A stretch of 64,000 nt of DNA from Chloroflexi bacterium GWB2_54_36 (lineage in GTDB: Bacteria; Chloroflexota; Anaerolineae; Anaerolineales; Anaerolineaceae): the NCBI GenBank assembly GCA_001796355.1, contig MGMG01000088.1, positions 1 to 64,000 on the forward strand, read 5' to 3'. The position numbers and the translations under genes were made by a program. The first letter of the stretch is position 1, and every line of letters begins with the position of its first letter. The notes under the pieces were generated by a model. It had not been told where the DNA came from. It searched no databases and saw only the letters and a program-made list of their open reading frames with translations. This document shows positions 1-64,000 of the stretch, piece after piece.

Positions 1-1
1 A

Positions 2-205
2 AGCCGGGCTTCCGCCAAAGCAGCCGACACCAACGTAACCCTCAATATCGACCTTCCCGGCAATGTCAACATGGATACGCTCAAATGCGAGTCGTGCGGG
101 GGCACGCTCAAACCCGAAGACATCAAAATGGTTGCCGGGGCGCCGGTCGTTACCTGCCCCTGGTGCCACACAACCTACCAGTTAACCGAAGAACCCAAGT
201 GGTAA
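2..205 (+). CDS. C-terminal part of a zinc-ribbon protein (5' end outside window)
   Basis: Open frame from base 2 to TAA 203-205: ...MDTLKCESCGGTLKPEDIKMVAGAPVVTCPWCHTTYQLTEEPKW*, with two CxxC pairs. Confidence 0.7.
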   Translation, partial: SRASAKAADTNVTLNIDLPGNVNMDTLKCESCGGTLKPEDIKMVAGAPVVTCPWCHTTYQLTEEPKW

Positions 206-234
206 CTTTATAACTTATATCAGGGAGGTGCTTA

Positions 235-1929
235 ATGCACAGGATTCGGGGTGCTCTCCTGCTGCTTATCGCGCTGATTTTGCTGGCTAGCCCGTCGCCA
301 GCTCTGGCGCAAAATTATTCCTTCGAAGTCCCAGTTCAAAATGTCAGCGTCTTTGTCAATTCAGATGGAACCATCAGTCTGGATTATGTTATCACGTTTG
401 CCAATGAGCCTAACGCTGACCCGATCGACATCGTCGATGTTGGCATGCCCAATTACGATTATGAACTGTACAGCATCAGCGCCACGATCGAAGGCGCGCC
501 GGTTGACCGCATCGCCGACTCTGAATATGTCAGCCCGGGCGTAGAATTCCATCTGGGATCCAATGCGATCCAGCCTGGACAAAGCGGCACACTGCACGTC
601 CAGGTGGGCGTGGTGCGTAATGCATTAGGCGCCGGTTCACAGGAAGAAACCGAACCTTACGCCAGTCTGGTGTTCACCCCCAGTTGGTTCGATTCAAGCT
701 TTGCGCGCGGCAAAACCAATTACACCCTCAGCATCATTCTGCCGCCCGGTATGGAGCCGGAGCAGCCGCGCTACCACACCCCGTCCGGCAATTGGCCGGG
801 CGCAGATGAACCGGTATCCAGTTACGATGATCAAAATCGGGTGGTGTATACCTGGACTGCTGACAACGCTGACGCATCAACCACTTATGAATTCGGCGCC
901 AGCTTCCCCATGGCCCTGGTGCCTGCCGAAGTGGTGGTAGCGACTGAAACTCCCAACACCCGCAGCTTTTCATTGGATTCAATCATTCCTTTTCTGTGCT
1001 TCGGCGGTTTTTTCGCGCTAATCGTTGGTCTTGGCATCGCCGGTTCAAAAGCCGCTGAAAAGCGTAAATTGCAGTACATGCCGCCCAAAATTGCGGTTGA
1101 AGGCCACGGCATCAAGCGCGGCTTGACTGCCGTCGAGGCTGCAATCTTGATGGAGCAGCCGCTCGATAAAGTCATGAGCATGATTCTGTTTAGCGTGCTG
1201 AAAAAAGGCGCGGCTACTGTCGTCACGCGCGAACCGCTCAAGCTGGAAGTCGTCAGTCCGCTGCCTGAAAACCTGCAGCCGTATGAGGTGGATTTCTGCA
1301 AAGCATTCGAAAGCGAAGACAAAGCTGCCCGGCGCCGCGAACTGCAATCCGTGACCGTTGGCCTGGTCAAATCGATCTCCGAAAAGATGAAAGGGTTCAG
1401 CCGCAAAGAAACAATCGAGTATTACACGGCGATCATGGAAAAAGCCTGGTCGCAGGTCACTGCCGCGGACACCCCCGAGATCAAATCCGAGACCTACGAG
1501 CAGGTAATGGAATGGACCATGCTCGACAAAGAATGGTCTGGGCGCACCCAGCAATCCTTCGGCCCGCAGCCGGTCTTCGTACCGACTTGGTGGTGGCGCT
1601 TTGATCCTGCCATGCGCACGAGCGGTGGCGGCGGCATGGCCGCAGCCTCGCTTCCTTCCATGCCGTCAACCGGTCAGGGCGGCTCGATCAACCTGCCTAA
1701 ACTGCCAGGCTCTGACTTTGCCGCCTCGATGGTCAATGGCGCCCAGGCGTTCTCAGCCAGCGTGGTCGGCAATCTGACCACCTTCACCGACACCATCACG
1801 AATAAAACCAATCCCGTGCCCAAGACCACCTATACCCGCTCCGGCGGGTCGGGCGGCGGCGGTCGTTCTTGCGCCTGCGCGTGCGCCTGCGCCGGTTGTG
1901 CCTGCGCCTGTGCCGGTGGCGGACGGTAA
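235..1929 (+). CDS. DUF2207-like exported/membrane protein with Cys-Ala repeat C-terminal tail
   Basis: Signal peptide, beta-rich ectodomain, TM segment (IIPFLCFGGFFALIVGLGIAG), cytosolic domain, Gly-rich linker, then SCACACACAGCACACAGGGR. RBS ggaggtg upstream. Confidence 0.75.
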   Translation: MHRIRGALLLLIALILLASPSPALAQNYSFEVPVQNVSVFVNSDGTISLDYVITFANEPNADPIDIVDVGMPNYDYELYSISATIEGAPVDRIADSEYVSPGVEFHLGSNAIQPGQSGTLHVQVGVVRNALGAGSQEETEPYASLVFTPSWFDSSFARGKTNYTLSIILPPGMEPEQPRYHTPSGNWPGADEPVSSYDDQNRVVYTWTADNADASTTYEFGASFPMALVPAEVVVATETPNTRSFSLDSIIPFLCFGGFFALIVGLGIAGSKAAEKRKLQYMPPKIAVEGHGIKRGLTAVEAAILMEQPLDKVMSMILFSVLKKGAATVVTREPLKLEVVSPLPENLQPYEVDFCKAFESEDKAARRRELQSVTVGLVKSISEKMKGFSRKETIEYYTAIMEKAWSQVTAADTPEIKSETYEQVMEWTMLDKEWSGRTQQSFGPQPVFVPTWWWRFDPAMRTSGGGGMAAASLPSMPSTGQGGSINLPKLPGSDFAASMVNGAQAFSASVVGNLTTFTDTITNKTNPVPKTTYTRSGGSGGGGRSCACACACAGCACACAGGGR

Positions 1930-1944
1930 AAAGGATTTTTATTA

Positions 1945-3312
1945 ATGGTAAAACGCATTTCGAACCTGTTCCCGCGCTTTCTTATAGGCGGCGGTGCCCA
2001 AGTGCCCGGTCTGCCCAAATCCGGGGTTTACCACTACAGCCGGGAGGACCGCGGCGGCAAAGCCCGCATCCATTTGCGCCTGGAAGCGGATGGACATGGG
2101 CTGCTGCTGGTCAACGCCAACCGCGCCTTTCACCTCAACCCCACCGCCGCCCTGATGGCCTACCTGGCGCTGGAAAAAGTCCCCCAGCCGACCGCGGTGC
2201 GCGCCATCACCCGCCAGTTCAAAGTTCCCGCTGAGGAAGCCTTTCTTGACTATGCACAGTTCATCCCGCAATTGGATGAACTTACTGCCCCCGACGGCGC
2301 CTGCCCGGTGCATGACCTGGAGCTGGAAGTGCTGGCGCCGTTCTCGCAGCACCCTTCCGCGCCATACCGCATGGACCTGGCGCTGACCTACCGCTGCAAC
2401 AACAACTGCGCGCACTGCTACAATGCCCGGCCGCGCAACTTCCCCGAGATGGATACCGTTGCCTGGAAGCGCACCCTTGATCTGCTTTGGAAAATCGGCA
2501 TCCCGCACATCGTGTTCACCGGCGGCGAGCCTACCCTGCGCCCGGACCTGCCCGAGCTGATCGCCCACGCCGAAGGCCTGGGTCAGATCACCGGCATCAA
2601 TACCAACGGACGTAAACTGAAGGACCCAGCCTTCGTCCAGCAACTGGTGGATGCCGGCCTGGACCACGTGCAAATCACGCTCGAATCCCATGACCCCGCC
2701 ATTCATGACGCCATGGTCGCGCCGCACGGCGCCTGGCAGGAAACGGTCGCCGGAGTGCGCAACGCGCTGGCTACCCGCCTGTTCGTCATGACCAATTCCA
2801 CCTTGCTGCAGGCCAATGCGCCGTACTTATCGCAGACGCTGGACTTTCTGGCCGAGCTTGGCGTGCCGACCGTCGGCCTGAATGCATTGATCTACTCCGG
2901 ACGCGGCGCGAAAGTCGGCACCGGGTTGCCTGAGTCCGCCCTGCCGCCGCTGCTGGAGATTGCCCGCCAGAAGACGGATTCCGCCGCCCAGCGCTTGATC
3001 TGGTACACGCCTACCCAATACTGCAATTTTGACCCGGTGCAAATGGAATTGGGCGTCAAGGGTTGTTCGGCAGCGCTCTACAACATGTGCATCGAACCCG
3101 ATGGCGGTGTGCTGCCCTGCCAGTCCTACTATACCGCGCTCGGCAACATCCTGACAGACCCCTGGGATAGCATCTGGAACCATGACCTGGCGCTCAGCCT
3201 GCGCGAACGCCGCAACCTGCCCTCGGAGTGTAATTCCTGTGCCTTATTGGCCGAATGCGGCGGAGGTTGCCCGCTGGCGCGCACCGAAGAAACCGTCGTC
3301 ACGCCCGTTTAG
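1945..3312 (+). CDS. Radical SAM/SPASM protein with N-terminal PqqD-like (RRE) domain
   Basis: CxxxCxxC (YRCNNNCAHCY), FTGGEPTLRPDL, SPASM-type cysteines (GCSAALYNMCIEPDGGVLPCQ...CNSCALLAECGGGC); PqqD-like N-terminus (LVNANRAFHLNPTAALMAYLAL). Confidence 0.9.
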   Translation: MVKRISNLFPRFLIGGGAQVPGLPKSGVYHYSREDRGGKARIHLRLEADGHGLLLVNANRAFHLNPTAALMAYLALEKVPQPTAVRAITRQFKVPAEEAFLDYAQFIPQLDELTAPDGACPVHDLELEVLAPFSQHPSAPYRMDLALTYRCNNNCAHCYNARPRNFPEMDTVAWKRTLDLLWKIGIPHIVFTGGEPTLRPDLPELIAHAEGLGQITGINTNGRKLKDPAFVQQLVDAGLDHVQITLESHDPAIHDAMVAPHGAWQETVAGVRNALATRLFVMTNSTLLQANAPYLSQTLDFLAELGVPTVGLNALIYSGRGAKVGTGLPESALPPLLEIARQKTDSAAQRLIWYTPTQYCNFDPVQMELGVKGCSAALYNMCIEPDGGVLPCQSYYTALGNILTDPWDSIWNHDLALSLRERRNLPSECNSCALLAECGGGCPLARTEETVVTPV

Positions 3313-3349
3313 CCCACAATTTTCATCGCCTGGGATGGAGGAAAGAAAA

Positions 3350-4522
3350 ATGGATAAAATTCGCAGTTATTTGAGTCGTTTTTTCACTCAACAGACGCCC
3401 CTTCCTCCTGGCGTGCATCACTACCAGTCGCCGCCGGACGTGCCGGTACCTTTTCGATTGCACCTGCGCATCGAGGAAGGCGGCGAGGGCATTTTGATCG
3501 TCAATGCCTCCACCGTGCTGCACCTCAACCAGACTGCCACCGAGTACGCCTATCACCTGCTGCATCAGACGCCCCCCGGCGAGGTTGCAACTGCAATTGC
3601 CAAACGCTATCGTGTGAGCGTCTCGGACGCACTGCAGGATTTTCAGAATTTCTCGCAGCGGGTCGTTACACTGGTGGAAACGCCTGATCTTGACCCAAGC
3701 ACCTACCTCGATTTCGAGCGCACTGCCCCGCATTCGCAAAAGTTGATGGCGCCTTTGCGCCTGGACTGCGCCCTGACTTATGAGACCTCCGACCGGCAGT
3801 CCGTTGTCAGCGCCCCGGTTGACCGCGTCCACCGCAACCTGACCACCGAGGAATGGGTCGCCGTTCTGGATAAAGCCTGGGACGCCGGCATCCCGCATGT
3901 GATTTTCACCGGCGGCGAGCCTACCCTGCGTCCCGATCTGGTTGAACTGATCACCCATGCCGAACAGCTTGGCATGGTCGCCGGAGTGCTCAGCGACGGT
4001 CTGCGTTTCTCCGAAACCGGCTACCTGCACTCCGTGCTGCAGGCTGGCCTGGACCACCTGATGCTGGTGCTGGATCCTGCCGAGGAGCAATCCTGGGAGG
4101 CGCTGCGCGATACCCTGGCCGAAGATTTATTTGTGACCGTGCACCTGACCGTCACTGAACGCAACGCCTCAGAGATTCCCGCCATTCTGGAACGTCTGGC
4201 CGGGTTGAAGGTCGCATCCTTGAGCCTGAGCGAGGCTTCGGGCGCGCTCAAGCCCGTACTGGAATCCGCCCGCGAGCTGGCTGCCCATCATCACATCGAG
4301 TTGGTCTGGGACATTCCGGTGCCCTATTCGCAATTGAATCCGGTTACGTTGGAGTTGAATGCAGTTGGCGAACATATCGCTGGCGCTGGCCGCTCCTGGT
4401 TGTACGTCGAGCCCGACGGCGATGTACTGCCGCGCCAGGGTTCCAACGCTATCCTTGGCAATCTACTGAACGACCCGTGGGAGCAGATCTGGCAGCGGGC
4501 GCGCGAAGTCGCCCCGGTCTAG
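3350..4522 (+). CDS. Catalytically degenerate radical SAM/SPASM paralogue (pseudo-maturase) with PqqD-like domain
   Basis: Start re-assigned from 3182 to ATG 3350 behind ggaggaaag. Aligns along its length with the upstream rSAM (LNQTATEYAYHLL; FTGGEPTLRPDL; VEPDGDVLPRQ...LNDPWEQIW), but CxxxCxxC and SPASM cysteines are absent. Confidence 0.85.
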   Translation: MDKIRSYLSRFFTQQTPLPPGVHHYQSPPDVPVPFRLHLRIEEGGEGILIVNASTVLHLNQTATEYAYHLLHQTPPGEVATAIAKRYRVSVSDALQDFQNFSQRVVTLVETPDLDPSTYLDFERTAPHSQKLMAPLRLDCALTYETSDRQSVVSAPVDRVHRNLTTEEWVAVLDKAWDAGIPHVIFTGGEPTLRPDLVELITHAEQLGMVAGVLSDGLRFSETGYLHSVLQAGLDHLMLVLDPAEEQSWEALRDTLAEDLFVTVHLTVTERNASEIPAILERLAGLKVASLSLSEASGALKPVLESARELAAHHHIELVWDIPVPYSQLNPVTLELNAVGEHIAGAGRSWLYVEPDGDVLPRQGSNAILGNLLNDPWEQIWQRAREVAPV

Positions 4523-4530
4523 GCAGATCT

Positions 4531-5262
4531 GTGGACTGGCACGCCCGCTACACCCAGCAGGCCGGCTGGACCGCTCAGATTCGCCGCTATCTCTACGAAA
4601 AAGGCGGTCTCGCCAAGACCGCCTGCGTCCTTGAACCCGGCTGCGGTACCGGCGCCGTGCTGGCGGACTGCCCCGCCGGAGCGCTGCACGGCCTGGACTG
4701 GGATGCGCAGCATTTGCAGGTCGCACAGCGCGCCGTCCCGCGCGCCCGTCTGGTGCGCGCCAACGCGGTCACCCTGCCGTATGCCACCGCCAGCTTTGAC
4801 GCCTGCCTGACGCATTATTTCCTGCTGTGGGTGGATGCCGCCCGCGTGCTGGCGGAAATGCGGCGCGTCACTCGTCCAGGCGGCGTGATTCTGGCGCTGG
4901 CAGAACCCGATTACGGCGCGCGCATCGACTGCCCGGCCGAGCTGGCTGAAATTGGCCAGCTTCAGGGATCAGCGCTGGAGCGCCAGGGCGCCGACCCACG
5001 TATGGGTCGTAAATTGGCTGCACTGTTCGCCGCCGCCGGGCTGCAGCAGGTCACCATCGGCGTCATGGGCGGGGAATGGAGCGCCCGTCAGTTCGAGGAC
5101 GGTTGGGATCTGGAATGGGCGGCGCTGGAAGCCGATTTGGCCGGCAGCCTGCCCGCCGAACGCCTTGCAGAGCTGCGCCGGATTGACGCCACCGCCTGGC
5201 AGCACGGTGAGCGCATCCTCTTTGTGCCAACCTTCTACGCCATCGGCTGGGTGCCGGAATAG
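4531..5262 (+). CDS. Class I SAM-dependent methyltransferase
   Basis: VLEPGCGTGAVLADCPAGALHGLDWDAQHLQVAQ motif I; likely GTG start at 4531, 8 bp after the preceding stop. Confidence 0.8.
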   Translation: MDWHARYTQQAGWTAQIRRYLYEKGGLAKTACVLEPGCGTGAVLADCPAGALHGLDWDAQHLQVAQRAVPRARLVRANAVTLPYATASFDACLTHYFLLWVDAARVLAEMRRVTRPGGVILALAEPDYGARIDCPAELAEIGQLQGSALERQGADPRMGRKLAALFAAAGLQQVTIGVMGGEWSARQFEDGWDLEWAALEADLAGSLPAERLAELRRIDATAWQHGERILFVPTFYAIGWVPE

Positions 5263-5308
5263 ATCGTATTTTTTTCGTTTGGGCGATGCATTCAGAAGTT
5301 TTGCGTAG

Positions 5309-5514
5309 GGTGCGTTCGACCGAACGAACAATTTGCTAATCTGTGGAACAGTATTCTTTTTATATACTAACGGGTCGAACGCACCGTCAAATGCCGGATT
5401 GCTTTGCGGCAAATGGGTACGTTCGCCCCGACTGAAAGGTGTGTTTGATCTCATGCGTGATTGCCAATCTGCAATACGATATTCTTCTGGTGTGTTAACG
5501 CGTCGAACGCAACC
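5309..5514. repeat. Small intergenic repeat/inverted repeat cluster (GGTGCGTTCGACC / GGTCGAACGCACC / GTCGAACGCAACC)
   Basis: 13-bp perfect inverted repeat 5309-5321 vs 5373-5385; third imperfect copy 5502-5514 with similar upstream sequence (TTGCYAATCTG...ATTCTT). Confidence 0.6.
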
Positions 5515-5652
5515 GTTGAAGGTCGTTTTTGGGGGCCAATTCAGCCGCTGCGGCCCACCATGAAAACCCTAAAATTGAGCAGAAAAAAATGGATCCCGAA
5601 CGAGCAGTTATAATATTGGTTCTGATCATCCTTCCTTGCAGAGGAAATTTTA

Positions 5653-6135
5653 ATGGCGTATAAACAGGCAAAAAACCCAACCACTCCGATCATCCTGATG
5701 ATTTTGGGCTCCGTAATCATTCTGGGCGTCGTCATCTGGCAGACAATCAAGGTGCTTGGCCCGGAAACCACGGCAGCGCAACCTGGCCCTGTTCCAACTA
5801 CCGAAATCCCATTCCCGGAAGTAGCGCGAATTTCGCTGCAAGATGCCAAATCCGCCTACGATGACGGTTCGGCGGTTTTTGTGGATGTGCGCGACCCTGA
5901 ATATTATTCAGCGGGTCATGTTTCCGGAGCGCTCAACATACCCTACAGCCAGGTGAGCCGTCGCATGAACGAGCTGGACAAGAACCAGTGGATTATCACT
6001 TACTGTACCTGACCAGCCGAGGAATCGAGCGCCGGTGCGGCACTCATCCTGCAAGAAAATGGTTTCACCAATATCCAGGCGATCTTAGGCGGATTTGCTG
6101 CCTGGCGGGACGCGGGTTATCCCGTCGAGCCGTAA
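5653..6135 (+). CDS. Membrane-anchored rhodanese-like protein with in-frame TGA at 6010-6012 (candidate selenocysteine; otherwise a nonsense-interrupted pseudogene)
   Basis: N-terminal TM, VFVDVRDPEYYSAGHVSGALNIP, then ITYCT-TGA-PAEESSAGAALILQENGFTNIQAILGGFAAWRDAGYPVEP*; homologous sequence continues in frame to TAA 6133-6135. Confidence 0.7.
6021..6049 (+). promoter_or_regulatory. Candidate bacterial SECIS hairpin downstream of TGA
   Basis: GGA-AUC-GAG-C-GCC-[GGUGC]-GGC-A-CUC-A-UCC; the loop starts with GGU, 21 nt after the TGA. Confidence 0.45.
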
Positions 6136-6273
6136 CCCTCACAGTCTGGCGGTCATTTAGTCTGGTAACACACAGTATTTCCCTATTCGAAAGACGTCTA
6201 TTCTTGTCCGCTTTTGGTATAATTACTTACGGAATCCATTGAATCGAACTTCAATTCAATATTCACCTTTTTA

Positions 6274-6437
6274 GGGAAGAGACCATACACTGGCACCGAA
6301 GGGGCAAAGCGGTTGGAAGCGCATCCACCGCTGAATCTCTCAGGTAAAAGGACCCTAAACAGAGAAACCTCTGGAAAGCCTGCAAGCACCCAAGGGGCAA
6401 GCTCAGTTCAACTGGGCGAATCTCACCGGTCAGAAAC
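6274..6437 (+). ncRNA. Tandem glycine riboswitch
   Basis: Two aptamer-like modules (CACCGAAGGGGCAAA...TGAATCTCTCAGGTAAAAGGAC...; CACCCAAGGGGCAAG...CGAATCTCACCGGTCAGA) directly upstream of gcvH. Confidence 0.93.
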
Positions 6438-6475
6438 AGAGGACACACCGCTCCACGCGCTGTGTCCTCTTTCTG
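6438..6475 (+). terminator. Riboswitch expression-platform hairpin
   Basis: AGAGGACACA / TGTGTCCTCT perfect 10-bp stem followed by TTCTG, overlapping the 3' side of aptamer 2. Confidence 0.65.
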
Positions 6476-6512
6476 TAAAATTCCCATGTCCATATCCTAA
6501 GGAGGAAGAAAT

Positions 6513-6902
6513 ATGAAAATCCCGGGCGACCTGAAATATTCTAAGACGGATGAGTGGGTCAAAGTCGATGGCAAGGCGGCCATCATCGGAATCACTGACT
6601 ATGCGCAGTCTCAGCTTTCCGATATCGTCTATTTCGAGTTCAAAGTGGATGCCGGAGAAAACGTAAAAAAGGGCGGTACCGCCGCGACGGTTGAATCGGT
6701 CAAAGCTGCTGCGGATGTTAACTTCCCGGTATCCGGCAAAGTGGTTGAGCTCAATGAGTCGGTGGTTGACCAATTCGAAGGCATCAACTCCAAACCGTAT
6801 GACACCTGGTTCCTGAAGGTTGAAATGAGCGACCTGGGTGACCTGAATGCGCTCATGGATGCCGCCGAGTACGAGAAATACTGCGCGGAACGCGGACACT
6901 AA
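6513..6902 (+). CDS. gcvH: Glycine cleavage system H protein
   Basis: MKIPGDLKYSKTDEWVKVDGKAAIIGITDYAQSQLSDIVYFE; lipoyl-lysine motif GGTAATVESVKAAADV; strong RBS. Confidence 0.95.
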   Translation: MKIPGDLKYSKTDEWVKVDGKAAIIGITDYAQSQLSDIVYFEFKVDAGENVKKGGTAATVESVKAAADVNFPVSGKVVELNESVVDQFEGINSKPYDTWFLKVEMSDLGDLNALMDAAEYEKYCAERGH

Positions 6903-8254
6903 TGTTTATTCCCCATACTGACTCCGAAAGGGAGGAGATGCTGAAGGAAATAGGCGTGGGCTCTATGGCAGAGCTGTTTAACGCCGTTCCCAAGGATTTT
7001 CGCTTCCCTAAACTTAACCTCCCGCCAGCTCTCACTGAAATGGAAATTATGGCGGAACTGTCTGAACTCGCGTCGGTCAATGAATCCACGCGCGAATTAA
7101 TCTGCTTCCTGGGCGCTGGAGCCTATAACCATTACATTCCGGCCGCAGTGGATGCAATAATTCGCCGCGGTGAATTCCTCACCGCGTACACCCCTTACCA
7201 GCCCGAAGTATCGCAGGGAACCTTGCAGGCTATTTTTGAATATCAAAGCCTGATTGCCTTGTTGACCGGGATGGAAGTCAGCAACGCCTCGCATTATGAC
7301 GGTGCAACTGCCGCCGCCGAAGCCGCGGTGCTGGCATACCACCAATTCCGCGGCAAACGCACGCGCATCGTGCTATCGCCAGCCGTCAACCCGCAATACC
7401 GGGCGGTGCTGCGCACCTATATGTCCGGTTACGAAAGGCTGGAAATCGTCGGGGATGAAGCCGGTTCGTCGCCTTTTACCTCGGTCGATGATCTCGCCAA
7501 ATTGGTTGACATGAACACCTCGCTGGCCCTGGTTCAATACCCGGATTTCTTCGGGCGCATTCAGGACCTGACAGCTTTTGCGCAAAAAGTGCATGAAGCT
7601 GGCGCTTTGTTGGCGGTTGCCATTAACCCGACTGCTCTGGCCATGCTCAAAACCCCTGGTGATTTTGGCGCCGACATCGTCGTTGGTGAAGGCCAGCCGC
7701 TCGGCATCCCGCTTTCCTACGGCGGGCCGTACCTCGGCTTGTTTGCCGCCAAAAAAGAGCTGGTTCGTAAAATGGCTGGACGTCTGGTTGGCGAAACGCA
7801 GGACGAAAAAGGCCAACGCGGCTATGTATTGACATTGACCGCCCGCGAGCAGCACATTCGCCGCGAAAAAGCCACCTCCAACATCTGCACCAACCAGGGG
7901 CTAATGGCTCTGACTTCCGCGGTTTACCTCAGCCTGCTGGGAAAACACGGCCTCCGCAAAGTGGCTGAGTTGTGCTTCCACAAAGCCCATTATGCCGCCG
8001 AAAAAATTGGCAAACTCCCCGGCTTTGAAGTGCAAACCAGCACGCCCTTCTTCCACGAGTTCGTGGTAAAAACTCCGGCTCCGGTCGCTGATATCAATTT
8101 GCACCTGTTGGATCATGGCATCCTGGGCGGATATGACCTCGGCAAGGATTACCCGGGATTGGACAATCACATGCTGATCGCCGTTACCGAAATGAATACC
8201 CGCGAGGACATCGACATTCTGTGCGAAGTTCTGGAGGAGTTCAACCATGGCTGA
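6902..8254 (+). CDS. gcvPA: Glycine dehydrogenase (decarboxylating) subunit 1
   Basis: MFIPHTDSEREEMLKEIGVGSMAELFNAVP; YTPYQPEVSQGTLQAIFEYQS; TAATG overlap with gcvH. Confidence 0.95.
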   Translation: MFIPHTDSEREEMLKEIGVGSMAELFNAVPKDFRFPKLNLPPALTEMEIMAELSELASVNESTRELICFLGAGAYNHYIPAAVDAIIRRGEFLTAYTPYQPEVSQGTLQAIFEYQSLIALLTGMEVSNASHYDGATAAAEAAVLAYHQFRGKRTRIVLSPAVNPQYRAVLRTYMSGYERLEIVGDEAGSSPFTSVDDLAKLVDMNTSLALVQYPDFFGRIQDLTAFAQKVHEAGALLAVAINPTALAMLKTPGDFGADIVVGEGQPLGIPLSYGGPYLGLFAAKKELVRKMAGRLVGETQDEKGQRGYVLTLTAREQHIRREKATSNICTNQGLMALTSAVYLSLLGKHGLRKVAELCFHKAHYAAEKIGKLPGFEVQTSTPFFHEFVVKTPAPVADINLHLLDHGILGGYDLGKDYPGLDNHMLIAVTEMNTREDIDILCEVLEEFNHG

Positions 8255-9710
8255 ACCTACCGTTTATGAACTTTCATCTTCGGGACGAATCGGTGTACGT
8301 TTCCCCGAACCGGATGTCCCGCTGGCAACCCTGCCAGCCGGCCTTGAACGCGAGTCCCTACCGCTGCCGGAATTGTCCGAACTGGATGTTGTCCGGCATT
8401 TCACCCACCTGTCCCAGTTGAACTACTCCATTGACGGCGGTTTTTATCCCCTCGGGTCCTGTACCATGAAATACAACCCGAAAATCAATGAGGACACTGC
8501 CCGCCTGCCCGGATTCGCCTTCACCCATCCTCTGCAACCTGCCGAGACCGTTCAGGGTAACCTGGCTTTGATGTACGAGCTGCAGGAATACCTGAAGGAA
8601 ATCAGCGGATTCGCAGCCGTCAGTCTGCAGCCGGCAGCCGGCGCGCACGGTGAATTCACCGGCGTGATGATCATCAAAGCCTACCATGAGGCAATGGGAC
8701 GCACCAACCGCACCAAGATGTTGATTCCCGACTCAGCCCACGGCACCAACCCGGCAACGTCCGCCATGCGCGGATTTGAGGTAGTCGGAGTGCCTTCTGA
8801 TAGCCGCGGCAACGTCGATCTGGAAGCCCTTAAAGCGCTTTGCGATGACGCGGTTGCCGGTCTGATGCTGACCAACCCCAACACCCTCGGCCTATTCGAG
8901 GAGCATGTGGTCGAGGTGCTCGACCTGATTCACGGCTGCGGCGGCCTGGTATACGGCGACGGCGCCAACCTGAATGCGCTGCTCGGTATTGCCCGTCCCG
9001 GCGACATCGGCTTTGATGTCATGCACTTCAACCTGCACAAGACCTTCTCCACTCCGCACGGCGGCGGCGGTCCGGGTTCCGGCCCGGTTGGCGTCGCGAC
9101 GCATCTGGTCGATTTCCTACCAGGGCCTAATGCGGTCATTGTCGAAGAAGGCACCGACGAAGAGGCTCCGCTGTTCGATCTGGCGATGCCAGCCCAGTCC
9201 ATCGGGCGCGTCAAGTCTTTCCACGGCCACTTCGGCATGTTGGTACGCGCCTTCACTTACATCTCGATGTATGGCGCCGACGGTATGCGCAAAATCGCCG
9301 AGCATGCGGTGTTGAATGCCAATTACCTGCTGGCGAAATTGCGCCACGCCTATCATGTGCCGCATGATCGCATTTGCATGCATGAATTCGTGATGGAAGG
9401 CGTTTTCGAAGATGCTCCCGGCGTCCATGCCCTGGATATCGCCAAGCGCCTGATGGATTACAAGTTCCATCCGCCCACCAACTACTTCCCGCTGATCGTG
9501 CATGAAGCCTTGATGATCGAGCCGACAGAAACAGAAAATAAGCAAACCCTCGATGCATTCGCCGATGCTTTGATCAAAATAGCCGCCGAGGCCCACACCC
9601 AGCCTGAACTGCTGCATGGGGCGCCGCATATCACCCCCATCGGCCGGTTGGATGAGGTCAAAGCCGCTAAAGATTTGGTTTTGTGCTGCTGGTACCCCGA
9701 CCAGAACTAG
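8247..9710 (+). CDS. gcvPB: Glycine dehydrogenase (decarboxylating) subunit 2
   Basis: PLGSCTMKYNPKINED; MHFNLHKTFSTPHGGGGPGSGPVGV (PLP lysine). Confidence 0.95.
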   Translation: MAEPTVYELSSSGRIGVRFPEPDVPLATLPAGLERESLPLPELSELDVVRHFTHLSQLNYSIDGGFYPLGSCTMKYNPKINEDTARLPGFAFTHPLQPAETVQGNLALMYELQEYLKEISGFAAVSLQPAAGAHGEFTGVMIIKAYHEAMGRTNRTKMLIPDSAHGTNPATSAMRGFEVVGVPSDSRGNVDLEALKALCDDAVAGLMLTNPNTLGLFEEHVVEVLDLIHGCGGLVYGDGANLNALLGIARPGDIGFDVMHFNLHKTFSTPHGGGGPGSGPVGVATHLVDFLPGPNAVIVEEGTDEEAPLFDLAMPAQSIGRVKSFHGHFGMLVRAFTYISMYGADGMRKIAEHAVLNANYLLAKLRHAYHVPHDRICMHEFVMEGVFEDAPGVHALDIAKRLMDYKFHPPTNYFPLIVHEALMIEPTETENKQTLDAFADALIKIAAEAHTQPELLHGAPHITPIGRLDEVKAAKDLVLCCWYPDQN

Positions 9711-9732
9711 CTCCATCAACTACAACGGGTAT

Positions 9733-9767
9733 AAAATTAGGCGAAAATGAAATCTCGCCTAATTTTT
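9733..9767 (+). terminator. Intrinsic terminator after gcvPB
   Basis: AAATTAGGCG/CGCCTAATTT hairpin plus T-run. Confidence 0.75.
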
Positions 9768-9810
9768 ATTTCCGTATGAAGCGCATAAACTATCCTTAAG
9801 GAGAACTCAC

Positions 9811-11247
9811 TTGGCGGCTACCTACACCACCCCAAAACTTCCCTTGACCCTGAACACAGCCGACCTGCCGGCTCCAGTTGATGAACCGGTAATCCGGCTC
9901 CTGTCCGCGCCGGAGGTGCCTACCTTTACAGGGCCTCATGGCCAAATCGGCGAAGTCAACCTGGTGATCGAAGCTGGAAAATCTGTGGTTTTCGTCTCGC
10001 TTGGCAAGGCGGATAAGATCATCCCAGACACCTATCGTCAGGCAGGCGGCAAATTGGCCGACTGGCTGCTCAAACATCCCGTCAGTCAGCTCGGAGTTGT
10101 TGCCGATGAGCTTGGCGAGGTTGAACTGGCAGCTTTTTGTGAAGGATTACTGCTGAATACTTTCCGTTTTGAACGCTATAAAGCTCCTGAAAAATCAGTT
10201 GGATCGTGCACAATCAATGTGCGCAGCGTCAGCAAAAGACCTGAATTTGACAAAGTGGTCGCGCATACGAACTCTCTGGTAGCGGCCGTTAATCTGCAGC
10301 GTGACTGGGCGCACGAGCCGGCCAGCGAAATCAACCCGCAGACGCTGTCTGAACGCGCTCAGGAGCTGGCTGCAACCCTGGGGGTCAAATGCACCGTTTT
10401 GGATGAACCGCAACTGATCGAGATGGGCGCAGGCGCTATCACCGCAGTTGGCAAAGGCAGCAAAACCCCCGCGCGGATGATCTTGCTTGAGTATCCTGGA
10501 AAAGGCAAAGGGATGGGTCAACAACCCGTGGCACTGGTTGGCAAGGCAATCACCTTCGACACCGGCGGTTATTCGTTAAAAGATGTCACCAACATTCAGA
10601 CCATGAAATATGACAAATGCGGCGGCCTGAACGTGCTGGCCATTTTCAAGGCCGCGGTTGATCTTGGGCTCGAAACCCCGCTGGTGGGCGTGATTTGCGC
10701 GGCCGAGAACATGATCTCCGGTAAAGCCTACCGTCCGGATGACATCCTGACCAGCCTTTCAGGAAAAACGATTGAAATTGTCACAACCGATGCTGAAGGC
10801 CGCCTGATTCTGGCAGATGGATTAACCTATGCCCAAAAGAACTTTACCCCGCGCGCGGTCATCGACATGGCAACGCTGACCGGTGGCGTGGTGACTGCAC
10901 TGGGACGCGTGCGTGCCGGGCTGTTCTCCAACGACGACACCCTGGCCGGACAGTTATTCCAGGCAGGCGAGGCAACCCACGAGCGGCTATGGCGTATGCC
11001 GCTGGATGAGGATTACCTCGCACAAATCAAGGGAGATGACGCCGATCTGCGCAATTCCGGTGGGAAAGAGGCCACACCGGTTATTGGCGGGATGTTCCTG
11101 AAACAATTTATCGAAGAAGGCACCCGCTGGGCGCACCTGGACATTGCCGGAGTGGCTGACGTGCCCAAGGACCTGCCTTACAGCCAAAAAGGCGCAACCG
11201 GCTTCGGCGTTCGTCTGGTTATCAAATATCTGGAGGGGCTGGAATAA
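9811..11247 (+). CDS. pepA: Leucyl aminopeptidase (M17)
   Basis: ALVGKAITFDTGGYSLK; NTDAEGRL-like motif TTDAEGRLILADGL; TTG start. Confidence 0.9.
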   Translation: MAATYTTPKLPLTLNTADLPAPVDEPVIRLLSAPEVPTFTGPHGQIGEVNLVIEAGKSVVFVSLGKADKIIPDTYRQAGGKLADWLLKHPVSQLGVVADELGEVELAAFCEGLLLNTFRFERYKAPEKSVGSCTINVRSVSKRPEFDKVVAHTNSLVAAVNLQRDWAHEPASEINPQTLSERAQELAATLGVKCTVLDEPQLIEMGAGAITAVGKGSKTPARMILLEYPGKGKGMGQQPVALVGKAITFDTGGYSLKDVTNIQTMKYDKCGGLNVLAIFKAAVDLGLETPLVGVICAAENMISGKAYRPDDILTSLSGKTIEIVTTDAEGRLILADGLTYAQKNFTPRAVIDMATLTGGVVTALGRVRAGLFSNDDTLAGQLFQAGEATHERLWRMPLDEDYLAQIKGDDADLRNSGGKEATPVIGGMFLKQFIEEGTRWAHLDIAGVADVPKDLPYSQKGATGFGVRLVIKYLEGLE

Positions 11248-11280
11248 ACTCTTCGGTCGAGAAAAATCCTGATGCACACA

Positions 11281-11306
11281 AAAAGGACTGCTTTGCAGTC
11301 CTTTTT
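11281..11306. terminator. Bidirectional terminator between convergent pepA and alaS
   Basis: AAAAGGACTGCTTTGCAGTCCTTTTT. Confidence 0.85.
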
Positions 11307-11315
11307 GTGTTTTCT

Positions 11316-14051
11316 TTACCCCAATTTCTTATTAACCCAGGGCAATACCTGGTCCATGGCTTCATTGAGCTTTGAGGCATCTTTGCCGCCAGCCTGAGCC
11401 AGATTCGGTCGCCCACCGCCGCTGCCGCTGATCACCGCTGCCACTGCTTTCACCAGTTCACCGGCATTCCAACCTTTTTTAACCAGGTCGTCGGTGATGG
11501 CAGCGATCACCATTGGACGTTCTTCCAGGGCGCTGCCCAGCACCACCACCCCGGTGGGAAATCGCTGGCGGAAGCGGTCGGTTAACAAGCGCAGCGTATC
11601 CGCATCTGCCTGATTAATCACAGCCGATAACACCCGGATGCCATCCACCTCGCGGGCGTTAACCAGAGAGGGTTCAAACTCCGCCGAGGCCAGCGCCTGA
11701 CGCAGTTTGGAAATTTCCTTATGCAGATTGGTTACTTCGCTGACCAGGCTTTCGGCTTTAAAACTGACCTCGTCCACATTACTGACGAGAACGTTGGCGG
11801 TTAATTTCATCAATTTAAACCGGCGTTGCACAAGGCGGTACGCTTCGCGCCCGGTGACGGCTTCGATGCGGCGCACGCCAGCGGCTGCGCTGCCCTCGCT
11901 GGTAATCAGGAAAATCCCAATATCTCCGGTGGAATCGACATGCGTGCCGCCGCACAATTCATAAGACAATGTTTCTTCATCGCCGATGGTAATGGTGCGC
12001 ACCGTCTCACCGTATTTTTCGCCGAAGAGCGCCATAGCGCCTTCTTCCATCGCTTGTGCCAGCGGTTTTTGAACGATCCGCAGTCGAAAATTGTCCAGGA
12101 CATCGCGGTTTACGCCAGCTTCAATCTGCTCGAGCTGTTCCATGGTCAGCGCTTCCGGGTGGGTGAAGTCAAATCGCAAGCGGTCCGGTGCAACCAGTGA
12201 ACCTGCTTGACGGGCATGAATTCCCAGCACATGATGCAATTCAGCATGCAACAAGTGCGTGGCAGTGTGGTTGCGCATGATATCCCACCGCCGCTGCGCA
12301 TCGACCGACGCAATTGCCACATCGCCAACGGCCGGTTTGCCGCGCACCACTTCACCAATGTGAGCGATCATCCCGGCAGCAGGTTTGTGCATTTCATCGA
12401 CCCGGATTTCCCAGCGCGGTTCATTTGCCGAAACGATGGTTCCCATGTCCGAGACCTGCCCGCCCGATTCGATATAGAAACAGGTAGCCGGCAGGACGAC
12501 CTCGACCAGGTCCCCGGTGATGGCTTCTTTCACCGGTTCGCCATCGCGAACGAGTGCCAGAATTTTTCCCTCGACCTCCAGCGTCGAATAGGGATCGTAT
12601 CCCACCCCGCCCGCGCCAAGAGTGCCGCGTGTTTTCAGGTCCTGGGAAATGGCGCGGTACACGTCCACCTGATCGCCGCCCATCGCGCCGAACGCCTTGC
12701 CGGCGCCGGAGGCCAGGCGGTGTTCATCCATGGCACGCGTGAACCCGCCCTGGTCAACGTCCAGAAATTGTTCGCGGGCGATATCAGTGGTTATTTCAAC
12801 CGAAAGCCCATGGGTTGCATATAAATCAAATGCTTTCTCGCCGTCCAGAACATTCTTGCCGGATTTCTTTAGTGTGTCCAGCATTTCTTCCAAGTGTTCG
12901 ATGCCTTGCTCGACCGTGCGTTGGAAACGGATTTCTTCGCGGGTGAGCGCATCCAGAATGGCGGAACGGTTGCGTTCCAACTCTGGATACGCGCCGCTGT
13001 AGTTATCGATGACCACTTCGGCTACTTTGGCCATAAAGGGTTCTTTAAGACCGATTTTGGTAGCAAAACGCGCTGCCCGGCGGATGATCATGCGCACAAT
13101 ATAATTTCTGCTGGTATTGCCAGGCACCACCCCGTCCGCGATCAAGAAGGTGGAAGCGCGCGCGTGATCAGCAATCACGCGGTAGGGCGTTAAATTTTCC
13201 TCAAGTTGAGCCGGCGTATGCCCGGTTAATGATTTAATCTTCTCGAGCAGGGGCCAAAACAGGTCGGTGCGGTAATTCGATGATGTTTTTTGCAGGATCG
13301 ACACGATACGATCCAACCCCATCCCGGTATCCACATGCTTAGATGGAAGCGGCACAAGCTGCGTGGGAGATAAGCGGTTGTACTGGATAAAAACCAGATT
13401 CCAGATTTCAAGGTACCGCTTGCAATCCCCGTTGACCTGGCAAACATGGCCTGGTTCGGCTTGTTTGTCACAGGCTGCCGGCCCCATATCCACATGAATC
13501 TCGCTGCATGGGCCACTTGGCCCAGTATCAGCCATTTCCCAAAAATTGTCTTTGCGCCCGGAGTAAACCACATGTCCAGGGATCATCCCGGGCTGCGCAA
13601 TCCAATTTTCAGCCGCTTCATCGTCGGTCGGGATTTCACCTTTCTCATCTTTGAAGCAGGTAGCCCACAACCGGTTTTTATCCAACCCCCAGACCTCAGT
13701 AAGCAACTGCCAGGCCCAGGTAATGGCTTCTTTTTTGTAATAATCACCAAACGACCAGTTTCCCAGCATCTCAAAGAAGGTATGGTGAGTATCGTCGCGA
13801 CCGACCTCGTCGAGGTCATTGTGCTTACCGGCTACCCGCAGGCATTTTTGAGAATTGACAGCCCGAGTGTAAGGGCGGTGGTCAGTCCCCAGGAACACGT
13901 CCTTGAACTGCACCATGCCTGCGTTGGTGAACAGCAGCGTCTGATCTCCTCCTGGAACGAGTGACGAGGACGGAACGTAAGTATGTCCTTTTTCTACAAA
14001 AAAGTCGATAAATGTCTGCCGGATCATCGCGCCGGTTAATTTCTCATCCAT
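11316..14051 (-). CDS. alaS: Alanyl-tRNA synthetase
   Basis: MDEKLTGAMIRQTFIDFFVEKGHTYVPSSSLVPGGDQTLLFTNAGMVQFKDVFLG; HTATHLLHAEL; CGGTHV. Confidence 0.97.
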   Translation of the reverse strand: MDEKLTGAMIRQTFIDFFVEKGHTYVPSSSLVPGGDQTLLFTNAGMVQFKDVFLGTDHRPYTRAVNSQKCLRVAGKHNDLDEVGRDDTHHTFFEMLGNWSFGDYYKKEAITWAWQLLTEVWGLDKNRLWATCFKDEKGEIPTDDEAAENWIAQPGMIPGHVVYSGRKDNFWEMADTGPSGPCSEIHVDMGPAACDKQAEPGHVCQVNGDCKRYLEIWNLVFIQYNRLSPTQLVPLPSKHVDTGMGLDRIVSILQKTSSNYRTDLFWPLLEKIKSLTGHTPAQLEENLTPYRVIADHARASTFLIADGVVPGNTSRNYIVRMIIRRAARFATKIGLKEPFMAKVAEVVIDNYSGAYPELERNRSAILDALTREEIRFQRTVEQGIEHLEEMLDTLKKSGKNVLDGEKAFDLYATHGLSVEITTDIAREQFLDVDQGGFTRAMDEHRLASGAGKAFGAMGGDQVDVYRAISQDLKTRGTLGAGGVGYDPYSTLEVEGKILALVRDGEPVKEAITGDLVEVVLPATCFYIESGGQVSDMGTIVSANEPRWEIRVDEMHKPAAGMIAHIGEVVRGKPAVGDVAIASVDAQRRWDIMRNHTATHLLHAELHHVLGIHARQAGSLVAPDRLRFDFTHPEALTMEQLEQIEAGVNRDVLDNFRLRIVQKPLAQAMEEGAMALFGEKYGETVRTITIGDEETLSYELCGGTHVDSTGDIGIFLITSEGSAAAGVRRIEAVTGREAYRLVQRRFKLMKLTANVLVSNVDEVSFKAESLVSEVTNLHKEISKLRQALASAEFEPSLVNAREVDGIRVLSAVINQADADTLRLLTDRFRQRFPTGVVVLGSALEERPMVIAAITDDLVKKGWNAGELVKAVAAVISGSGGGRPNLAQAGGKDASKLNEAMDQVLPWVNKKLG

Positions 14052-14174
14052 GAAATCTCCTGGTCAGCCGTTAGATAATCACAGATTATAAGCGAGGGAA
14101 GAGCAGGAATCAATAAGACCCGTGATGGTGCGTAATATTCACACCTTAACCGGGTATATTGCTGTAATTGTGCT

Positions 14175-14386
14175 GCGAAGCAATCCACGCCAGTATGACC
14201 TCTCTCGCTACCGAAGGCCACCCTGTACGATCAAATCAGATGGCTTCGTTCCTCGCCATGACATGGTTATTGTCATTGCGAGCCTCGAAGCGACGAAGCA
14301 ATCCACGCCGGTATAACCAACATCTCTCTCTACCGAAGGTCGCCCTACACGATCAAAGCAAATGGCTTCGTTCCTCGCCATGACAA
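14175..14386. repeat. Two tandem copies of a dispersed-type intergenic repeat
   Basis: GCGAAGCAATCCACGCC...ACCGAAGG...GGCTTCGTTCCTCGCCATGACA at about 14175-14263 and 14271-14386; ends complementary to each other (TGTCATTGCGAG.../...CTCGCCATGACA). Confidence 0.7.
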
Positions 14387-14465
14387 CACTTTATTAAGCA
14401 GTAGAGCCGCCTTGCGGCGGCCCTCTGCACACACAGAGACAGGAGGGAGGATATTTTCAGGAAAA

Positions 14466-17141
14466 TTATCGCGAGAACGCCATCTTCATCATCTTGCCAT
14501 CCTTGTTCATCGTGACGCGAGCATAATGGACATGATCGTGTTCGCCCATTTTTACCTGCCGCCTGAAGATGACCACGGTGCGATCGGCAACCTGCTTTTG
14601 AGCCTGCTTGCGCCCGAGGTTCAACCCAATACCTCGGTGAACCTTGCAATCAACTTCGCAATGCTGCTGGTTGACGCTAATTTGAGCGCGGTCCAAGCCC
14701 GGAAGGTATGGTGAAACCGCCTGTTTGGCAAATTGCAGCCATTTATCGCTGATGGCCTTTTCTTCATCTTCTTCACTGGCGTTATCGCTGATGGTTTTCA
14801 CCACCGGATAGTTTTGGAAGCGGACGGCTTTCTTGGGGCTGACCTGTACGCCATCGTGATATACCAGTGGATCCCCGTACAGCACAAAGGAAATGAGCGT
14901 CTTCTGGTCTTCCCCGTCCAGGAAACCCTGGCGGTTCGTCATTTCCCGCACCATCGAAACTTTTGCCTGCAGCAGCGCATCCCCGACTGAGTAGCCTTCC
15001 CGCAGCGCCGACCAGAAATAAAAACCGAGCAGATCGGCTCCGACCAGCGGGGTGGTAACTGAACCATAAGAGATACAAGTTGAACCAACCACCGCAAGCG
15101 TGCCAATCGACAGGAAACGCAGCGCCAGCGACGTAAGTTCAGTTTTCTGCATCGTTAATCCGCCGTAACAAGCCTCAGTGAAGACCACCTTGGGTGAATG
15201 CCCATTTTTCGGCAGATCGGTCAGGCTGAGCGCCACCGGATATTCCGGACCGCTGCCTCGCTCGAGCGGATCACCCTGCCCATACCACTCGGCAGTATCA
15301 GCCAGCCCGTGCAAATTATAAAAACTAAGCGGAGAACCGGTAAGTTTGCCTGAGTTAAAGCTGCCACTGTTGATGGGGGGCGACACCTGCAAGGTGCGGC
15401 CTTCACCAATCGGGCGGTAGGTAGCCAGTGAGGAGCGGCGCCAGACTGAAGCTGTGTATCCAAAAGCGCCTACTTTTCCATTGGGCCTGGCAGAAGGTAG
15501 GAACCAGCGCCACCAGGTCAACCACTGGGCTACCCGGCGAATGGCCTTCGCTCCTTTGGCAGCCTGGCTTTGATACTTGACTGCCTGGCGCAACTGTTGC
15601 AGGAGCAGCCCGGCATCTTCGCCAACCTCACCCATAATGCGACCAACCGGCCATTCGGGCACAAAATAATTCGAATCCAACGAGGCGTAGGGATTATCCG
15701 AGAGAACTTCCTCATCCATGTCATCGGTCGGATTCGGCAAGCGGTGGAATGGAACGACCGCAGGACCGCCCACAATGACCAGTGCGCCAATCCGACCGCC
15801 CTTTTTGGCGAGAGCTTTATCAAGATCGGTAATTGCTAATTTGAGTTTCCAGGGGTCGACCTGGCCAGTGGTATTGATACCCAGTTTACCGGTGGTCTCA
15901 ATATCATCCGGGTAAAAAACCATAGAACCCCAACCGGCGCGTTTTCTGACTGCGTCTGAAAGACGGGTCATTTCCTTTTCGATCACAGCCAGGGTCTGTT
16001 CGCCGTACTGATTGCGAAGGCCGGTGCGCGACGAAAATACTACGTAGATGGGGAACCGTCCATCGGTTTTGGTAATATCCGGTGTTTTCATCCGTTTGGC
16101 CAGGCGATCGAACTCTTTTTCGGTATTTTTCAACCAGGCAGGCGGATTTAATTTAGCCTGGGCTTGAGCAGCCGCAGCGGCTACGGCCTTGGCTCTGGCC
16201 GTTTCCTGTTCTGCGTACATCATTTCCTGGCTATACGCGGCTTCAACGGTTTGCAGGAATGCATCCGCCGCATCGGTCGAGGTCTCAGTGGTGAAGGCTG
16301 GGGCAACCGCTCTGGCGGATGACGCCAGACGATTCCAACCCATGCTGGTGGCTACGCTGGCTGGAATGGCAATATCCATTCCAATTTCCATGCGATCCGG
16401 CCACAGCGGCTTGTATGGATGGTGTTCGCCCCACCAACGCCCGGTTACTTGACCGGCAGCATCCGCTGCCACGGACTGGTGCAGCAGTGTCACTGCGCTG
16501 GCCTCGTCTCCTACTTCCATCTTGGCTTCGGCCAGCGCTAATTTAAAGATCACGGTTTCAGGCCACTGACTGTGATAGAGTTCGCCGAATTTCAGCAGGT
16601 TGGCCTGGTCGCGATGCGCCCGAATAACTTCCAGATGGGTCACCGCGGCTAGCAGTTGGTCCTGGGTTAATGCCAGTACCTGATAAAGCATGGTTTCAGC
16701 GGCGTCCAAATTTCCATCTGCCAGGGCTCGGCGGGCATTCCGTAAAATCGTGCTCCAGCCAGGCATGGCGACCGCGGGATCGACTCGCTGGCCGAGGATA
16801 AAGATATCCACCAAAACCCGGGTGTAATCCGTCTGACTGGCTACTCCATACGCTTTTGCCAGTGCCTTTTGAGCCGTAATGTCTTCCGGATCCATGCGGC
16901 AGACTTTTTCCAAAATTTGGATCGCTTGCCCGGTTTTGCTTTCCTGGCTAAAAATACGCGCCAGGAAGCGGTTGACTTCCAGGTCGCCAGGGTAAATGGA
17001 CAGCCAGGTTAAGGTCATCTGACGGGCAAAGCGATATTCTTTGGCTTCGAGTGCCGCATTCAGCACCATGACCAGCGTCGAACGGGTGAGAGAGCGTGTA
17101 ATCTGGGGATTGTTGAGGTTGGTTGGGTTGTTTACAGGCAT
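14466..17141 (-). CDS. TPR protein with C25 (gingipain)/caspase-like protease domain
   Basis: N-terminal TPR-like helices; ALVIVGGPAVVPFHRLPNPTDD...NYFVPEWPVGR; candidate dyad His (YNLHGLAD) and Cys (VVFTEACYGG). Confidence 0.7.
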   Translation of the reverse strand: MPVNNPTNLNNPQITRSLTRSTLVMVLNAALEAKEYRFARQMTLTWLSIYPGDLEVNRFLARIFSQESKTGQAIQILEKVCRMDPEDITAQKALAKAYGVASQTDYTRVLVDIFILGQRVDPAVAMPGWSTILRNARRALADGNLDAAETMLYQVLALTQDQLLAAVTHLEVIRAHRDQANLLKFGELYHSQWPETVIFKLALAEAKMEVGDEASAVTLLHQSVAADAAGQVTGRWWGEHHPYKPLWPDRMEIGMDIAIPASVATSMGWNRLASSARAVAPAFTTETSTDAADAFLQTVEAAYSQEMMYAEQETARAKAVAAAAAQAQAKLNPPAWLKNTEKEFDRLAKRMKTPDITKTDGRFPIYVVFSSRTGLRNQYGEQTLAVIEKEMTRLSDAVRKRAGWGSMVFYPDDIETTGKLGINTTGQVDPWKLKLAITDLDKALAKKGGRIGALVIVGGPAVVPFHRLPNPTDDMDEEVLSDNPYASLDSNYFVPEWPVGRIMGEVGEDAGLLLQQLRQAVKYQSQAAKGAKAIRRVAQWLTWWRWFLPSARPNGKVGAFGYTASVWRRSSLATYRPIGEGRTLQVSPPINSGSFNSGKLTGSPLSFYNLHGLADTAEWYGQGDPLERGSGPEYPVALSLTDLPKNGHSPKVVFTEACYGGLTMQKTELTSLALRFLSIGTLAVVGSTCISYGSVTTPLVGADLLGFYFWSALREGYSVGDALLQAKVSMVREMTNRQGFLDGEDQKTLISFVLYGDPLVYHDGVQVSPKKAVRFQNYPVVKTISDNASEEDEEKAISDKWLQFAKQAVSPYLPGLDRAQISVNQQHCEVDCKVHRGIGLNLGRKQAQKQVADRTVVIFRRQVKMGEHDHVHYARVTMNKDGKMMKMAFSR

Positions 17142-20100
17142 GAGTTTGCCTCCTGACAGTTGTGTACCAGGTTCAATGCAACAATCGCGCCAAGCTGCCG
17201 GCGAATATTGACATCCGTTGGAGCGAGGTCGGCAGCGCGCCTGAGCATGGTCTCCGCTGCCAGATAATCTTTACCGTCGCGCAGGATCAAGCCAGCCTGA
17301 TAAAACGAGCGGTAATCCTCGGGAGCGGTGCGCATGGCTTGTTGATAAGCTGCCAACGCCTGTGAGAAGTCACGCTGGTTGGTAAAGACCCTGCCCAGGT
17401 CGAGGTAGGCATCGGATTGGTTAGGCGCCAGCCGGGCTGATTCAGTCAGATGATGCACAGATTTATCCAACTGGCCCGAGTCGGCAAACAGCCGGCCAAG
17501 TAATAAATGAATTTCAGCGCTTTGCGGATCAAGACGTAAGGCTAACAACGCAGCTTTTTCAGCTTCAGCAGCCCTGCCGCTTTCAGCCAGCGCTGCGGCA
17601 TAGGTGCTGATCACCTGATCATTATCCGGGTAGCGTTCGGCCAGCGGCTGCAGCACTTGGACTGCCGCCTCAGCGCCCTGCAACCGGTAGATAAACCGGG
17701 CGCGTTCGCTTTCCAGCGCCAGCATTCCAGGCATTTCTTCAACCGCTTTGTCGAGCGTTGCAAGCGCTTCCTTGTCCTTGCCGCGGGCTGCTAGGACCTT
17801 ACTGACCAGCAAGCGAGGCTCCGAGACCATAGGCGCCATTTTCTCAGCTTCGCGCGCAAAATCCATGGCCTTACGATCATCTCCGGCAGCCAGCAGGATC
17901 TCGCCGCTGAGAACCAATCCTTTATAGGATTCTTCCCCGCTGTGCTGAGCTGCCTGGGCAGCCGCTTTGAGCGCATCGGCGTACTGCTTATTGGCAAATA
18001 AAGCACGGCCATAATTCAACCAGGCCAAGGCGTGTGTCGGGGCGATTTGGACGGCTTTGGCAAGCACTCCTACCGCTTTTGGAGCATCTTTCAGGGTCTG
18101 GTAAACCGCGCCCAGTTCGAGCGCAATATCCAGGTTGGCTGGCATCAATTCCAGAGTCTTTTCCAGGTGTTTCCTGGCGGCTTCCGGTTCATGGATTTGC
18201 TGCGCCAGGGTGGCTGCCCAATGCTGCCAGCCAGCTTCATTTGGCCAGTAGATCAGGGCGGTTTCGACTGCTTCCAGGGCTCGGCCGATATCACCTGATT
18301 TTTCAGAAGACTTCGCCAGGGCGATATGGCATACCGGATTTTTCGGTTCGAGGGCGACAGCCCGCAAAGCAGCTTGCTGGTTGTAATCCAGCCGATTCTC
18401 AAGATCGACAGTTGCCAATTGGACGCAAACCTGCGCATGATCGTTGAATTGATCGCCAACTTGGCAAGCCCCCTCACCATTTCCAGTGCGATTGAGCGCC
18501 AATACCAGCGCCGCGGCGTCATCGCCTGTCATGGAAAGGGCGGCAAATCCGCGAACACTGGCTGGTGATGGTTGGAATACCGCCTCCCCGCGCACTTTCC
18601 ACCGCTCGATTTCCGTGGCGTTATTCATTTTGCTCAGTTCGGTTATCAATTGTGAGAAGCGTGTGTAGGTTTTCTGGCTGATGACTGTTTCATCAGGCAG
18701 GTGGGCTTCGCATCCCAGTGCAGAACCGGTCAGTTTCCACTCAGCCGCCCGGACCATCGCGCGTGATTGACGCAGCAGCGCCAGGGGTTGGGCCGGCTGC
18801 CGGCGAAGGACGGCATCCAGCAATTGGCTGACATCCGCCCAGCGATAGAGTTCAGCGGCAGCTTCAGCCAAACCCAGCAGGGTACTTTCAGGTGTCTGTG
18901 GTTGGAGTTGATCACGGTCAGAGCGGATCGATTTACTTTTCAACCCCGGGCTGACGCGCCGCCACAGGTCCGCGTACAGCTCCTCCGCCTCGGCGAAATC
19001 GCCAGTGCGGGCCATTACCCGCACTCGGGCAGCCAATAATCGGGTTTCATCAGGGTTAAATTTCAGACCCTTATTGATTTTGCGGTATGCCAAATGTACA
19101 TCACCCTGCTCGAGGGCGTGTTCAGCTTGCAGGCTGAACAACCCGCTCAACCAGGGATTAGTTTCGGTAAACTCATTTGTATTGGCTTCGATGGTTGCCA
19201 ATGCGAGGGCGCGATCGTTCTGTAAAAGTTTGGCAGCCAGTTCAGCCCCTACAAAGCGGTATTCAGCATTCCCGGGATCAAGTTCGATGGTCTTCTCAGC
19301 ATGCACAAAGGCCTCGCCGAGGTTGTCAACCTTTTGCAGCAGGTGAGTGAAGCGCTGGTGAATATCGACCGGGGTTGCAGCGATGGCAAATGTAGACAGG
19401 CCAGTACTTGTTTTCGCAGCTGTCGGGCTGCCGGCCATATTGGCCGCCTCGCTGAGTTGCAGTGCTTGTTGGAGTGAGGTGATCGCTGCCTGGCTCCGAT
19501 TTAACTGATCCAGTAAATCGGATTGGAAGGTGTGATAGGCAGCCTCATTGGGGTTGGCACGGATGGCGCGTTGCGTCAAATCCAACGCCTGGTCATACTT
19601 ATGGATGTCCTTATTCAGGACTGCCAGTTCGAATAGAAGGGTCGCATCCGGCTCGCCATTTACTGTGGCAGCCTTCTCCAGAGTCGAAAGTGCGCTGGCG
19701 TTATCGTTCATTTGCAGGAAGGTGTTTGCCGCTTTGCGCAACTGAGCTACCGTCACGGATGGCTCTTCAACCACTTTGGAGAGTTCCTCCCGACTGCCCT
19801 CCAGGTTGCCGTTGGCTAACAACACTTCGGCAAGCGACAGGCGCAAATCAACCGTTTCTGGTTGTACCTCGACTGCGGCCTTTAGCGCCTGGATGGCTTT
19901 ATCGAGCTGCTGGATACGCAGCATCAAGTTGGCGTACCAGGTCAAATTGTTGATATCATCGGGCGCCAACGCCAGTGTCTGTTCCGCGGCAGCCGCGGCG
20001 GCTTCAGCCAGGTTGCCTTCCGCGAATGCGTCAGCCAGCAGCCGGTTCAACCCGAGCGATTCGGGTTTGGCGGTTACCGCATTTTGCAGCGAAGCCAATG

Positions 20101-22579
20101 CCGTCTCGACCTGGCCCAGGTTTAATGCGGATCGACCCAGACCTGCTTGCATGCGCCAGTACCATTCTTCCTGAACAGCCTCGCGGAGTTCGATCAACTG
20201 GCTATACGCACCGAATGCGGGTTCGTTCTCACCGCGCAGCAGCGAAACCTCTGCTGCCAAAAGGCGTGCTTCGAAATATTGCGGCTGCAAAGCAACCGCT
20301 TGTTGCAAGGCATTAAAGGCTTGCGCCATTTTATTGAGGTCAACAACCAGTTGCTCATCAGCCAGGTAAGCTTCGGGGTCGCCCATCAGCGACTCAGCGT
20401 ACAGAACATACCATTCAGCTTTGGGATTCTCCGATTGCAGCGCAATTTCAAGAATCGACAACCCTTCCTCGATTATGCCTTCTTTGAGCAGTAATTTCGC
20501 ATGCAGGTAAGCCAATTCAGCGTGCACGCGCCATCTGCCGCGCGCCTTCACGACCACATCCAGGGCTTCCTGCTTGTAACCTAGCGTAATCAGGGCTTCC
20601 GCCAGCGCCAGTGCAATTTGAACCGATTCCGGCGCCAGCCGGGCGGACTGTCGCAGGAACGGGAGCGCGTCGGACATTTGGTTGATGTCGAGATAGGCCT
20701 GCCCAAGGGCGTAATGCAGGTCAGCGGAATCAGGCGCGGTCAGCACCGCCTCTCGCAATGTTTCCAGCATTTGTTGGGTGTCGCCTTTACGGCGGTAGGC
20801 CTCTGCCAGCTCGAACCAGGGCATATATTCTTCCGGGATTAGCATGGTCGCTTTCGACAAGTGAGCAATCGCGGTTTCCAGGTCGCCCTGCGCCAGGGCT
20901 GCTTTTCCCATCAGGGTAAAGGCCATGCCGTGGTCGGGGTTATCCGCCAGAATGCTCTCACAAGTTGAATTGGCTTCAGCAAATTCCTGAGCGCCAATCG
21001 CAGTCGCAGCCAACGTCAGCTTGTCGTCCACTGCTGGGGTTTGAGTCATCTGCACGACTTTGCGCCGCTCTTCCAGGGCGGCTTCCCAATCTTCCCGATC
21101 TTCCCAAACCTCTGCCAGTTTTCGCAGGTGTTCCGGCTGATCCGGTTGTAAAAGAATGGCTCGCAACCGGTAATTGACCGATTTTTCATCGTTGCCTAAT
21201 CCATGGCTTGCTTCTGAGAGCCAGCCAAGTAGCCTGACATCTTCTGGGCGTACCGCAAGGAAACGCTCCGCGGCTTCGATGGCCTCGGCGTGCAAACCTT
21301 GACTGGTCAAGGTTGCCAGCAAAGCGCTGGGATCCCAATCCAATACATATTGGCCTTTCAAAACAAACGGATTCTGGTCGACCTCATCCAGCCATGTGTT
21401 GACAGCCTTCCGGGCATCATTTTGCCCCTCGCGGTCATCCCCGGCAGCAGATTTTGATGCACCTTTGCCAATGCGGGCAGCGATGGTTCCTTGATTATTG
21501 GGTAAGCCAGCCAGGCGGGTGCTGATAATGCCATCGCCTCCTACAAACAGGGCTTCATTCATCAATTGAGTAGATACCGGCATCTGCGCCATCAAGTCAG
21601 CGCATTCCTGATATACCGCGTCGTTCATTTTCCCTTCGCGGTCGATGACCGTTGCCATTTGCAGGGTAGATCCGACCAGCCAGTGCTGCAACAGCCTGCG
21701 GGTCTTATCCAGGTAAATCCCTGCCTGCAACGGCCGGCCGGCGATCTGGTACAAGGTGGCTGCCAGTTGATTGTCCAGCACCTTGCGCGAGGCTGTAACC
21801 CATTCGGCATGATCTGGTTGAAAAGGTTCTTCCAGAGCTGCGAAAAAGTCTCGACCAGTAACCAGCAATTGATCGGCAATTCCGGAAGCCAGCGCAAAGC
21901 GGCCTTTCCCGGTTAAATAGCGTAACCATTCCACCTGGTATTCGACGACCAGTTGGCTCATCAGATCATGGATCATCTGGACCTGAGTCTGGAGATCCAG
22001 TGGGTTGCTCAAAATAATGTGCGAGATCCAATCAATGGCCGGGTGCATGGAATCTTGCGGCAACAACGATTCCAGGAAGTCCCATTTGTCCGAGATCATA
22101 CCGTACAGGCAGGCCAGCGGGGTTTGCCATAATTCGACCAGGCTGCTGGTAGATTTATTTTGAACCGAAAGCAACTCGTTTAAAAAACCACGCCAGGACT
22201 GCGTTTTTCGGCGGCGTTCGCGCAGCGCCAATGCCAGCAAACCGGCTTGAGCCAGATTGGCAGGCGGCTGACTGTTGTGCAGTGTATTTTCCAATACCTC
22301 TAACGCTTGTTTGCGCAGCGAAACTTCGATCCCGGGAATATGCTCCGCGGTCAAATCCGCAAAACTGACCCGGTTGCCTAGCGGCCGTAAAGCAAGGCTG
22401 GCTGGACTCCAGGAAGTCGGGATGACGCTTTCATCCGACAAGACGGAATGCAAAAATTCCGGCTGTTGGAGTGAATTCCACACCAACGCATCTTCTGATA
22501 AAGCAGCCAGCACATACGGTGCGTCTGCTGGAGACAAGACCCGCCTGAGTTCAACCAAAATTTCCGCAGGTTGCATCAT
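17132..22579 (-). CDS. Giant tetratricopeptide repeat protein (1815 aa)
   Basis: Many TPR signatures (e.g. ALYNxG-type ...AYLDLGRVFTNQRDFSQALAAYQQAMRTAPEDYRSFYQAG); 10-bp overlap with downstream protease gene. Confidence 0.85.
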   Translation of the reverse strand: MMQPAEILVELRRVLSPADAPYVLAALSEDALVWNSLQQPEFLHSVLSDESVIPTSWSPASLALRPLGNRVSFADLTAEHIPGIEVSLRKQALEVLENTLHNSQPPANLAQAGLLALALRERRRKTQSWRGFLNELLSVQNKSTSSLVELWQTPLACLYGMISDKWDFLESLLPQDSMHPAIDWISHIILSNPLDLQTQVQMIHDLMSQLVVEYQVEWLRYLTGKGRFALASGIADQLLVTGRDFFAALEEPFQPDHAEWVTASRKVLDNQLAATLYQIAGRPLQAGIYLDKTRRLLQHWLVGSTLQMATVIDREGKMNDAVYQECADLMAQMPVSTQLMNEALFVGGDGIISTRLAGLPNNQGTIAARIGKGASKSAAGDDREGQNDARKAVNTWLDEVDQNPFVLKGQYVLDWDPSALLATLTSQGLHAEAIEAAERFLAVRPEDVRLLGWLSEASHGLGNDEKSVNYRLRAILLQPDQPEHLRKLAEVWEDREDWEAALEERRKVVQMTQTPAVDDKLTLAATAIGAQEFAEANSTCESILADNPDHGMAFTLMGKAALAQGDLETAIAHLSKATMLIPEEYMPWFELAEAYRRKGDTQQMLETLREAVLTAPDSADLHYALGQAYLDINQMSDALPFLRQSARLAPESVQIALALAEALITLGYKQEALDVVVKARGRWRVHAELAYLHAKLLLKEGIIEEGLSILEIALQSENPKAEWYVLYAESLMGDPEAYLADEQLVVDLNKMAQAFNALQQAVALQPQYFEARLLAAEVSLLRGENEPAFGAYSQLIELREAVQEEWYWRMQAGLGRSALNLGQVETALASLQNAVTAKPESLGLNRLLADAFAEGNLAEAAAAAAEQTLALAPDDINNLTWYANLMLRIQQLDKAIQALKAAVEVQPETVDLRLSLAEVLLANGNLEGSREELSKVVEEPSVTVAQLRKAANTFLQMNDNASALSTLEKAATVNGEPDATLLFELAVLNKDIHKYDQALDLTQRAIRANPNEAAYHTFQSDLLDQLNRSQAAITSLQQALQLSEAANMAGSPTAAKTSTGLSTFAIAATPVDIHQRFTHLLQKVDNLGEAFVHAEKTIELDPGNAEYRFVGAELAAKLLQNDRALALATIEANTNEFTETNPWLSGLFSLQAEHALEQGDVHLAYRKINKGLKFNPDETRLLAARVRVMARTGDFAEAEELYADLWRRVSPGLKSKSIRSDRDQLQPQTPESTLLGLAEAAAELYRWADVSQLLDAVLRRQPAQPLALLRQSRAMVRAAEWKLTGSALGCEAHLPDETVISQKTYTRFSQLITELSKMNNATEIERWKVRGEAVFQPSPASVRGFAALSMTGDDAAALVLALNRTGNGEGACQVGDQFNDHAQVCVQLATVDLENRLDYNQQAALRAVALEPKNPVCHIALAKSSEKSGDIGRALEAVETALIYWPNEAGWQHWAATLAQQIHEPEAARKHLEKTLELMPANLDIALELGAVYQTLKDAPKAVGVLAKAVQIAPTHALAWLNYGRALFANKQYADALKAAAQAAQHSGEESYKGLVLSGEILLAAGDDRKAMDFAREAEKMAPMVSEPRLLVSKVLAARGKDKEALATLDKAVEEMPGMLALESERARFIYRLQGAEAAVQVLQPLAERYPDNDQVISTYAAALAESGRAAEAEKAALLALRLDPQSAEIHLLLGRLFADSGQLDKSVHHLTESARLAPNQSDAYLDLGRVFTNQRDFSQALAAYQQAMRTAPEDYRSFYQAGLILRDGKDYLAAETMLRRAADLAPTDVNIRRQLGAIVALNLVHNCQEANSCL

Positions 22580-22625
22580 CGCTCCTGTTCTCTAAAGGGA
22601 GGAAACAAACGCCAAAAAAAGCTGG

Positions 22626-22955
22626 CTATCGGAGCTGCAGGGCTAAACCGTACGAAGCAGCCAGCAGCAGCAATCCAATGATGATCAGAAAGACGCCTAT
22701 GCCGGCGGCTGATTTAATCAAGCCGTTCAACGATTCAACCAGCGTTGACGCATTGCCAACCAGTCCGGCAACCTCTTCCGCGATCCCTTTTTGTGCCAGG
22801 GTTGCTGTTTGCTCAGCGATTTTGCGCACATCGCCGCCCAACACCCGCGAGATCAGGACGATTACCCCGATAATGATCAAAAGGACGCCGATGATCAGCG
22901 CAACCCCGGCCAAAATCAAAAAAAACTCGGTTGAAGTCAAACTTAAAATGTTCAT
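22626..22955 (-). CDS. Small membrane protein, two hydrophobic segments flanking an amphipathic region
   Basis: MNILSLTSTEFFLILAGVALIIGVLLIIIGVIVLI...; start re-assigned to 22955 with GGAGG upstream because the track start (23006) lies inside a sigma-54 promoter. Confidence 0.7.
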   Translation of the reverse strand: MNILSLTSTEFFLILAGVALIIGVLLIIIGVIVLISRVLGGDVRKIAEQTATLAQKGIAEEVAGLVGNASTLVESLNGLIKSAAGIGVFLIIIGLLLLAASYGLALQLR

Positions 22956-22989
22956 TCCCATCCTCCTATACTCTGTCAGATGGGAATGA

Positions 22990-23006
22990 TGCAAGTAACG
23001 TGCCAA
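22990..23006 (-). promoter_or_regulatory. Sigma-54 (-24/-12) promoter upstream of membrane protein-TPR-protease genes
   Basis: Reverse strand TTGGCACG-TTAC-TTGCA, matching the YTGGCACG-N4-TTGCW consensus, about 35 bp 5' of the gene start. Confidence 0.88.
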
Positions 23007-23011
23007 ATTAA

Positions 23012-24193
23012 TTATGCTGGCTGATTTTTGTGGGCGATATCAGATGGTAAATCGGGCAGGTCGATGGTTTGACCGTCGCTGAACAGGATAGCATGTTCAA
23101 TCGCGTGGCTTAACTCACGGATATTTCCCGGCCAGTTGTAGCTCATCAGGGCTTCCATGGCGCGCGGGCTGATATTCTCTACATTCTGCCCCATTTTGAC
23201 ATTGCGCCGGCGCAGGAAGAAACCGACCAGTTCCGGAATATCATCCTTCCGTTCGCGCAACGGAGGCAGATGCATATCCACCACCTTCAAACGATAATAG
23301 AGATCGGAACGGAACTCCTCGGCAGCGATCATGTCTTTCAGGTTGCGGTTACTGGCTGCCAGCAGTTGGACGTCGACTTTGATCAGGGTGGTGCCGCCAA
23401 CCCGGCGGAAGGCGCTTTCCTCTATCGCGCGCAGCAGTTTTGCCTGCATGTCCAGCGGCATGGACGAAATTTCATCCAAAAAGAGCACGCCGCCATCCGC
23501 CACTTCCATTAAACCGTGTTTGCGCTTCTCGGCGCTGGTAAACGCCCCGGCTTCATAGCCAAATAATTCCGATTCAAGCACCGTGCTTTGAATGGCAGCG
23601 CAATTGATGGCGATGTAGGGTTTGTTTGCGCGGGGTCCGCTGGCATGGATGTACTGCGCAAGCACATCTTTTCCGACTCCGGTCTCGCCTGTGATCAGCA
23701 CCGAAACCTGCATCTGACCGGCGCGCTGGGCAAATTCCAGCATCCGCTTGAACTCCGGGTTCTGCCCCTGGACAAAGTCGAGGTTGTTTTTCTGCACCTC
23801 GCGAAAATGGGCCAGTTCGCGCCGCATCCGGACGGTTTCGAAGGCGCGCTGGATGGAGGTTTCAAGTTGGTCCAACTTGAACGGCTTGGAAAGGAAGTCA
23901 TGCGCCCCATTTTTCATGGCATCGACCGCCATCTCGATATCACCGTGGGCAGTGATTATGATAATCGGCGGGCGCGTTGGCATATTGGCTGTTTCATAAA
24001 GCAGGCTGGGGCCGTAACCATCTGGCAAAGAAACATCGAGTACGACCACGTCGCCGTCACCCCGTTGCAGAAACTTGCGCGCCTCCGCCAGGGTGGCAGC
24101 GCCCAGCACTTCGTAATTGAGCGGAGTCAAATATTCGGATATATTCGCGCGGGCATTGTCTTCGTCATCGACGATCAAAACGGTGATAGACAT
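23012..24193 (-). CDS. NtrC-family sigma-54-dependent response regulator (receiver + AAA+)
   Basis: Receiver D (VVVLDVSLPDG), GETGVGKDVLAQYIH, ELFGYEAGAFTSAEKRKHG (GAFTxA variant of GAFTGA). Confidence 0.9.
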   Translation of the reverse strand: MSITVLIVDDEDNARANISEYLTPLNYEVLGAATLAEARKFLQRGDGDVVVLDVSLPDGYGPSLLYETANMPTRPPIIIITAHGDIEMAVDAMKNGAHDFLSKPFKLDQLETSIQRAFETVRMRRELAHFREVQKNNLDFVQGQNPEFKRMLEFAQRAGQMQVSVLITGETGVGKDVLAQYIHASGPRANKPYIAINCAAIQSTVLESELFGYEAGAFTSAEKRKHGLMEVADGGVLFLDEISSMPLDMQAKLLRAIEESAFRRVGGTTLIKVDVQLLAASNRNLKDMIAAEEFRSDLYYRLKVVDMHLPPLRERKDDIPELVGFFLRRRNVKMGQNVENISPRAMEALMSYNWPGNIRELSHAIEHAILFSDGQTIDLPDLPSDIAHKNQPA

Positions 24194-26145
24194 CAGGCTT
24201 GGTCCTCAATGGTAGGTAAGGTTACGGTGAAAACAGTGCCGCCGGGGAAGGTGTTGACCGTTATGACCCCACGGTGAGCGGTAATAATTCGTTTGGTAAT
24301 CGCCAATCCCAGACCTGTACCGGTCGATTTGGTGGTGACAAACGGCTCAAATATTCTCCCCCGAATTTCATCGGGAATGCCGGGCCCATTGTCAGAAACT
24401 GCAATTTCCACTTGCTTTCGATTGGCGCCATCCGTGGTCACATCCAGTTTCACGGATAGTATACCGCCATTTTGGCTCATCGCGTCGGTTGCGTTGCTGA
24501 CCAGGTTGGTAAATACCTGCTCCAGAGCGCGCCAATCGCCCATCACCTTCGGCAGCCCTTCGGGTACCTGGTATACCGGATTCACATTCACCCGCGACAT
24601 GCGCGGACGCCAGCGCTCGATTACCCGCATAATCAGGCTGCCCATTTCAACTGGTTCCTGAAAGGGCTCGTAGGGTTTGGCATAGCTTTTAAGCACTTCC
24701 ATCTGGTGATGCAAGCGCTGGCAATCATTCTCCATGCGGTTGATCAGGTCAATGGAAGGGTGATCCGGCCCAAGTTTTCGCGCCAGTACCTGGGCTCCGG
24801 TGGAGATACTATTGATCGGATTGAGCACCTCGTGCGCAAAAACGCCCATGAATTCACCCAGGAGCGCCCGCTGCTCCAACTGACGAGTTTGAGTGCGGAT
24901 TTGTTCGTGTTCGCTGATGTCGCGGAAAATCACCACCACACCGGCAACGTGGCCATCGGATTCGTAAGAGAGAACTTTTACATCTGCCGGGAAGGTCTGC
25001 CCATCGCGGTGATGTATGGTAATGCTCTCCAGATTTGGGGTGGAAATTCCTTCTGCCGCGCTGGCCAGGACTGCCGCGATCCGGTCCGGGCTGATGAGGA
25101 TATTTTCTACAGGCTGTCCGGTGACCTCATGGTCGGTGTACCCCAGGATCAATTCCGCGGCTGGGTTAATCGCGGCAATGGTTAGATTGGGGTTCAGTAC
25201 CAGAATGCCATCCTGGACATATTCATACATGACCTCGCGCGCAGTCGTCTTGCGGGCGCTCTCGTGGATTTCTTTGGATAAATTTTCGCTGCGGATGGAA
25301 TTCTCGTAAGCCATATTGATATACGACCCAAGCAATTCCATCACCGCGACCAACAGCGGAGGGGGTTGAGAATCGATTCCGCCAACCGCCAGCAAACCGA
25401 TGGAAGCTTTTGGATCGCCCAGGGCTACGGATGCCACATAAAACAATCCACTAATCCGTGCAGAGCGGTGCAGTTCGGTGACCACTCGTTTACCAGGCAC
25501 CCAGACGTTGGAGCCTGCCAGACGCACCAGGTCACTGGCTGGCAGCGTCTCAGGGAAAAAGGAAATCCGCTCCTCGCTTTTTACTTTTCGCATCTCGGGG
25601 GCGTCATTTTGTGCCTGGTAAATGCAGACCAGATTGATATCGAACAACTCGCCCGGAATGGTGATCATCTGGCTCAAAGCTTGGTCCAGGTCCTGGTCAC
25701 GGACAATCTCAGGCAGGGTTTTCAATATATGAATGATCTTTTCCTGCCACTCCCGGGTGTTGGTCTGATGTTCCACCAAAGGGGTTATGCGGAGCACATA
25801 CCATTGACTGGCCATCTCCACCTGGGTGAAACGCACGACGACCGGCAGCGTTGGCCGGTTGCGTAATTTAAGCGCCAGTTGGATGGCTTCCCCGGTATCC
25901 AGCGCCGTAGGATCAAAATCGTCAAAAAGTACCACGTCTGGAGTGTTGGTTACTTCGGCAGCCGAGTAAGCGGTCAACACCAGGAAGGGACTGTTTGCGT
26001 GTAAAAATCGCCCCTGAGCCGCGTCGTACAGCAGCGCAGGTTCCGCCACCAAATCCAATAGTATCCGAGCCAGGCGCCCCGGGTCAATTTTTTGTGCTGG
26101 TTTGCCCCATAAGGCCTGGAACGGAGAAGGAGTTTTTTCTTTCAT
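24193..26145 (-). CDS. Cytosolic sensor histidine kinase (PAS/GAF)
   Basis: FAHEVLNPINSI H-box; NGPGIPDEIRGRIFEPFVTTKSTGTGLGLAI; ATGA overlap with response regulator. Confidence 0.9.
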   Translation of the reverse strand: MKEKTPSPFQALWGKPAQKIDPGRLARILLDLVAEPALLYDAAQGRFLHANSPFLVLTAYSAAEVTNTPDVVLFDDFDPTALDTGEAIQLALKLRNRPTLPVVVRFTQVEMASQWYVLRITPLVEHQTNTREWQEKIIHILKTLPEIVRDQDLDQALSQMITIPGELFDINLVCIYQAQNDAPEMRKVKSEERISFFPETLPASDLVRLAGSNVWVPGKRVVTELHRSARISGLFYVASVALGDPKASIGLLAVGGIDSQPPPLLVAVMELLGSYINMAYENSIRSENLSKEIHESARKTTAREVMYEYVQDGILVLNPNLTIAAINPAAELILGYTDHEVTGQPVENILISPDRIAAVLASAAEGISTPNLESITIHHRDGQTFPADVKVLSYESDGHVAGVVVIFRDISEHEQIRTQTRQLEQRALLGEFMGVFAHEVLNPINSISTGAQVLARKLGPDHPSIDLINRMENDCQRLHHQMEVLKSYAKPYEPFQEPVEMGSLIMRVIERWRPRMSRVNVNPVYQVPEGLPKVMGDWRALEQVFTNLVSNATDAMSQNGGILSVKLDVTTDGANRKQVEIAVSDNGPGIPDEIRGRIFEPFVTTKSTGTGLGLAITKRIITAHRGVITVNTFPGGTVFTVTLPTIEDQA

Positions 26146-26154
26146 GGAATAGGT

Positions 26155-27558
26155 TTAGCCGGGAAGTGAAACTCGGCGGAGGTGCGCCGGTAAAATTCCT
26201 TCCATGGCCCGGTATTTGGCAACTGTGCGGCGAGCAACATCATATCCTTGCTTGGATAACATTACCACCAATTGAGAATCGCTTAAGGGGTTGCGTTCGA
26301 CCTCAATCAGTTCGCGCAGCGCAGTCCGCACATTCAAACTCCGGTCAAAGAAGGATGCCAAAGGAATGATGCGCTTATTGGGTAATTGTACTGTTTTATT
26401 CGAAACTGCGCGTGAAATTGTGCTCTCGTGTACATCCAATTCTACGGATATCTGCGCCCGGGTGAGCGGTTTGATATATCGATCGCCATGCATCACATAG
26501 TCGCGCTGAAAAACGACCACGTTGTGCATCAAGCGCTGCATAGTGTGATTGCGTTGCTGGAGGCATTTGACGAATAACGCCGCCCGATCCAGTTCGGATT
26601 TCATGCCTTCTTTGGCTTCTTCACTCGCCTGGCGGGTTGCCTGGCGGAAAAGCTGGTTGATGCGCAGCGTTCCGCGAATCGGCATAATAATCTCGACCAC
26701 CAGTGGGTTATCGGGGATGTCATTCAAGTAACTGATGATGATGTCCGGATAATAGTAGGTTTGTCCGCCACCGGAAGAAGGCTGCCGGACGTCACCCCAG
26801 TGCGCCCGCCCTGGGAACGGGTTCAGGTTTTCAGTGATGAACTTGACCGCTTCTTGAATTTGCGCTAAGGTGGTTTTCAACATCCGCGCCAGTTCGGGAT
26901 ACTGATGGCGGCTGAGCAGGTCCATGCCTTCCCGGACAATGGCGCCCGACAAGGCCGGTACATAGCGTGTTTCACTAAGCACATCAAGCTGCACCAGAAG
27001 TGCTTCCTGCGGCGTGTAAGAACCAACGCCCAACGGGTCAGCCCGCTGGATGACTTTTTTAATTTGTTCGACCTGAGACGGGAGGACGTGGAAATAGCGC
27101 GCCACATCGTTCAGCGGGACTGTCAAGAAGCCGTCTTCGTCCAGGTGCGTTAACAGGTAAGCCGCAATTTTTCGGTCATCCGCTTCCAGATCCGACACGA
27201 TTTGCCGCAGGACATAGGTCGGCAGATCTTCGACGGCTGGGGAAAGCGGTTCGTCGGGAATATTTTCTGCACTGCCGGAGCTGGAGGGATAAAAATCCTC
27301 GCGTGGAGAGACAAACACAACCGGTTCGTCCCCTGCCTGTGTACTTGGCCGGCTGCATACCGGGCACATTCCCCCGTTTGGCATGACCCGGTGGCATGTC
27401 GGACAGCGATGCTCTTCCACCAACTCCAATGCCGGATTGGTAAGTTCTTTCTGAATTTGTTCATAAAGCTCGTCCACCGTCTGGTTGAGCAGGGTCATCG
27501 TCTGCGCCAGGTGAGCAGTGGTTACCGGTCGGATTTGGGGGTGCTGGAGTTGAAACAT
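26155..27558 (-). CDS. rpoN: RNA polymerase sigma-54 factor with zinc-ribbon insertion
   Basis: Region I-like N-terminus, ARRTVAKYR RpoN box, core-binding region (DPLGVGSYTPQEALLVQL); CPTCHRVMPNGGMCPVC after region I. Confidence 0.9.
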   Translation of the reverse strand: MFQLQHPQIRPVTTAHLAQTMTLLNQTVDELYEQIQKELTNPALELVEEHRCPTCHRVMPNGGMCPVCSRPSTQAGDEPVVFVSPREDFYPSSSGSAENIPDEPLSPAVEDLPTYVLRQIVSDLEADDRKIAAYLLTHLDEDGFLTVPLNDVARYFHVLPSQVEQIKKVIQRADPLGVGSYTPQEALLVQLDVLSETRYVPALSGAIVREGMDLLSRHQYPELARMLKTTLAQIQEAVKFITENLNPFPGRAHWGDVRQPSSGGGQTYYYPDIIISYLNDIPDNPLVVEIIMPIRGTLRINQLFRQATRQASEEAKEGMKSELDRAALFVKCLQQRNHTMQRLMHNVVVFQRDYVMHGDRYIKPLTRAQISVELDVHESTISRAVSNKTVQLPNKRIIPLASFFDRSLNVRTALRELIEVERNPLSDSQLVVMLSKQGYDVARRTVAKYRAMEGILPAHLRRVSLPG

Positions 27559-27606
27559 GGCATTTCCCTATTTTCAGGTTGCAGTATACAAGATTACCGA
27601 ATAAGA

Positions 27607-27622
27607 TGCAAGTTATGTGCCA
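27607..27622 (-). promoter_or_regulatory. Sigma-54 promoter upstream of rpoN
   Basis: Reverse strand TGGCACA-TAAC-TTGCA, about 50 bp 5' of rpoN ATG. Confidence 0.78.
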
Positions 27623-27671
27623 GGTCAATCTGACCGTCTTCGTGGTAGAATTTTGACCAAAAAGGTAACCC

Positions 27672-28562
27672 ATGAAGCGTTCTCTACGTGCCATCCTCGC
27701 AATCGCAGCCGTAGGCATTCTGGTTGTCAGCATAATCTGGTGGGCGACGGACAAGGCAGCCACCCCTGCTGGTTTTGACGGTGACCGCGCTTACCTGGAT
27801 GTAAAAGCCCAGGTCGAGTTGGGTGCGCGCACTCCGGGCAGCCCGGCCCATCAGGCCGCCATCGAGTACTTTTCCGCTGAGTTGGAAAAGGCTGGCTGGG
27901 ATGTTGCGCTGCAGGAAACGAATTACGGCGGGCATCCGGTCAAAAACGTGATTGCCAAACGCGGCAGCGGCCGCTGGCTGATCCTGGGAGCCCATTTTGA
28001 TTCCCGCCTCGCTGCCGATCAGGATCTTAACCCCGCCAACCATGCAACCCCCGTACCGGCCGCCAATGACGGCGCTTCCGGGGCTGCGGTACTGCTCGAA
28101 CTGGCGCGCAGTCTACCCGCAAACCTTAATCAGGAAATATGGCTGACATTTTTCGATGTAGAGGATCAAGGTGACCTACCCGGCTGGGATTGGATCCTAG
28201 GTTCTTCTGCGTTGGCAGAAAGCCTGCCAGAGACAAAATTACCCGAAGCGGTTATCATTGTAGATATGATCGGCGATGCCGATTTGAATATTTATATGGA
28301 GCGAAATTCCGATGGTGATTTAACCCGTGAAATTTGGAATACGGCTGCAGAATTAGGCTATGCGAATTTTTTCGTTCCTGAATATAAATTCGCAATGCTC
28401 GATGACCACACCCCTTTTCTGCGGCGCGGCATTCGTGCGGTGGATTTGATCGATTTTGACTACCCGTACTGGCACACAACCCAGGACACGCTCGATAAAG
28501 TCTCCGCTGAAAGCCTGAATATTGTCGGCGACACCCTCTATCAGTGGATTACAACCCGCTGA
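27672..28562 (+). CDS. M28 family metallopeptidase (aminopeptidase/glutaminyl cyclase-like)
   Basis: WLILGAHFDSR...ANDGASGAAVLLELARSL...FFDVEDQGDLPGWDWILGS; N-terminal signal anchor. Confidence 0.8.
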   Translation: MKRSLRAILAIAAVGILVVSIIWWATDKAATPAGFDGDRAYLDVKAQVELGARTPGSPAHQAAIEYFSAELEKAGWDVALQETNYGGHPVKNVIAKRGSGRWLILGAHFDSRLAADQDLNPANHATPVPAANDGASGAAVLLELARSLPANLNQEIWLTFFDVEDQGDLPGWDWILGSSALAESLPETKLPEAVIIVDMIGDADLNIYMERNSDGDLTREIWNTAAELGYANFFVPEYKFAMLDDHTPFLRRGIRAVDLIDFDYPYWHTTQDTLDKVSAESLNIVGDTLYQWITTR

Positions 28563-28651
28563 CCGCAGGGAAACTCACCTGACAATCCCCTGAATTGACG
28601 GGGAAACCGTTTCACAATTTACATAAAGTTTTACATGGGAATTCGAACGCC

Positions 28652-29998
28652 ATGGCTAAGAAATCAACTGAATCAACGACTCCGCCGCGCGAACGCGCCT
28701 TTCTGGTGGGCGTGGAGCTGCGCGGAGAGCCTGCTCTCATGACGCTGGATGACTCACTGGCAGAACTGGCGCTGCTTGCGGAAACTGCTGAACTGGATAT
28801 CGTCGGCGAAACCTCTCAGAAGCTTGATAAACCCAACCCGGAGACCTATATTGGCTCGGGAAAGGTGGAAGAGCTAAAAATCCTGGTCGAAGAAACCCTG
28901 GCAGACCTGGTTATCTTTGATTCCGAACTTTCACCGCGCCACCAGCGGGAATTGGAAGAAAAATTCGGCGACCAGGTGCGCATTCTTGACCGTACCGCGC
29001 TGATTCTCGACATTTTTGCCCGGCATGCAGATACCCGCGAAGGGATCCTGCAGGTCGAGTTGGCGTACTACGAGTACCGGTTGCCGCGTCTGACGCGCGC
29101 CTGGACGCACCTGGCGCGCCAGGCAGGCGGTGGCGGGGGTCGCACCGGTTCCACTGGTGGGGTCGGCTTACGCGGCCCCGGTGAGACTCAGTTGGAGGTG
29201 GATCGTCGGGAGATTCATAAACGGATCACCCACCTGAAGGGAGAACTGGAAAAAGTCCGCGCTCACCGGCACCGCTACCGCGAGCAGCGGCGGCGCTCCA
29301 ATGTACCGACCGTCGCCCTGGTGGGCTATACCAATGCCGGAAAATCCACGCTGCTCAACAAACTGGCGCGCTCGGATGTCTATGTGGCCAACCAACTGTT
29401 TGCTACCCTCGATCCGACCACCCGCCGGGTAGAATTGCCAGCCGGACACACCGCGCTGTTCACCGACACTGTAGGCTTCATCCAAAAGCTGCCTACTATG
29501 CTGGTGGCTGCCTTCCGCGCCACGCTGGAGGAAATCAACGAAGCGGACTTGCTGCTGCACGTGCTGGATGTCACCCATCCGAACGCGCTGGAGCAATGGC
29601 AGTCGGTGCAGGAGACGCTCGTCGATATCGGTGCGCAGGATATCCCGATGGTGACTGCGCTCAACAAGATCGACCGGCTGGCGAGCCCTGAAACCATCAG
29701 CGCATCGCTATCTCAACGCACGCCCACCATCCCCATCTCAGCACTAACAGGCCAGGGCGCCGAGGATTTGTTGCGGATGATCGAGGGGCAGCTTTTCGAA
29801 AACTACACCCAGGTCACCGTGCATATCCCCTACCGGGATGGTCAGTTGATTTCCTTGTTTCATGAGCAGGGCAAAGTAGAATCGACGAAACCGGTGGAGG
29901 CCTACATCACCATCAAAGGGATGCTGCCAACCCGCATGCTCTTTCACTACAAGGATTTTATGAAACCGCCCATTGAACCGAACCAAGACACGTTTTAA
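28652..29998 (+). CDS. hflX: GTPase HflX
   Basis: GYTNAGKSTLLNKL, DTVGFIQKLP, GPGETQLEVDRR; start moved to ATG 28652. Confidence 0.92.
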   Translation: MAKKSTESTTPPRERAFLVGVELRGEPALMTLDDSLAELALLAETAELDIVGETSQKLDKPNPETYIGSGKVEELKILVEETLADLVIFDSELSPRHQRELEEKFGDQVRILDRTALILDIFARHADTREGILQVELAYYEYRLPRLTRAWTHLARQAGGGGGRTGSTGGVGLRGPGETQLEVDRREIHKRITHLKGELEKVRAHRHRYREQRRRSNVPTVALVGYTNAGKSTLLNKLARSDVYVANQLFATLDPTTRRVELPAGHTALFTDTVGFIQKLPTMLVAAFRATLEEINEADLLLHVLDVTHPNALEQWQSVQETLVDIGAQDIPMVTALNKIDRLASPETISASLSQRTPTIPISALTGQGAEDLLRMIEGQLFENYTQVTVHIPYRDGQLISLFHEQGKVESTKPVEAYITIKGMLPTRMLFHYKDFMKPPIEPNQDTF

Positions 29999-30045
29999 TA
30001 CCTGTAATACGCAGCCGACGTAATCCGTTAGCCGGCTAGCAACAT

Positions 30046-30078
30046 GAAAACCCCCGAAATTATTCGGGGGTTTTCATG
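30046..30078. terminator. Terminator between convergent hflX and rpmF
   Basis: GAAAACCCCCGAAATTATTCGGGGGTTTTC hairpin followed by T-rich sequence. Confidence 0.85.
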
Positions 30079-30100
30079 TTTTTTGATGAATATCAAAAAA

Positions 30101-30298
30101 TTACGACTTCTTTTCTTCAGTGCCCATTGCCACAATTTCACGGCCCTGGTAGTAGCCGCATTTGGGGCAAACGGTATGGGAAAGCCGCATTTCGCCGCAA
30201 TTGCTGCATTGCACCAGGTTAGTGGCGGTCAGAGCGTCTTGTGAGCGCCGGCGATCGCGGCGGCCCTTCGAATGTTTCCGTTTTGGATGTGGAACCAT
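30101..30298 (-). CDS. rpmF: 50S ribosomal protein L32
   Basis: MVPHPKRKHSKGRRDRRRSQDAL...CSNCGEMRLSHTVCPKCGYYQGREI. Confidence 0.93.
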   Translation of the reverse strand: MVPHPKRKHSKGRRDRRRSQDALTATNLVQCSNCGEMRLSHTVCPKCGYYQGREIVAMGTEEKKS

Positions 30299-30411
30299 AT
30301 TTCAAACTCCTGTCACTTTCATTTCATTCTTTAGAAAAGCCGTCAAATTATAAGAGGGTGCCCCTTTTATGTCAAGCCAATCACCGGAATTGGAATAACT
30401 TTTTTACCTGA

Positions 30412-31569
30412 TCAGCAAGTCACAGTTTTTAAGATATCCTCCAGGCAATCTACAAGCTGTTGAATATTTTCCTTCTCCATTGTCAAAGCGGGATCGAAGC
30501 GCAGGATGTTCCCCGCAGGATAATAACCTACCAGGAATCTATTCTTATATAATTCCTGGAACGCAGTTACCGCCGAAAAATTTTCATGCGGCTGGAACTC
30601 CACTGCGAGTAACATTCCCCTCCCACGCGCTTCTTTTACAATGGGATACTGGGAGGTCATTTTTATTAAACTTTCTAAAAAGAATTGACTAACCTCCGCT
30701 CCTCTCTCGATCAGACTTTCTTCCCGCATAATTGTGATTACTTCTTTTGCAACCGCACAACCCAGGGGATCGTTTTGGTGTGACTGAGCGTAATGCAAAT
30801 TACTCTTCTCGATTCTTTCTGCAACCTCACTTTTGATCGCAATGGCGCTTACCGGGTAACCATTGCCCAGGCCTTTTCCGATAGAAACAATATCAGGTTG
30901 GATATCGTAATATTGAAAGCCAAACCACTTGCCAGTTCTACCCATACCAGTGGTGACTTCATTGACTGCCACCAACCCCCCGGATTGCCTGATTCGATTG
31001 ACAATATTTTGCACCAGCGACTTCGGCGGAAATTTTACAAACGCAGAACCACTTCCACCCGGTTCAAACACGAAACCTCCAATCTGGTCGAATGGAATTT
31101 CATCGAGTTTGCGCGTGGACGCTGGATTTTCCTGTGTGCTCCAATCAAACTGGTACCATTCTTCAGGGTTTTTGTTTCCGGCCGAACCGTATGCAGCTAG
31201 ATAAGAATTCGATAGTGTGAGAAGCAATTTTCTTCCCGTGACTCGTCTGATCATCTGCGCGCCAAATTCAACCGCTTCCGACCCTGAACTCAGGAAAACA
31301 CATTTCCCTTCCAATCCGACAATATCAAGCACTTCTACGGCAGCTTCGTCAACTTTTCGATTCGGATAGCGCGTCCCAAGATGCATGATGTCGCGGACCT
31401 GATTTTCAATCACCTGAGTAATACGGGGATGATTGTGCCCAAGCGCTGTGCACCAGATACCGGATTCGAAGTCGATATACCTCTTCCCTAGATCATCATA
31501 GAGATAGCAGTTTTCGCCGCGCACAAAGTTATTCCGAATGATTTCATGACATTTCAAAATGTGATCCAT
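30412..31569 (-). CDS. Class III PLP-dependent aminotransferase
   Basis: GSEAVEFGAQMIRRVTGR; VNEVTTGMGRTG; PDIVSIGKGLGNGYP (Schiff-base Lys). Confidence 0.85.
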   Translation of the reverse strand: MDHILKCHEIIRNNFVRGENCYLYDDLGKRYIDFESGIWCTALGHNHPRITQVIENQVRDIMHLGTRYPNRKVDEAAVEVLDIVGLEGKCVFLSSGSEAVEFGAQMIRRVTGRKLLLTLSNSYLAAYGSAGNKNPEEWYQFDWSTQENPASTRKLDEIPFDQIGGFVFEPGGSGSAFVKFPPKSLVQNIVNRIRQSGGLVAVNEVTTGMGRTGKWFGFQYYDIQPDIVSIGKGLGNGYPVSAIAIKSEVAERIEKSNLHYAQSHQNDPLGCAVAKEVITIMREESLIERGAEVSQFFLESLIKMTSQYPIVKEARGRGMLLAVEFQPHENFSAVTAFQELYKNRFLVGYYPAGNILRFDPALTMEKENIQQLVDCLEDILKTVTC

Positions 31570-32035
31570 ATTGCACCTTTTTTATTCAAATCTTTAGCCA
31601 GAAGATAAGAGAGTCCATCAAAATCGCTGTGTCATTTTTTAACACTCTGTCCTGATCGATAAATTGTGCCTCCCTGAAATGATAGTCTTGTGCTGCCCGA
31701 AGAAGAGAAGTTTGTCAGATTATGCGAACGCTGCTGATGCTGACCTGGGGCAAGGAAAAAAGCGAGGTTAAACGAATAACACCCGCTTCTTGACGCCTGG
31801 AAAACAGACGCATCGAATGATAGCGACATTTTAGGCTAGTGTCAAACGAATTTTCCATTTTTGGCGGAAAGAATCACCAACCTTGATCGCGCCGGTCTCC
31901 GCCCGCAGGGCGCTTTGTGAGCGACCGCGCGCGCAGGCTGACCGAAGGTCCCACCTTTGCGGATCGCGCTTCTCCTCCTAGGGAACGACCCCTGTGTCGT
32001 TCCGTAACTTATCATTTGCATAACTGTATTTACCA

Positions 32036-32614
32036 TCAACTTATTGATAAATGTGTGATGACCTGTCGAATTCTTTCCTTTACTTTCTTGTATTCAATCA
32101 AATACCAGTCCTCCAGCACCGGAATATACTTTGGATCTCCCCGTTTTTCAATCTTATCCAGCAAGTGCCAGATCAGGTCCCGATTTCTGTCTTTCAAAAA
32201 ACTCATATCGTATGGCCGTTGGCCATTTTCCAGGAGTTGGTCAAAACCTTCGAGCAACTCATCAGAAATCGTTTCTTTTTCGATTTCCCAACCGGCACCT
32301 GTATAGGTCAATAAGGGCAAGCGATAATCATACTCAATTCGCAAATAGCCGTTAATAATTACCCAATCGATTCTTGCCAGGACGTCTTCATCAGATAAGT
32401 CGCGATAGTAACCGTATACGGGGCAATGATTGAGTTCGCGTTCCAGCACCTCTTTTGCCTTAGAGCCTTTCATGACTTTTACCAACAGACTCCGGCCGCC
32501 CTGCGCAATCATTTCATCTGCGCCTCTTAAGATCGCCTTTATCTCTCCTGATGGTAGTTTCTGTATATTCCTGGGATCGAGATGGTATTTAACCCGCTGT
32601 ACTTTGCGACTCAT
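32036..32614 (-). CDS. RQC-minor-1-like DNA-binding protein
   Basis: LPSGEIKAILRGADEMIAQGGRSLLVKVMKGSKAKEVLE...PVYGYYRDLSDEDVLARIDWVIINGYL; family name from recall, not searched. Confidence 0.6.
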   Translation of the reverse strand: MSRKVQRVKYHLDPRNIQKLPSGEIKAILRGADEMIAQGGRSLLVKVMKGSKAKEVLERELNHCPVYGYYRDLSDEDVLARIDWVIINGYLRIEYDYRLPLLTYTGAGWEIEKETISDELLEGFDQLLENGQRPYDMSFLKDRNRDLIWHLLDKIEKRGDPKYIPVLEDWYLIEYKKVKERIRQVITHLSIS

Positions 32615-32757
32615 CTTTCACCGGCCCGAATGGTTTACAAATTAACTCTGCGCGCAACGGAACAATGCAAATTGTGTTGGTCATCCTGATACCTAACTAT
32701 CTTAATTGTAAATATATATCAGGACAACACATACTTGTCACCTGGCGCTTGACACGG

Positions 32758-33615
32758 TTACCCTACCGCCAGCGCCATACCTGCCACCGTCAGCAGCGCG
32801 CCCAGCACCTGCCGCCCCCTCACTTTCTCCCCCAGTACCGCACCTGACAGCGCCAGCACAAACAACGGCGAGGTATCCGCCAGCGTCTTGACCACTGCCG
32901 GGCTGCCCTTTTCCAGCGCAGTCAGTAGCAACAGCCATTGAGCAATCACAAACAGCAGCCGGCCGCCGATTTTGACCGCCCGCAGCCGGCTCAACCAACC
33001 CAGCTGCGGGCGCAACACCAGGCTGGTCAGCGCCGCGATGAGCAGCGCGCGCAACAGGTAAAAACTGTACGGGTTGGTCCACTGATTGGCAATCAGCATG
33101 CGAACCGGAAACACATTGACGCCGAACAACAGTGCAGCCAGTAATGGGTATGCCAGATGCCGCGCTTTGACTTCCACCCTCTGCCCGGCTACGCCGCCGT
33201 TGGGGCTGCCGCGCGCCAGAAGGATCAACCCGCCAACCACCAGCCCAATTCCAAGGATGTTCAAAAGACTCAAGTGAAAGCCGGGAGTCAGCCAGGGTTG
33301 CAGTGCCAGCGCTGCCAGCGGCGAGAGCGCCATCACCGCGCTGGCCGTCACCGCCGGCAGCTTTTCAAAGGTCAAATAGTAAAAAATGTTGGCTGCCACA
33401 TCGATCAGCGCAGCCAGCAGGAACAACACCGCCGCCAGCCAGGAAAACTCGAAATACCAGAAGAATGGAGCGGCGGGCAGCAGCATCAGGAAGATCATGC
33501 CAAAGTTGACGCTGATCATGTCGCGCGTCGGAGCCAGCCGCATCATGCGCCGCGCCAGCAAAGCTGCAATCCCGCCCGCGCCGGCTGAAATAATTGCGAC
33601 CCAGTTCGCATCCAT
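32758..33615 (-). CDS. DMT/EamA family transporter
   Basis: About 10 hydrophobic segments; likely start MDANWVAIISAGAGGIAALL at 33615. Confidence 0.75.
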   Translation of the reverse strand: MDANWVAIISAGAGGIAALLARRMMRLAPTRDMISVNFGMIFLMLLPAAPFFWYFEFSWLAAVLFLLAALIDVAANIFYYLTFEKLPAVTASAVMALSPLAALALQPWLTPGFHLSLLNILGIGLVVGGLILLARGSPNGGVAGQRVEVKARHLAYPLLAALLFGVNVFPVRMLIANQWTNPYSFYLLRALLIAALTSLVLRPQLGWLSRLRAVKIGGRLLFVIAQWLLLLTALEKGSPAVVKTLADTSPLFVLALSGAVLGEKVRGRQVLGALLTVAGMALAVG

Positions 33616-33640
33616 ACCGGATAATTGTAGGTTATTTTTT

Positions 33641-33670
33641 AGTAGGAGCGGCTCGCGAGCCGTTCCTACT
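33641..33670. repeat. 30-bp near-perfect palindrome (REP-like)
   Basis: AGTAGGAGCGGCTCGCGAGCCGTTCCTACT: symmetric except one G/T position. Confidence 0.8.
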
Positions 33671-33722
33671 TTAGGGATCGCGCGTAGCTTGATAATCCCA
33701 AAATTGGTATAATGCAACCATT

Positions 33723-34757
33723 ATGGGCACAACTATCTCTCGCCGCGCCTTCCTCAAGCTGCTTTCCGCCGCCGGGGTGACCGGGCTGGGCTTTCGCCCC
33801 TTTTCCGGCGAAGACAGCAATTCAACCGCCAATGACATTGGTCGGGTGACTGTGCGTTCGGTCTCCGTGTATGCGCGCCCTTCGGACAAGAGCCAGATTC
33901 TCTTCCAGCGCTACCGCGACGAATTGGTCAACATCTACTACGAAGTTATCGCGGACGAGGGCCCGGCTTACAACCCAGTCTGGTACCGCGTCTGGGGCGG
34001 TTATATGCACCGCGCGAACGTGGTACGCTCTCAAATCAGATACAACCCGGTGGCTGAATCCATCCCGGAAACCGGTCAGCTGGGCGAGGTGACCGTCCCC
34101 TTCACCCAGGCCATGCGCTACACCGGCTCCCAAGGCTGGGAAACACTCTACCGCCTGTACAATTCCTCCGCTCACTGGGTGCACGCTGTTGAAGAAGGCC
34201 CGGACGGCGAGCCCTGGTATAAGCTGATCGACGAACTATTGGGGGTCGATTACCACGTACCGGCCAGGCATCTGCGCATGGTACAGCCCGAAGAGTTCGC
34301 TCCAATCTCGCCAGACGTCCCACAGCACAAGAAAAAGATTGAAGTCATTATCGGGCACCAAAAGATCATCTGCTATGAAGACGATGTGGCGGTATTCGAG
34401 ACCAATGTCTCGACCGGGCTGGATTATTCGCCCCCCGGCCAGTTGCCGTGGAACACCCCCAAGGGCAGCTTTAATGTGTTTTCCAAGATGCCTTCCAAGC
34501 ATATGGGAGACGGACGGCTGAGCGGTAACCCCGAGGATTATGAATTGCCCGGTGTCCCCTGGACCACCTTCTTCGAGACCAGCGGCGTGGCCTTCCACGG
34601 CACTTACTGGCATGATGACTTTGGTACCCCGCGCAGCCACGGTTGCGTCAACATGCGCTCCGAAGAGGCTAAATGGGTTTTCCGCTGGGTTACACCGATC
34701 AGCGCCCCCGAAACCGTTGAGCAGCGCGGTTACGGCACGCGCGTGATCGTCAGCTAA
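33723..34757 (+). CDS. L,D-transpeptidase (YkuD) with TAT-like signal
   Basis: SRRAFLKLLSAAG twin-Arg; HGTYWHDDFGTPRSHGCVNM catalytic motif. Confidence 0.9.
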   Translation: MGTTISRRAFLKLLSAAGVTGLGFRPFSGEDSNSTANDIGRVTVRSVSVYARPSDKSQILFQRYRDELVNIYYEVIADEGPAYNPVWYRVWGGYMHRANVVRSQIRYNPVAESIPETGQLGEVTVPFTQAMRYTGSQGWETLYRLYNSSAHWVHAVEEGPDGEPWYKLIDELLGVDYHVPARHLRMVQPEEFAPISPDVPQHKKKIEVIIGHQKIICYEDDVAVFETNVSTGLDYSPPGQLPWNTPKGSFNVFSKMPSKHMGDGRLSGNPEDYELPGVPWTTFFETSGVAFHGTYWHDDFGTPRSHGCVNMRSEEAKWVFRWVTPISAPETVEQRGYGTRVIVS

Positions 34758-34773
34758 TCACTCGCTGGCTGCC

Positions 34774-34935
34774 CTCACTCATAGAGCACCCTTCGGGTGG
34801 AGCACTCTGTGAGTGAGCCTGTCGACACTTCGACAAGCTCAGTGACCGCCAGCGCTCCTCTGGCTGCCCGTAGGGCACACCGCTGGCTGAGCCTGTCGAA
34901 GCCAAGGTGTACTGCCCTTCGACAAGCTCAATCGC
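34774..34935. repeat. Intergenic repeat cluster with GAGCCTGTCGA...TCGACAAGCTC inverted repeats
   Basis: GAGCCTGTCGACACTTCGACAAGCTC about 34815-34840; TGAGCCTGTCGAAG...CTTCGACAAGCTCA about 34888-34930. Confidence 0.75.
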
Positions 34936-34975
34936 AGATTGTCCTGCGGACAGGGCGCGGCCTTGATTGGCAGTC

Positions 34976-36181
34976 TTAAACCTCTGTTTCTTCCAGATCA
35001 ACAAATTCCGAGAATACCTGATTGCCTAGCAGCCAGCCGCGCCGGGTCAGCCGCAGGATATCATGATTGCTGCCAGCCCATTCCAGCAGGCTCACCTCTT
35101 GCAGATGCGCAATCTGGTGGGGAAAAGCCTGTTCCAGGCTGGCTCCAAACCTCTGCTGAAAGGTTTGGTTGGAAACTCCTTCGTCCAGCAAGCGCAGCCC
35201 GACCATCAGGTGTTCCTGCATCGCCGTCCAGCGGTCAATGGGCAATGCCGACTCGACCGCAGTTCCAGCAGGAAAATCGGCTGCCCGGCCGGTGTTCATA
35301 TTCTGGATGTACGCCCGCACGCCGCGCAGATTGGCTGTGCGCACCCCGTTGACATAACCGTGTGCGCCGGCGCCCAGACCCAGGTACGGCAGGTTGCGCC
35401 AGTATTGCAGATTATGTCGGCAGGCCAGCATCCCATCCCCGCTATATCGCCCCCAGTTGGAGATTTCGTAATGACCGTATCCGGCGGCTTCCAACCGCTC
35501 GCAAGCCCACTCGAACATATCTGCCGCCAGGTCATCGTCGGGCGCGCTGACCAGACCGCGCTCCAGCCAGTGCCGGAAAGGCGTACCGTGCTCGATCGAG
35601 AGTGCGTACAGCGAAAAATGCTCTGGCTGCAGGTCCATCGCTGTTTTCAATGTCGCTTGCCAGCGTTCGAGCGGCTGAGCGGGCAGCCCATAGATCAGGT
35701 CGAGATTCAGGTTATCAAAACCTGACCTGCGCGCCCACTCCACCGCGCGAATGACGTCCAGCGTATCGTGCTGGCGTTCCAGCAGCATCAAATCCACAGC
35801 ATTGGCCGATTGCATCCCCAGGCTGATTCGATTGAATCCCGCCTGGCGCAGCGCACTCAACGAGTCAAGCGTTACTGTGCCGGGGTTCGCCTCCAGCGTG
35901 ATTTCGGCGTCGGGCAGCACATCAAAGTATTTTCTGCAAGTTTCCAGCAGCGCAGCCAGTTCACCTGCCGGGATCAGGGATGGCGTCCCGCCGCCCAGGA
36001 AGATGGTATGTGTCTGCAAACGTACTCCGGCAGCCTGACCGGCCCAGGCGGCTTCACGCCGCAAGGCAGCCATATATTCAGAGATTAATCCGTCCAGGCC
36101 AGCATAAGTGTTAAAATCGCAATAACTGCAGCGGTGGCGGCAAAACGGAATGTGGAAATACAGGCTGGTCGGTTCGGACAT
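34976..36181 (-). CDS. hemW: Coproporphyrinogen III oxidase-like radical SAM protein (heme chaperone HemW)
   Basis: SLYFHIPFCRHRCSYCDFNTYAG; FLGGGTPSLIP; LEANPGTV; lacks the N-terminal extension typical of HemN. Confidence 0.88.
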   Translation of the reverse strand: MSEPTSLYFHIPFCRHRCSYCDFNTYAGLDGLISEYMAALRREAAWAGQAAGVRLQTHTIFLGGGTPSLIPAGELAALLETCRKYFDVLPDAEITLEANPGTVTLDSLSALRQAGFNRISLGMQSANAVDLMLLERQHDTLDVIRAVEWARRSGFDNLNLDLIYGLPAQPLERWQATLKTAMDLQPEHFSLYALSIEHGTPFRHWLERGLVSAPDDDLAADMFEWACERLEAAGYGHYEISNWGRYSGDGMLACRHNLQYWRNLPYLGLGAGAHGYVNGVRTANLRGVRAYIQNMNTGRAADFPAGTAVESALPIDRWTAMQEHLMVGLRLLDEGVSNQTFQQRFGASLEQAFPHQIAHLQEVSLLEWAGSNHDILRLTRRGWLLGNQVFSEFVDLEETEV

Positions 36182-36301
36182 GTCCGTAGCATATCACAAA
36201 CCAGACCGGGGGGCAAAAACCAGCAAATCTCTTGACGATTTTCGAGTATGTTATAATTTGCGCGCCGGGGGTAGTACCCCGGTTCACTATTGATCAAGCC
36301 T

Positions 36302-37465
36302 ATGAGCCCAGAAGATACCTCACAAAAAACCAAAACTTGTCCTACCTGTGGCACTCGCTTAGCCGAAAACGCCACCCGTTGTCTGGTCTGCGGACGCTCC
36401 TTCACGGTCGGGGAAAGTAAAGAAAAAAAACCGGCTGCCGCTGCCTCGGTACATAGCCCCAAACTACCCGAAGTCACCCTCTCGCTGCCCATCGCGATTG
36501 GCTTGATTCTGCTGATCCTGGCGATCGGCGCCGGGACGGTTTTTGGCGTGCTACGCGGCACCGGCCAGGTGATCGAACCTACTGTGACCGTTACCTTAAC
36601 CCAGACGCCAACCGTCACCATGACACCGACGGCTACCTCAACCCCCACCATCGAAGCCACCTGGACGCCGCTGCCCCCTGTTGAAATTACCGTTGCCCTC
36701 AACGATAACTGCATCGTCCTTGCGTCGCGCTACAATGTATCGGTCAACAGCATCATCACGATGAACAACCTGTCGGCTGCCTGCGACACGCTTTCGCTTG
36801 GCCAAAAACTGCTGATCCCGCAGCCAACGCCAACCGCGTCACCGGCGCCCACCCAAACGTTGAGCGCTGCCGATGCCACCGATACCGCCTGCCAAAAAGT
36901 TGAATACATGGTGCTGCCCAATGATACGTTGTTCGCAATCGCGAGTGCCTACAACGTCTCCATGGAGGCAATCCAAAATTACAACGGGCTGGCATCAGAT
37001 GTCGTGTACGAAGGGATGCCGTTGATTATTCCGTTGTGCGAACGCCTGCCAACCGCCGGTCCAACCCCCACCCCCACCAACCCGCCGCCCTATGCTGCAC
37101 CTAACCTGCTACTGCCGGCTGACGGGGCAATCTTCACCGCAGCCAATGACAGCATAACCCTGCAATGGGCAGCAGTCGGAACGCTGCGCCAGAATGAAGC
37201 CTACGCTGTGACGGTGGAAGATATCACCGAAGGCAAGGGGCGCAAGCTGACCGAATATGTCTCGGACACCAAATTCATACTCCCGGCGACCTTCCGCCCC
37301 AGCGACTCCATGCCGCACGTGCTCAAGTGGTTCGTGGTACCTGTGCGCCAAATTGGCTCCGCCATCGACGGCAAACCGATTTACGAACCGTCAGGCGCTT
37401 CCAGCGCTGCCCGAGCATTTGTCTGGTGGAGCACTGGCGGGGCAGCCACCACCCCGACCCCGTAA
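36302..37465 (+). CDS. Zinc-ribbon, single-TM, double-LysM protein
   Basis: CPTCGTRLAENATRCLVCGRSF; TM; two LysM-like segments (CIVLASRYNVSVNSIITMNNL; NDTLFAIASAYNVSMEAIQNYNGL). Confidence 0.8.
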   Translation: MSPEDTSQKTKTCPTCGTRLAENATRCLVCGRSFTVGESKEKKPAAAASVHSPKLPEVTLSLPIAIGLILLILAIGAGTVFGVLRGTGQVIEPTVTVTLTQTPTVTMTPTATSTPTIEATWTPLPPVEITVALNDNCIVLASRYNVSVNSIITMNNLSAACDTLSLGQKLLIPQPTPTASPAPTQTLSAADATDTACQKVEYMVLPNDTLFAIASAYNVSMEAIQNYNGLASDVVYEGMPLIIPLCERLPTAGPTPTPTNPPPYAAPNLLLPADGAIFTAANDSITLQWAAVGTLRQNEAYAVTVEDITEGKGRKLTEYVSDTKFILPATFRPSDSMPHVLKWFVVPVRQIGSAIDGKPIYEPSGASSAARAFVWWSTGGAATTPTP

Positions 37466-37481
37466 ACAGGTATAAACAACC

Positions 37482-37509
37482 AAAATGCCGCTCAAAAGAG
37501 CGGCATTTT
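37482..37509. terminator. Terminator between convergent LysM gene and trxB
   Basis: AAAATGCCGCTCAAAAGAGCGGCATTTT. Confidence 0.88.
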
Positions 37510-37531
37510 ATATCTGAAATAACGCTCAGCT

Positions 37532-38521
37532 TTATTTCTCGGCAACAGCCTGTTCAAGGCTGTGCTCTTCCATGAAACGCCCGGCCTGAATGGCTGCGGC
37601 TGCGCCCATTCCTGCCGACGTGACCACCTGGCGGTAATGCGAGTCCATCACCTCGCCGGCTGCGTACACTCCGGGGATGTTGGTGGTCATGGTCAAGTCG
37701 GTCTTGATATAACCCTTGTCGTCCATTTCCAACTGCCCTTTGAAAAGCTGAGTGTTGGGCGTGTGTCCGACGAAAATGAAGACGCCGTCAGCCGCAAAGG
37801 TGGATTTCTCGCCGGTTACCATGTTGCGGAGTTTCAATCCCTCCACGCCATTCTCGCCAATAATTTCTTCCGCAACCGTGTTCCAGACGAAGCTGATCTT
37901 CGGATTCTCCTTTGCCCGGCGCTGCAAAATCGCGCCTGCGCGTAATTCATCCCGGCGGTGGATGATGGTCACCGAAGACGCATAGCGCGTTAAGAATAAA
38001 GCCTCTTCCAGCGCGCTGTCGCCGCCGCCAATAACGGCCAATTTTTTCTCTTTGAAGAACCAACCGTCGCAGGTGGCACAATAGGACACCCCGCGCCCGA
38101 TTAGCGTGTTTTCACCCGGAATGTTCAGGTGGTTGGGGGCAGCTCCTGTGGAGATGATTACCGTCTCCGCCAGAATTGTCTTTCCGTAAGTCTTCACAGC
38201 AAATGGCCGGCGGCTAAAATCGACTTCAGTTGCCATGTCGTATTCAAATCGGGCGCCAAAGCGCTCCGCCTGTTTCTTGAATAATTCACCCAGTTCCGCT
38301 CCGCCAACCCCATCCGGGAAGCCCGGATAATTTTCGATGGTAAACGTCAGCGAAGCCTGCCCACCCAACTCAGTACCAATTAACACCAGCGGGTTCAACT
38401 CCGCGCGTGCAGCGTACAGCGCTGCAGACATTCCCGCCGGACCAGCCCCCAGTACCAGCACTTTTTCAACTTTTTTCTCAGCATCAGCCTGCGGCGATGA
38501 TAAATTTAACTGTAATTCCAT
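37532..38521 (-). CDS. trxB: Thioredoxin-disulfide reductase
   Basis: VLGAGPAGMSAALYAARA; SYCATCDGWFF; GGGDSALEEALFLT. Confidence 0.93.
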   Translation of the reverse strand: MELQLNLSSPQADAEKKVEKVLVLGAGPAGMSAALYAARAELNPLVLIGTELGGQASLTFTIENYPGFPDGVGGAELGELFKKQAERFGARFEYDMATEVDFSRRPFAVKTYGKTILAETVIISTGAAPNHLNIPGENTLIGRGVSYCATCDGWFFKEKKLAVIGGGDSALEEALFLTRYASSVTIIHRRDELRAGAILQRRAKENPKISFVWNTVAEEIIGENGVEGLKLRNMVTGEKSTFAADGVFIFVGHTPNTQLFKGQLEMDDKGYIKTDLTMTTNIPGVYAAGEVMDSHYRQVVTSAGMGAAAAIQAGRFMEEHSLEQAVAEK

Positions 38522-38581
38522 GCGTGTTCTCCAGTAAATATTTTTTGGCTATTAATAAGATGCAATGCAGCCGGAAAAGTT

Positions 38582-39931
38582 TCACAATACAGCGGCTTTA
38601 TCCGCGATTTCCAACGCCTGATCGATCACGGCAAATCCTTCCGCCAGCTGCTCAGGGGTAATGATCAATGGCGGCAGCAGCAGAATGGTGTGCCAGTGGA
38701 TGGACAAGAACACGCCATGATCGAGCAGGTATTTTTTGACCGCTGTCATGGTGGCGTTGGTTTCATTCCAGGGGGAGAGCGGCTCGCGGGTTGCTTTATT
38801 TTTGACCAGCTCGATGATGCCAAAAAGCCCAATCGAGCGCACCTCGCCGACCGAAGGATGCCGGTCGACAAGTTCCGCCAGCATATCCGCCATCACTTTC
38901 CCGCTCTCGCGTGCTTTTTCCATCAAGCGGTCAGTCTGCATGACGCGAATATTGGCAATCGCGGCTGCCAGCGACACCGGATGTGCATTGAAGGTCAGCC
39001 CACCTTCATAGATCCGGTCGTCGAACGCAGCCGCTATTTCAGGTTTCATTGCCACGCAGCCCAGCGGTGCATAAGCAGACGTTAATCCTTTCGCCATGGT
39101 GATCATATCCGGCACCACGTTCCAGTGATTGACGGCAAACCATTCGCCAGTGCGTCCAAAGCCGCTCATCACCTCGTCGCTGATCATGACGATCCCGTAA
39201 CGATCGCAGATCGCACGCACGCCCTGCAGGTAACCTTCCGGCGGGATAATAACGCCGTTGGTGCCAGTCACTGTCTCCATCAAAATGGCAGCAATGGTAT
39301 TTGGATTCTCGTATTGGATGATCTCGTCCAGGTGATTAAGATAATCGCGCGCAAATTCCGCTTCGCTGATTTCTGGTTTGCCCCGGTGAAAGGTTGACCG
39401 GTAGCTGTAGGGGTCCAGGAAGTGCACCACGCCGGGCATCAGATCCGGTTCCCAGGCTGTGCGGCGCGGGTCACCGGTCAGCGCCATCGCCCCGGCGGTT
39501 GCACCGTGGTAGCTGCGGTAGCGCGTCAAAATTTTGTGCCGGCCGGTGTAACCCCGCGCCAGTTTGACTGCATTCTCGTTGGCGCCCGCTCCGCCTAATG
39601 TGTAAAGGAACTTGCTCAAGCCTGGAGGGGTTATCTCAGCCAGCAGCTGTCCCAGTTCAGCCCGGGCGCGGGTTGCCATGCCGGGAGCGGCGAAAGGCAG
39701 TTCACGCAACTGCTGCGCCATCGCCTCGATCACCCGTTCGTCGCCGTGCCCGATGTTGACGCACATCGTCATGGAATTGAAATCTAGGTAGCGTTTGCCG
39801 TTGGCGTCCCAAAAATAAACGCCCTTGGCGCGGGTTACCGGGATGGGACTGACCTTGCCCTGGGCAGACCAGGTCCAAAAGCTATATTCTAGCGAGAGCG
39901 GTAATATTTCGTTGTCTTGGATGGGAGACAT
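38582..39931 (-). CDS. Class III aminotransferase (taurine/omega-amino acid type)
   Basis: SYHGATAGAMALTGDPRR; MISDEVMSGFGRTG; ITMAKGLTSAY; start MSPIQDNEILPLSLEYSFWTWSAQG at 39931. Confidence 0.82.
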   Translation of the reverse strand: MSPIQDNEILPLSLEYSFWTWSAQGKVSPIPVTRAKGVYFWDANGKRYLDFNSMTMCVNIGHGDERVIEAMAQQLRELPFAAPGMATRARAELGQLLAEITPPGLSKFLYTLGGAGANENAVKLARGYTGRHKILTRYRSYHGATAGAMALTGDPRRTAWEPDLMPGVVHFLDPYSYRSTFHRGKPEISEAEFARDYLNHLDEIIQYENPNTIAAILMETVTGTNGVIIPPEGYLQGVRAICDRYGIVMISDEVMSGFGRTGEWFAVNHWNVVPDMITMAKGLTSAYAPLGCVAMKPEIAAAFDDRIYEGGLTFNAHPVSLAAAIANIRVMQTDRLMEKARESGKVMADMLAELVDRHPSVGEVRSIGLFGIIELVKNKATREPLSPWNETNATMTAVKKYLLDHGVFLSIHWHTILLLPPLIITPEQLAEGFAVIDQALEIADKAAVL

Positions 39932-40062
39932 AAATCCTCGGAGAGAGCGTCCATTTCGAAAGCTTAATTGGAATCCTATCATAAAACCTTTCGTATGACT
40001 TGTTTCTTAAGGCAGAAGGATGCCTGTGCTATAATCGCCGCATCCTAGAATGCAGGAAACTT

Positions 40063-40509
40063 ATGCCATCATTCCGGCAGAACTCATTTACTGGTAATAG
40101 CAAGGCGCATTGCGTTGCCTGTGACCACGGCGTTTTCCATCCCCAGGCTTTAATTGGGTTGAACCTCTTCAATGCTGGAGAATATTTCGAGGCTCATGAA
40201 GCGCTCGAACTCGCCTGGCGTGAAGACAACAGTACCATCCGCGATTTGTACCGCGGAATTTTGCAGGTGGCAGTCATGTACCACCATATCCTCCAGCAAA
40301 ACTTTCGCGGGGCGGTCAAGGTGTACCACCGCTGCATGCCCTGGTTGGAGCCTTTTCCCGCCTATTGCCGCGGCGTGGACGTTGGCAGTTTGCGCCATAA
40401 CTGCCAGGAAGTGTATGACGAACTTGCCCGGCTCGGACCGAATGGTATCACCCGATTTGATCGGTCGTACCTGCGCCCGATCCGCTTTTCACCTCCGGTA
40501 GAGGGTTAA
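40063..40509 (+). CDS. DUF309 family protein
   Basis: GLNLFNAGEYFEAHEALELAWRED...LYRGILQVAVMYHHI. Confidence 0.8.
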   Translation: MPSFRQNSFTGNSKAHCVACDHGVFHPQALIGLNLFNAGEYFEAHEALELAWREDNSTIRDLYRGILQVAVMYHHILQQNFRGAVKVYHRCMPWLEPFPAYCRGVDVGSLRHNCQEVYDELARLGPNGITRFDRSYLRPIRFSPPVEG

Positions 40510-40514
40510 ACGCC

Positions 40515-41294
40515 TTGACTCATCCCTTACCCCTTCTTGGCAAAGTTGCCTTGATCACTGGCGGCGGGCGCGGCATTGGGAAAGCCATCTCGCTGCGCTT
40601 GGCGCAGCAGGGTGCGGATATTGTCATTAATTATGTGCGCAACCAAACCCCGGCTGAGGAAACCGCCGAAGCTGCCCGATCGATGGGACGCCGGGCGTTA
40701 ACATTTCGGGCCAACGTTGGCAAACTTGAAGATATTCAGCGCCTGTTTGCTCAAATAGAAGCTGAATTGGGCGGCTTGGACATTTTTATCAGCAACGCCG
40801 CCTCAGGTTTCAACCGCCCCGCCATGCTGCAAAAAGAAACCGGCTGGGACCACACCTTGAACGTCAATGCGCGCGCGCTGCTATTTGCAGCCCAATGCGC
40901 TGTTCCACTGATGAAGGCCCGCGGTGGAGGCAGCATCGTTGCGATCACCAGCCTGGGTTCGCAACGCGTCCTGCCCGATTACGTGGCTGTCGGCGCGTCC
41001 AAAGCCGCGCTGGAAGCCTTGGTGCGCTATCTGGCAGTCGAACTGGCGCCGGAAAAAATAGTGGTGAACGCTGTCTCGCCGTCGATCGTCGAGACAGATG
41101 CCCTCAAACATTTCGCCTCGCTCTCCGACCCTGATGTGCTCACGCGAGCCGTGGCCAACACGCCCGCTGGCCGGCTGGTACAGCCCGAGGATGTGGCTGG
41201 GGTGGTCGCCTTTCTTTGTTCACCCGACGCCGCGATGATCCGCGGTCAGGTTATCGTGGTGGACGGCGGTTTGACGCTTTTGACGCGCGGCTAA
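40515..41294 (+). CDS. SDR family oxidoreductase (FabL/FabI-like)
   Basis: ALITGGGRGIGKAISLRLAQQGADIVINY; YVAVGASKAALEALVRYLA. Confidence 0.82.
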   Translation: MTHPLPLLGKVALITGGGRGIGKAISLRLAQQGADIVINYVRNQTPAEETAEAARSMGRRALTFRANVGKLEDIQRLFAQIEAELGGLDIFISNAASGFNRPAMLQKETGWDHTLNVNARALLFAAQCAVPLMKARGGGSIVAITSLGSQRVLPDYVAVGASKAALEALVRYLAVELAPEKIVVNAVSPSIVETDALKHFASLSDPDVLTRAVANTPAGRLVQPEDVAGVVAFLCSPDAAMIRGQVIVVDGGLTLLTRG

Positions 41295-41314
41295 ACGCGT
41301 ACAATCGTTCGCGA

Positions 41315-41950
41315 TTACTGTTCGATCAGAACGGTTCGCGCCGGGGCTCCATCCGAACCGCCCAACTTGAGCGGGAGACATGCCAATTGGTATACCCCTG
41401 CCTTAATCTGGCTGAGGTCCACGCCTTCCAGAACCACAATTTTGGCCCGTAAAAGGATTTGGTGAGTCGGTTTGGACTGTTTATAGGGGGCAATGGACAG
41501 GTAATCGATGCCAACCAGTTGAATGCCCTGCTTCACCAAGAACTCAGCCCCATCCGCAGAGATACCCACGAACCCGGTTTGGAATTCTGTTTCGCCGCGC
41601 GCCCAATATTGCGAATTACGCGTTTTAAACAGCACCCGGGTGACGCCCTGGATCAAGCTGGCAGATTGGATTACTTCGGCAGTTATCAAATCGACATCGC
41701 TCCCCAGCTCGATCACCTGGACCGCGCCAAAAAGCACCTCCAGTGGCAAGGTTTCAATGGACGTGCCGTCCGCGAGAAAATGGAACGGAGCATCCACGTG
41801 CGTCCCGGTGTGCACGCCTATCGACATGCGGGAGACATTGGCGTTCGCGCCATCCTCGATTTTTTCCACCCGTTCCAAATCAACTTTAGGATCGCCAGGC
41901 CAGGTGGGAAGTTTTGGTGTTACGGTAAGTGAAATATCATGAATCCTCAT
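41315..41950 (-). CDS. Cyclase family protein (kynurenine formamidase-like)
   Basis: HTGTHVDAPFHFLADGTSIETLPLEVLFG. Confidence 0.82.
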   Translation of the reverse strand: MRIHDISLTVTPKLPTWPGDPKVDLERVEKIEDGANANVSRMSIGVHTGTHVDAPFHFLADGTSIETLPLEVLFGAVQVIELGSDVDLITAEVIQSASLIQGVTRVLFKTRNSQYWARGETEFQTGFVGISADGAEFLVKQGIQLVGIDYLSIAPYKQSKPTHQILLRAKIVVLEGVDLSQIKAGVYQLACLPLKLGGSDGAPARTVLIEQ

Positions 41951-41972
41951 GTCTGGTCCTCCTCGGGAAACC

Positions 41973-43658
41973 TTATGGCACGTCGCCCCAGCGGGTGACT
42001 GCGAAAATCTCGGTCAAAAAATCATAGCGTTCCGCAGCAGTCATAGGCCGCGGGCGGGCGTAATCTTCCAGCATGGCGGTGAGGATTTCGGTAGAGATAT
42101 GTCGATTATTATAAAACACATAGCGGTCGATGAACTCTTTTCGGGTTGCATCCGGGATCAGGCCGCCCCTGTGCATCTGATCGAAGAACAGGTTACCCAG
42201 GCCGTAGTGAATAAAACTGCCCTGGTAGAACTCCATCGCCATGGGATGATGCGCCTGGCTTCCGCTGACAATCACTGCGCCGGCATCCGCCATGGAGCGG
42301 AAGTCGCGCTCCTCGAACGGCTCGACATAATGCCGGTAGGCCTCGAAATACTGGAACGTGGCGATTACCTGGTAGCCTTCAGCGGTCAATTGGCGAATGC
42401 GCTCCCACATCCATGGGTAATCGCAATTCGCTACCCCGGATTGCGTTTCGGTCGCCCAGATGAACTCCGGTCCGGCCGGGTTGCAACCAATGAACGCCAG
42501 TTTATTGCCGTTATGCTCGATTGTGACGGCCTCGCGTGCCTGGAAAACGTCCTCGCCGGCGGCATAATATGCCCAGCCGCGCTGGCGGTAGAGATTCAAC
42601 GAGTACGCCAGTGCATCGCGGCCCCAATCCACGCCGTGATTGCCGGTCAATTCGATAATATCCGTGCCGACATCATCCAGCAGTTCGATATATTCCGGTT
42701 TGCTGCAAAATATGAGCGGGCCTGGGTAGGAGACTGGATCCGGACAAACCGGCGAAAAAGACACCTCATTGCTGATATGGGTCAGGTCGGCATTGATCAA
42801 CCAATCCCGCACCGCCTCGCCCGGGTAAGTCATGCCTTTTTCTTCCATTTTGACCGCCGTGGCGCGCACCAGCGCGGTCACCCCGGTCATGATCAACACC
42901 GTCATACGGGAGGGGTCGCGGTTGGAAGTAAGTTGCGGGAATTCGCCGTCCGTGACAGCCAGCTGCAAAGCGGCTAAAGCTTCCTCTTTACCCTGCCAAC
43001 CGAAATATGCTTTCAGTGGGTAGGCAGTGGCTTGAAAATCATTGCGCACCGGCGATTGCCCGTCCAGGGCAATCACTTTCCAGCGGGGTTCGAGGGCTTC
43101 AAAAGGAACCAAAGCCAGCGCCCCCGGTGTGTCCCAGGCAGCGGCTAAGATCTCGTCGGCTGGCAATATCTGCACGTTGCTGTCAGGAGCGCCCAGGAGC
43201 GGCTCTAGAGCGCGCAACGTGGCTGATTCAAGGTAGATGACTGGGGAAGGTTCCTGCAAACCCTGCCAGGCGTCCTCAAGGTCAGCCAGGGTCATTGTAT
43301 CCAGCAGCGAGGAAAAAGGAGCTGCCAGCGCATAAATCCACTCGACGTCGTCCGCAGAATTTTGCGCCAATCCCAATTTTAGGGCGGCCTCATCCTGGGA
43401 GGCGGCAGCGGGGAGCATCCTTACTTGGTCCAGCAGCATGGTCGGCAGTGCAGGATCGGTCCACACCGTCAAACTGCGCAGTGGAATAGCGGTCGCTGTG
43501 GGTATTACTGCTTCAGTCGGTTCGACCGATTGTGTTGCGGCTATCGTTTCATTCGGCGCCAGAGTCCCTTCGACCGCTACCGTCGGTTCGACAGGCGGCT
43601 GGGAACAAGCGGTTAGCAAAAAAATGAAAATAATAACGGTGAAAATCAGTTTTCGCAT
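41973..43658 (-). CDS. CapA/PgsA-like lipoprotein, copy 1
   Basis: Lipobox LLTAC; ELTGNHGVDWGRDAL; VSGSQAHHPMAMEFYQGSFIHYGLGNLFFDQ. Confidence 0.85.
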   Translation of the reverse strand: MRKLIFTVIIFIFLLTACSQPPVEPTVAVEGTLAPNETIAATQSVEPTEAVIPTATAIPLRSLTVWTDPALPTMLLDQVRMLPAAASQDEAALKLGLAQNSADDVEWIYALAAPFSSLLDTMTLADLEDAWQGLQEPSPVIYLESATLRALEPLLGAPDSNVQILPADEILAAAWDTPGALALVPFEALEPRWKVIALDGQSPVRNDFQATAYPLKAYFGWQGKEEALAALQLAVTDGEFPQLTSNRDPSRMTVLIMTGVTALVRATAVKMEEKGMTYPGEAVRDWLINADLTHISNEVSFSPVCPDPVSYPGPLIFCSKPEYIELLDDVGTDIIELTGNHGVDWGRDALAYSLNLYRQRGWAYYAAGEDVFQAREAVTIEHNGNKLAFIGCNPAGPEFIWATETQSGVANCDYPWMWERIRQLTAEGYQVIATFQYFEAYRHYVEPFEERDFRSMADAGAVIVSGSQAHHPMAMEFYQGSFIHYGLGNLFFDQMHRGGLIPDATRKEFIDRYVFYNNRHISTEILTAMLEDYARPRPMTAAERYDFLTEIFAVTRWGDVP

Positions 43659-43660
43659 CG

Positions 43661-45376
43661 TTAATCCTGATCGTTGATCTGCCAGCCGCTGACCTCAAAA
43701 TAAGTGGTCAACATGCGAGTGCGTTCATTATCCGTCATCGGCCGCGGGCGGGCAAAATCCTCCAGTTCAGCAGTCAGGATCTCCGCACCAAGGTATCGGC
43801 CATTATAGAAGATATGCCGGTCGAGAAATTCTCGGCGGTTGAAAGTATACATCTGGTCGAAAAATAGATTCCCAAGGCCATAGTGCACAAAGCTGTCGCC
43901 AATAAAGGCAAAGCCATGCGGGAAATGCGCTTGCGACCCGGAGACGATTACTGCCCCGGCTCCAGCCATTTTCTGCATCTCCTGCTGGGCCTGTCGGGAG
44001 GGCATGGTATCGTCCAACTCATAATGCTGGAAGGTTACGATAGGCAGGATGCCCTCTTCCAGCAAGTTCTGGATCTGGGAAGCCATAAGCTCCAGGTCGC
44101 ACGGCGCTGAACCCGGTAAGTCTTCAGTAGCCCAGTCACTTGGCGGGCCAGCCCGGTTGCACCCCAAAAAGGCAATCCGGTTGCCGTTATGTTCGATAAC
44201 CAGCGGTTGCAGCGCTGCATTCAAGTTAGCGCCGCCGCCGTAGGTCAAGATGTCACGGTCGCGGTACATTTCCAACGTCTTGGAGAGCGCCTCGCGCCCA
44301 TAATCAACCAGATGGTTGCCAGTCAGCTCAACAATCTCGACGTCGATCTGTTCCAGCAATTCGACATACTTCGGGTCACTGCAGAAGCGTGTTCCCAGAC
44401 GCACCGGGATGGCCGGGGGACACTGATCGTTGAAGGAAACTTCATTGCTGATATGGGTGAAGTCAGCGTCAAGCAGCCAGGGCAGGACATCACCAATCGG
44501 GTAATCAATGCCCATAGTTTCCATGCGTTCTGCCGTTGACCGGACCAGGGCGGTTACCCCGGTCAGCAGCACGCGGGTGAGTTTGCTTTCATCGCGGTTG
44601 GTGCTTGCAATTCCTGCATTCCGCAAGTCGCTGACCGTTGCCTGGCCGGTTGAGGTTTGCCCCTGCCAGCTAAATTTTACAGTAAGGGGGTAAGCCGATA
44701 AGTCCAGGCCGCGGTCAAAGGGCGAAAGCCCGCCGATCCTGATTACTTTCCAGCGCGGGGCAATTTCTTCGAAAGGTAGGATCGCCCAGGTGAATTTTTC
44801 CGACCAGGCAATTTCCAAAAGGTCATCACGATTGGCTACACGAATTTTAGAGAGGTTTGGTTCACCCCAAACCCGGCTAAATACCGCTAAAGTCGACTCA
44901 TCCAGCAGAATTTGTTGCGAGAAATCTCCCGTACCACTCCAAATTTGCTGCAATTCATCAACAGAAATTCCGTCCGTTATGGTTGGGAACGGCGCTACCA
45001 GCGCATACACCCAACTAAAATCCGCGTCGTCTGAGGCAATGTTCTCCCGTATCTCCAGATGAATATCGGCTGGATCAGCGCTTTTCGCAAAAACGAACGG
45101 GGCAGGCAGTTGCACAGCGGATGCGATTCCGGTCGGAATCCACTCTGGTAACCAGACCTGGATGCTGGTCGGCGTGGGTGTGGCGGTTGCAGTCGGCAGC
45201 GGTTGGAAGGGCGTCGCAGATAACTCGACAACCGCCGGGGGTTCAACTGTGTTGTTTAACCGGCCTGTCGGAGCAAAATTGGGCTGCGCCAGCACCGAGC
45301 AGCCAGCTAACAATAAGCCCAGGCTGGCAAGAAGTATGTTGGGAATCAAAGGGGAGAAGGATTTGTGTAAGATCAT
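43661..45376 (-). CDS. CapA/PgsA-like lipoprotein, copy 2
   Basis: Lipobox LLAGC; ELTGNHLVDYGREAL; VSGSQAHFPHGFAFIGDSFVHYGLGNLFFDQ. Confidence 0.85.
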   Translation of the reverse strand: MILHKSFSPLIPNILLASLGLLLAGCSVLAQPNFAPTGRLNNTVEPPAVVELSATPFQPLPTATATPTPTSIQVWLPEWIPTGIASAVQLPAPFVFAKSADPADIHLEIRENIASDDADFSWVYALVAPFPTITDGISVDELQQIWSGTGDFSQQILLDESTLAVFSRVWGEPNLSKIRVANRDDLLEIAWSEKFTWAILPFEEIAPRWKVIRIGGLSPFDRGLDLSAYPLTVKFSWQGQTSTGQATVSDLRNAGIASTNRDESKLTRVLLTGVTALVRSTAERMETMGIDYPIGDVLPWLLDADFTHISNEVSFNDQCPPAIPVRLGTRFCSDPKYVELLEQIDVEIVELTGNHLVDYGREALSKTLEMYRDRDILTYGGGANLNAALQPLVIEHNGNRIAFLGCNRAGPPSDWATEDLPGSAPCDLELMASQIQNLLEEGILPIVTFQHYELDDTMPSRQAQQEMQKMAGAGAVIVSGSQAHFPHGFAFIGDSFVHYGLGNLFFDQMYTFNRREFLDRHIFYNGRYLGAEILTAELEDFARPRPMTDNERTRMLTTYFEVSGWQINDQD

Positions 45377-45549
45377 GGAAAGCGTGGAATTAAGGAACGG
45401 ATTAGCCTGATCGGCTGCTGTGATGATGCCGGGTGTTATTATACCGCCCTGTCCCTGACCGGATGAAACCCTGCCCAGTTCAGATTTGATAGGTTGTGAC
45501 AGCTTTACTGGCTATAATTACGAATGAAAATCTCCCCAGCGAGGATTAA

Positions 45550-46707
45550 ATGCGCGAAATAGCTGTCATTGGAATTGGTCAGACCACCATTGATGAACAT
45601 TGGGATAAATCCTTACGCGACCTGGCCGGTAAAGCCGCCCTGGCGGCCATGGAGGATGCGGGCGTTCACGGCGTGGATGGGTTGTTCGTCGGCAACATGA
45701 TGTCCGGATCTGCCAACCACCAGCAACAGCTTGGCGCCCACATTGCCGATTGGATTGGCGTGCGTTACACCAACGCCATGCACATCGAATCAGCCTGTAG
45801 TTCAGGTGCAGCCGCCTTCCGCGCTGCCTTGATGGCAGTTGGTTCCGGTATGATGGAGGTAGCCCTGGTTGTCGGGGTCGAAAAAATGACCGACTCACCG
45901 GGTTCAGAAATTACCGCGCAACTGGCAACCGCTGCCGATGCCGATTGGGAAGCCAGCCAGGGCGTTTCTTTTATTGCGCTGAACGCGCTCATCATGAATC
46001 GCTACATGCATGAGTACGGCTGGGAACATCACCATTTTGCCCCCTTCTCGATCAATGCCCATGCCAACGCTGCCCACAATCCCATCGCCCGTTTAAGTTC
46101 TGCCATCACCGAAAAAGATTATCTCAAAGCTCCTATGATTAGCCCGCCGATTAATTTGATGGATTCCTCTTCCATCGGCGACGGCGCCGCTGCGGTTGTG
46201 ATCGCACCGGTGGAAATGCTTAAAAATTTGCCGCCACGCACGGAAATTCGCGTGCTCGGCTCTGGGGCTGCCACGGATACGATTGCCGTCCATTCACGCA
46301 AACAACCGCTCTGGCTGTCAGCAGCCGAAAAATCAGCTTTGCAAGCTTATAAAATGGCAGGCGTATCGCCCGCGGATATTGATTTGTTCGAAGTGCATGA
46401 CGCATTCAGCATTATGGCTGCCTTATCGCTGGAAGCTGCCGGTTTTGCCCAGCCTGGGCAAGGACCGCGCCTTGGTCTGGATGGCGAAATTGGCATTGAC
46501 GGGCGCATTCCTATTTGCACCCGCGGTGGATTGAAGGCGCGCGGCCATCCGGTTGGCGCAACGGGGGTGTACCAGATCGTCGAAGTGGTTCAGCAATTGC
46601 GCGGCGAAGCAACCGGTACCCAGGTCCAGGATGCCCGCATCGGAATGGCACAAAACATTGGCGGAAGCGGTTCCAATATTATTACTCATATCCTGGGGCG
46701 CATGTAA
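45550..46707 (+). CDS. Thiolase family protein (acetyl-CoA acetyltransferase-like)
   Basis: ESACSSGAAAFRAALMAV; VHDAFSIMAALSLEA; GGLKARGHPVGATGVYQIVE. Confidence 0.88.
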   Translation: MREIAVIGIGQTTIDEHWDKSLRDLAGKAALAAMEDAGVHGVDGLFVGNMMSGSANHQQQLGAHIADWIGVRYTNAMHIESACSSGAAAFRAALMAVGSGMMEVALVVGVEKMTDSPGSEITAQLATAADADWEASQGVSFIALNALIMNRYMHEYGWEHHHFAPFSINAHANAAHNPIARLSSAITEKDYLKAPMISPPINLMDSSSIGDGAAAVVIAPVEMLKNLPPRTEIRVLGSGAATDTIAVHSRKQPLWLSAAEKSALQAYKMAGVSPADIDLFEVHDAFSIMAALSLEAAGFAQPGQGPRLGLDGEIGIDGRIPICTRGGLKARGHPVGATGVYQIVEVVQQLRGEATGTQVQDARIGMAQNIGGSGSNIITHILGRM

Positions 46708-46814
46708 GGCGATACTGTAAAAGCTTGCTGCATGGTGGCATAATGACCTTGCCACACCCATCCACTTGTACCTAACCGCGGTACAATTTGGGCATCACTG
46801 CCCAGATTACCGCC

Positions 46815-47672
46815 ATGCCAAACCTTACCCAGCAACGTCTCACTGATTATCGCCGCGATACTTTCCGATTGGATCCCACCCGCCGCCTGCACTCCGAAGA
46901 AGAAGCGGTGCAGTTTGCGAACGAACGCGGTTTCATATTCTTTTGGCCGATCAAAGGTGTGGTGCTGCCCAGCTTATGGACAGCAGTAGCCGGTGACCGC
47001 CCGGTGGCAGACGAACATGACGACCCCGGTCACATCACCTGGGGTTGGAAAGACAACCTGTTGGACAAGCGGGTCTGGTACTACGCACGCATCCTGCGCC
47101 GGCGTAATTCGATCCTATCGCTTGTCATGCTTCCGTTCTTCTACGCCCTCTCGCCCAATTTCGGCGACCCGGATGAGGACTACCTGCTGCAATACGAGCA
47201 GGGATTGCTGACCCAGGAGAGCAAGCTTGTTTATGAAGCACTCCTAAAGGAAGGCCCGCTTGATTCGATTTCACTGCGGCGGGCAGCCCGCCTGGCCAGC
47301 CCTGAGAACGCATCCCGGTTCAATCGTGCACTGGACAGCCTGCAATTTGAATTTAAAGTCCTCCCGACTGGCGTAGCCGAAGCTGGCGCCTGGCGGTACG
47401 CTTTCATCTACGACCTGACTCACCGGTACTACCCGAATCTGGTCGAACAGGCAGGTCCCATCAGCGAGCCGGCTGCTCGTCAGAAGTTGTTGACCGTTTA
47501 TTACCATTCACTGGGCGCTGCCACCCGTCAGGAAGCCGGAAAATTGTTCGGTTGGCGTCCCGAGGATCTGGAACGAACCTTCAAGGCTTTGATCGACCGT
47601 AATACCCTGGTCGATCAAGTTGTGCTGGAAAATTCCACCAGTCCCGTAGCTGCACTGGCGGAATTGGTCTGA
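46815..47672 (+). CDS. Winged-helix protein related to AlkZ/YcaQ-like proteins
   Basis: EEEAVQFANERGFIFFWPIKGVVLPSLW; DDPGHITWGWKDNLLDKRVWYY; family by recall. Confidence 0.5.
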   Translation: MPNLTQQRLTDYRRDTFRLDPTRRLHSEEEAVQFANERGFIFFWPIKGVVLPSLWTAVAGDRPVADEHDDPGHITWGWKDNLLDKRVWYYARILRRRNSILSLVMLPFFYALSPNFGDPDEDYLLQYEQGLLTQESKLVYEALLKEGPLDSISLRRAARLASPENASRFNRALDSLQFEFKVLPTGVAEAGAWRYAFIYDLTHRYYPNLVEQAGPISEPAARQKLLTVYYHSLGAATRQEAGKLFGWRPEDLERTFKALIDRNTLVDQVVLENSTSPVAALAELV

Positions 47673-47789
47673 TCCCTCCGTTAGAAAATATTTTCCCGGA
47701 GCCGGATCACCGGAAAACCTCAGTTCAACAAGTGTATAATCTAAACAGGTTGGGAAACGCCGCACTTCCGCATAAAGACGGAGGGAACC

Positions 47790-50700
47790 ATGTTTGAATT
47801 TCACGTCAGCAGGCAATCACGCGACCGGCATGAGTTCGACCAGTCGCTTTTTACTTTTAACGGCAATGTCATCTTCGCCAATTTTCACGCGGCCCGCATG
47901 TTTGCCGAGAAAATGAACCAGAAAAGAGATCTGGTTATTGTTCCGGAGCGGGCGGTCAAGGCTGGCCAGATCAACGCCATGGGGCTGCTGGATGAAATTT
48001 TACATATTCTGGTCGCCCGCTATCGCGAACAAAAGAACCCGGGTGTAATGACCCGGGCTTTGAATTGGCTTGAGGAGCGGCTGGGTACGGACGTAGTGCA
48101 GAACGCGCTCCTGGCCTTCACCCAGGAATTCCCTCCTCTAGCGGTTTACTTGCGCCAGGTGGAAGCCGCTGAATACCTGCAAGGCACAACCAACGGACGG
48201 CTTCACCGCGCCGTCGCCCTCGAGGAATTGCTCATGTTGTGGATTTCCAATAAAAATCCGGCGCTTGAGCCCTATTTCGAATTATTCGACGATGATCAAC
48301 TGAAAAGCGAAACCGCCTACCTGCCCATCATGGACGGTCTCTACCAATTTTTCCAGACCCAGCCAACTTTTGGCCCCAATTCCCAAAACCTGATCGATGT
48401 TTTGCGAGCGCCAGCGCTGGCGCATCCCTTCTCGTTAACTGACCAACTTGAGTATATTCGCCAACATTGGGCCGAATTTATTGGCAGCTACCTTTACCGT
48501 TTGCTTGGCAGCCTGGACTTGATCAAAGAAGAGGAAAAATTGCCTTTCCTTGGTCCTGGACCAGTAACCATTCCCATTTATGAACATGGCGCGCTCGAAG
48601 GAGAAGTCGAAGCCTTCAGCCAGGACAAAGAATGGATGCCGAGCCTGGTGCTGCTAGCGAAAAATGCCTATGTTTGGCTCGACCAGCTACGCCGCAAATA
48701 TCAGCAGCCCATTTTCCACCTAGATCAGGTGCCGGAAGAAGAATTGCAGGAGATTGCCGCCCGCGGGTTCACCGGTCTTTGGCTCATCGGTCTTTGGGAA
48801 CGCAGTCAGGCGTCAGCCCGAATCAAACAACTGTGCGGTAATCCTGAAGCCATTGCCTCTGCCTACTCGCTGTCCTCCTACCAGATTGCCAATGACCTGG
48901 GCGGAGAAGAAGCCTGCAACCAGTTGCGAGAAAAAGCCTGGCGCTATGGTATCCGGTTGGCGAGTGACATGGTGCCCAATCATATGGGCGTCGACTCCTC
49001 CTGGCTGATCGACCACCCGGATTGGTTTATCGGTTTGGATTATTCGCCGTTTCCCTCTTACACATTCACCGGTCCCGACCTTTCACCTGACGGGCGGGTG
49101 GGTATTTTCCTGGAAGATCATTATTATTCTCGCAGCGACGCCGCAGTGGTCTTCAAACGAGCAGACCACCTGACTGGCAGTGAACGCTTTATCTATCACG
49201 GCAATGATGGCACAACCATGCCGTGGAATGACACGGCTCAGCTAAACTACCTCAATCCGCAAGTCCGCGAACAAGTGATCCAAACGATCCTGGATGTAGC
49301 CCGGCGTTTTCCGGTCATCCGCTTCGACGCCGCTATGACACTGGCCAAACGCCATTTCCAGCGTCTCTGGTTTCCCGAGCCCGGCACCGGAGGGGCCATC
49401 CCCTCTCGCGCTGACCATGCATTAACCAAAGACCAGTTCGACCAGGCATTCCCGGTCGAGTTCTGGCGTGAGGTCGTTGACCGAGTTGCCAGAGAGGTCC
49501 CAGACACCTTGCTGCTCGCCGAGGCGTTCTGGTTGATGGAAGGCTATTTTGTTCGTACGCTGGGCATGCACCGCGTGTACAACAGCGCTTTTATGAATAT
49601 GCTGCGTAACGAAGAAAACGCCAATTACCGCAAACTGATCAAAAATACGCTGGAATTCGAACCGGAAATCCTCAAACGTTATGTCAATTTTATGAACAAC
49701 CCCGATGAGCGCACTGCGGTGGATCAATTTGGCAAAGGGGATAAGTATTTTGGCATTTGCGTTTTGCTGAGCACGCTGCCCGGTCTGCCGATGTTCGGGC
49801 ACGGGCAGGTCGAAGGATTCTCCGAAAAATATGGCATGGAGTTCCGCCGCGCATACTGGGACGAGCAAGTTGACACAAACCTGGTGGAGCGCCACCGGCG
49901 GGAAATCTTCCCTCTTTTACATCAACGGGCAATGTTTGCCGGCGTCGAAAACTTTCTGCTGTATGATTTCTTCACCTCGGATGGCTGGGTCAACGAAGAT
50001 GTTTACGCCTATTCGAACCGGCTGGGTGAGCAGCGCGCATTAGTGGTTTACCACAACAAATTTGCATCCGCCGAGGGCTGGGTCAAGTGGTCGGCGGCGT
50101 ATAAAGGCCGGGGCGAAGGCGGCTTGAAGCAGCTGCCACTACTGGAAGGGCTGGGGCTGCACAGAGGGGACAACCTGTTCATTTGCTTCCGCGACAGCCT
50201 TACCGGATTGGAATACATTCGCCCGACAGTGGAAATTGCCGAGTCCGGGCTTCACCTGAACCTCTCCGCATATCAAGCACATGTGTTCTTGGATTTTCGC
50301 GAGGTAGTCGATGATCGTCAGGGTGTATACCGCGCAATTTCTGATTACCTGAACGGGCGTGGCGTCCCAAACATCGACGAGGCGCTGCAAGAATTGATGC
50401 TCGCGCCGATTATGACTCCGTTCAACCAGATCGCCAACCGGGATTATTTTGAGTATCTGCTTGCCAACCGGCTGACGCCTGAATCTCAGTCGCTTCCCAA
50501 TCATTTGCTGGACGAAGCCGTGATGAAAATGACCGTGCTGGTGGATGGCATCCAATCCAAAACCGGCGCTTCATCCAACCAGTCGGCAGTGATTCAGGGG
50601 GCCCGGCGGCAATTGGAATTATTACTGGCGCTCCCCGCACCGGATAAACTTCTACCCATTCCCACAAAGGGAGTATATAAAGCCGCACTGAAATATGTTC

Positions 50701-51269
50701 AAGACGGTTTGGTCAACCGGAAAGATCGCTGGATTATTTTACTCGGCGGATTATTCATTCACGACCTTGGCAAATTAACCGGTAGCCTGGATCATGAAAA
50801 CCAGAGCTTGAGTTGGCTGGAAGAATGGCAGCTTACCCGCCGCATCACGGAAGTCGCCCACCAGATGGGAATCGAACCTGGCGAAACCTGGAAACTGCCG
50901 GTTATCTTACGTGTGGTGGTTGGCAAACAGCGCTGGTACGAAAAAATGGGTTCGCTGCCTACACAGCAAATCATGCAAACCTGGCTGACCGATGTTGAAA
51001 TTCAACGATTTTTGGGTATCAACCGTTATAAAGACATTCTATGGTTCAACCAGGAAACCTACAGGGAATTGGTCTGGTGGATGGTGACGGTATCGGTACT
51101 GCAAGCTTCCGCCAGCCCGCGCTACACGCTGGCTCATTTCCTCGAAACCATCCTTGGCAGCTACGAGATCGCACTTCAACTTCTGGCAGCCGAGGAGGAA
51201 TCCGATTTTCAGGTCAATAAACTGATTATTGCCCTCGGTACACCGGGCGAGACCGAAGATAAACCATAG
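47790..51269 (+). CDS. GH13 alpha-amylase-family protein with C-terminal HD-like segment
   Basis: VPNHMGVDSSWLIDHPDWFIG; VIRFDAAMTLAKRHF; LLAEAFW; C-terminal FIHDLGKLTGSLDHE. Confidence 0.8.
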   Translation: MFEFHVSRQSRDRHEFDQSLFTFNGNVIFANFHAARMFAEKMNQKRDLVIVPERAVKAGQINAMGLLDEILHILVARYREQKNPGVMTRALNWLEERLGTDVVQNALLAFTQEFPPLAVYLRQVEAAEYLQGTTNGRLHRAVALEELLMLWISNKNPALEPYFELFDDDQLKSETAYLPIMDGLYQFFQTQPTFGPNSQNLIDVLRAPALAHPFSLTDQLEYIRQHWAEFIGSYLYRLLGSLDLIKEEEKLPFLGPGPVTIPIYEHGALEGEVEAFSQDKEWMPSLVLLAKNAYVWLDQLRRKYQQPIFHLDQVPEEELQEIAARGFTGLWLIGLWERSQASARIKQLCGNPEAIASAYSLSSYQIANDLGGEEACNQLREKAWRYGIRLASDMVPNHMGVDSSWLIDHPDWFIGLDYSPFPSYTFTGPDLSPDGRVGIFLEDHYYSRSDAAVVFKRADHLTGSERFIYHGNDGTTMPWNDTAQLNYLNPQVREQVIQTILDVARRFPVIRFDAAMTLAKRHFQRLWFPEPGTGGAIPSRADHALTKDQFDQAFPVEFWREVVDRVAREVPDTLLLAEAFWLMEGYFVRTLGMHRVYNSAFMNMLRNEENANYRKLIKNTLEFEPEILKRYVNFMNNPDERTAVDQFGKGDKYFGICVLLSTLPGLPMFGHGQVEGFSEKYGMEFRRAYWDEQVDTNLVERHRREIFPLLHQRAMFAGVENFLLYDFFTSDGWVNEDVYAYSNRLGEQRALVVYHNKFASAEGWVKWSAAYKGRGEGGLKQLPLLEGLGLHRGDNLFICFRDSLTGLEYIRPTVEIAESGLHLNLSAYQAHVFLDFREVVDDRQGVYRAISDYLNGRGVPNIDEALQELMLAPIMTPFNQIANRDYFEYLLANRLTPESQSLPNHLLDEAVMKMTVLVDGIQSKTGASSNQSAVIQGARRQLELLLALPAPDKLLPIPTKGVYKAALKYVQDGLVNRKDRWIILLGGLFIHDLGKLTGSLDHENQSLSWLEEWQLTRRITEVAHQMGIEPGETWKLPVILRVVVGKQRWYEKMGSLPTQQIMQTWLTDVEIQRFLGINRYKDILWFNQETYRELVWWMVTVSVLQASASPRYTLAHFLETILGSYEIALQLLAAEEESDFQVNKLIIALGTPGETEDKP

Positions 51270-51385
51270 CATGCGGGCACTTTGCTGCTCAGGCAACCTA
51301 TCACCTTACGTCTTTTATTTGCACAATGTTTATCGTTGTTGTTATAATTTGTTCAATACATGGGATTGGGTGAAAAGGTAAAAAA

Positions 51386-51739
51386 ATGGATAATTTACAG
51401 TCCGAAAATTGCATTCAGGTCGGCAAGGGAACCGCTGCGCTCCCGATGAACGAAGCGAGTGCCTTGCTTGCAAGTATCCCTGGCTGGGAAATCATGGACC
51501 GAAACGGTATGCCAAGTCTGGTTAAAATCTACAAATTTCCTAATTTCTCCGCTGCTCTCAGTTTTACTAACCGGGTTGGCCAGCAGGCCGAAGAACAGGA
51601 TCACCATCCAGCGATTCTGACAGAATGGGGCCGCGTAACGGTCACCTGGTGGACGCATGTTGCCCACGGCCTGCACCGTAACGACTTCATCATGGCAGCC
51701 CGCACGGATGCGGTTTTCGAATCCTTTTTCAGCGACTAA
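51386..51739 (+). CDS. 4a-hydroxytetrahydrobiopterin (pterin carbinolamine) dehydratase
   Basis: FTNRVGQQAEEQDHHPAILTEWGRVTVTWWTHVAHGLHRNDFIMAARTD. Confidence 0.88.
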   Translation: MDNLQSENCIQVGKGTAALPMNEASALLASIPGWEIMDRNGMPSLVKIYKFPNFSAALSFTNRVGQQAEEQDHHPAILTEWGRVTVTWWTHVAHGLHRNDFIMAARTDAVFESFFSD

Positions 51740-51779
51740 ATTTATCCTGCATTCCGCCGCTCTTTTGGAGGGAAATTTA

Positions 51780-52190
51780 ATGAGCCACTTCGTTCGCGAT
51801 TGGATGAGTTCACCGGTCACAGTTGTCGACCCGGATAGCAGTGTCACATTTGCATTGACCTTAATGCGCCGCCGAAATATTCACAGCCTGGTTGTGGTCC
51901 TCCAGGAGGGTCAACAGACGACCTATGGCATTTTGACCACCACTGATATCCGCGACAAAATTATCGCGTCCGAGCGGAATCCGGCGGAAACTACCGTCCG
52001 CGAAATTATGACGATGCCGGTTGTGACAGCCCACCCAAACTGGACTCTCAAAGAATGCTCCATTGAAATGCAAAAGAAAGGCATCCATCACATGCCCGTG
52101 GCGGATGATCAGAATAATCTGGTTGGATTGATTTCAGCGACTGACCTTTTCATCGCCGCTGAAGAAATTGGCTGGGACGCCGGGTATTAG
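51780..52190 (+). CDS. CBS-domain pair protein
   Basis: VRDWMSSPVTVVDPDSSVTFALTLMRRRNIHSLVV...VREIMTMPVVTAHPNWTLKECSIEMQKKGIHHMPV. Confidence 0.88.
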   Translation: MSHFVRDWMSSPVTVVDPDSSVTFALTLMRRRNIHSLVVVLQEGQQTTYGILTTTDIRDKIIASERNPAETTVREIMTMPVVTAHPNWTLKECSIEMQKKGIHHMPVADDQNNLVGLISATDLFIAAEEIGWDAGY

Positions 52191-53593
52191 CCCGGCAGAA
52201 CAAAAATCCCACTACCCCAGGCGCCCAGCGGAGCGGTAAAGACGCCTTTGTCACAGCGCGCCGGGCGGGTGTCGTCCAGCAAATTTGGGAATTCGCCCTC
52301 GACAGGCACACAGGTCAAGTTGTTGATCGATAAAGTACTTTCCTTGTCGGCGGGATTGGCAGCCACCAATATCGTCTGACTGGAGGGCAGCGTGCGCAGC
52401 CAGGCAGATCCGCCTGCAATTTGGCTGGCGGCCGGAAAACTGATCTGGCCGCGCCGCAGAGCGGGATATGCTTTGCGAATTTGCGTCAATTGCCGGATGT
52501 GCTCCAGCAGTCCGCGCTGCCAGTCTTTTTCATTCCAGGGAAAAGCCCGGCGGCAATCTGGATCGCGTCCGCCTTCCACACCCACTTCGTCACCGTAATA
52601 GATGGCAGGTACGCCGGGCAGCCCGAACAAAAGGGTATTGGCCAGGCGCGTTTTTTCGATGGAACCACCCAGTAATGTGCGGATGCGCTCAACATCATGC
52701 GACCCGAGCAGAGAATACATCGCAAGCACATTTTCGTATGGGTAGGCTTTCAGGATGGTCGCAATATCCGCAGCAAAACCTGCATTGTCACGTTCGCCGG
52801 TGAGCAGTCCTAGAATGGCCTTGCGCACCGGATAATTCATCAATCCATCGAAGTGCTTATCTCCGACCCAACGGGGATCGATTTCCCAGATTTCGCCGAT
52901 CAGGTATGCGTCCGGGTTGGCAGACCGGACCGTACTGCGGAAATCAGCCCAGAAAGCATCGTCGTTGATCTCATTGGGCACATCCAGCCGCCAGCCGTCG
53001 ACGCCTTGTTCGATCCAGTAGCGGCCGACATCCAGCAGATATTGCCGCACTACCGGGTGGTCCGTATTGAATTTTGGCAGGCTCTTGAATCCCCACCAGG
53101 CAGTGTAATTGGTGGCTTTCCCGCTTGTATAAGCCTGCAGCGGAAAACGTTGAATGTGGAACCAGTCAAAATACGGCGAGTCCCCATCGTTTTCGAGAAT
53201 ATCATTGAAAGCAAAGAACCCGCGCCCGCAGTGATTGAACACCCCATCCAGCACAACTCGCATCCCCTTCTGGTGGGCAGCGGTCAGAAAGGCTTGAAAA
53301 TCGCTCATGGTTCCCAGTTTGGGATCGATTTTATAATAATCGACCGTATTGTAGCGGTGCGTCGAAGGCGAGAGGAAGATGGGATTTAGATAGATGGCAG
53401 TGACGCCCAGGTCGGTCAGATAGTCCAGCTTTTTCTGGATGCCCGCCAGATCGCCGCCCTGGAAATGGACGATATCAGGTGGAGTGCCCCATGCCTGTTT
53501 GTTGGGCGGATCGTTTGATGGGTTGCCGTTTGCAAATCGGTCTGGGAAAATCTGATAAAACACACTGTCAAAGACCCAGGATGGGATGGTCAT
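52187..53593 (-). CDS. GH13 glycosidase (neopullulanase/cyclomaltodextrinase-like)
   Basis: VFYQIFPDRFANG; VVLDGVFNHCG; GWRLDVPNEI; LIGEIWE; LLGSHDVERI. Confidence 0.88.
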   Translation of the reverse strand: MTIPSWVFDSVFYQIFPDRFANGNPSNDPPNKQAWGTPPDIVHFQGGDLAGIQKKLDYLTDLGVTAIYLNPIFLSPSTHRYNTVDYYKIDPKLGTMSDFQAFLTAAHQKGMRVVLDGVFNHCGRGFFAFNDILENDGDSPYFDWFHIQRFPLQAYTSGKATNYTAWWGFKSLPKFNTDHPVVRQYLLDVGRYWIEQGVDGWRLDVPNEINDDAFWADFRSTVRSANPDAYLIGEIWEIDPRWVGDKHFDGLMNYPVRKAILGLLTGERDNAGFAADIATILKAYPYENVLAMYSLLGSHDVERIRTLLGGSIEKTRLANTLLFGLPGVPAIYYGDEVGVEGGRDPDCRRAFPWNEKDWQRGLLEHIRQLTQIRKAYPALRRGQISFPAASQIAGGSAWLRTLPSSQTILVAANPADKESTLSINNLTCVPVEGEFPNLLDDTRPARCDKGVFTAPLGAWGSGIFVLPG

Positions 53594-53626
53594 GAATTCC
53601 TCTATGACTACACGAAGTTTGTAAGG

Positions 53627-54661
53627 TCAAAATATGGCAGCAAGCAGTTTTTCGGGTTGTTTTTCGAACGTGCTGATCGGGATTTCGCGGGCAGTCAGGC
53701 TTAGCAAGGTTTCTGTTAAGAACCGATTAACTGGAGTTGGCACTCCCATTCGTTCGCCGTACCTCACGACTGCGCCGTTCAGGTATCCAACTTCCGATCT
53801 TTGATTGCCCCCATGCAGGACAATGTGAAAAGATGGCATTTTATTGCCGCGGCCGCTCCCCAGAAAGCGCACCGCCAACGGTTGCCCAATAGCCGCCGGA
53901 AAACGCTGCATCAGCAGCGCCAGTAAACGCACTGGCGTACCGGGTAAATCGACCACCCGAAGATTCAACTTTTTCATCACCGTAAGCGCTTCCCGCACCT
54001 GGCGCGCTTCCATCTTAAAGAGCCCAGTATGGGCATATATGGCGGCAGGCGGCATATTCAGAATGGCGGACGAAGCATTTGCCAGCAAATTCGTCAGCAG
54101 CTTGGACCATTTCATACTGGCGCCAGCGGAATAGAGCCGCGCATGCAGCCCCGCCTGGTTGAACCCGTCCACCAGCCGTTCGCTGACCCCATGACTGCCA
54201 GCAATGCCGATGCCGCGCAGCCGTTCAAGCACTGCCGTGCCGGCAGCCGGTTTGCCAATGGCGCTTGTGAGTGTGCCTGGAATTATATTTCCGGCGTCAA
54301 GCACATCGCCTAAAATGGTTTCGTTTTCCACCCCGTTTTGCATACATAAAATGGGGGGCAATTGCGCCTTGAATGGCGTTAACTGCTGCGCCAGCGCAGG
54401 CGTATCATAAGATTTCACAGCCACCAGTGCAGCATCAAAAGGGCCAGCCGCGAGTGCCTCCGGCAATGTGGTTCGAATCTCCGGTTGCATGAAACGGACG
54501 GATTGTTCCCCAATGATCAGGCGTAATCCGCTTGCCGTTATGGCACTGGCCGATTCAGGCCGGTCGAAGAACACAACCTTCTGGCCGCTGTTCAGTAAGC
54601 TTGCACCAATATAGGTGCCAATTGCACCAGCGCCAAAAATTAATAGCTTTAAGTCAGCCAT
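53627..54661 (-). CDS. Ketopantoate reductase family (2-dehydropantoate 2-reductase)
   Basis: LLIFGAGAIGTYIGASLLNSGQKVVFFDR; MKWSKLLTNLLANASSAIL. Confidence 0.82.
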   Translation of the reverse strand: MADLKLLIFGAGAIGTYIGASLLNSGQKVVFFDRPESASAITASGLRLIIGEQSVRFMQPEIRTTLPEALAAGPFDAALVAVKSYDTPALAQQLTPFKAQLPPILCMQNGVENETILGDVLDAGNIIPGTLTSAIGKPAAGTAVLERLRGIGIAGSHGVSERLVDGFNQAGLHARLYSAGASMKWSKLLTNLLANASSAILNMPPAAIYAHTGLFKMEARQVREALTVMKKLNLRVVDLPGTPVRLLALLMQRFPAAIGQPLAVRFLGSGRGNKMPSFHIVLHGGNQRSEVGYLNGAVVRYGERMGVPTPVNRFLTETLLSLTAREIPISTFEKQPEKLLAAIF

Positions 54662-54670
54662 GAGGTTGCT

Positions 54671-55606
54671 TTAGCCAGCTCCCTTGCCATTATTCAGCCA
54701 ACCGCGGGCGCCGTTCAGGAATACCCCTCCGGGCATGGGTTTCTTTCCCGCCGGCTGCACCTCCCTTAAAACCAACGCGCCCTCGCTTGTCCCCACTACC
54801 GGCATGCCGTTCACCTTACCATGCTGTGCGGGTTGCAGTCCTGTCTCGCTCAGGCTATTGGCGCTCAGTACTTTGATTGGCTGCCCCTCCCACTGGAAAT
54901 AGGCTCCTGGCCAGGGATTGTACGCGCGAACCTTGCATACCAGCGCCCGAGCTGGCTCACTAAAATCCAACAAGCCGTCTTCTTTTTTGATCATTGGCGC
55001 GTAAGTGGCCAGGGCGTTATCTTGTGGCGTTGGCTGAATTTCCTCCTCCAGGTAAAGGGGCATTGTCGCCAGCAGCAGTTCAGCCCCGGCAACCGCAAGT
55101 CGGTCCGTCAAACTGGCGGTATTGTCTTGTTCAGCAATGTCCACGGCCTGTTGTGAAAGGATGTCACCCGTGTCTATCCCGGCATCCATTTTCATGATGG
55201 TTACGCCAGTCTGGTTATCGCCGTGCAGCAGTGCGGCTTGAATGGGCGCCGCCCCGCGCCAGCGCGGCAGCAGCGAGGCATGCACGTTGATGCAGCCGAA
55301 TTTTGGCAAGTCGAGTACATTTTGGCGCAAAATTTGACCAAAAGCAGCGACAATGATCAAGTCCGGCTGCCAGGCAGTTAGCTGGTCAAAGGCTTCCGGG
55401 CGGCGCAACCGCTCAGGCTGCATAACTGAGATGCCAGCTTCTTCTGCTAACACCTTCACCGGCGGAACGGTCAACACCTTGCCGCGGCCGGCTGGTCGAT
55501 CTGGCTGAGTAACCACCCCGACAAGGTTGGTCTTACCGATCAACGCCTGTAAGATCGTGCGCGCAAATTCGGGAGAACCCATGAAGACCGTCCGCAAATT
55601 CACCAT
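54671..55606 (-). CDS. fmt: Methionyl-tRNA formyltransferase
   Basis: VFMGSPEFARTILQAL; INVHASLLPRWRGAAPIQAALLHGDNQTGVTIMKMDAGIDTGDIL; start moved to 55606. Confidence 0.93.
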   Translation of the reverse strand: MVNLRTVFMGSPEFARTILQALIGKTNLVGVVTQPDRPAGRGKVLTVPPVKVLAEEAGISVMQPERLRRPEAFDQLTAWQPDLIIVAAFGQILRQNVLDLPKFGCINVHASLLPRWRGAAPIQAALLHGDNQTGVTIMKMDAGIDTGDILSQQAVDIAEQDNTASLTDRLAVAGAELLLATMPLYLEEEIQPTPQDNALATYAPMIKKEDGLLDFSEPARALVCKVRAYNPWPGAYFQWEGQPIKVLSANSLSETGLQPAQHGKVNGMPVVGTSEGALVLREVQPAGKKPMPGGVFLNGARGWLNNGKGAG

Positions 55607-55753
55607 CGGCACGATTTTAACACATTCACGCCCGGCGATGCATCCAGGGATATTAAAGACAGAAATATTCATCGAGAAAATTAGTAGTATTTAGCCATGA
55701 ATTGCTATACAATACGCTTATTGATTCATCCTCTATCCCCAAGGAGATAACCC

Positions 55754-56101
55754 ATGTCAGAATTCCAGACCCCTACTCCCCCAGCCGATGAAGTCACCAG
55801 CGATGATCGGCTCTGGGCCCTGTTATCATATTTACTTACCCCTTTGATTCCCATCATCATCCTGTTGATGGAAGCCAAGAAAAACCGCCCCTTCCTGAAA
55901 GCGCACTACATGCAAGCGTTGGTGCTAGGCGTCGTTCTGGCTGTTGTAGGCACCATCCTTGCGTTCATCCCGATTGTTGGTTGCATCCTGCCGGTTGTCT
56001 GGCTGATCGTTGTCATCCTCTATGCCGTCAAAGCTTACCGCGGCGAATACGTAACCATCCCGGTCATCACCAATTTCGTCAAGAACCAGGGCTGGGCATA
56101 A
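55754..56101 (+). CDS. DUF4870-like small membrane protein
   Basis: DDRLWALLSYLLTPLIPIIILLMEAKKNRPFLKAHYMQALVLGV. Confidence 0.7.
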   Translation: MSEFQTPTPPADEVTSDDRLWALLSYLLTPLIPIIILLMEAKKNRPFLKAHYMQALVLGVVLAVVGTILAFIPIVGCILPVVWLIVVILYAVKAYRGEYVTIPVITNFVKNQGWA

Positions 56102-56125
56102 ATTTTTGATTTTCGGTAAAAAAGA

Positions 56126-56159
56126 CAATCTCGAGGAGCAATCCTTGAGATTGTTTTAT
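56126..56159 (+). terminator. Intrinsic terminator
   Basis: ACAATCTCGAGGAGCAATCCTTGAGATTGTTTTA. Confidence 0.75.
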
Positions 56160-56203
56160 TACCGGCGAATGGCTTTTACTTTAAGCTACAATTGGGTCTG
56201 ACT

Positions 56204-56563
56204 ATGATATTTGATCCCGCCACCCAAAAAGCTATCGATCTTGAATTAGACCATGCAGAGACCGCCCGCAGGAATGCCAACGAGGGAATGGCGCGAGTGT
56301 GCGCCCGGCGGGCGGCTGGTATCGCCATTCGAGCTTTACTCACTGCCGCCGGAGAAGCCATTCCCGACCCCAGCGCTTACGTGCTGCTCACGCGCCTGCA
56401 AGCCATGGAATCAACCCCGGCGGAAATTAAAACAATTGCCGGCAACCTGTTGACCAGGGTGAATCCGGATTACACTTTGCCGCCCCAAACAGATCTGATT
56501 GCCCAGGCGCGAATGTTGATAGACTGGGCTGCAAAACATACCAAAGGAGAGCATTTTGACTGA
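56204..56563 (+). CDS. Conserved hypothetical protein
   Basis: Open frame MIFDPATQKAIDLELDHAETARRNANEGMARVCARRAAG..., overlaps the downstream glutaredoxin-like gene by 8 bp. Confidence 0.6.
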   Translation: MIFDPATQKAIDLELDHAETARRNANEGMARVCARRAAGIAIRALLTAAGEAIPDPSAYVLLTRLQAMESTPAEIKTIAGNLLTRVNPDYTLPPQTDLIAQARMLIDWAAKHTKGEHFD

Positions 56564-56819
56564 TCCAACCGCCGCCATCATCATGTACGGAACCACCTGG
56601 TGCTTCGACTCACGTCGGGCGCGCCGGGTTTTCGACGAACTCGAAATTCCTTATGAGTGGATCGATATCGACAAAGATTCAGATGCGCGGCAGTATGTCG
56701 AAGAAGTCAACCATGGATTCCGGTCAGTCCCCACCATCATCTTCCCAGACGGCAGTATCCTGGTCGAACCGTCCAATGAAGTTTTGCGCGAAAAATTGGC
56801 CGAATTAACCCGCGGCTAG
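56556..56819 (+). CDS. Glutaredoxin/mycoredoxin-like protein (monothiol CFDS)
   Basis: IIMYGTTWCFDSRRARRVFDELEIPYEWIDIDKDSDARQYVEEVNHGFRSVPTIIFPDG. Confidence 0.82.
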   Translation: MTDPTAAIIMYGTTWCFDSRRARRVFDELEIPYEWIDIDKDSDARQYVEEVNHGFRSVPTIIFPDGSILVEPSNEVLREKLAELTRG

Positions 56820-56837
56820 CCTGGCTGATCGACCGGC

Positions 56838-57074
56838 CTACTTTTTGCTTTGCCCGCCAAAAACCCGCCAGATAATTAGTCCAGCTAAAAATCCCAGCCC
56901 TAACCACACCATCCAGTCAGACGATTTGATGGGTCGCCCCAGTACGGTTTGATCGGTCCTGGATAAGCGGTGGCTTAAGGCATTAATAAAGTCCGGATCA
57001 GGGTCAATTGACCGGAAGAAGCCGTATAAATCTTTTTCAATCCCAGAAATTTGTGACAAGTCTGCCTGCATCAT
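56838..57074 (-). CDS. Single-TM protein in ECF sigma operon (possible anti-sigma-like)
   Basis: FFRSIDPDPDFINALSHRL...SSDWMVWLGLGFLAGLIIWRVFGG; start codon overlaps stop of the upstream small ORF (ATGA). Confidence 0.6.
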   Translation of the reverse strand: MMQADLSQISGIEKDLYGFFRSIDPDPDFINALSHRLSRTDQTVLGRPIKSSDWMVWLGLGFLAGLIIWRVFGGQSKK

Positions 57075-57250
57075 ACCCTACCCCCTTCCAAAATCGAATC
57101 GGCAACAATTCCAACATTCACGGTACCGGGGTGAGCCGCCGCCGGGTTGGATAATTTTGTACCCATAAGTTCGCCGTATGACAGGATCTTGAATTGCGCA
57201 TCCCTGCCAACAGACCAATCGGTCAAAACAACAGCTTCAATCCTCAACAT
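57071..57250 (-). CDS. Unlisted 59-aa ORF between ECF sigma gene and single-TM gene
   Basis: Hand translation: MLRIEAVVLTDWSVGRDAQFKILSYGELMGTKLSNPAAAHPGTVNVGIVADSILEGGRV*; GGGAG RBS about 8 nt upstream; ATGA overlap with next gene. Confidence 0.55.
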   Translation of the reverse strand: MLRIEAVVLTDWSVGRDAQFKILSYGELMGTKLSNPAAAHPGTVNVGIVADSILEGGRV

Positions 57251-57253
57251 TGA

Positions 57254-57811
57254 TCAATCTCCCTGCAGCTTGCTGCTCAAGTCATCCCTAAGCGAAAGCA
57301 AGGTGCGGTGGTACAGGCTTTTGATAGCGCCCTCGCTGCGGCCCATAATTCGGGCGATCTCGTCATTGGACATGTGCTCTACGAACTTCAAAATGATCAG
57401 CGTCTGGCGCTCTTCCGGTAATTTGCCGATGGCGTCCAGCAGCCCTTGCACCTCTTGATTTTTAACCAGCGCCGTTTCAGGGTGATCACCTTGACGCAGC
57501 GTGTGGGAATGATCGTCCAGCGGAACCTCGCGCCTGCGATGGCTATCCCGGTGCCAATTCGCCACCAGGTTATGGGCTATGCGGTACAACCAGGCTGTGA
57601 AGGGCAATCCTCGGTCGTGGTAATTGTGAATGTGGTTCATTGCCCGAAAGAACACGCGCTCGGTTAAATCTTCGGCATCGTGTTGGCTGCCTGTGCGGTA
57701 GTAAATATAGTTATAGATCCGCTTGACGTAGCGCTGGTAAAGAACGCTGAATGCATTCTTGTCGCCCTGTCCTGCCAGGATGATGGCTTCTTCGTCACTT
57801 AATTCATCCAA
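57254..57811 (-). CDS. ECF-type sigma-70 family RNA polymerase sigma factor
   Basis: YQRYVKRIYNYIYYRTGSQHDAEDLTERVFFRAM...FTAWLYRIAHNLVANW...LPEERQTLIILKFVEHMSNDEIARIMGRSEGAIKSLYHRTL. Confidence 0.92.
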   Translation of the reverse strand: MDELSDEEAIILAGQGDKNAFSVLYQRYVKRIYNYIYYRTGSQHDAEDLTERVFFRAMNHIHNYHDRGLPFTAWLYRIAHNLVANWHRDSHRRREVPLDDHSHTLRQGDHPETALVKNQEVQGLLDAIGKLPEERQTLIILKFVEHMSNDEIARIMGRSEGAIKSLYHRTLLSLRDDLSSKLQGD

Positions 57812-58044
57812 GATTCTTCCCTGCAGGTCTTTCTACCCCTAATTAACCCGGATAATTCACAAAAGATGCAATCCGCTTGAAGTTACAGGATGGTAGATAA
57901 AAAGAATGAGTTCCCGATTCTCATTATAACGGTTAACGATTGAATTGCTATTTCTCGATATTTTTCGATCTGGCATTCCCCAAATTTTCGAGTAAACTTG
58001 TGTTCTTAGTTCACATTGCTTACTATTATCCAGCCTGAGGTGGT

Positions 58045-58884
58045 ATGCAAAAAATCGAATTTTCCTGGTCGTCGCCTAAAAATATCCCAATTTATGCCTG
58101 TGAATGGCAACCATCACCACCAGCAAAGGGTGTGATCGTGCTGGTACACGGTATTGGTGAACACATCGGGCGTTACGAGCATGTTGCACGAATGTTTACG
58201 GACAACCAGTATGTCTTTATTGGATCTGATTTAGCCGGGCATGGTAAATCAGACGGGCAACGCGGTCATGCAGATTCATTTGACGATTTTTACAGCCAGA
58301 TTACCTGGATGCTGCAAGAATCAGAGAAGCGTTACCCTGGATTGCCAGTATTCCTTTATGGCCATAGCCTGGGCGCCAACCTTGTACTCGGGTACGTGGA
58401 GAAGGGTGTTCATACGGTTGCTGGCGCCATCGTCACTTCGCCTGCGCTAGCGATTACCCGGATTCCTCCCATAAAACTTGCTGTTGGCAAACTGATGTAT
58501 GCGTTATATCCGCGCTTCAGCATGACCAACAGCCTGGATACTTCCGGTTTATCTCGTGATGAAAACGTTGTTGCAGCCTATATCAATGACCCGCTGGTGC
58601 ATCCCTTGATTTCAGCGCGCCTGGGGCTGGATTTGATCAACAGCAGTCAATGGATTCGCGATCAAGGCTTAAATATTAATATCCCGCTGCTCTTGCTTCA
58701 CGGGGAATTGGACCGCCTGGTTAAAGTGGCCGGTTCCCGTGAATTTGCCCGCCAGTTGGATGGTAGGGTGAAATATGTCGAAATCCCGGGCGGATACCAC
58801 GAACTCCATAACGAACCCAACCAGCAAGAGATTTTTAGAATCTGGTTGGACTGGCTGGATGCCATAGTAAAAAACGCAAGCTAG
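58045..58884 (+). CDS. Alpha/beta hydrolase (monoacylglycerol lipase-like)
   Basis: VLVHGIGEHIGRYEHVARMF; DLAGHGKSDGQRGH; YGHSLGANLVLGY. Confidence 0.88.
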   Translation: MQKIEFSWSSPKNIPIYACEWQPSPPAKGVIVLVHGIGEHIGRYEHVARMFTDNQYVFIGSDLAGHGKSDGQRGHADSFDDFYSQITWMLQESEKRYPGLPVFLYGHSLGANLVLGYVEKGVHTVAGAIVTSPALAITRIPPIKLAVGKLMYALYPRFSMTNSLDTSGLSRDENVVAAYINDPLVHPLISARLGLDLINSSQWIRDQGLNINIPLLLLHGELDRLVKVAGSREFARQLDGRVKYVEIPGGYHELHNEPNQQEIFRIWLDWLDAIVKNAS

Positions 58885-58923
58885 CAATTTCGCTCAGCCT
58901 CTCATGGTTATGCCAAATATCAC

Positions 58924-58952
58924 TTGACCCGGATATCCAGGCTGAATACAAT
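58924..58952 (+). promoter_or_regulatory. Sigma-70-type promoter for glyA-gcvT
   Basis: TTGACC - 17 nt - TACAAT. Confidence 0.6.
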
Positions 58953-59040
58953 ATAGATGGAATTGTCGCGCCAATTCTGGTTTTTTGTGCGCCTTAATCC
59001 TAACATCCCACAAATTTGAACATCCTAAAGGAGAAAGCTG

Positions 59041-62000
59041 ATGGCTGATTTCCTGACTCGTGGCACGCTTGCTGAGGTCGATCCTGAAGTAAGTGAACTC
59101 ATCCGCCTGGAAGCAGAACGCCAGTATCGCAAGTTGATTCTGATCCCGAGTGAAAGCACGGCTCCTGTGGCGGTGCGCGAGGCGCTTGGCTCGGTTTTTC
59201 AGAACCTCTACGCGGAAGGTTATCCGGATGAAGAAACTCGCCAGATGACCGAAGCTGAAATCCTCGACTACACGGCCCGCCTGACTTATTACCGCCGCTA
59301 TGCCGACCCGCGCTATTACAAAGGCGTCGAATACGCAGACACGGTTGAATCCCTGGCTCGCCGGCGCTGCGCGGAAGTGTTTGCCACCGAGAAGTTCTCT
59401 GCCGATCAGTTCTACGTCAATGTTCAGCCGCTTTCCGGCGCGCCTGCCAATAACGCGGTATATACCGCGCTTGTGAATCCTGGCGAGACGGTCATGGGGA
59501 TGAATTTACTGCACGGCGGCCACCTGACCCACGGCTCATCCGTCAACCGCTCGGGCAAGCTGTTCAAAGCTGTGCATTACACCGTCAATCCAGAGACCGA
59601 GCAAATTGATTACGACCTGGTCGATGCGTTGGCGCTCGAACACAAGCCAAAATTGATCATCGCCGGCTATTCTTCATATCCCTGGGTGCCGGATTGGGCG
59701 CGCTTCCGCGCTGCCGCCGACAAAGTCGGCGCGATCTTCCTGGCAGACGTCTCGCATATTGCCGGTTTAATCGCTGCCGGTGCAGTCCCCTCGCCAGTCG
59801 GTCATGCTCATGTAATCACCTTCACCACCCATAAAACCCTTCTTGGACCGCGTGGCGCTGTTGCACTGACCACCGATGCAGCCCTCGGTCGAAAGCTCGA
59901 CCGGGCTGTGTTCCCCGGCGAACAAGGCGGTCCGCACATGCACGCCATTGCGGCTCTGGCTGCCACCCTGAGAATTGCCAAAACCGATTCCTTCAAAAAA
60001 CTGCAGAACCAGATTATTAAAAATTGCGCCGTGCTCACCAACCGCATGGCGGAACGCGGTCTGCGCATCTCATACGGTGGCACCAACACCCACCTTGGCA
60101 ATGTGGACTGCAAATCCATCGTCGGTCCAGACGGTACCGCCCTTTCCGGCGATATGGCCGCCCGAATTCTGGATATTGCCGGGATCGTGCTCAATCGCAA
60201 TACCATTCCCGGCGACAAGACCGCCATGGCCGCCAGCGGCATCCGCTACGGCACCCCCTGGATCACCCAGCGCGGTCTGGGCGAGAAAGAGATGGTGGAG
60301 CTGGGCGACATCATTGCGGATGTGCTGCTGGCCACCACGCCTTACTCATTGGAAACGAAAAAAGGCGATGCCATTCGCGCCAAGGTCGATTTTGGCGTAC
60401 TGGAAGATGCCAAGCTGCGTGTTCGCAAATTGGCCGAAGCTGGCGGTTATGACGGCGACGTAGCCCACAAATCGGGTTACCCGCATTACTTCTTTGTCGA
60501 CGACAAGCCAACGGCAAAAGGCGGTTGGGCCGCCTATGAACTTTCGGGCCACGGCATTCGCACCTTCATGAGCACCGTTTTCGCCAGCGATGTCGAATTA
60601 TTGGCCTCCGGGGAAAGCCAGAAAACGCTGCTGCATACCCCCAAAGAGATTATCGAAGGCGTAATCACCTGCCTGGACGCTTACAATTTCCAATTCAGCC
60701 TGCCAGCCGGCAAGGCCAGTCTGGCAGCCACCTGGCTGCGGGAAATGTCGGATGGGTATGTTTATTTTGACGCTGATTTATTGCGCCGCACCCCTGGCCC
60801 GATTTATGTGGTCGAATCCGGCAAGGCTCCCGTGACCGATGCGGCTGGTTCGGGTGCCGGAGCAGCCAAGCCCTTCACCGTCGGCGCGGCAGCCAAAGCC
60901 GGCGCAGCGCTTCCCGATTTCGTCTGGGAAGAGAAAGAAGCAGTACTGCGGCGCACGCCGCTTTACGACACGCATAAAGCACTAGGCGCTAAAATCATCC
61001 CGTTTGCCGGTTGGGAAATGCCAGTCTGGTACACCTCGGTGGTTGAAGAACATCTGGCCTGCCGCCAGGCCGCTGGATTGTTCGATGTAGCCCACATGGG
61101 CGTATATCAGGCCGAAGGACCGGATGCGGTTGTTTTCCTGGACAGCGTCTGCAGTAACGACATCGCCGCGCTCGAAATCGGCGAATCGTGCTACTCCCAT
61201 TTCCTGACCCCCGACGCCAATGTGATTGATGACCTGCTGGTATACCGCCGCGGGTTTGAGAAGTACCTGGTGGTGGTCAACGCTTCCAATGACGACAAAG
61301 ACTGGGCCTGGCTGAATGCGGTTCGCGAAGGCAAAGTCAAGGTTGACAATGAACTTCCAGGTGCCCGTGCATTCGGCCGCAGCGTAGTCCTGCGCAACCT
61401 GCGTGATCCGAAAGCAGGAGCAGATATGCGAGTGGACATTGCCTTGCAAGGACCCAAATCACGCGATATCCTGCTCTCGTTAGGCGTGGACACCCTCACC
61501 CGGCGCAAGATTATGGCCCTTAAACGCACAGATTTGTGCGAAGCCGTGGTTGGCGGTATCGACCTGGTGGTCTCGCGTACTGGCTACACCGGTGAGAAAA
61601 TGGCCTTCGAATTATTTGTCCACCCCGCAAAAGCGGTGGAATTATGGAATGCCCTGACGAAAGCCGGCGAACCACTGGGTCTAAAGCCGTGCGGATTGGG
61701 TGCGCGGGACTCTTTGCGTACCGAAGCCGGTCTGCCGCTTTACGGCCACGAGATGGGCGGGGATATGAACTTGGGCGTAGCCGAAGCCGGTTTTGGCAGC
61801 TTTGTCAAGACCTACAAGCCGTGGTTCATTGGCCGCACCGCCTACCTGGCGCGTGAAGCCGCCCGCACCGCTGAAGTGATCCGCTTCCGCTTCACTGAAA
61901 AAGGCGTGCGCATGGCCCACAATGCCGACCCGATCATCGACCGCAAGGGTAAGACTGTCGGCGTAGTCACCAGCTGTGCGATTGACTCCGAAGGCTTCCT

Positions 62001-62166
62001 GACCGGCCTGGCCTATGTAGACTTGAAGGTCGCTGAGGAGGGCACCCAGTTCTTTATCTTCCAGGGTGCGCCAAAAACGACCGGCAAAGCCCCGGCGGAA
62101 CTGATAGCCGGTGACCGAATTACACTACCAACAGCGGCAGTTATTATTAGCCGCTTCCCGAAATAA
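59041..62166 (+). CDS. glyA-gcvT: Serine hydroxymethyltransferase-aminomethyltransferase (GlyA-GcvT) fusion
   Basis: N-terminal SHMT (LIPSESTAP, ADVSHIAGLIAAG, VITFTTHKTLLGPRG), linker, then GcvT (TPLYDTHKALGAKIIPFAGWEMPVWY...FDVAHMGVYQ...SRTGYTGE) in one continuous ORF. Confidence 0.93.
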   Translation: MADFLTRGTLAEVDPEVSELIRLEAERQYRKLILIPSESTAPVAVREALGSVFQNLYAEGYPDEETRQMTEAEILDYTARLTYYRRYADPRYYKGVEYADTVESLARRRCAEVFATEKFSADQFYVNVQPLSGAPANNAVYTALVNPGETVMGMNLLHGGHLTHGSSVNRSGKLFKAVHYTVNPETEQIDYDLVDALALEHKPKLIIAGYSSYPWVPDWARFRAAADKVGAIFLADVSHIAGLIAAGAVPSPVGHAHVITFTTHKTLLGPRGAVALTTDAALGRKLDRAVFPGEQGGPHMHAIAALAATLRIAKTDSFKKLQNQIIKNCAVLTNRMAERGLRISYGGTNTHLGNVDCKSIVGPDGTALSGDMAARILDIAGIVLNRNTIPGDKTAMAASGIRYGTPWITQRGLGEKEMVELGDIIADVLLATTPYSLETKKGDAIRAKVDFGVLEDAKLRVRKLAEAGGYDGDVAHKSGYPHYFFVDDKPTAKGGWAAYELSGHGIRTFMSTVFASDVELLASGESQKTLLHTPKEIIEGVITCLDAYNFQFSLPAGKASLAATWLREMSDGYVYFDADLLRRTPGPIYVVESGKAPVTDAAGSGAGAAKPFTVGAAAKAGAALPDFVWEEKEAVLRRTPLYDTHKALGAKIIPFAGWEMPVWYTSVVEEHLACRQAAGLFDVAHMGVYQAEGPDAVVFLDSVCSNDIAALEIGESCYSHFLTPDANVIDDLLVYRRGFEKYLVVVNASNDDKDWAWLNAVREGKVKVDNELPGARAFGRSVVLRNLRDPKAGADMRVDIALQGPKSRDILLSLGVDTLTRRKIMALKRTDLCEAVVGGIDLVVSRTGYTGEKMAFELFVHPAKAVELWNALTKAGEPLGLKPCGLGARDSLRTEAGLPLYGHEMGGDMNLGVAEAGFGSFVKTYKPWFIGRTAYLAREAARTAEVIRFRFTEKGVRMAHNADPIIDRKGKTVGVVTSCAIDSEGFLTGLAYVDLKVAEEGTQFFIFQGAPKTTGKAPAELIAGDRITLPTAAVIISRFPK

Positions 62167-62172
62167 TATCGA

Positions 62173-62214
62173 ACATCAGGTGTGCTGGATAGCTCGGCAC
62201 ACCTGATGTTTTTC
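62173..62214 (+). terminator. Intrinsic terminator after glyA-gcvT
   Basis: ACATCAGGTGTGC...GCACACCTGATGT followed by TTTTT. Confidence 0.9.
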
Positions 62215-62374
62215 TCACCGAAATTGGACAACCTGAAAGGTTTTCAAAAAAATGAATACGAATGGAGATAAACATACCGTAATAAAATAGATAAGTACAA
62301 CTCAAATCAGCATTACCAGCCGGTCTCTCGTCAACCTGTTCTGAAACAGAATTTGAAAAGGAGATGGAAATCAT

Positions 62375-63595
62375 ATGCAGACCCCTTGGGACAACCGCTA
62401 TGCACAGCGTACCCAAAGAATGAAAGCATCGGCAATTCGTGAATTGCTAAAAATCACGGAAAATCCAGAAATTATTTCATTTGCTGGCGGCCTGCCAGCA
62501 CCGGAGGTCTTCCCCACCGAAGAAATTCGCGAAGCCTGCAATCGGGTTCTGAAGGACCAATCTGCGCTGGCATTGCAATATGGAGCCACGGAAGGGTATC
62601 TTCCTTTACGGGAGATGATTGCCCGTCATGCCAGCCGTTCCGGAGTGCAGATTCGCCCCAATAATATTCTCATCACCTCTGGCTCCCAGCAGGCGCTGGA
62701 CCTGATTGGCAAAATATTCATCAACCATGGCGACCGGTTGTTGGTCGAATCTCCAACATACCTGGGAGCGCTGCAGGCCTGGAACCAATACGGTGCTGAA
62801 TATGTCACCGTACGTACGGATGATGACGGTATGGTGTCTGAAGATATCGAACAAGCGCTACGCACCGGCCCCAAATTTATCTACGTTCTGCCCAATTTTC
62901 AGAATCCAATGGGCGTTACCATGTCGATGGAACGCCGCGTCAAGCTGGTCGAAATGGCCGACCGTTACGGTGTCCCACTGGTGGAAGATGACCCCTACGG
63001 GCAATTACGCTTCGAAGGCGAAAATCTGCCGGGTGTGAATGTGTTGGATGCCCAATTGCACGTTCAAAATGGTAGATATACCGGCAATGTTATCTACTTT
63101 AGTACCTTCTCGAAGATTCTTTCACCGGGTCTGCGGCTGGCATGGATGATCGCCCCTGACGAGGTCATTTCGAAACTTGCGCTTGCCAAACAGGGCACCG
63201 ACCTGCATACCGCCACCTTCAATCAGGTGGTCGCTTATGAAGTCAGCCGGCATGGGTTCCTGGATAACCATGTGAAACACATCTGCGAGGTTTATAGTGA
63301 ACGGCGTAACGTGATGTTGGATTCACTGGCAGAGTATATGCCGGAAGGCGTCACCTGGACGCATCCCCACGGCGGGTTGTTCCTCTGGGTGCGCGTACCG
63401 GAATCTTGTGATACCACTAAAATGTTCCCGGCGGCGATACGCAATAAAGTTGCCTACGTACCTGGTGAAAGTTTTCACCCCAATGGCGGCGGCACAAACA
63501 CCATGCGGTTGAATTTCTCGTATTGCAAACCGGCAACGATCGTCGAAGGCATTTCCAGATTAGGCAATATGCTCAAAGAAGAGCTTTGCCAATAA
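62375..63595 (+). CDS. PLP-dependent class I/II aminotransferase (2-aminoadipate-type)
   Basis: ISFAGGLPAPEVFP; GSQQALDLIGKIF; NFQNPMGVTMSMERR; STFSKILSPGLRLAW. Confidence 0.88.
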   Translation: MQTPWDNRYAQRTQRMKASAIRELLKITENPEIISFAGGLPAPEVFPTEEIREACNRVLKDQSALALQYGATEGYLPLREMIARHASRSGVQIRPNNILITSGSQQALDLIGKIFINHGDRLLVESPTYLGALQAWNQYGAEYVTVRTDDDGMVSEDIEQALRTGPKFIYVLPNFQNPMGVTMSMERRVKLVEMADRYGVPLVEDDPYGQLRFEGENLPGVNVLDAQLHVQNGRYTGNVIYFSTFSKILSPGLRLAWMIAPDEVISKLALAKQGTDLHTATFNQVVAYEVSRHGFLDNHVKHICEVYSERRNVMLDSLAEYMPEGVTWTHPHGGLFLWVRVPESCDTTKMFPAAIRNKVAYVPGESFHPNGGGTNTMRLNFSYCKPATIVEGISRLGNMLKEELCQ

Positions 63596-63626
63596 TCAGT
63601 TAGCATTTTAGCATTTTCGCTATAAA

Positions 63627-63656
63627 AACGGGACAGCCAAAATCCGCTGTCCCGTT
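63627..63656. terminator. Terminator-like hairpin between convergent genes
   Basis: AACGGGACAGC/GCTGTCCCGTT stem. Confidence 0.65.
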
Positions 63657-63676
63657 AACCATCCATCACCTATTTC

Positions 63677-64000
63677 TTAGTGATTGTTTGTGTGGTCCCA
63701 TAACTTAAACTCTTTCAAGCTCGAATCGCCTAAAAATTCGCGCAGGATAGAATTGTCCGGGATTAAATGGGCGTCGATGGGCATGAACCATTCTAAAAAG
63801 GCCAGCAATCGTTTAGCTTCGATAAATTCATTGGTGCCAAACGGCACCTGGCGCAGCAAAGGTTCCACCCGCTCGCGCAGTGCGGAAAGCTCGTAGACCA
63901 ATGCAGAGTTGAATACTTCATCAGCATTTTCTTGAAACGGAAAAATATGGCGTTTTTCACCGCGCCGCACCGATTCCCAGCGTCCGATCGTATCCAACGC
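63677..64000 (-). CDS. C-terminal part of a nucleoside (uridine) kinase-like protein (5' end outside window)
   Basis: DTIGRWESVRRGEKRHIFPFQENADEVFNSALVYELSALRERVEPLL; frame open to window edge. Confidence 0.6.
   Translation of the reverse strand, partial: ALDTIGRWESVRRGEKRHIFPFQENADEVFNSALVYELSALRERVEPLLRQVPFGTNEFIEAKRLLAFLEWFMPIDAHLIPDNSILREFLGDSSLKEFKLWDHTNNH

Follow-up and report, generated by a model that had tools for sequence, protein, structure and literature searches.

A conserved cysteine–alanine tail on a membrane protein as the probable substrate of a neighbouring radical SAM enzyme

The analysed window (the whole stretch of DNA, 64,000 nucleotides) begins with a compact operon in which the gene of a membrane protein ending in a regular Cys-Ala tail is followed by those of a radical SAM (rSAM) maturase, a pseudo-rSAM and a methyltransferase. 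Its features are:

1–204 (+): 3′ end of the gene of a small transmembrane (TM)/zinc-ribbon protein, ending TYQLTEEPKW, truncated at the start of the contig
235–1929 (+): proposed substrate protein, 564 aa, with signal peptide, beta ectodomain, TM, helical domain inferred to be cytoplasmic, linker and Cys-Ala tail (ORF; AF2 model)
322–909 (+): ectodomain, residues about 30–225, all beta in the AF2 model
985–1077 (+): transmembrane helix, residues about 251–281 (AF2 helix 251–281), then basic KAAEKRK
1795–1821 (+): leader-like motif ITNKTNPVP, 5′ of the Gly/Ser linker
1822–1869 (+): variable Gly/Ser/Thr linker
1870–1926 (+): tail CACACACAGCACACAGGGR, proposed core (substrate) sequence
1945–3312 (+): radical SAM maturase, 455 aa, with RRE (PqqD-like), rSAM and SPASM domains (Pfam; AF2; Foldseek)
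2023–2283 (+): RRE/PqqD-like domain, residues about 27–113 (weak PqqD match; beta-strands followed by three helices in the AF2 model)
2395–2418 (+): CNNNCAHC (CX3CX2C), 4Fe-4S/SAM motif, invariant in the rSAM alignment
3022–3270 (+): SPASM region (C360 ... C442), in which the last Cys of many relatives is absent
3350–4522 (+): pseudo-rSAM, a paralogue without CX3CX2C and with the GGE motif retained
4531–5262 (+): class I methyltransferase (Methyltransf_11, E 1.7e-16), start uncertain, the first GTG of the ORF being at 4477

The AF2 model of the proposed substrate had a mean pLDDT of 76, and homologues of this protein were present in 77 of 101 related genomes. Its ectodomain matched in Foldseek only the N-terminal beta domain of M1 aminopeptidases, with a low TM-score, and thus no function was inferred. 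The first-pass annotation had described a large membrane protein of DUF2207-like type. The former part was borne out. The latter stood only for remote homologues, with scores below the cut-offs (L205, 22.3 bits for PF09972, cut-off 24.4; L106, 13.4 bits, cut-off 33), and not for the window protein, which gave no Pfam or NCBIfam match; the gathering-score criterion of DUF2207 (PF09972/PF20990) was met by none of the three. The tail was placed in the cytoplasm, about 290 residues past the TM, on the basis of the signal peptide, the ectodomain and a TM with positive charge after it. This location is an inference: the hydropathy-based count of TM segments was crude (1–4), and only the charge bias was used for topology (mean net charge around the last TM of +2.7 after vs −0.4 before, in 116 proteins).

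The 19 codons at 1870–1926, followed by the stop at 1927–1929, encode CACACACAGCACACAGGGR in the ORF translation, and the C-terminal end of the protein reads ...SGGSGGGGRS-CACACACAGCACACAGGGR-stop. The alternation of 7 Cys with Ala and the closing GGGR described in the first-pass annotation were therefore matched exactly by the reading of ORF 235–1929. In a set of 39 loci retrieved by whole-protein homology, without use of the tail for selection, the last 19 residues were identical in every locus, with 0 amino-acid changes in 741 codons; the linker directly 5′ of the tail drifts freely among homologues, differing in sequence and length. Synonymous codons vary freely: TGC and TGT were about equally used for Cys, all four Ala codons occurred at most positions, and all synonymous Gly codons and five Arg codons were found across the 39 tails, the window tail itself mixing TGC/TGT and GCC/GCG. 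Invariant residues with free synonymous codons show purifying selection on amino acids and not a DNA repeat. The view that it is not a simple DNA repeat was thus sustained, and a DNA-repeat origin was ruled out by the synonymous variation.

The maturase was modelled with a pLDDT of 87. Pfam matches were clear for Radical_SAM (E 2.7e-25) and SPASM (E 2e-9) and weak for PqqD (residues 55–112, E 6.5e-4, 20.4 bits, under the cut-off of 23.4), so that the PqqD-like, radical SAM and SPASM architecture proposed for the gene 15 bp downstream was confirmed, its first element below threshold. The best PDB matches of the model in Foldseek were SkfB, SuiB with its peptide, CteB and PqqE, the SuiB alignment extending over about 460 columns and covering the N-terminal domain; the profile search agreed with these matches. 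Among curated profiles the highest scores were those of heme d1 and PQQ enzymes, far under their cut-offs, and membership of the PQQ or mycofactocin families was not met by the PqqE (112.4 bits vs 381.35) or MftC (83.5 bits vs 265) profiles. The SPASM pattern, C-X13-C-X17-C...CX2CX5CX3C...C, resembles that of enzymes with two auxiliary clusters (anSME, CteB); the window enzyme and those of many Anaerolineales lack its last Cys. No relative was found in a search of viral contigs with the rSAM.

The intergenic gaps of the operon are 30, 15 and 37 nt (15 nt from the stop of the tail gene to the rSAM ATG at 1945), leaving no space for a separate small peptide substrate, and neither a peptidase nor an exporter/transporter nor a small precursor was found in it. 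Where 700 bp of sequence 5′ of the tail gene were available (71 genes), a protein ending EExPKW was encoded before it in 62 cases; the zinc-ribbon matches of this protein were weak and below the cut-off. Downstream, the GGE motif was kept in all 37 pseudo-rSAM homologues, which have a mean of 2.4 Cys, and the methyltransferase was found in 26 of the 37 loci with 4.2 kb of sequence. A pseudo-rSAM gene is kept at L191:2601-3752 in genome G193, which yielded neither a tail protein nor an active rSAM.

Beyond the operon, the window encodes a rhodanese-domain protein (5653–6135, +) with an in-frame TGA at 6010–6012 (...IITYCT(TGA)PAEESSAG..., continuing to ...AWRDAGYPVEP). From its reading frame it is a candidate selenoprotein (YCTU), and the genome encodes SelB (348 bits, above the cut-off). 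An ordinary glycine riboswitch (6264–6365, +; Rfam RF00504, 58.2 bits) lies 5′ of glycine-cleavage genes starting at 6513.

The joint presence of tail and enzyme was determined in two samples. In 301 Chloroflexota genomes drawn evenly, with cut-offs of at least 620 bits for the rSAM and above 350 bits for the protein body, the tail pattern, the rSAM and the body were all present in the same 20 genomes. In the Hungatella family, tail and rSAM (at least 647 bits) were present in the same 12 of 150 genomes and neither was detected in the other 138. A short CACACA pattern matched 11 further genomes of this family; the matches of the 10 inspected (all but G456) were short spurious frames. Among loci of the 4+3, 3+3 and 5+3 tail types with at least 1.3 kb downstream, the next gene was a CX3CX2C rSAM in 76 of 86; an active rSAM lay a few kb away in three of the remaining 10 and elsewhere in the genome in seven. 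All 17 genomes without a tail-adjacent rSAM encoded one elsewhere according to a whole-genome search (fragmentary in two), so that the link does not rest on gene adjacency alone.

Inheritance as a fixed operon was rejected as the sole cause of co-occurrence, the rSAM being found downstream, upstream or far away. No genome with the tail and without the rSAM was found among those searched. The genomes within each sample are related, so that the counts are not independent events, and for some pattern loci the tail was itself the basis of selection; the strength of the co-occurrence comes from the lack of exceptions in two lineages that are distant from each other and in which gene order changes. 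The refutation set beforehand, tail homologues commonly lacking a neighbouring rSAM, was not seen, given the 76 adjacent genes among 86 loci and the one-to-one presence in both samples. The pair meets the RiPP criterion of a ribosomal precursor with a conserved core beside a dedicated modifying enzyme.

A search over one genome per species with a DNA pattern for CACACAGCACA gave at least 119 stretches, in more than a dozen phyla, Asgard archaea included. Bacterial hosts among the matches listed belong to Anaerolineae, Planctomycetota, Armatimonadota, Hydrogenedentota, Aminicenantes, Acidobacteriota, Zixibacteria, Coatesbacteria, Fermentibacterota, Edwardsbacteria, Actinomycetota, Chrysiogenota and Deltaproteobacteria, and the Asgard hosts listed to Hodarchaeota, Heimdallarchaeota, Lokiarchaeota and Sigynarchaeota. 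Cultured carriers among the same matches are Bellilinea caldifistulae, Levilinea saccharolytica, Ornatilinea apprima, Leptolinea sp. and Hungatella hathewayi. The protein bodies of other groups have about 30–50% identity to the window protein. In all matches listed except L104 (Hungatella hathewayi), where it is internal to the chain, the tail ends the protein and closes with GGGR (GGGGGR once). The 116 ORFs of at least 60 aa among these matches comprised the types 4+3 (n=66, plus one ending GGGGGR), 3+3 (n=18), 5+3 (n=15) and 3+4 (n=15, plus L104).

A related ectodomain and TM are found in the homologues from the Hungatella family, several of which have an added zinc ribbon, and no Pfam or NCBIfam family above the cut-off was found for them. 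Their tails are mostly (CA)3-6 followed by GGGRAGC(S/T)xKDFY (SSGRAGC(S/T) in three), most of them without an inner Gly, and an rSAM gene directly adjoins each. At two Chloroflexota loci (L189:5093-6847 and L190:4052-5824) CHSA-repeat tails (CHSACHSACVCHSAC...) replace CA, and the adjoining rSAM is a distant member of the family; these rSAMs form a separate clade, and the CHSA repeats represent another core sequence for an enzyme of this type. A weaker rSAM (349–364 bits) accompanied the CHSA tail in two Chloroflexota genomes, G232, without a CA tail, and G110, with both systems. Two tail proteins in tandem, one with a 3+4 and one with a 2+4 tail, are encoded in one operon at L195:10623-14346. 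The substrate ectodomain also occurs inside a tail-less protein of 900 aa (L193:4445-7144), whose C-terminus gives the impression of a domain of the formylglycine-generating-enzyme type.

Tail type, motif and enzyme changed together. In the rSAM tree (111 rows) the five tail classes required 4 changes, the minimum possible. An ITxxTNPxP-like motif 5′ of the linker was present in 106 of 112 proteins of the 4+3, 3+3 and 5+3 types and in none of 10 proteins of the 3+4 type; a GxDxxTxDVF-like motif was present in all 10 of the latter and in 0 of the former 112. Motif classes that follow the tail and rSAM classes could be what an RRE-read leader looks like, an interpretation for which there are no binding data. 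In five genomes with 4+3 tails the active rSAM belongs to a clade derived within the 3+4 group, and adjoins a tail-less homologue of the cytoplasmic domain of the substrate. Active rSAMs of a derived clade at L047:2062-3744 and L143:997-2748 have a Cys-rich C-terminus of their own (GGGGCSGCSGSCG) and likewise lie next to a homologue of that domain without a tail.

The proposal of the first-pass annotation that the tail is the substrate of the rSAM was supported by the one-to-one presence and by the coupling of tail, motif and clade. It is considered probable that the tail is this substrate and remains on the membrane protein, in the absence of mass or structural data. As the tail was found only alongside its matching rSAM, the enzyme very probably rebuilds it chemically; modification is thus held with high confidence as an inference, none having been seen. 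Points against this reading include the absence of the last SPASM Cys and the five 4+3 genomes with an rSAM of the derived clade.

Among the alternatives, an rSAM that acts on the tail without making Cys-Ala thioethers remains a serious possibility, even if a somewhat doubtful one. Examples would be C-beta (lanthionine-like) bonds, epimerisation, methylation with the methyltransferase of the operon or a metal cofactor on the thiols. Co-occurrence is silent on the chemistry, the methyltransferase is conserved in the operon and SPASM enzymes form many bond types, PqqE being among the fold matches; however, the residue that alternates with the seven Cys is the smallest acceptor, and the thioether makers SkfB and CteB are among the folds nearest by E-value. 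It is unlikely that the tail is left unmodified, its thiols binding metals or clusters or donating electrons as needed by or alongside the rSAM: although seven evenly spaced thiols could hold soft metals or clusters and the gene of a zinc-ribbon protein adjoins the substrate gene, Ala, Gly and the terminal Arg are as invariant as Cys, the leader-like motifs are tied to the rSAM clade and an RRE-like domain is present, all of which would be expected of an enzyme substrate and not of a mere ligand. That the rSAM targets a small molecule or another protein, with the tail protein merely in the same pathway, is more improbable still. One-to-one presence in two lineages despite changes of gene order, the joint change of tail, motif and clade, and the fold matches to peptide maturases argue against it, whereas direct contact was not shown and the top curated profiles, far under their cut-offs, are those of heme d1 and PQQ enzymes. 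An artefact of low complexity or of a DNA repeat, suggested by the plain Cys/Ala alternation and its GC-rich codons, can be set aside, as every synonymous Cys, Ala and Gly codon was used without amino-acid change in 39 homologues, the tail sits exactly at the C-terminus, the reversed pattern used as a control had zero matches in the 301 Chloroflexota genomes and chance matches of the shorter pattern in other genomes were short spurious frames.

Under the preferred reading, the tail as substrate of the rSAM, insertion would leave the beta domain on the outer side of the membrane and the C-terminal half of the protein on the cytoplasmic side. The RRE is inferred to dock on the conserved motif before the Gly/Ser linker (ITNKTNPVP here), and the linker would let the tail reach the rSAM active site. 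There the 5′-deoxyadenosyl radical may abstract H from Ala, C-alpha being likelier than C-beta, and the Ala radical carbon would then be bonded to a Cys sulfur; repetition along the tail would give several Cys-S-Ala thioethers. The pseudo-rSAM may act as a partner and the methyltransferase in a second tailoring step. With the inner Gly taken as a turn, each pair of positions −k and +k combines one Cys with one Ala, and the Cys of the shorter arm all face Ala; a nested ladder of sacti type, with up to six rungs, would fit this arrangement. The majority of known sactipeptides form hairpins whose two sides carry the donors and the acceptors, respectively, and SkfB takes Ala as an alpha-carbon acceptor (PMC8326336). 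Cys-S-C-alpha(Ala) rungs are for these reasons the first guess; given modification, Cys-Ala thioethers are inferred with no better than evenly balanced confidence. The absence of the inner Gly in most Hungatella-type tails means that a hairpin ladder is not general. A membrane-anchored cytoplasmic metal/redox site, or a rigid knob, is only a guess at the role. It is proposed tentatively, at slightly less than even confidence, that bacteria and Asgard archaea share an old class of rSAM-built, multiply cross-linked Cys-Ala tails, which would provide a cofactor or metal site built into a membrane protein on its cytoplasmic side and would not be natural-product peptides.

RiPP chemistry has mostly been discussed for short peptides that are excised and exported. 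The pair suggests a family of rSAM maturases tailoring the tail of a resident membrane protein, with a reach over many phyla of bacteria, a family of gut bacteria and Asgard archaea and with a core more conserved than the remaining protein. Since the tail is short and regular, carriers are in culture and the enzyme is recognisable, the existence of rSAM-modified Cys tails on ordinary cellular proteins becomes directly testable. No NCBIfam or Pfam family or paper was found for the pair, nor any paper joining radical SAM with DUF2207, with Cys-Ala and RiPP or with CACACACA and cysteine, or joining SPASM with Anaerolineae; the search covered mainly open literature, and an earlier description is not excluded. 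In a survey of archaeal RiPPs, rSAM-modified classes in archaea are mentioned, and the tail–rSAM pair was not found so far as the survey was searched.

With respect to known systems, the plan of DUF2207 proteins is alike (signal peptide, beta ectodomain, TM, cytoplasmic domain and Gly-rich tail), and no description of a (CA)n tail or an rSAM partner was found in the literature on them. In Streptococcus mutans, stress tolerance and biofilm are affected when a DUF2207 protein is deleted (PMC10457818), but any relationship of that protein to the one in the window is remote at best. The PQQ (PqqA/PqqD/PqqE) and mycofactocin systems have the PqqD-like domain and rSAM-SPASM in common with the window, and no PqqA- or MftA-like peptide was found beside its genes. 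The criterion of a small, usually cleaved and exported RiPP precursor is not met by a 564-aa membrane protein, nor is that of ranthipeptides (a CX3D/E or SCIFF-type core with beta/gamma-carbon thioethers), the tail being without Asp/Glu. With the sactipeptide maturases SkfB and CteB the window enzyme shares the RRE-rSAM-SPASM/twitch fold, and the criterion of an RRE-rSAM with an auxiliary-cluster domain is met, with the last SPASM Cys missing in the window. Cys donors, possible Ala acceptors and a possible hairpin are also common to both, but here the substrate is a 564-aa membrane protein and the Cys-S to alpha-carbon thioethers are only inferred, from the Cys/Ala pattern.

The closest precedent is TIGR04222/MNIO (DUF692), in which large membrane proteins also carry a C-terminal Cys-containing low-complexity tail and are putative substrates of the adjacent oxidative metalloenzyme MNIO (PMC12452194). 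The criteria for such precursors (profile score over the cut-off and an adjoining MNIO) are not met, the TIGR04222 profile giving no match for the window protein and 16.1 bits vs a cut-off of 43 for the CHSA-type L189. That system uses an MNIO, whereas an rSAM is used here; its tails are loosely Cys-rich and predicted to be periplasmic (PMC12452194), in contrast to the fixed (CA)nG(CA)mGGGR of the window type, inferred to be cytoplasmic; and its association with MNIO is loose, while no exception was found to that of tail and rSAM. RiPP logic, and the idea that membrane proteins may bear modified Cys tails (TIGR04222/MNIO), are thus known already, and the best reading of the window genes is a RiPP-like substrate–enzyme pair whose product stays a membrane protein.
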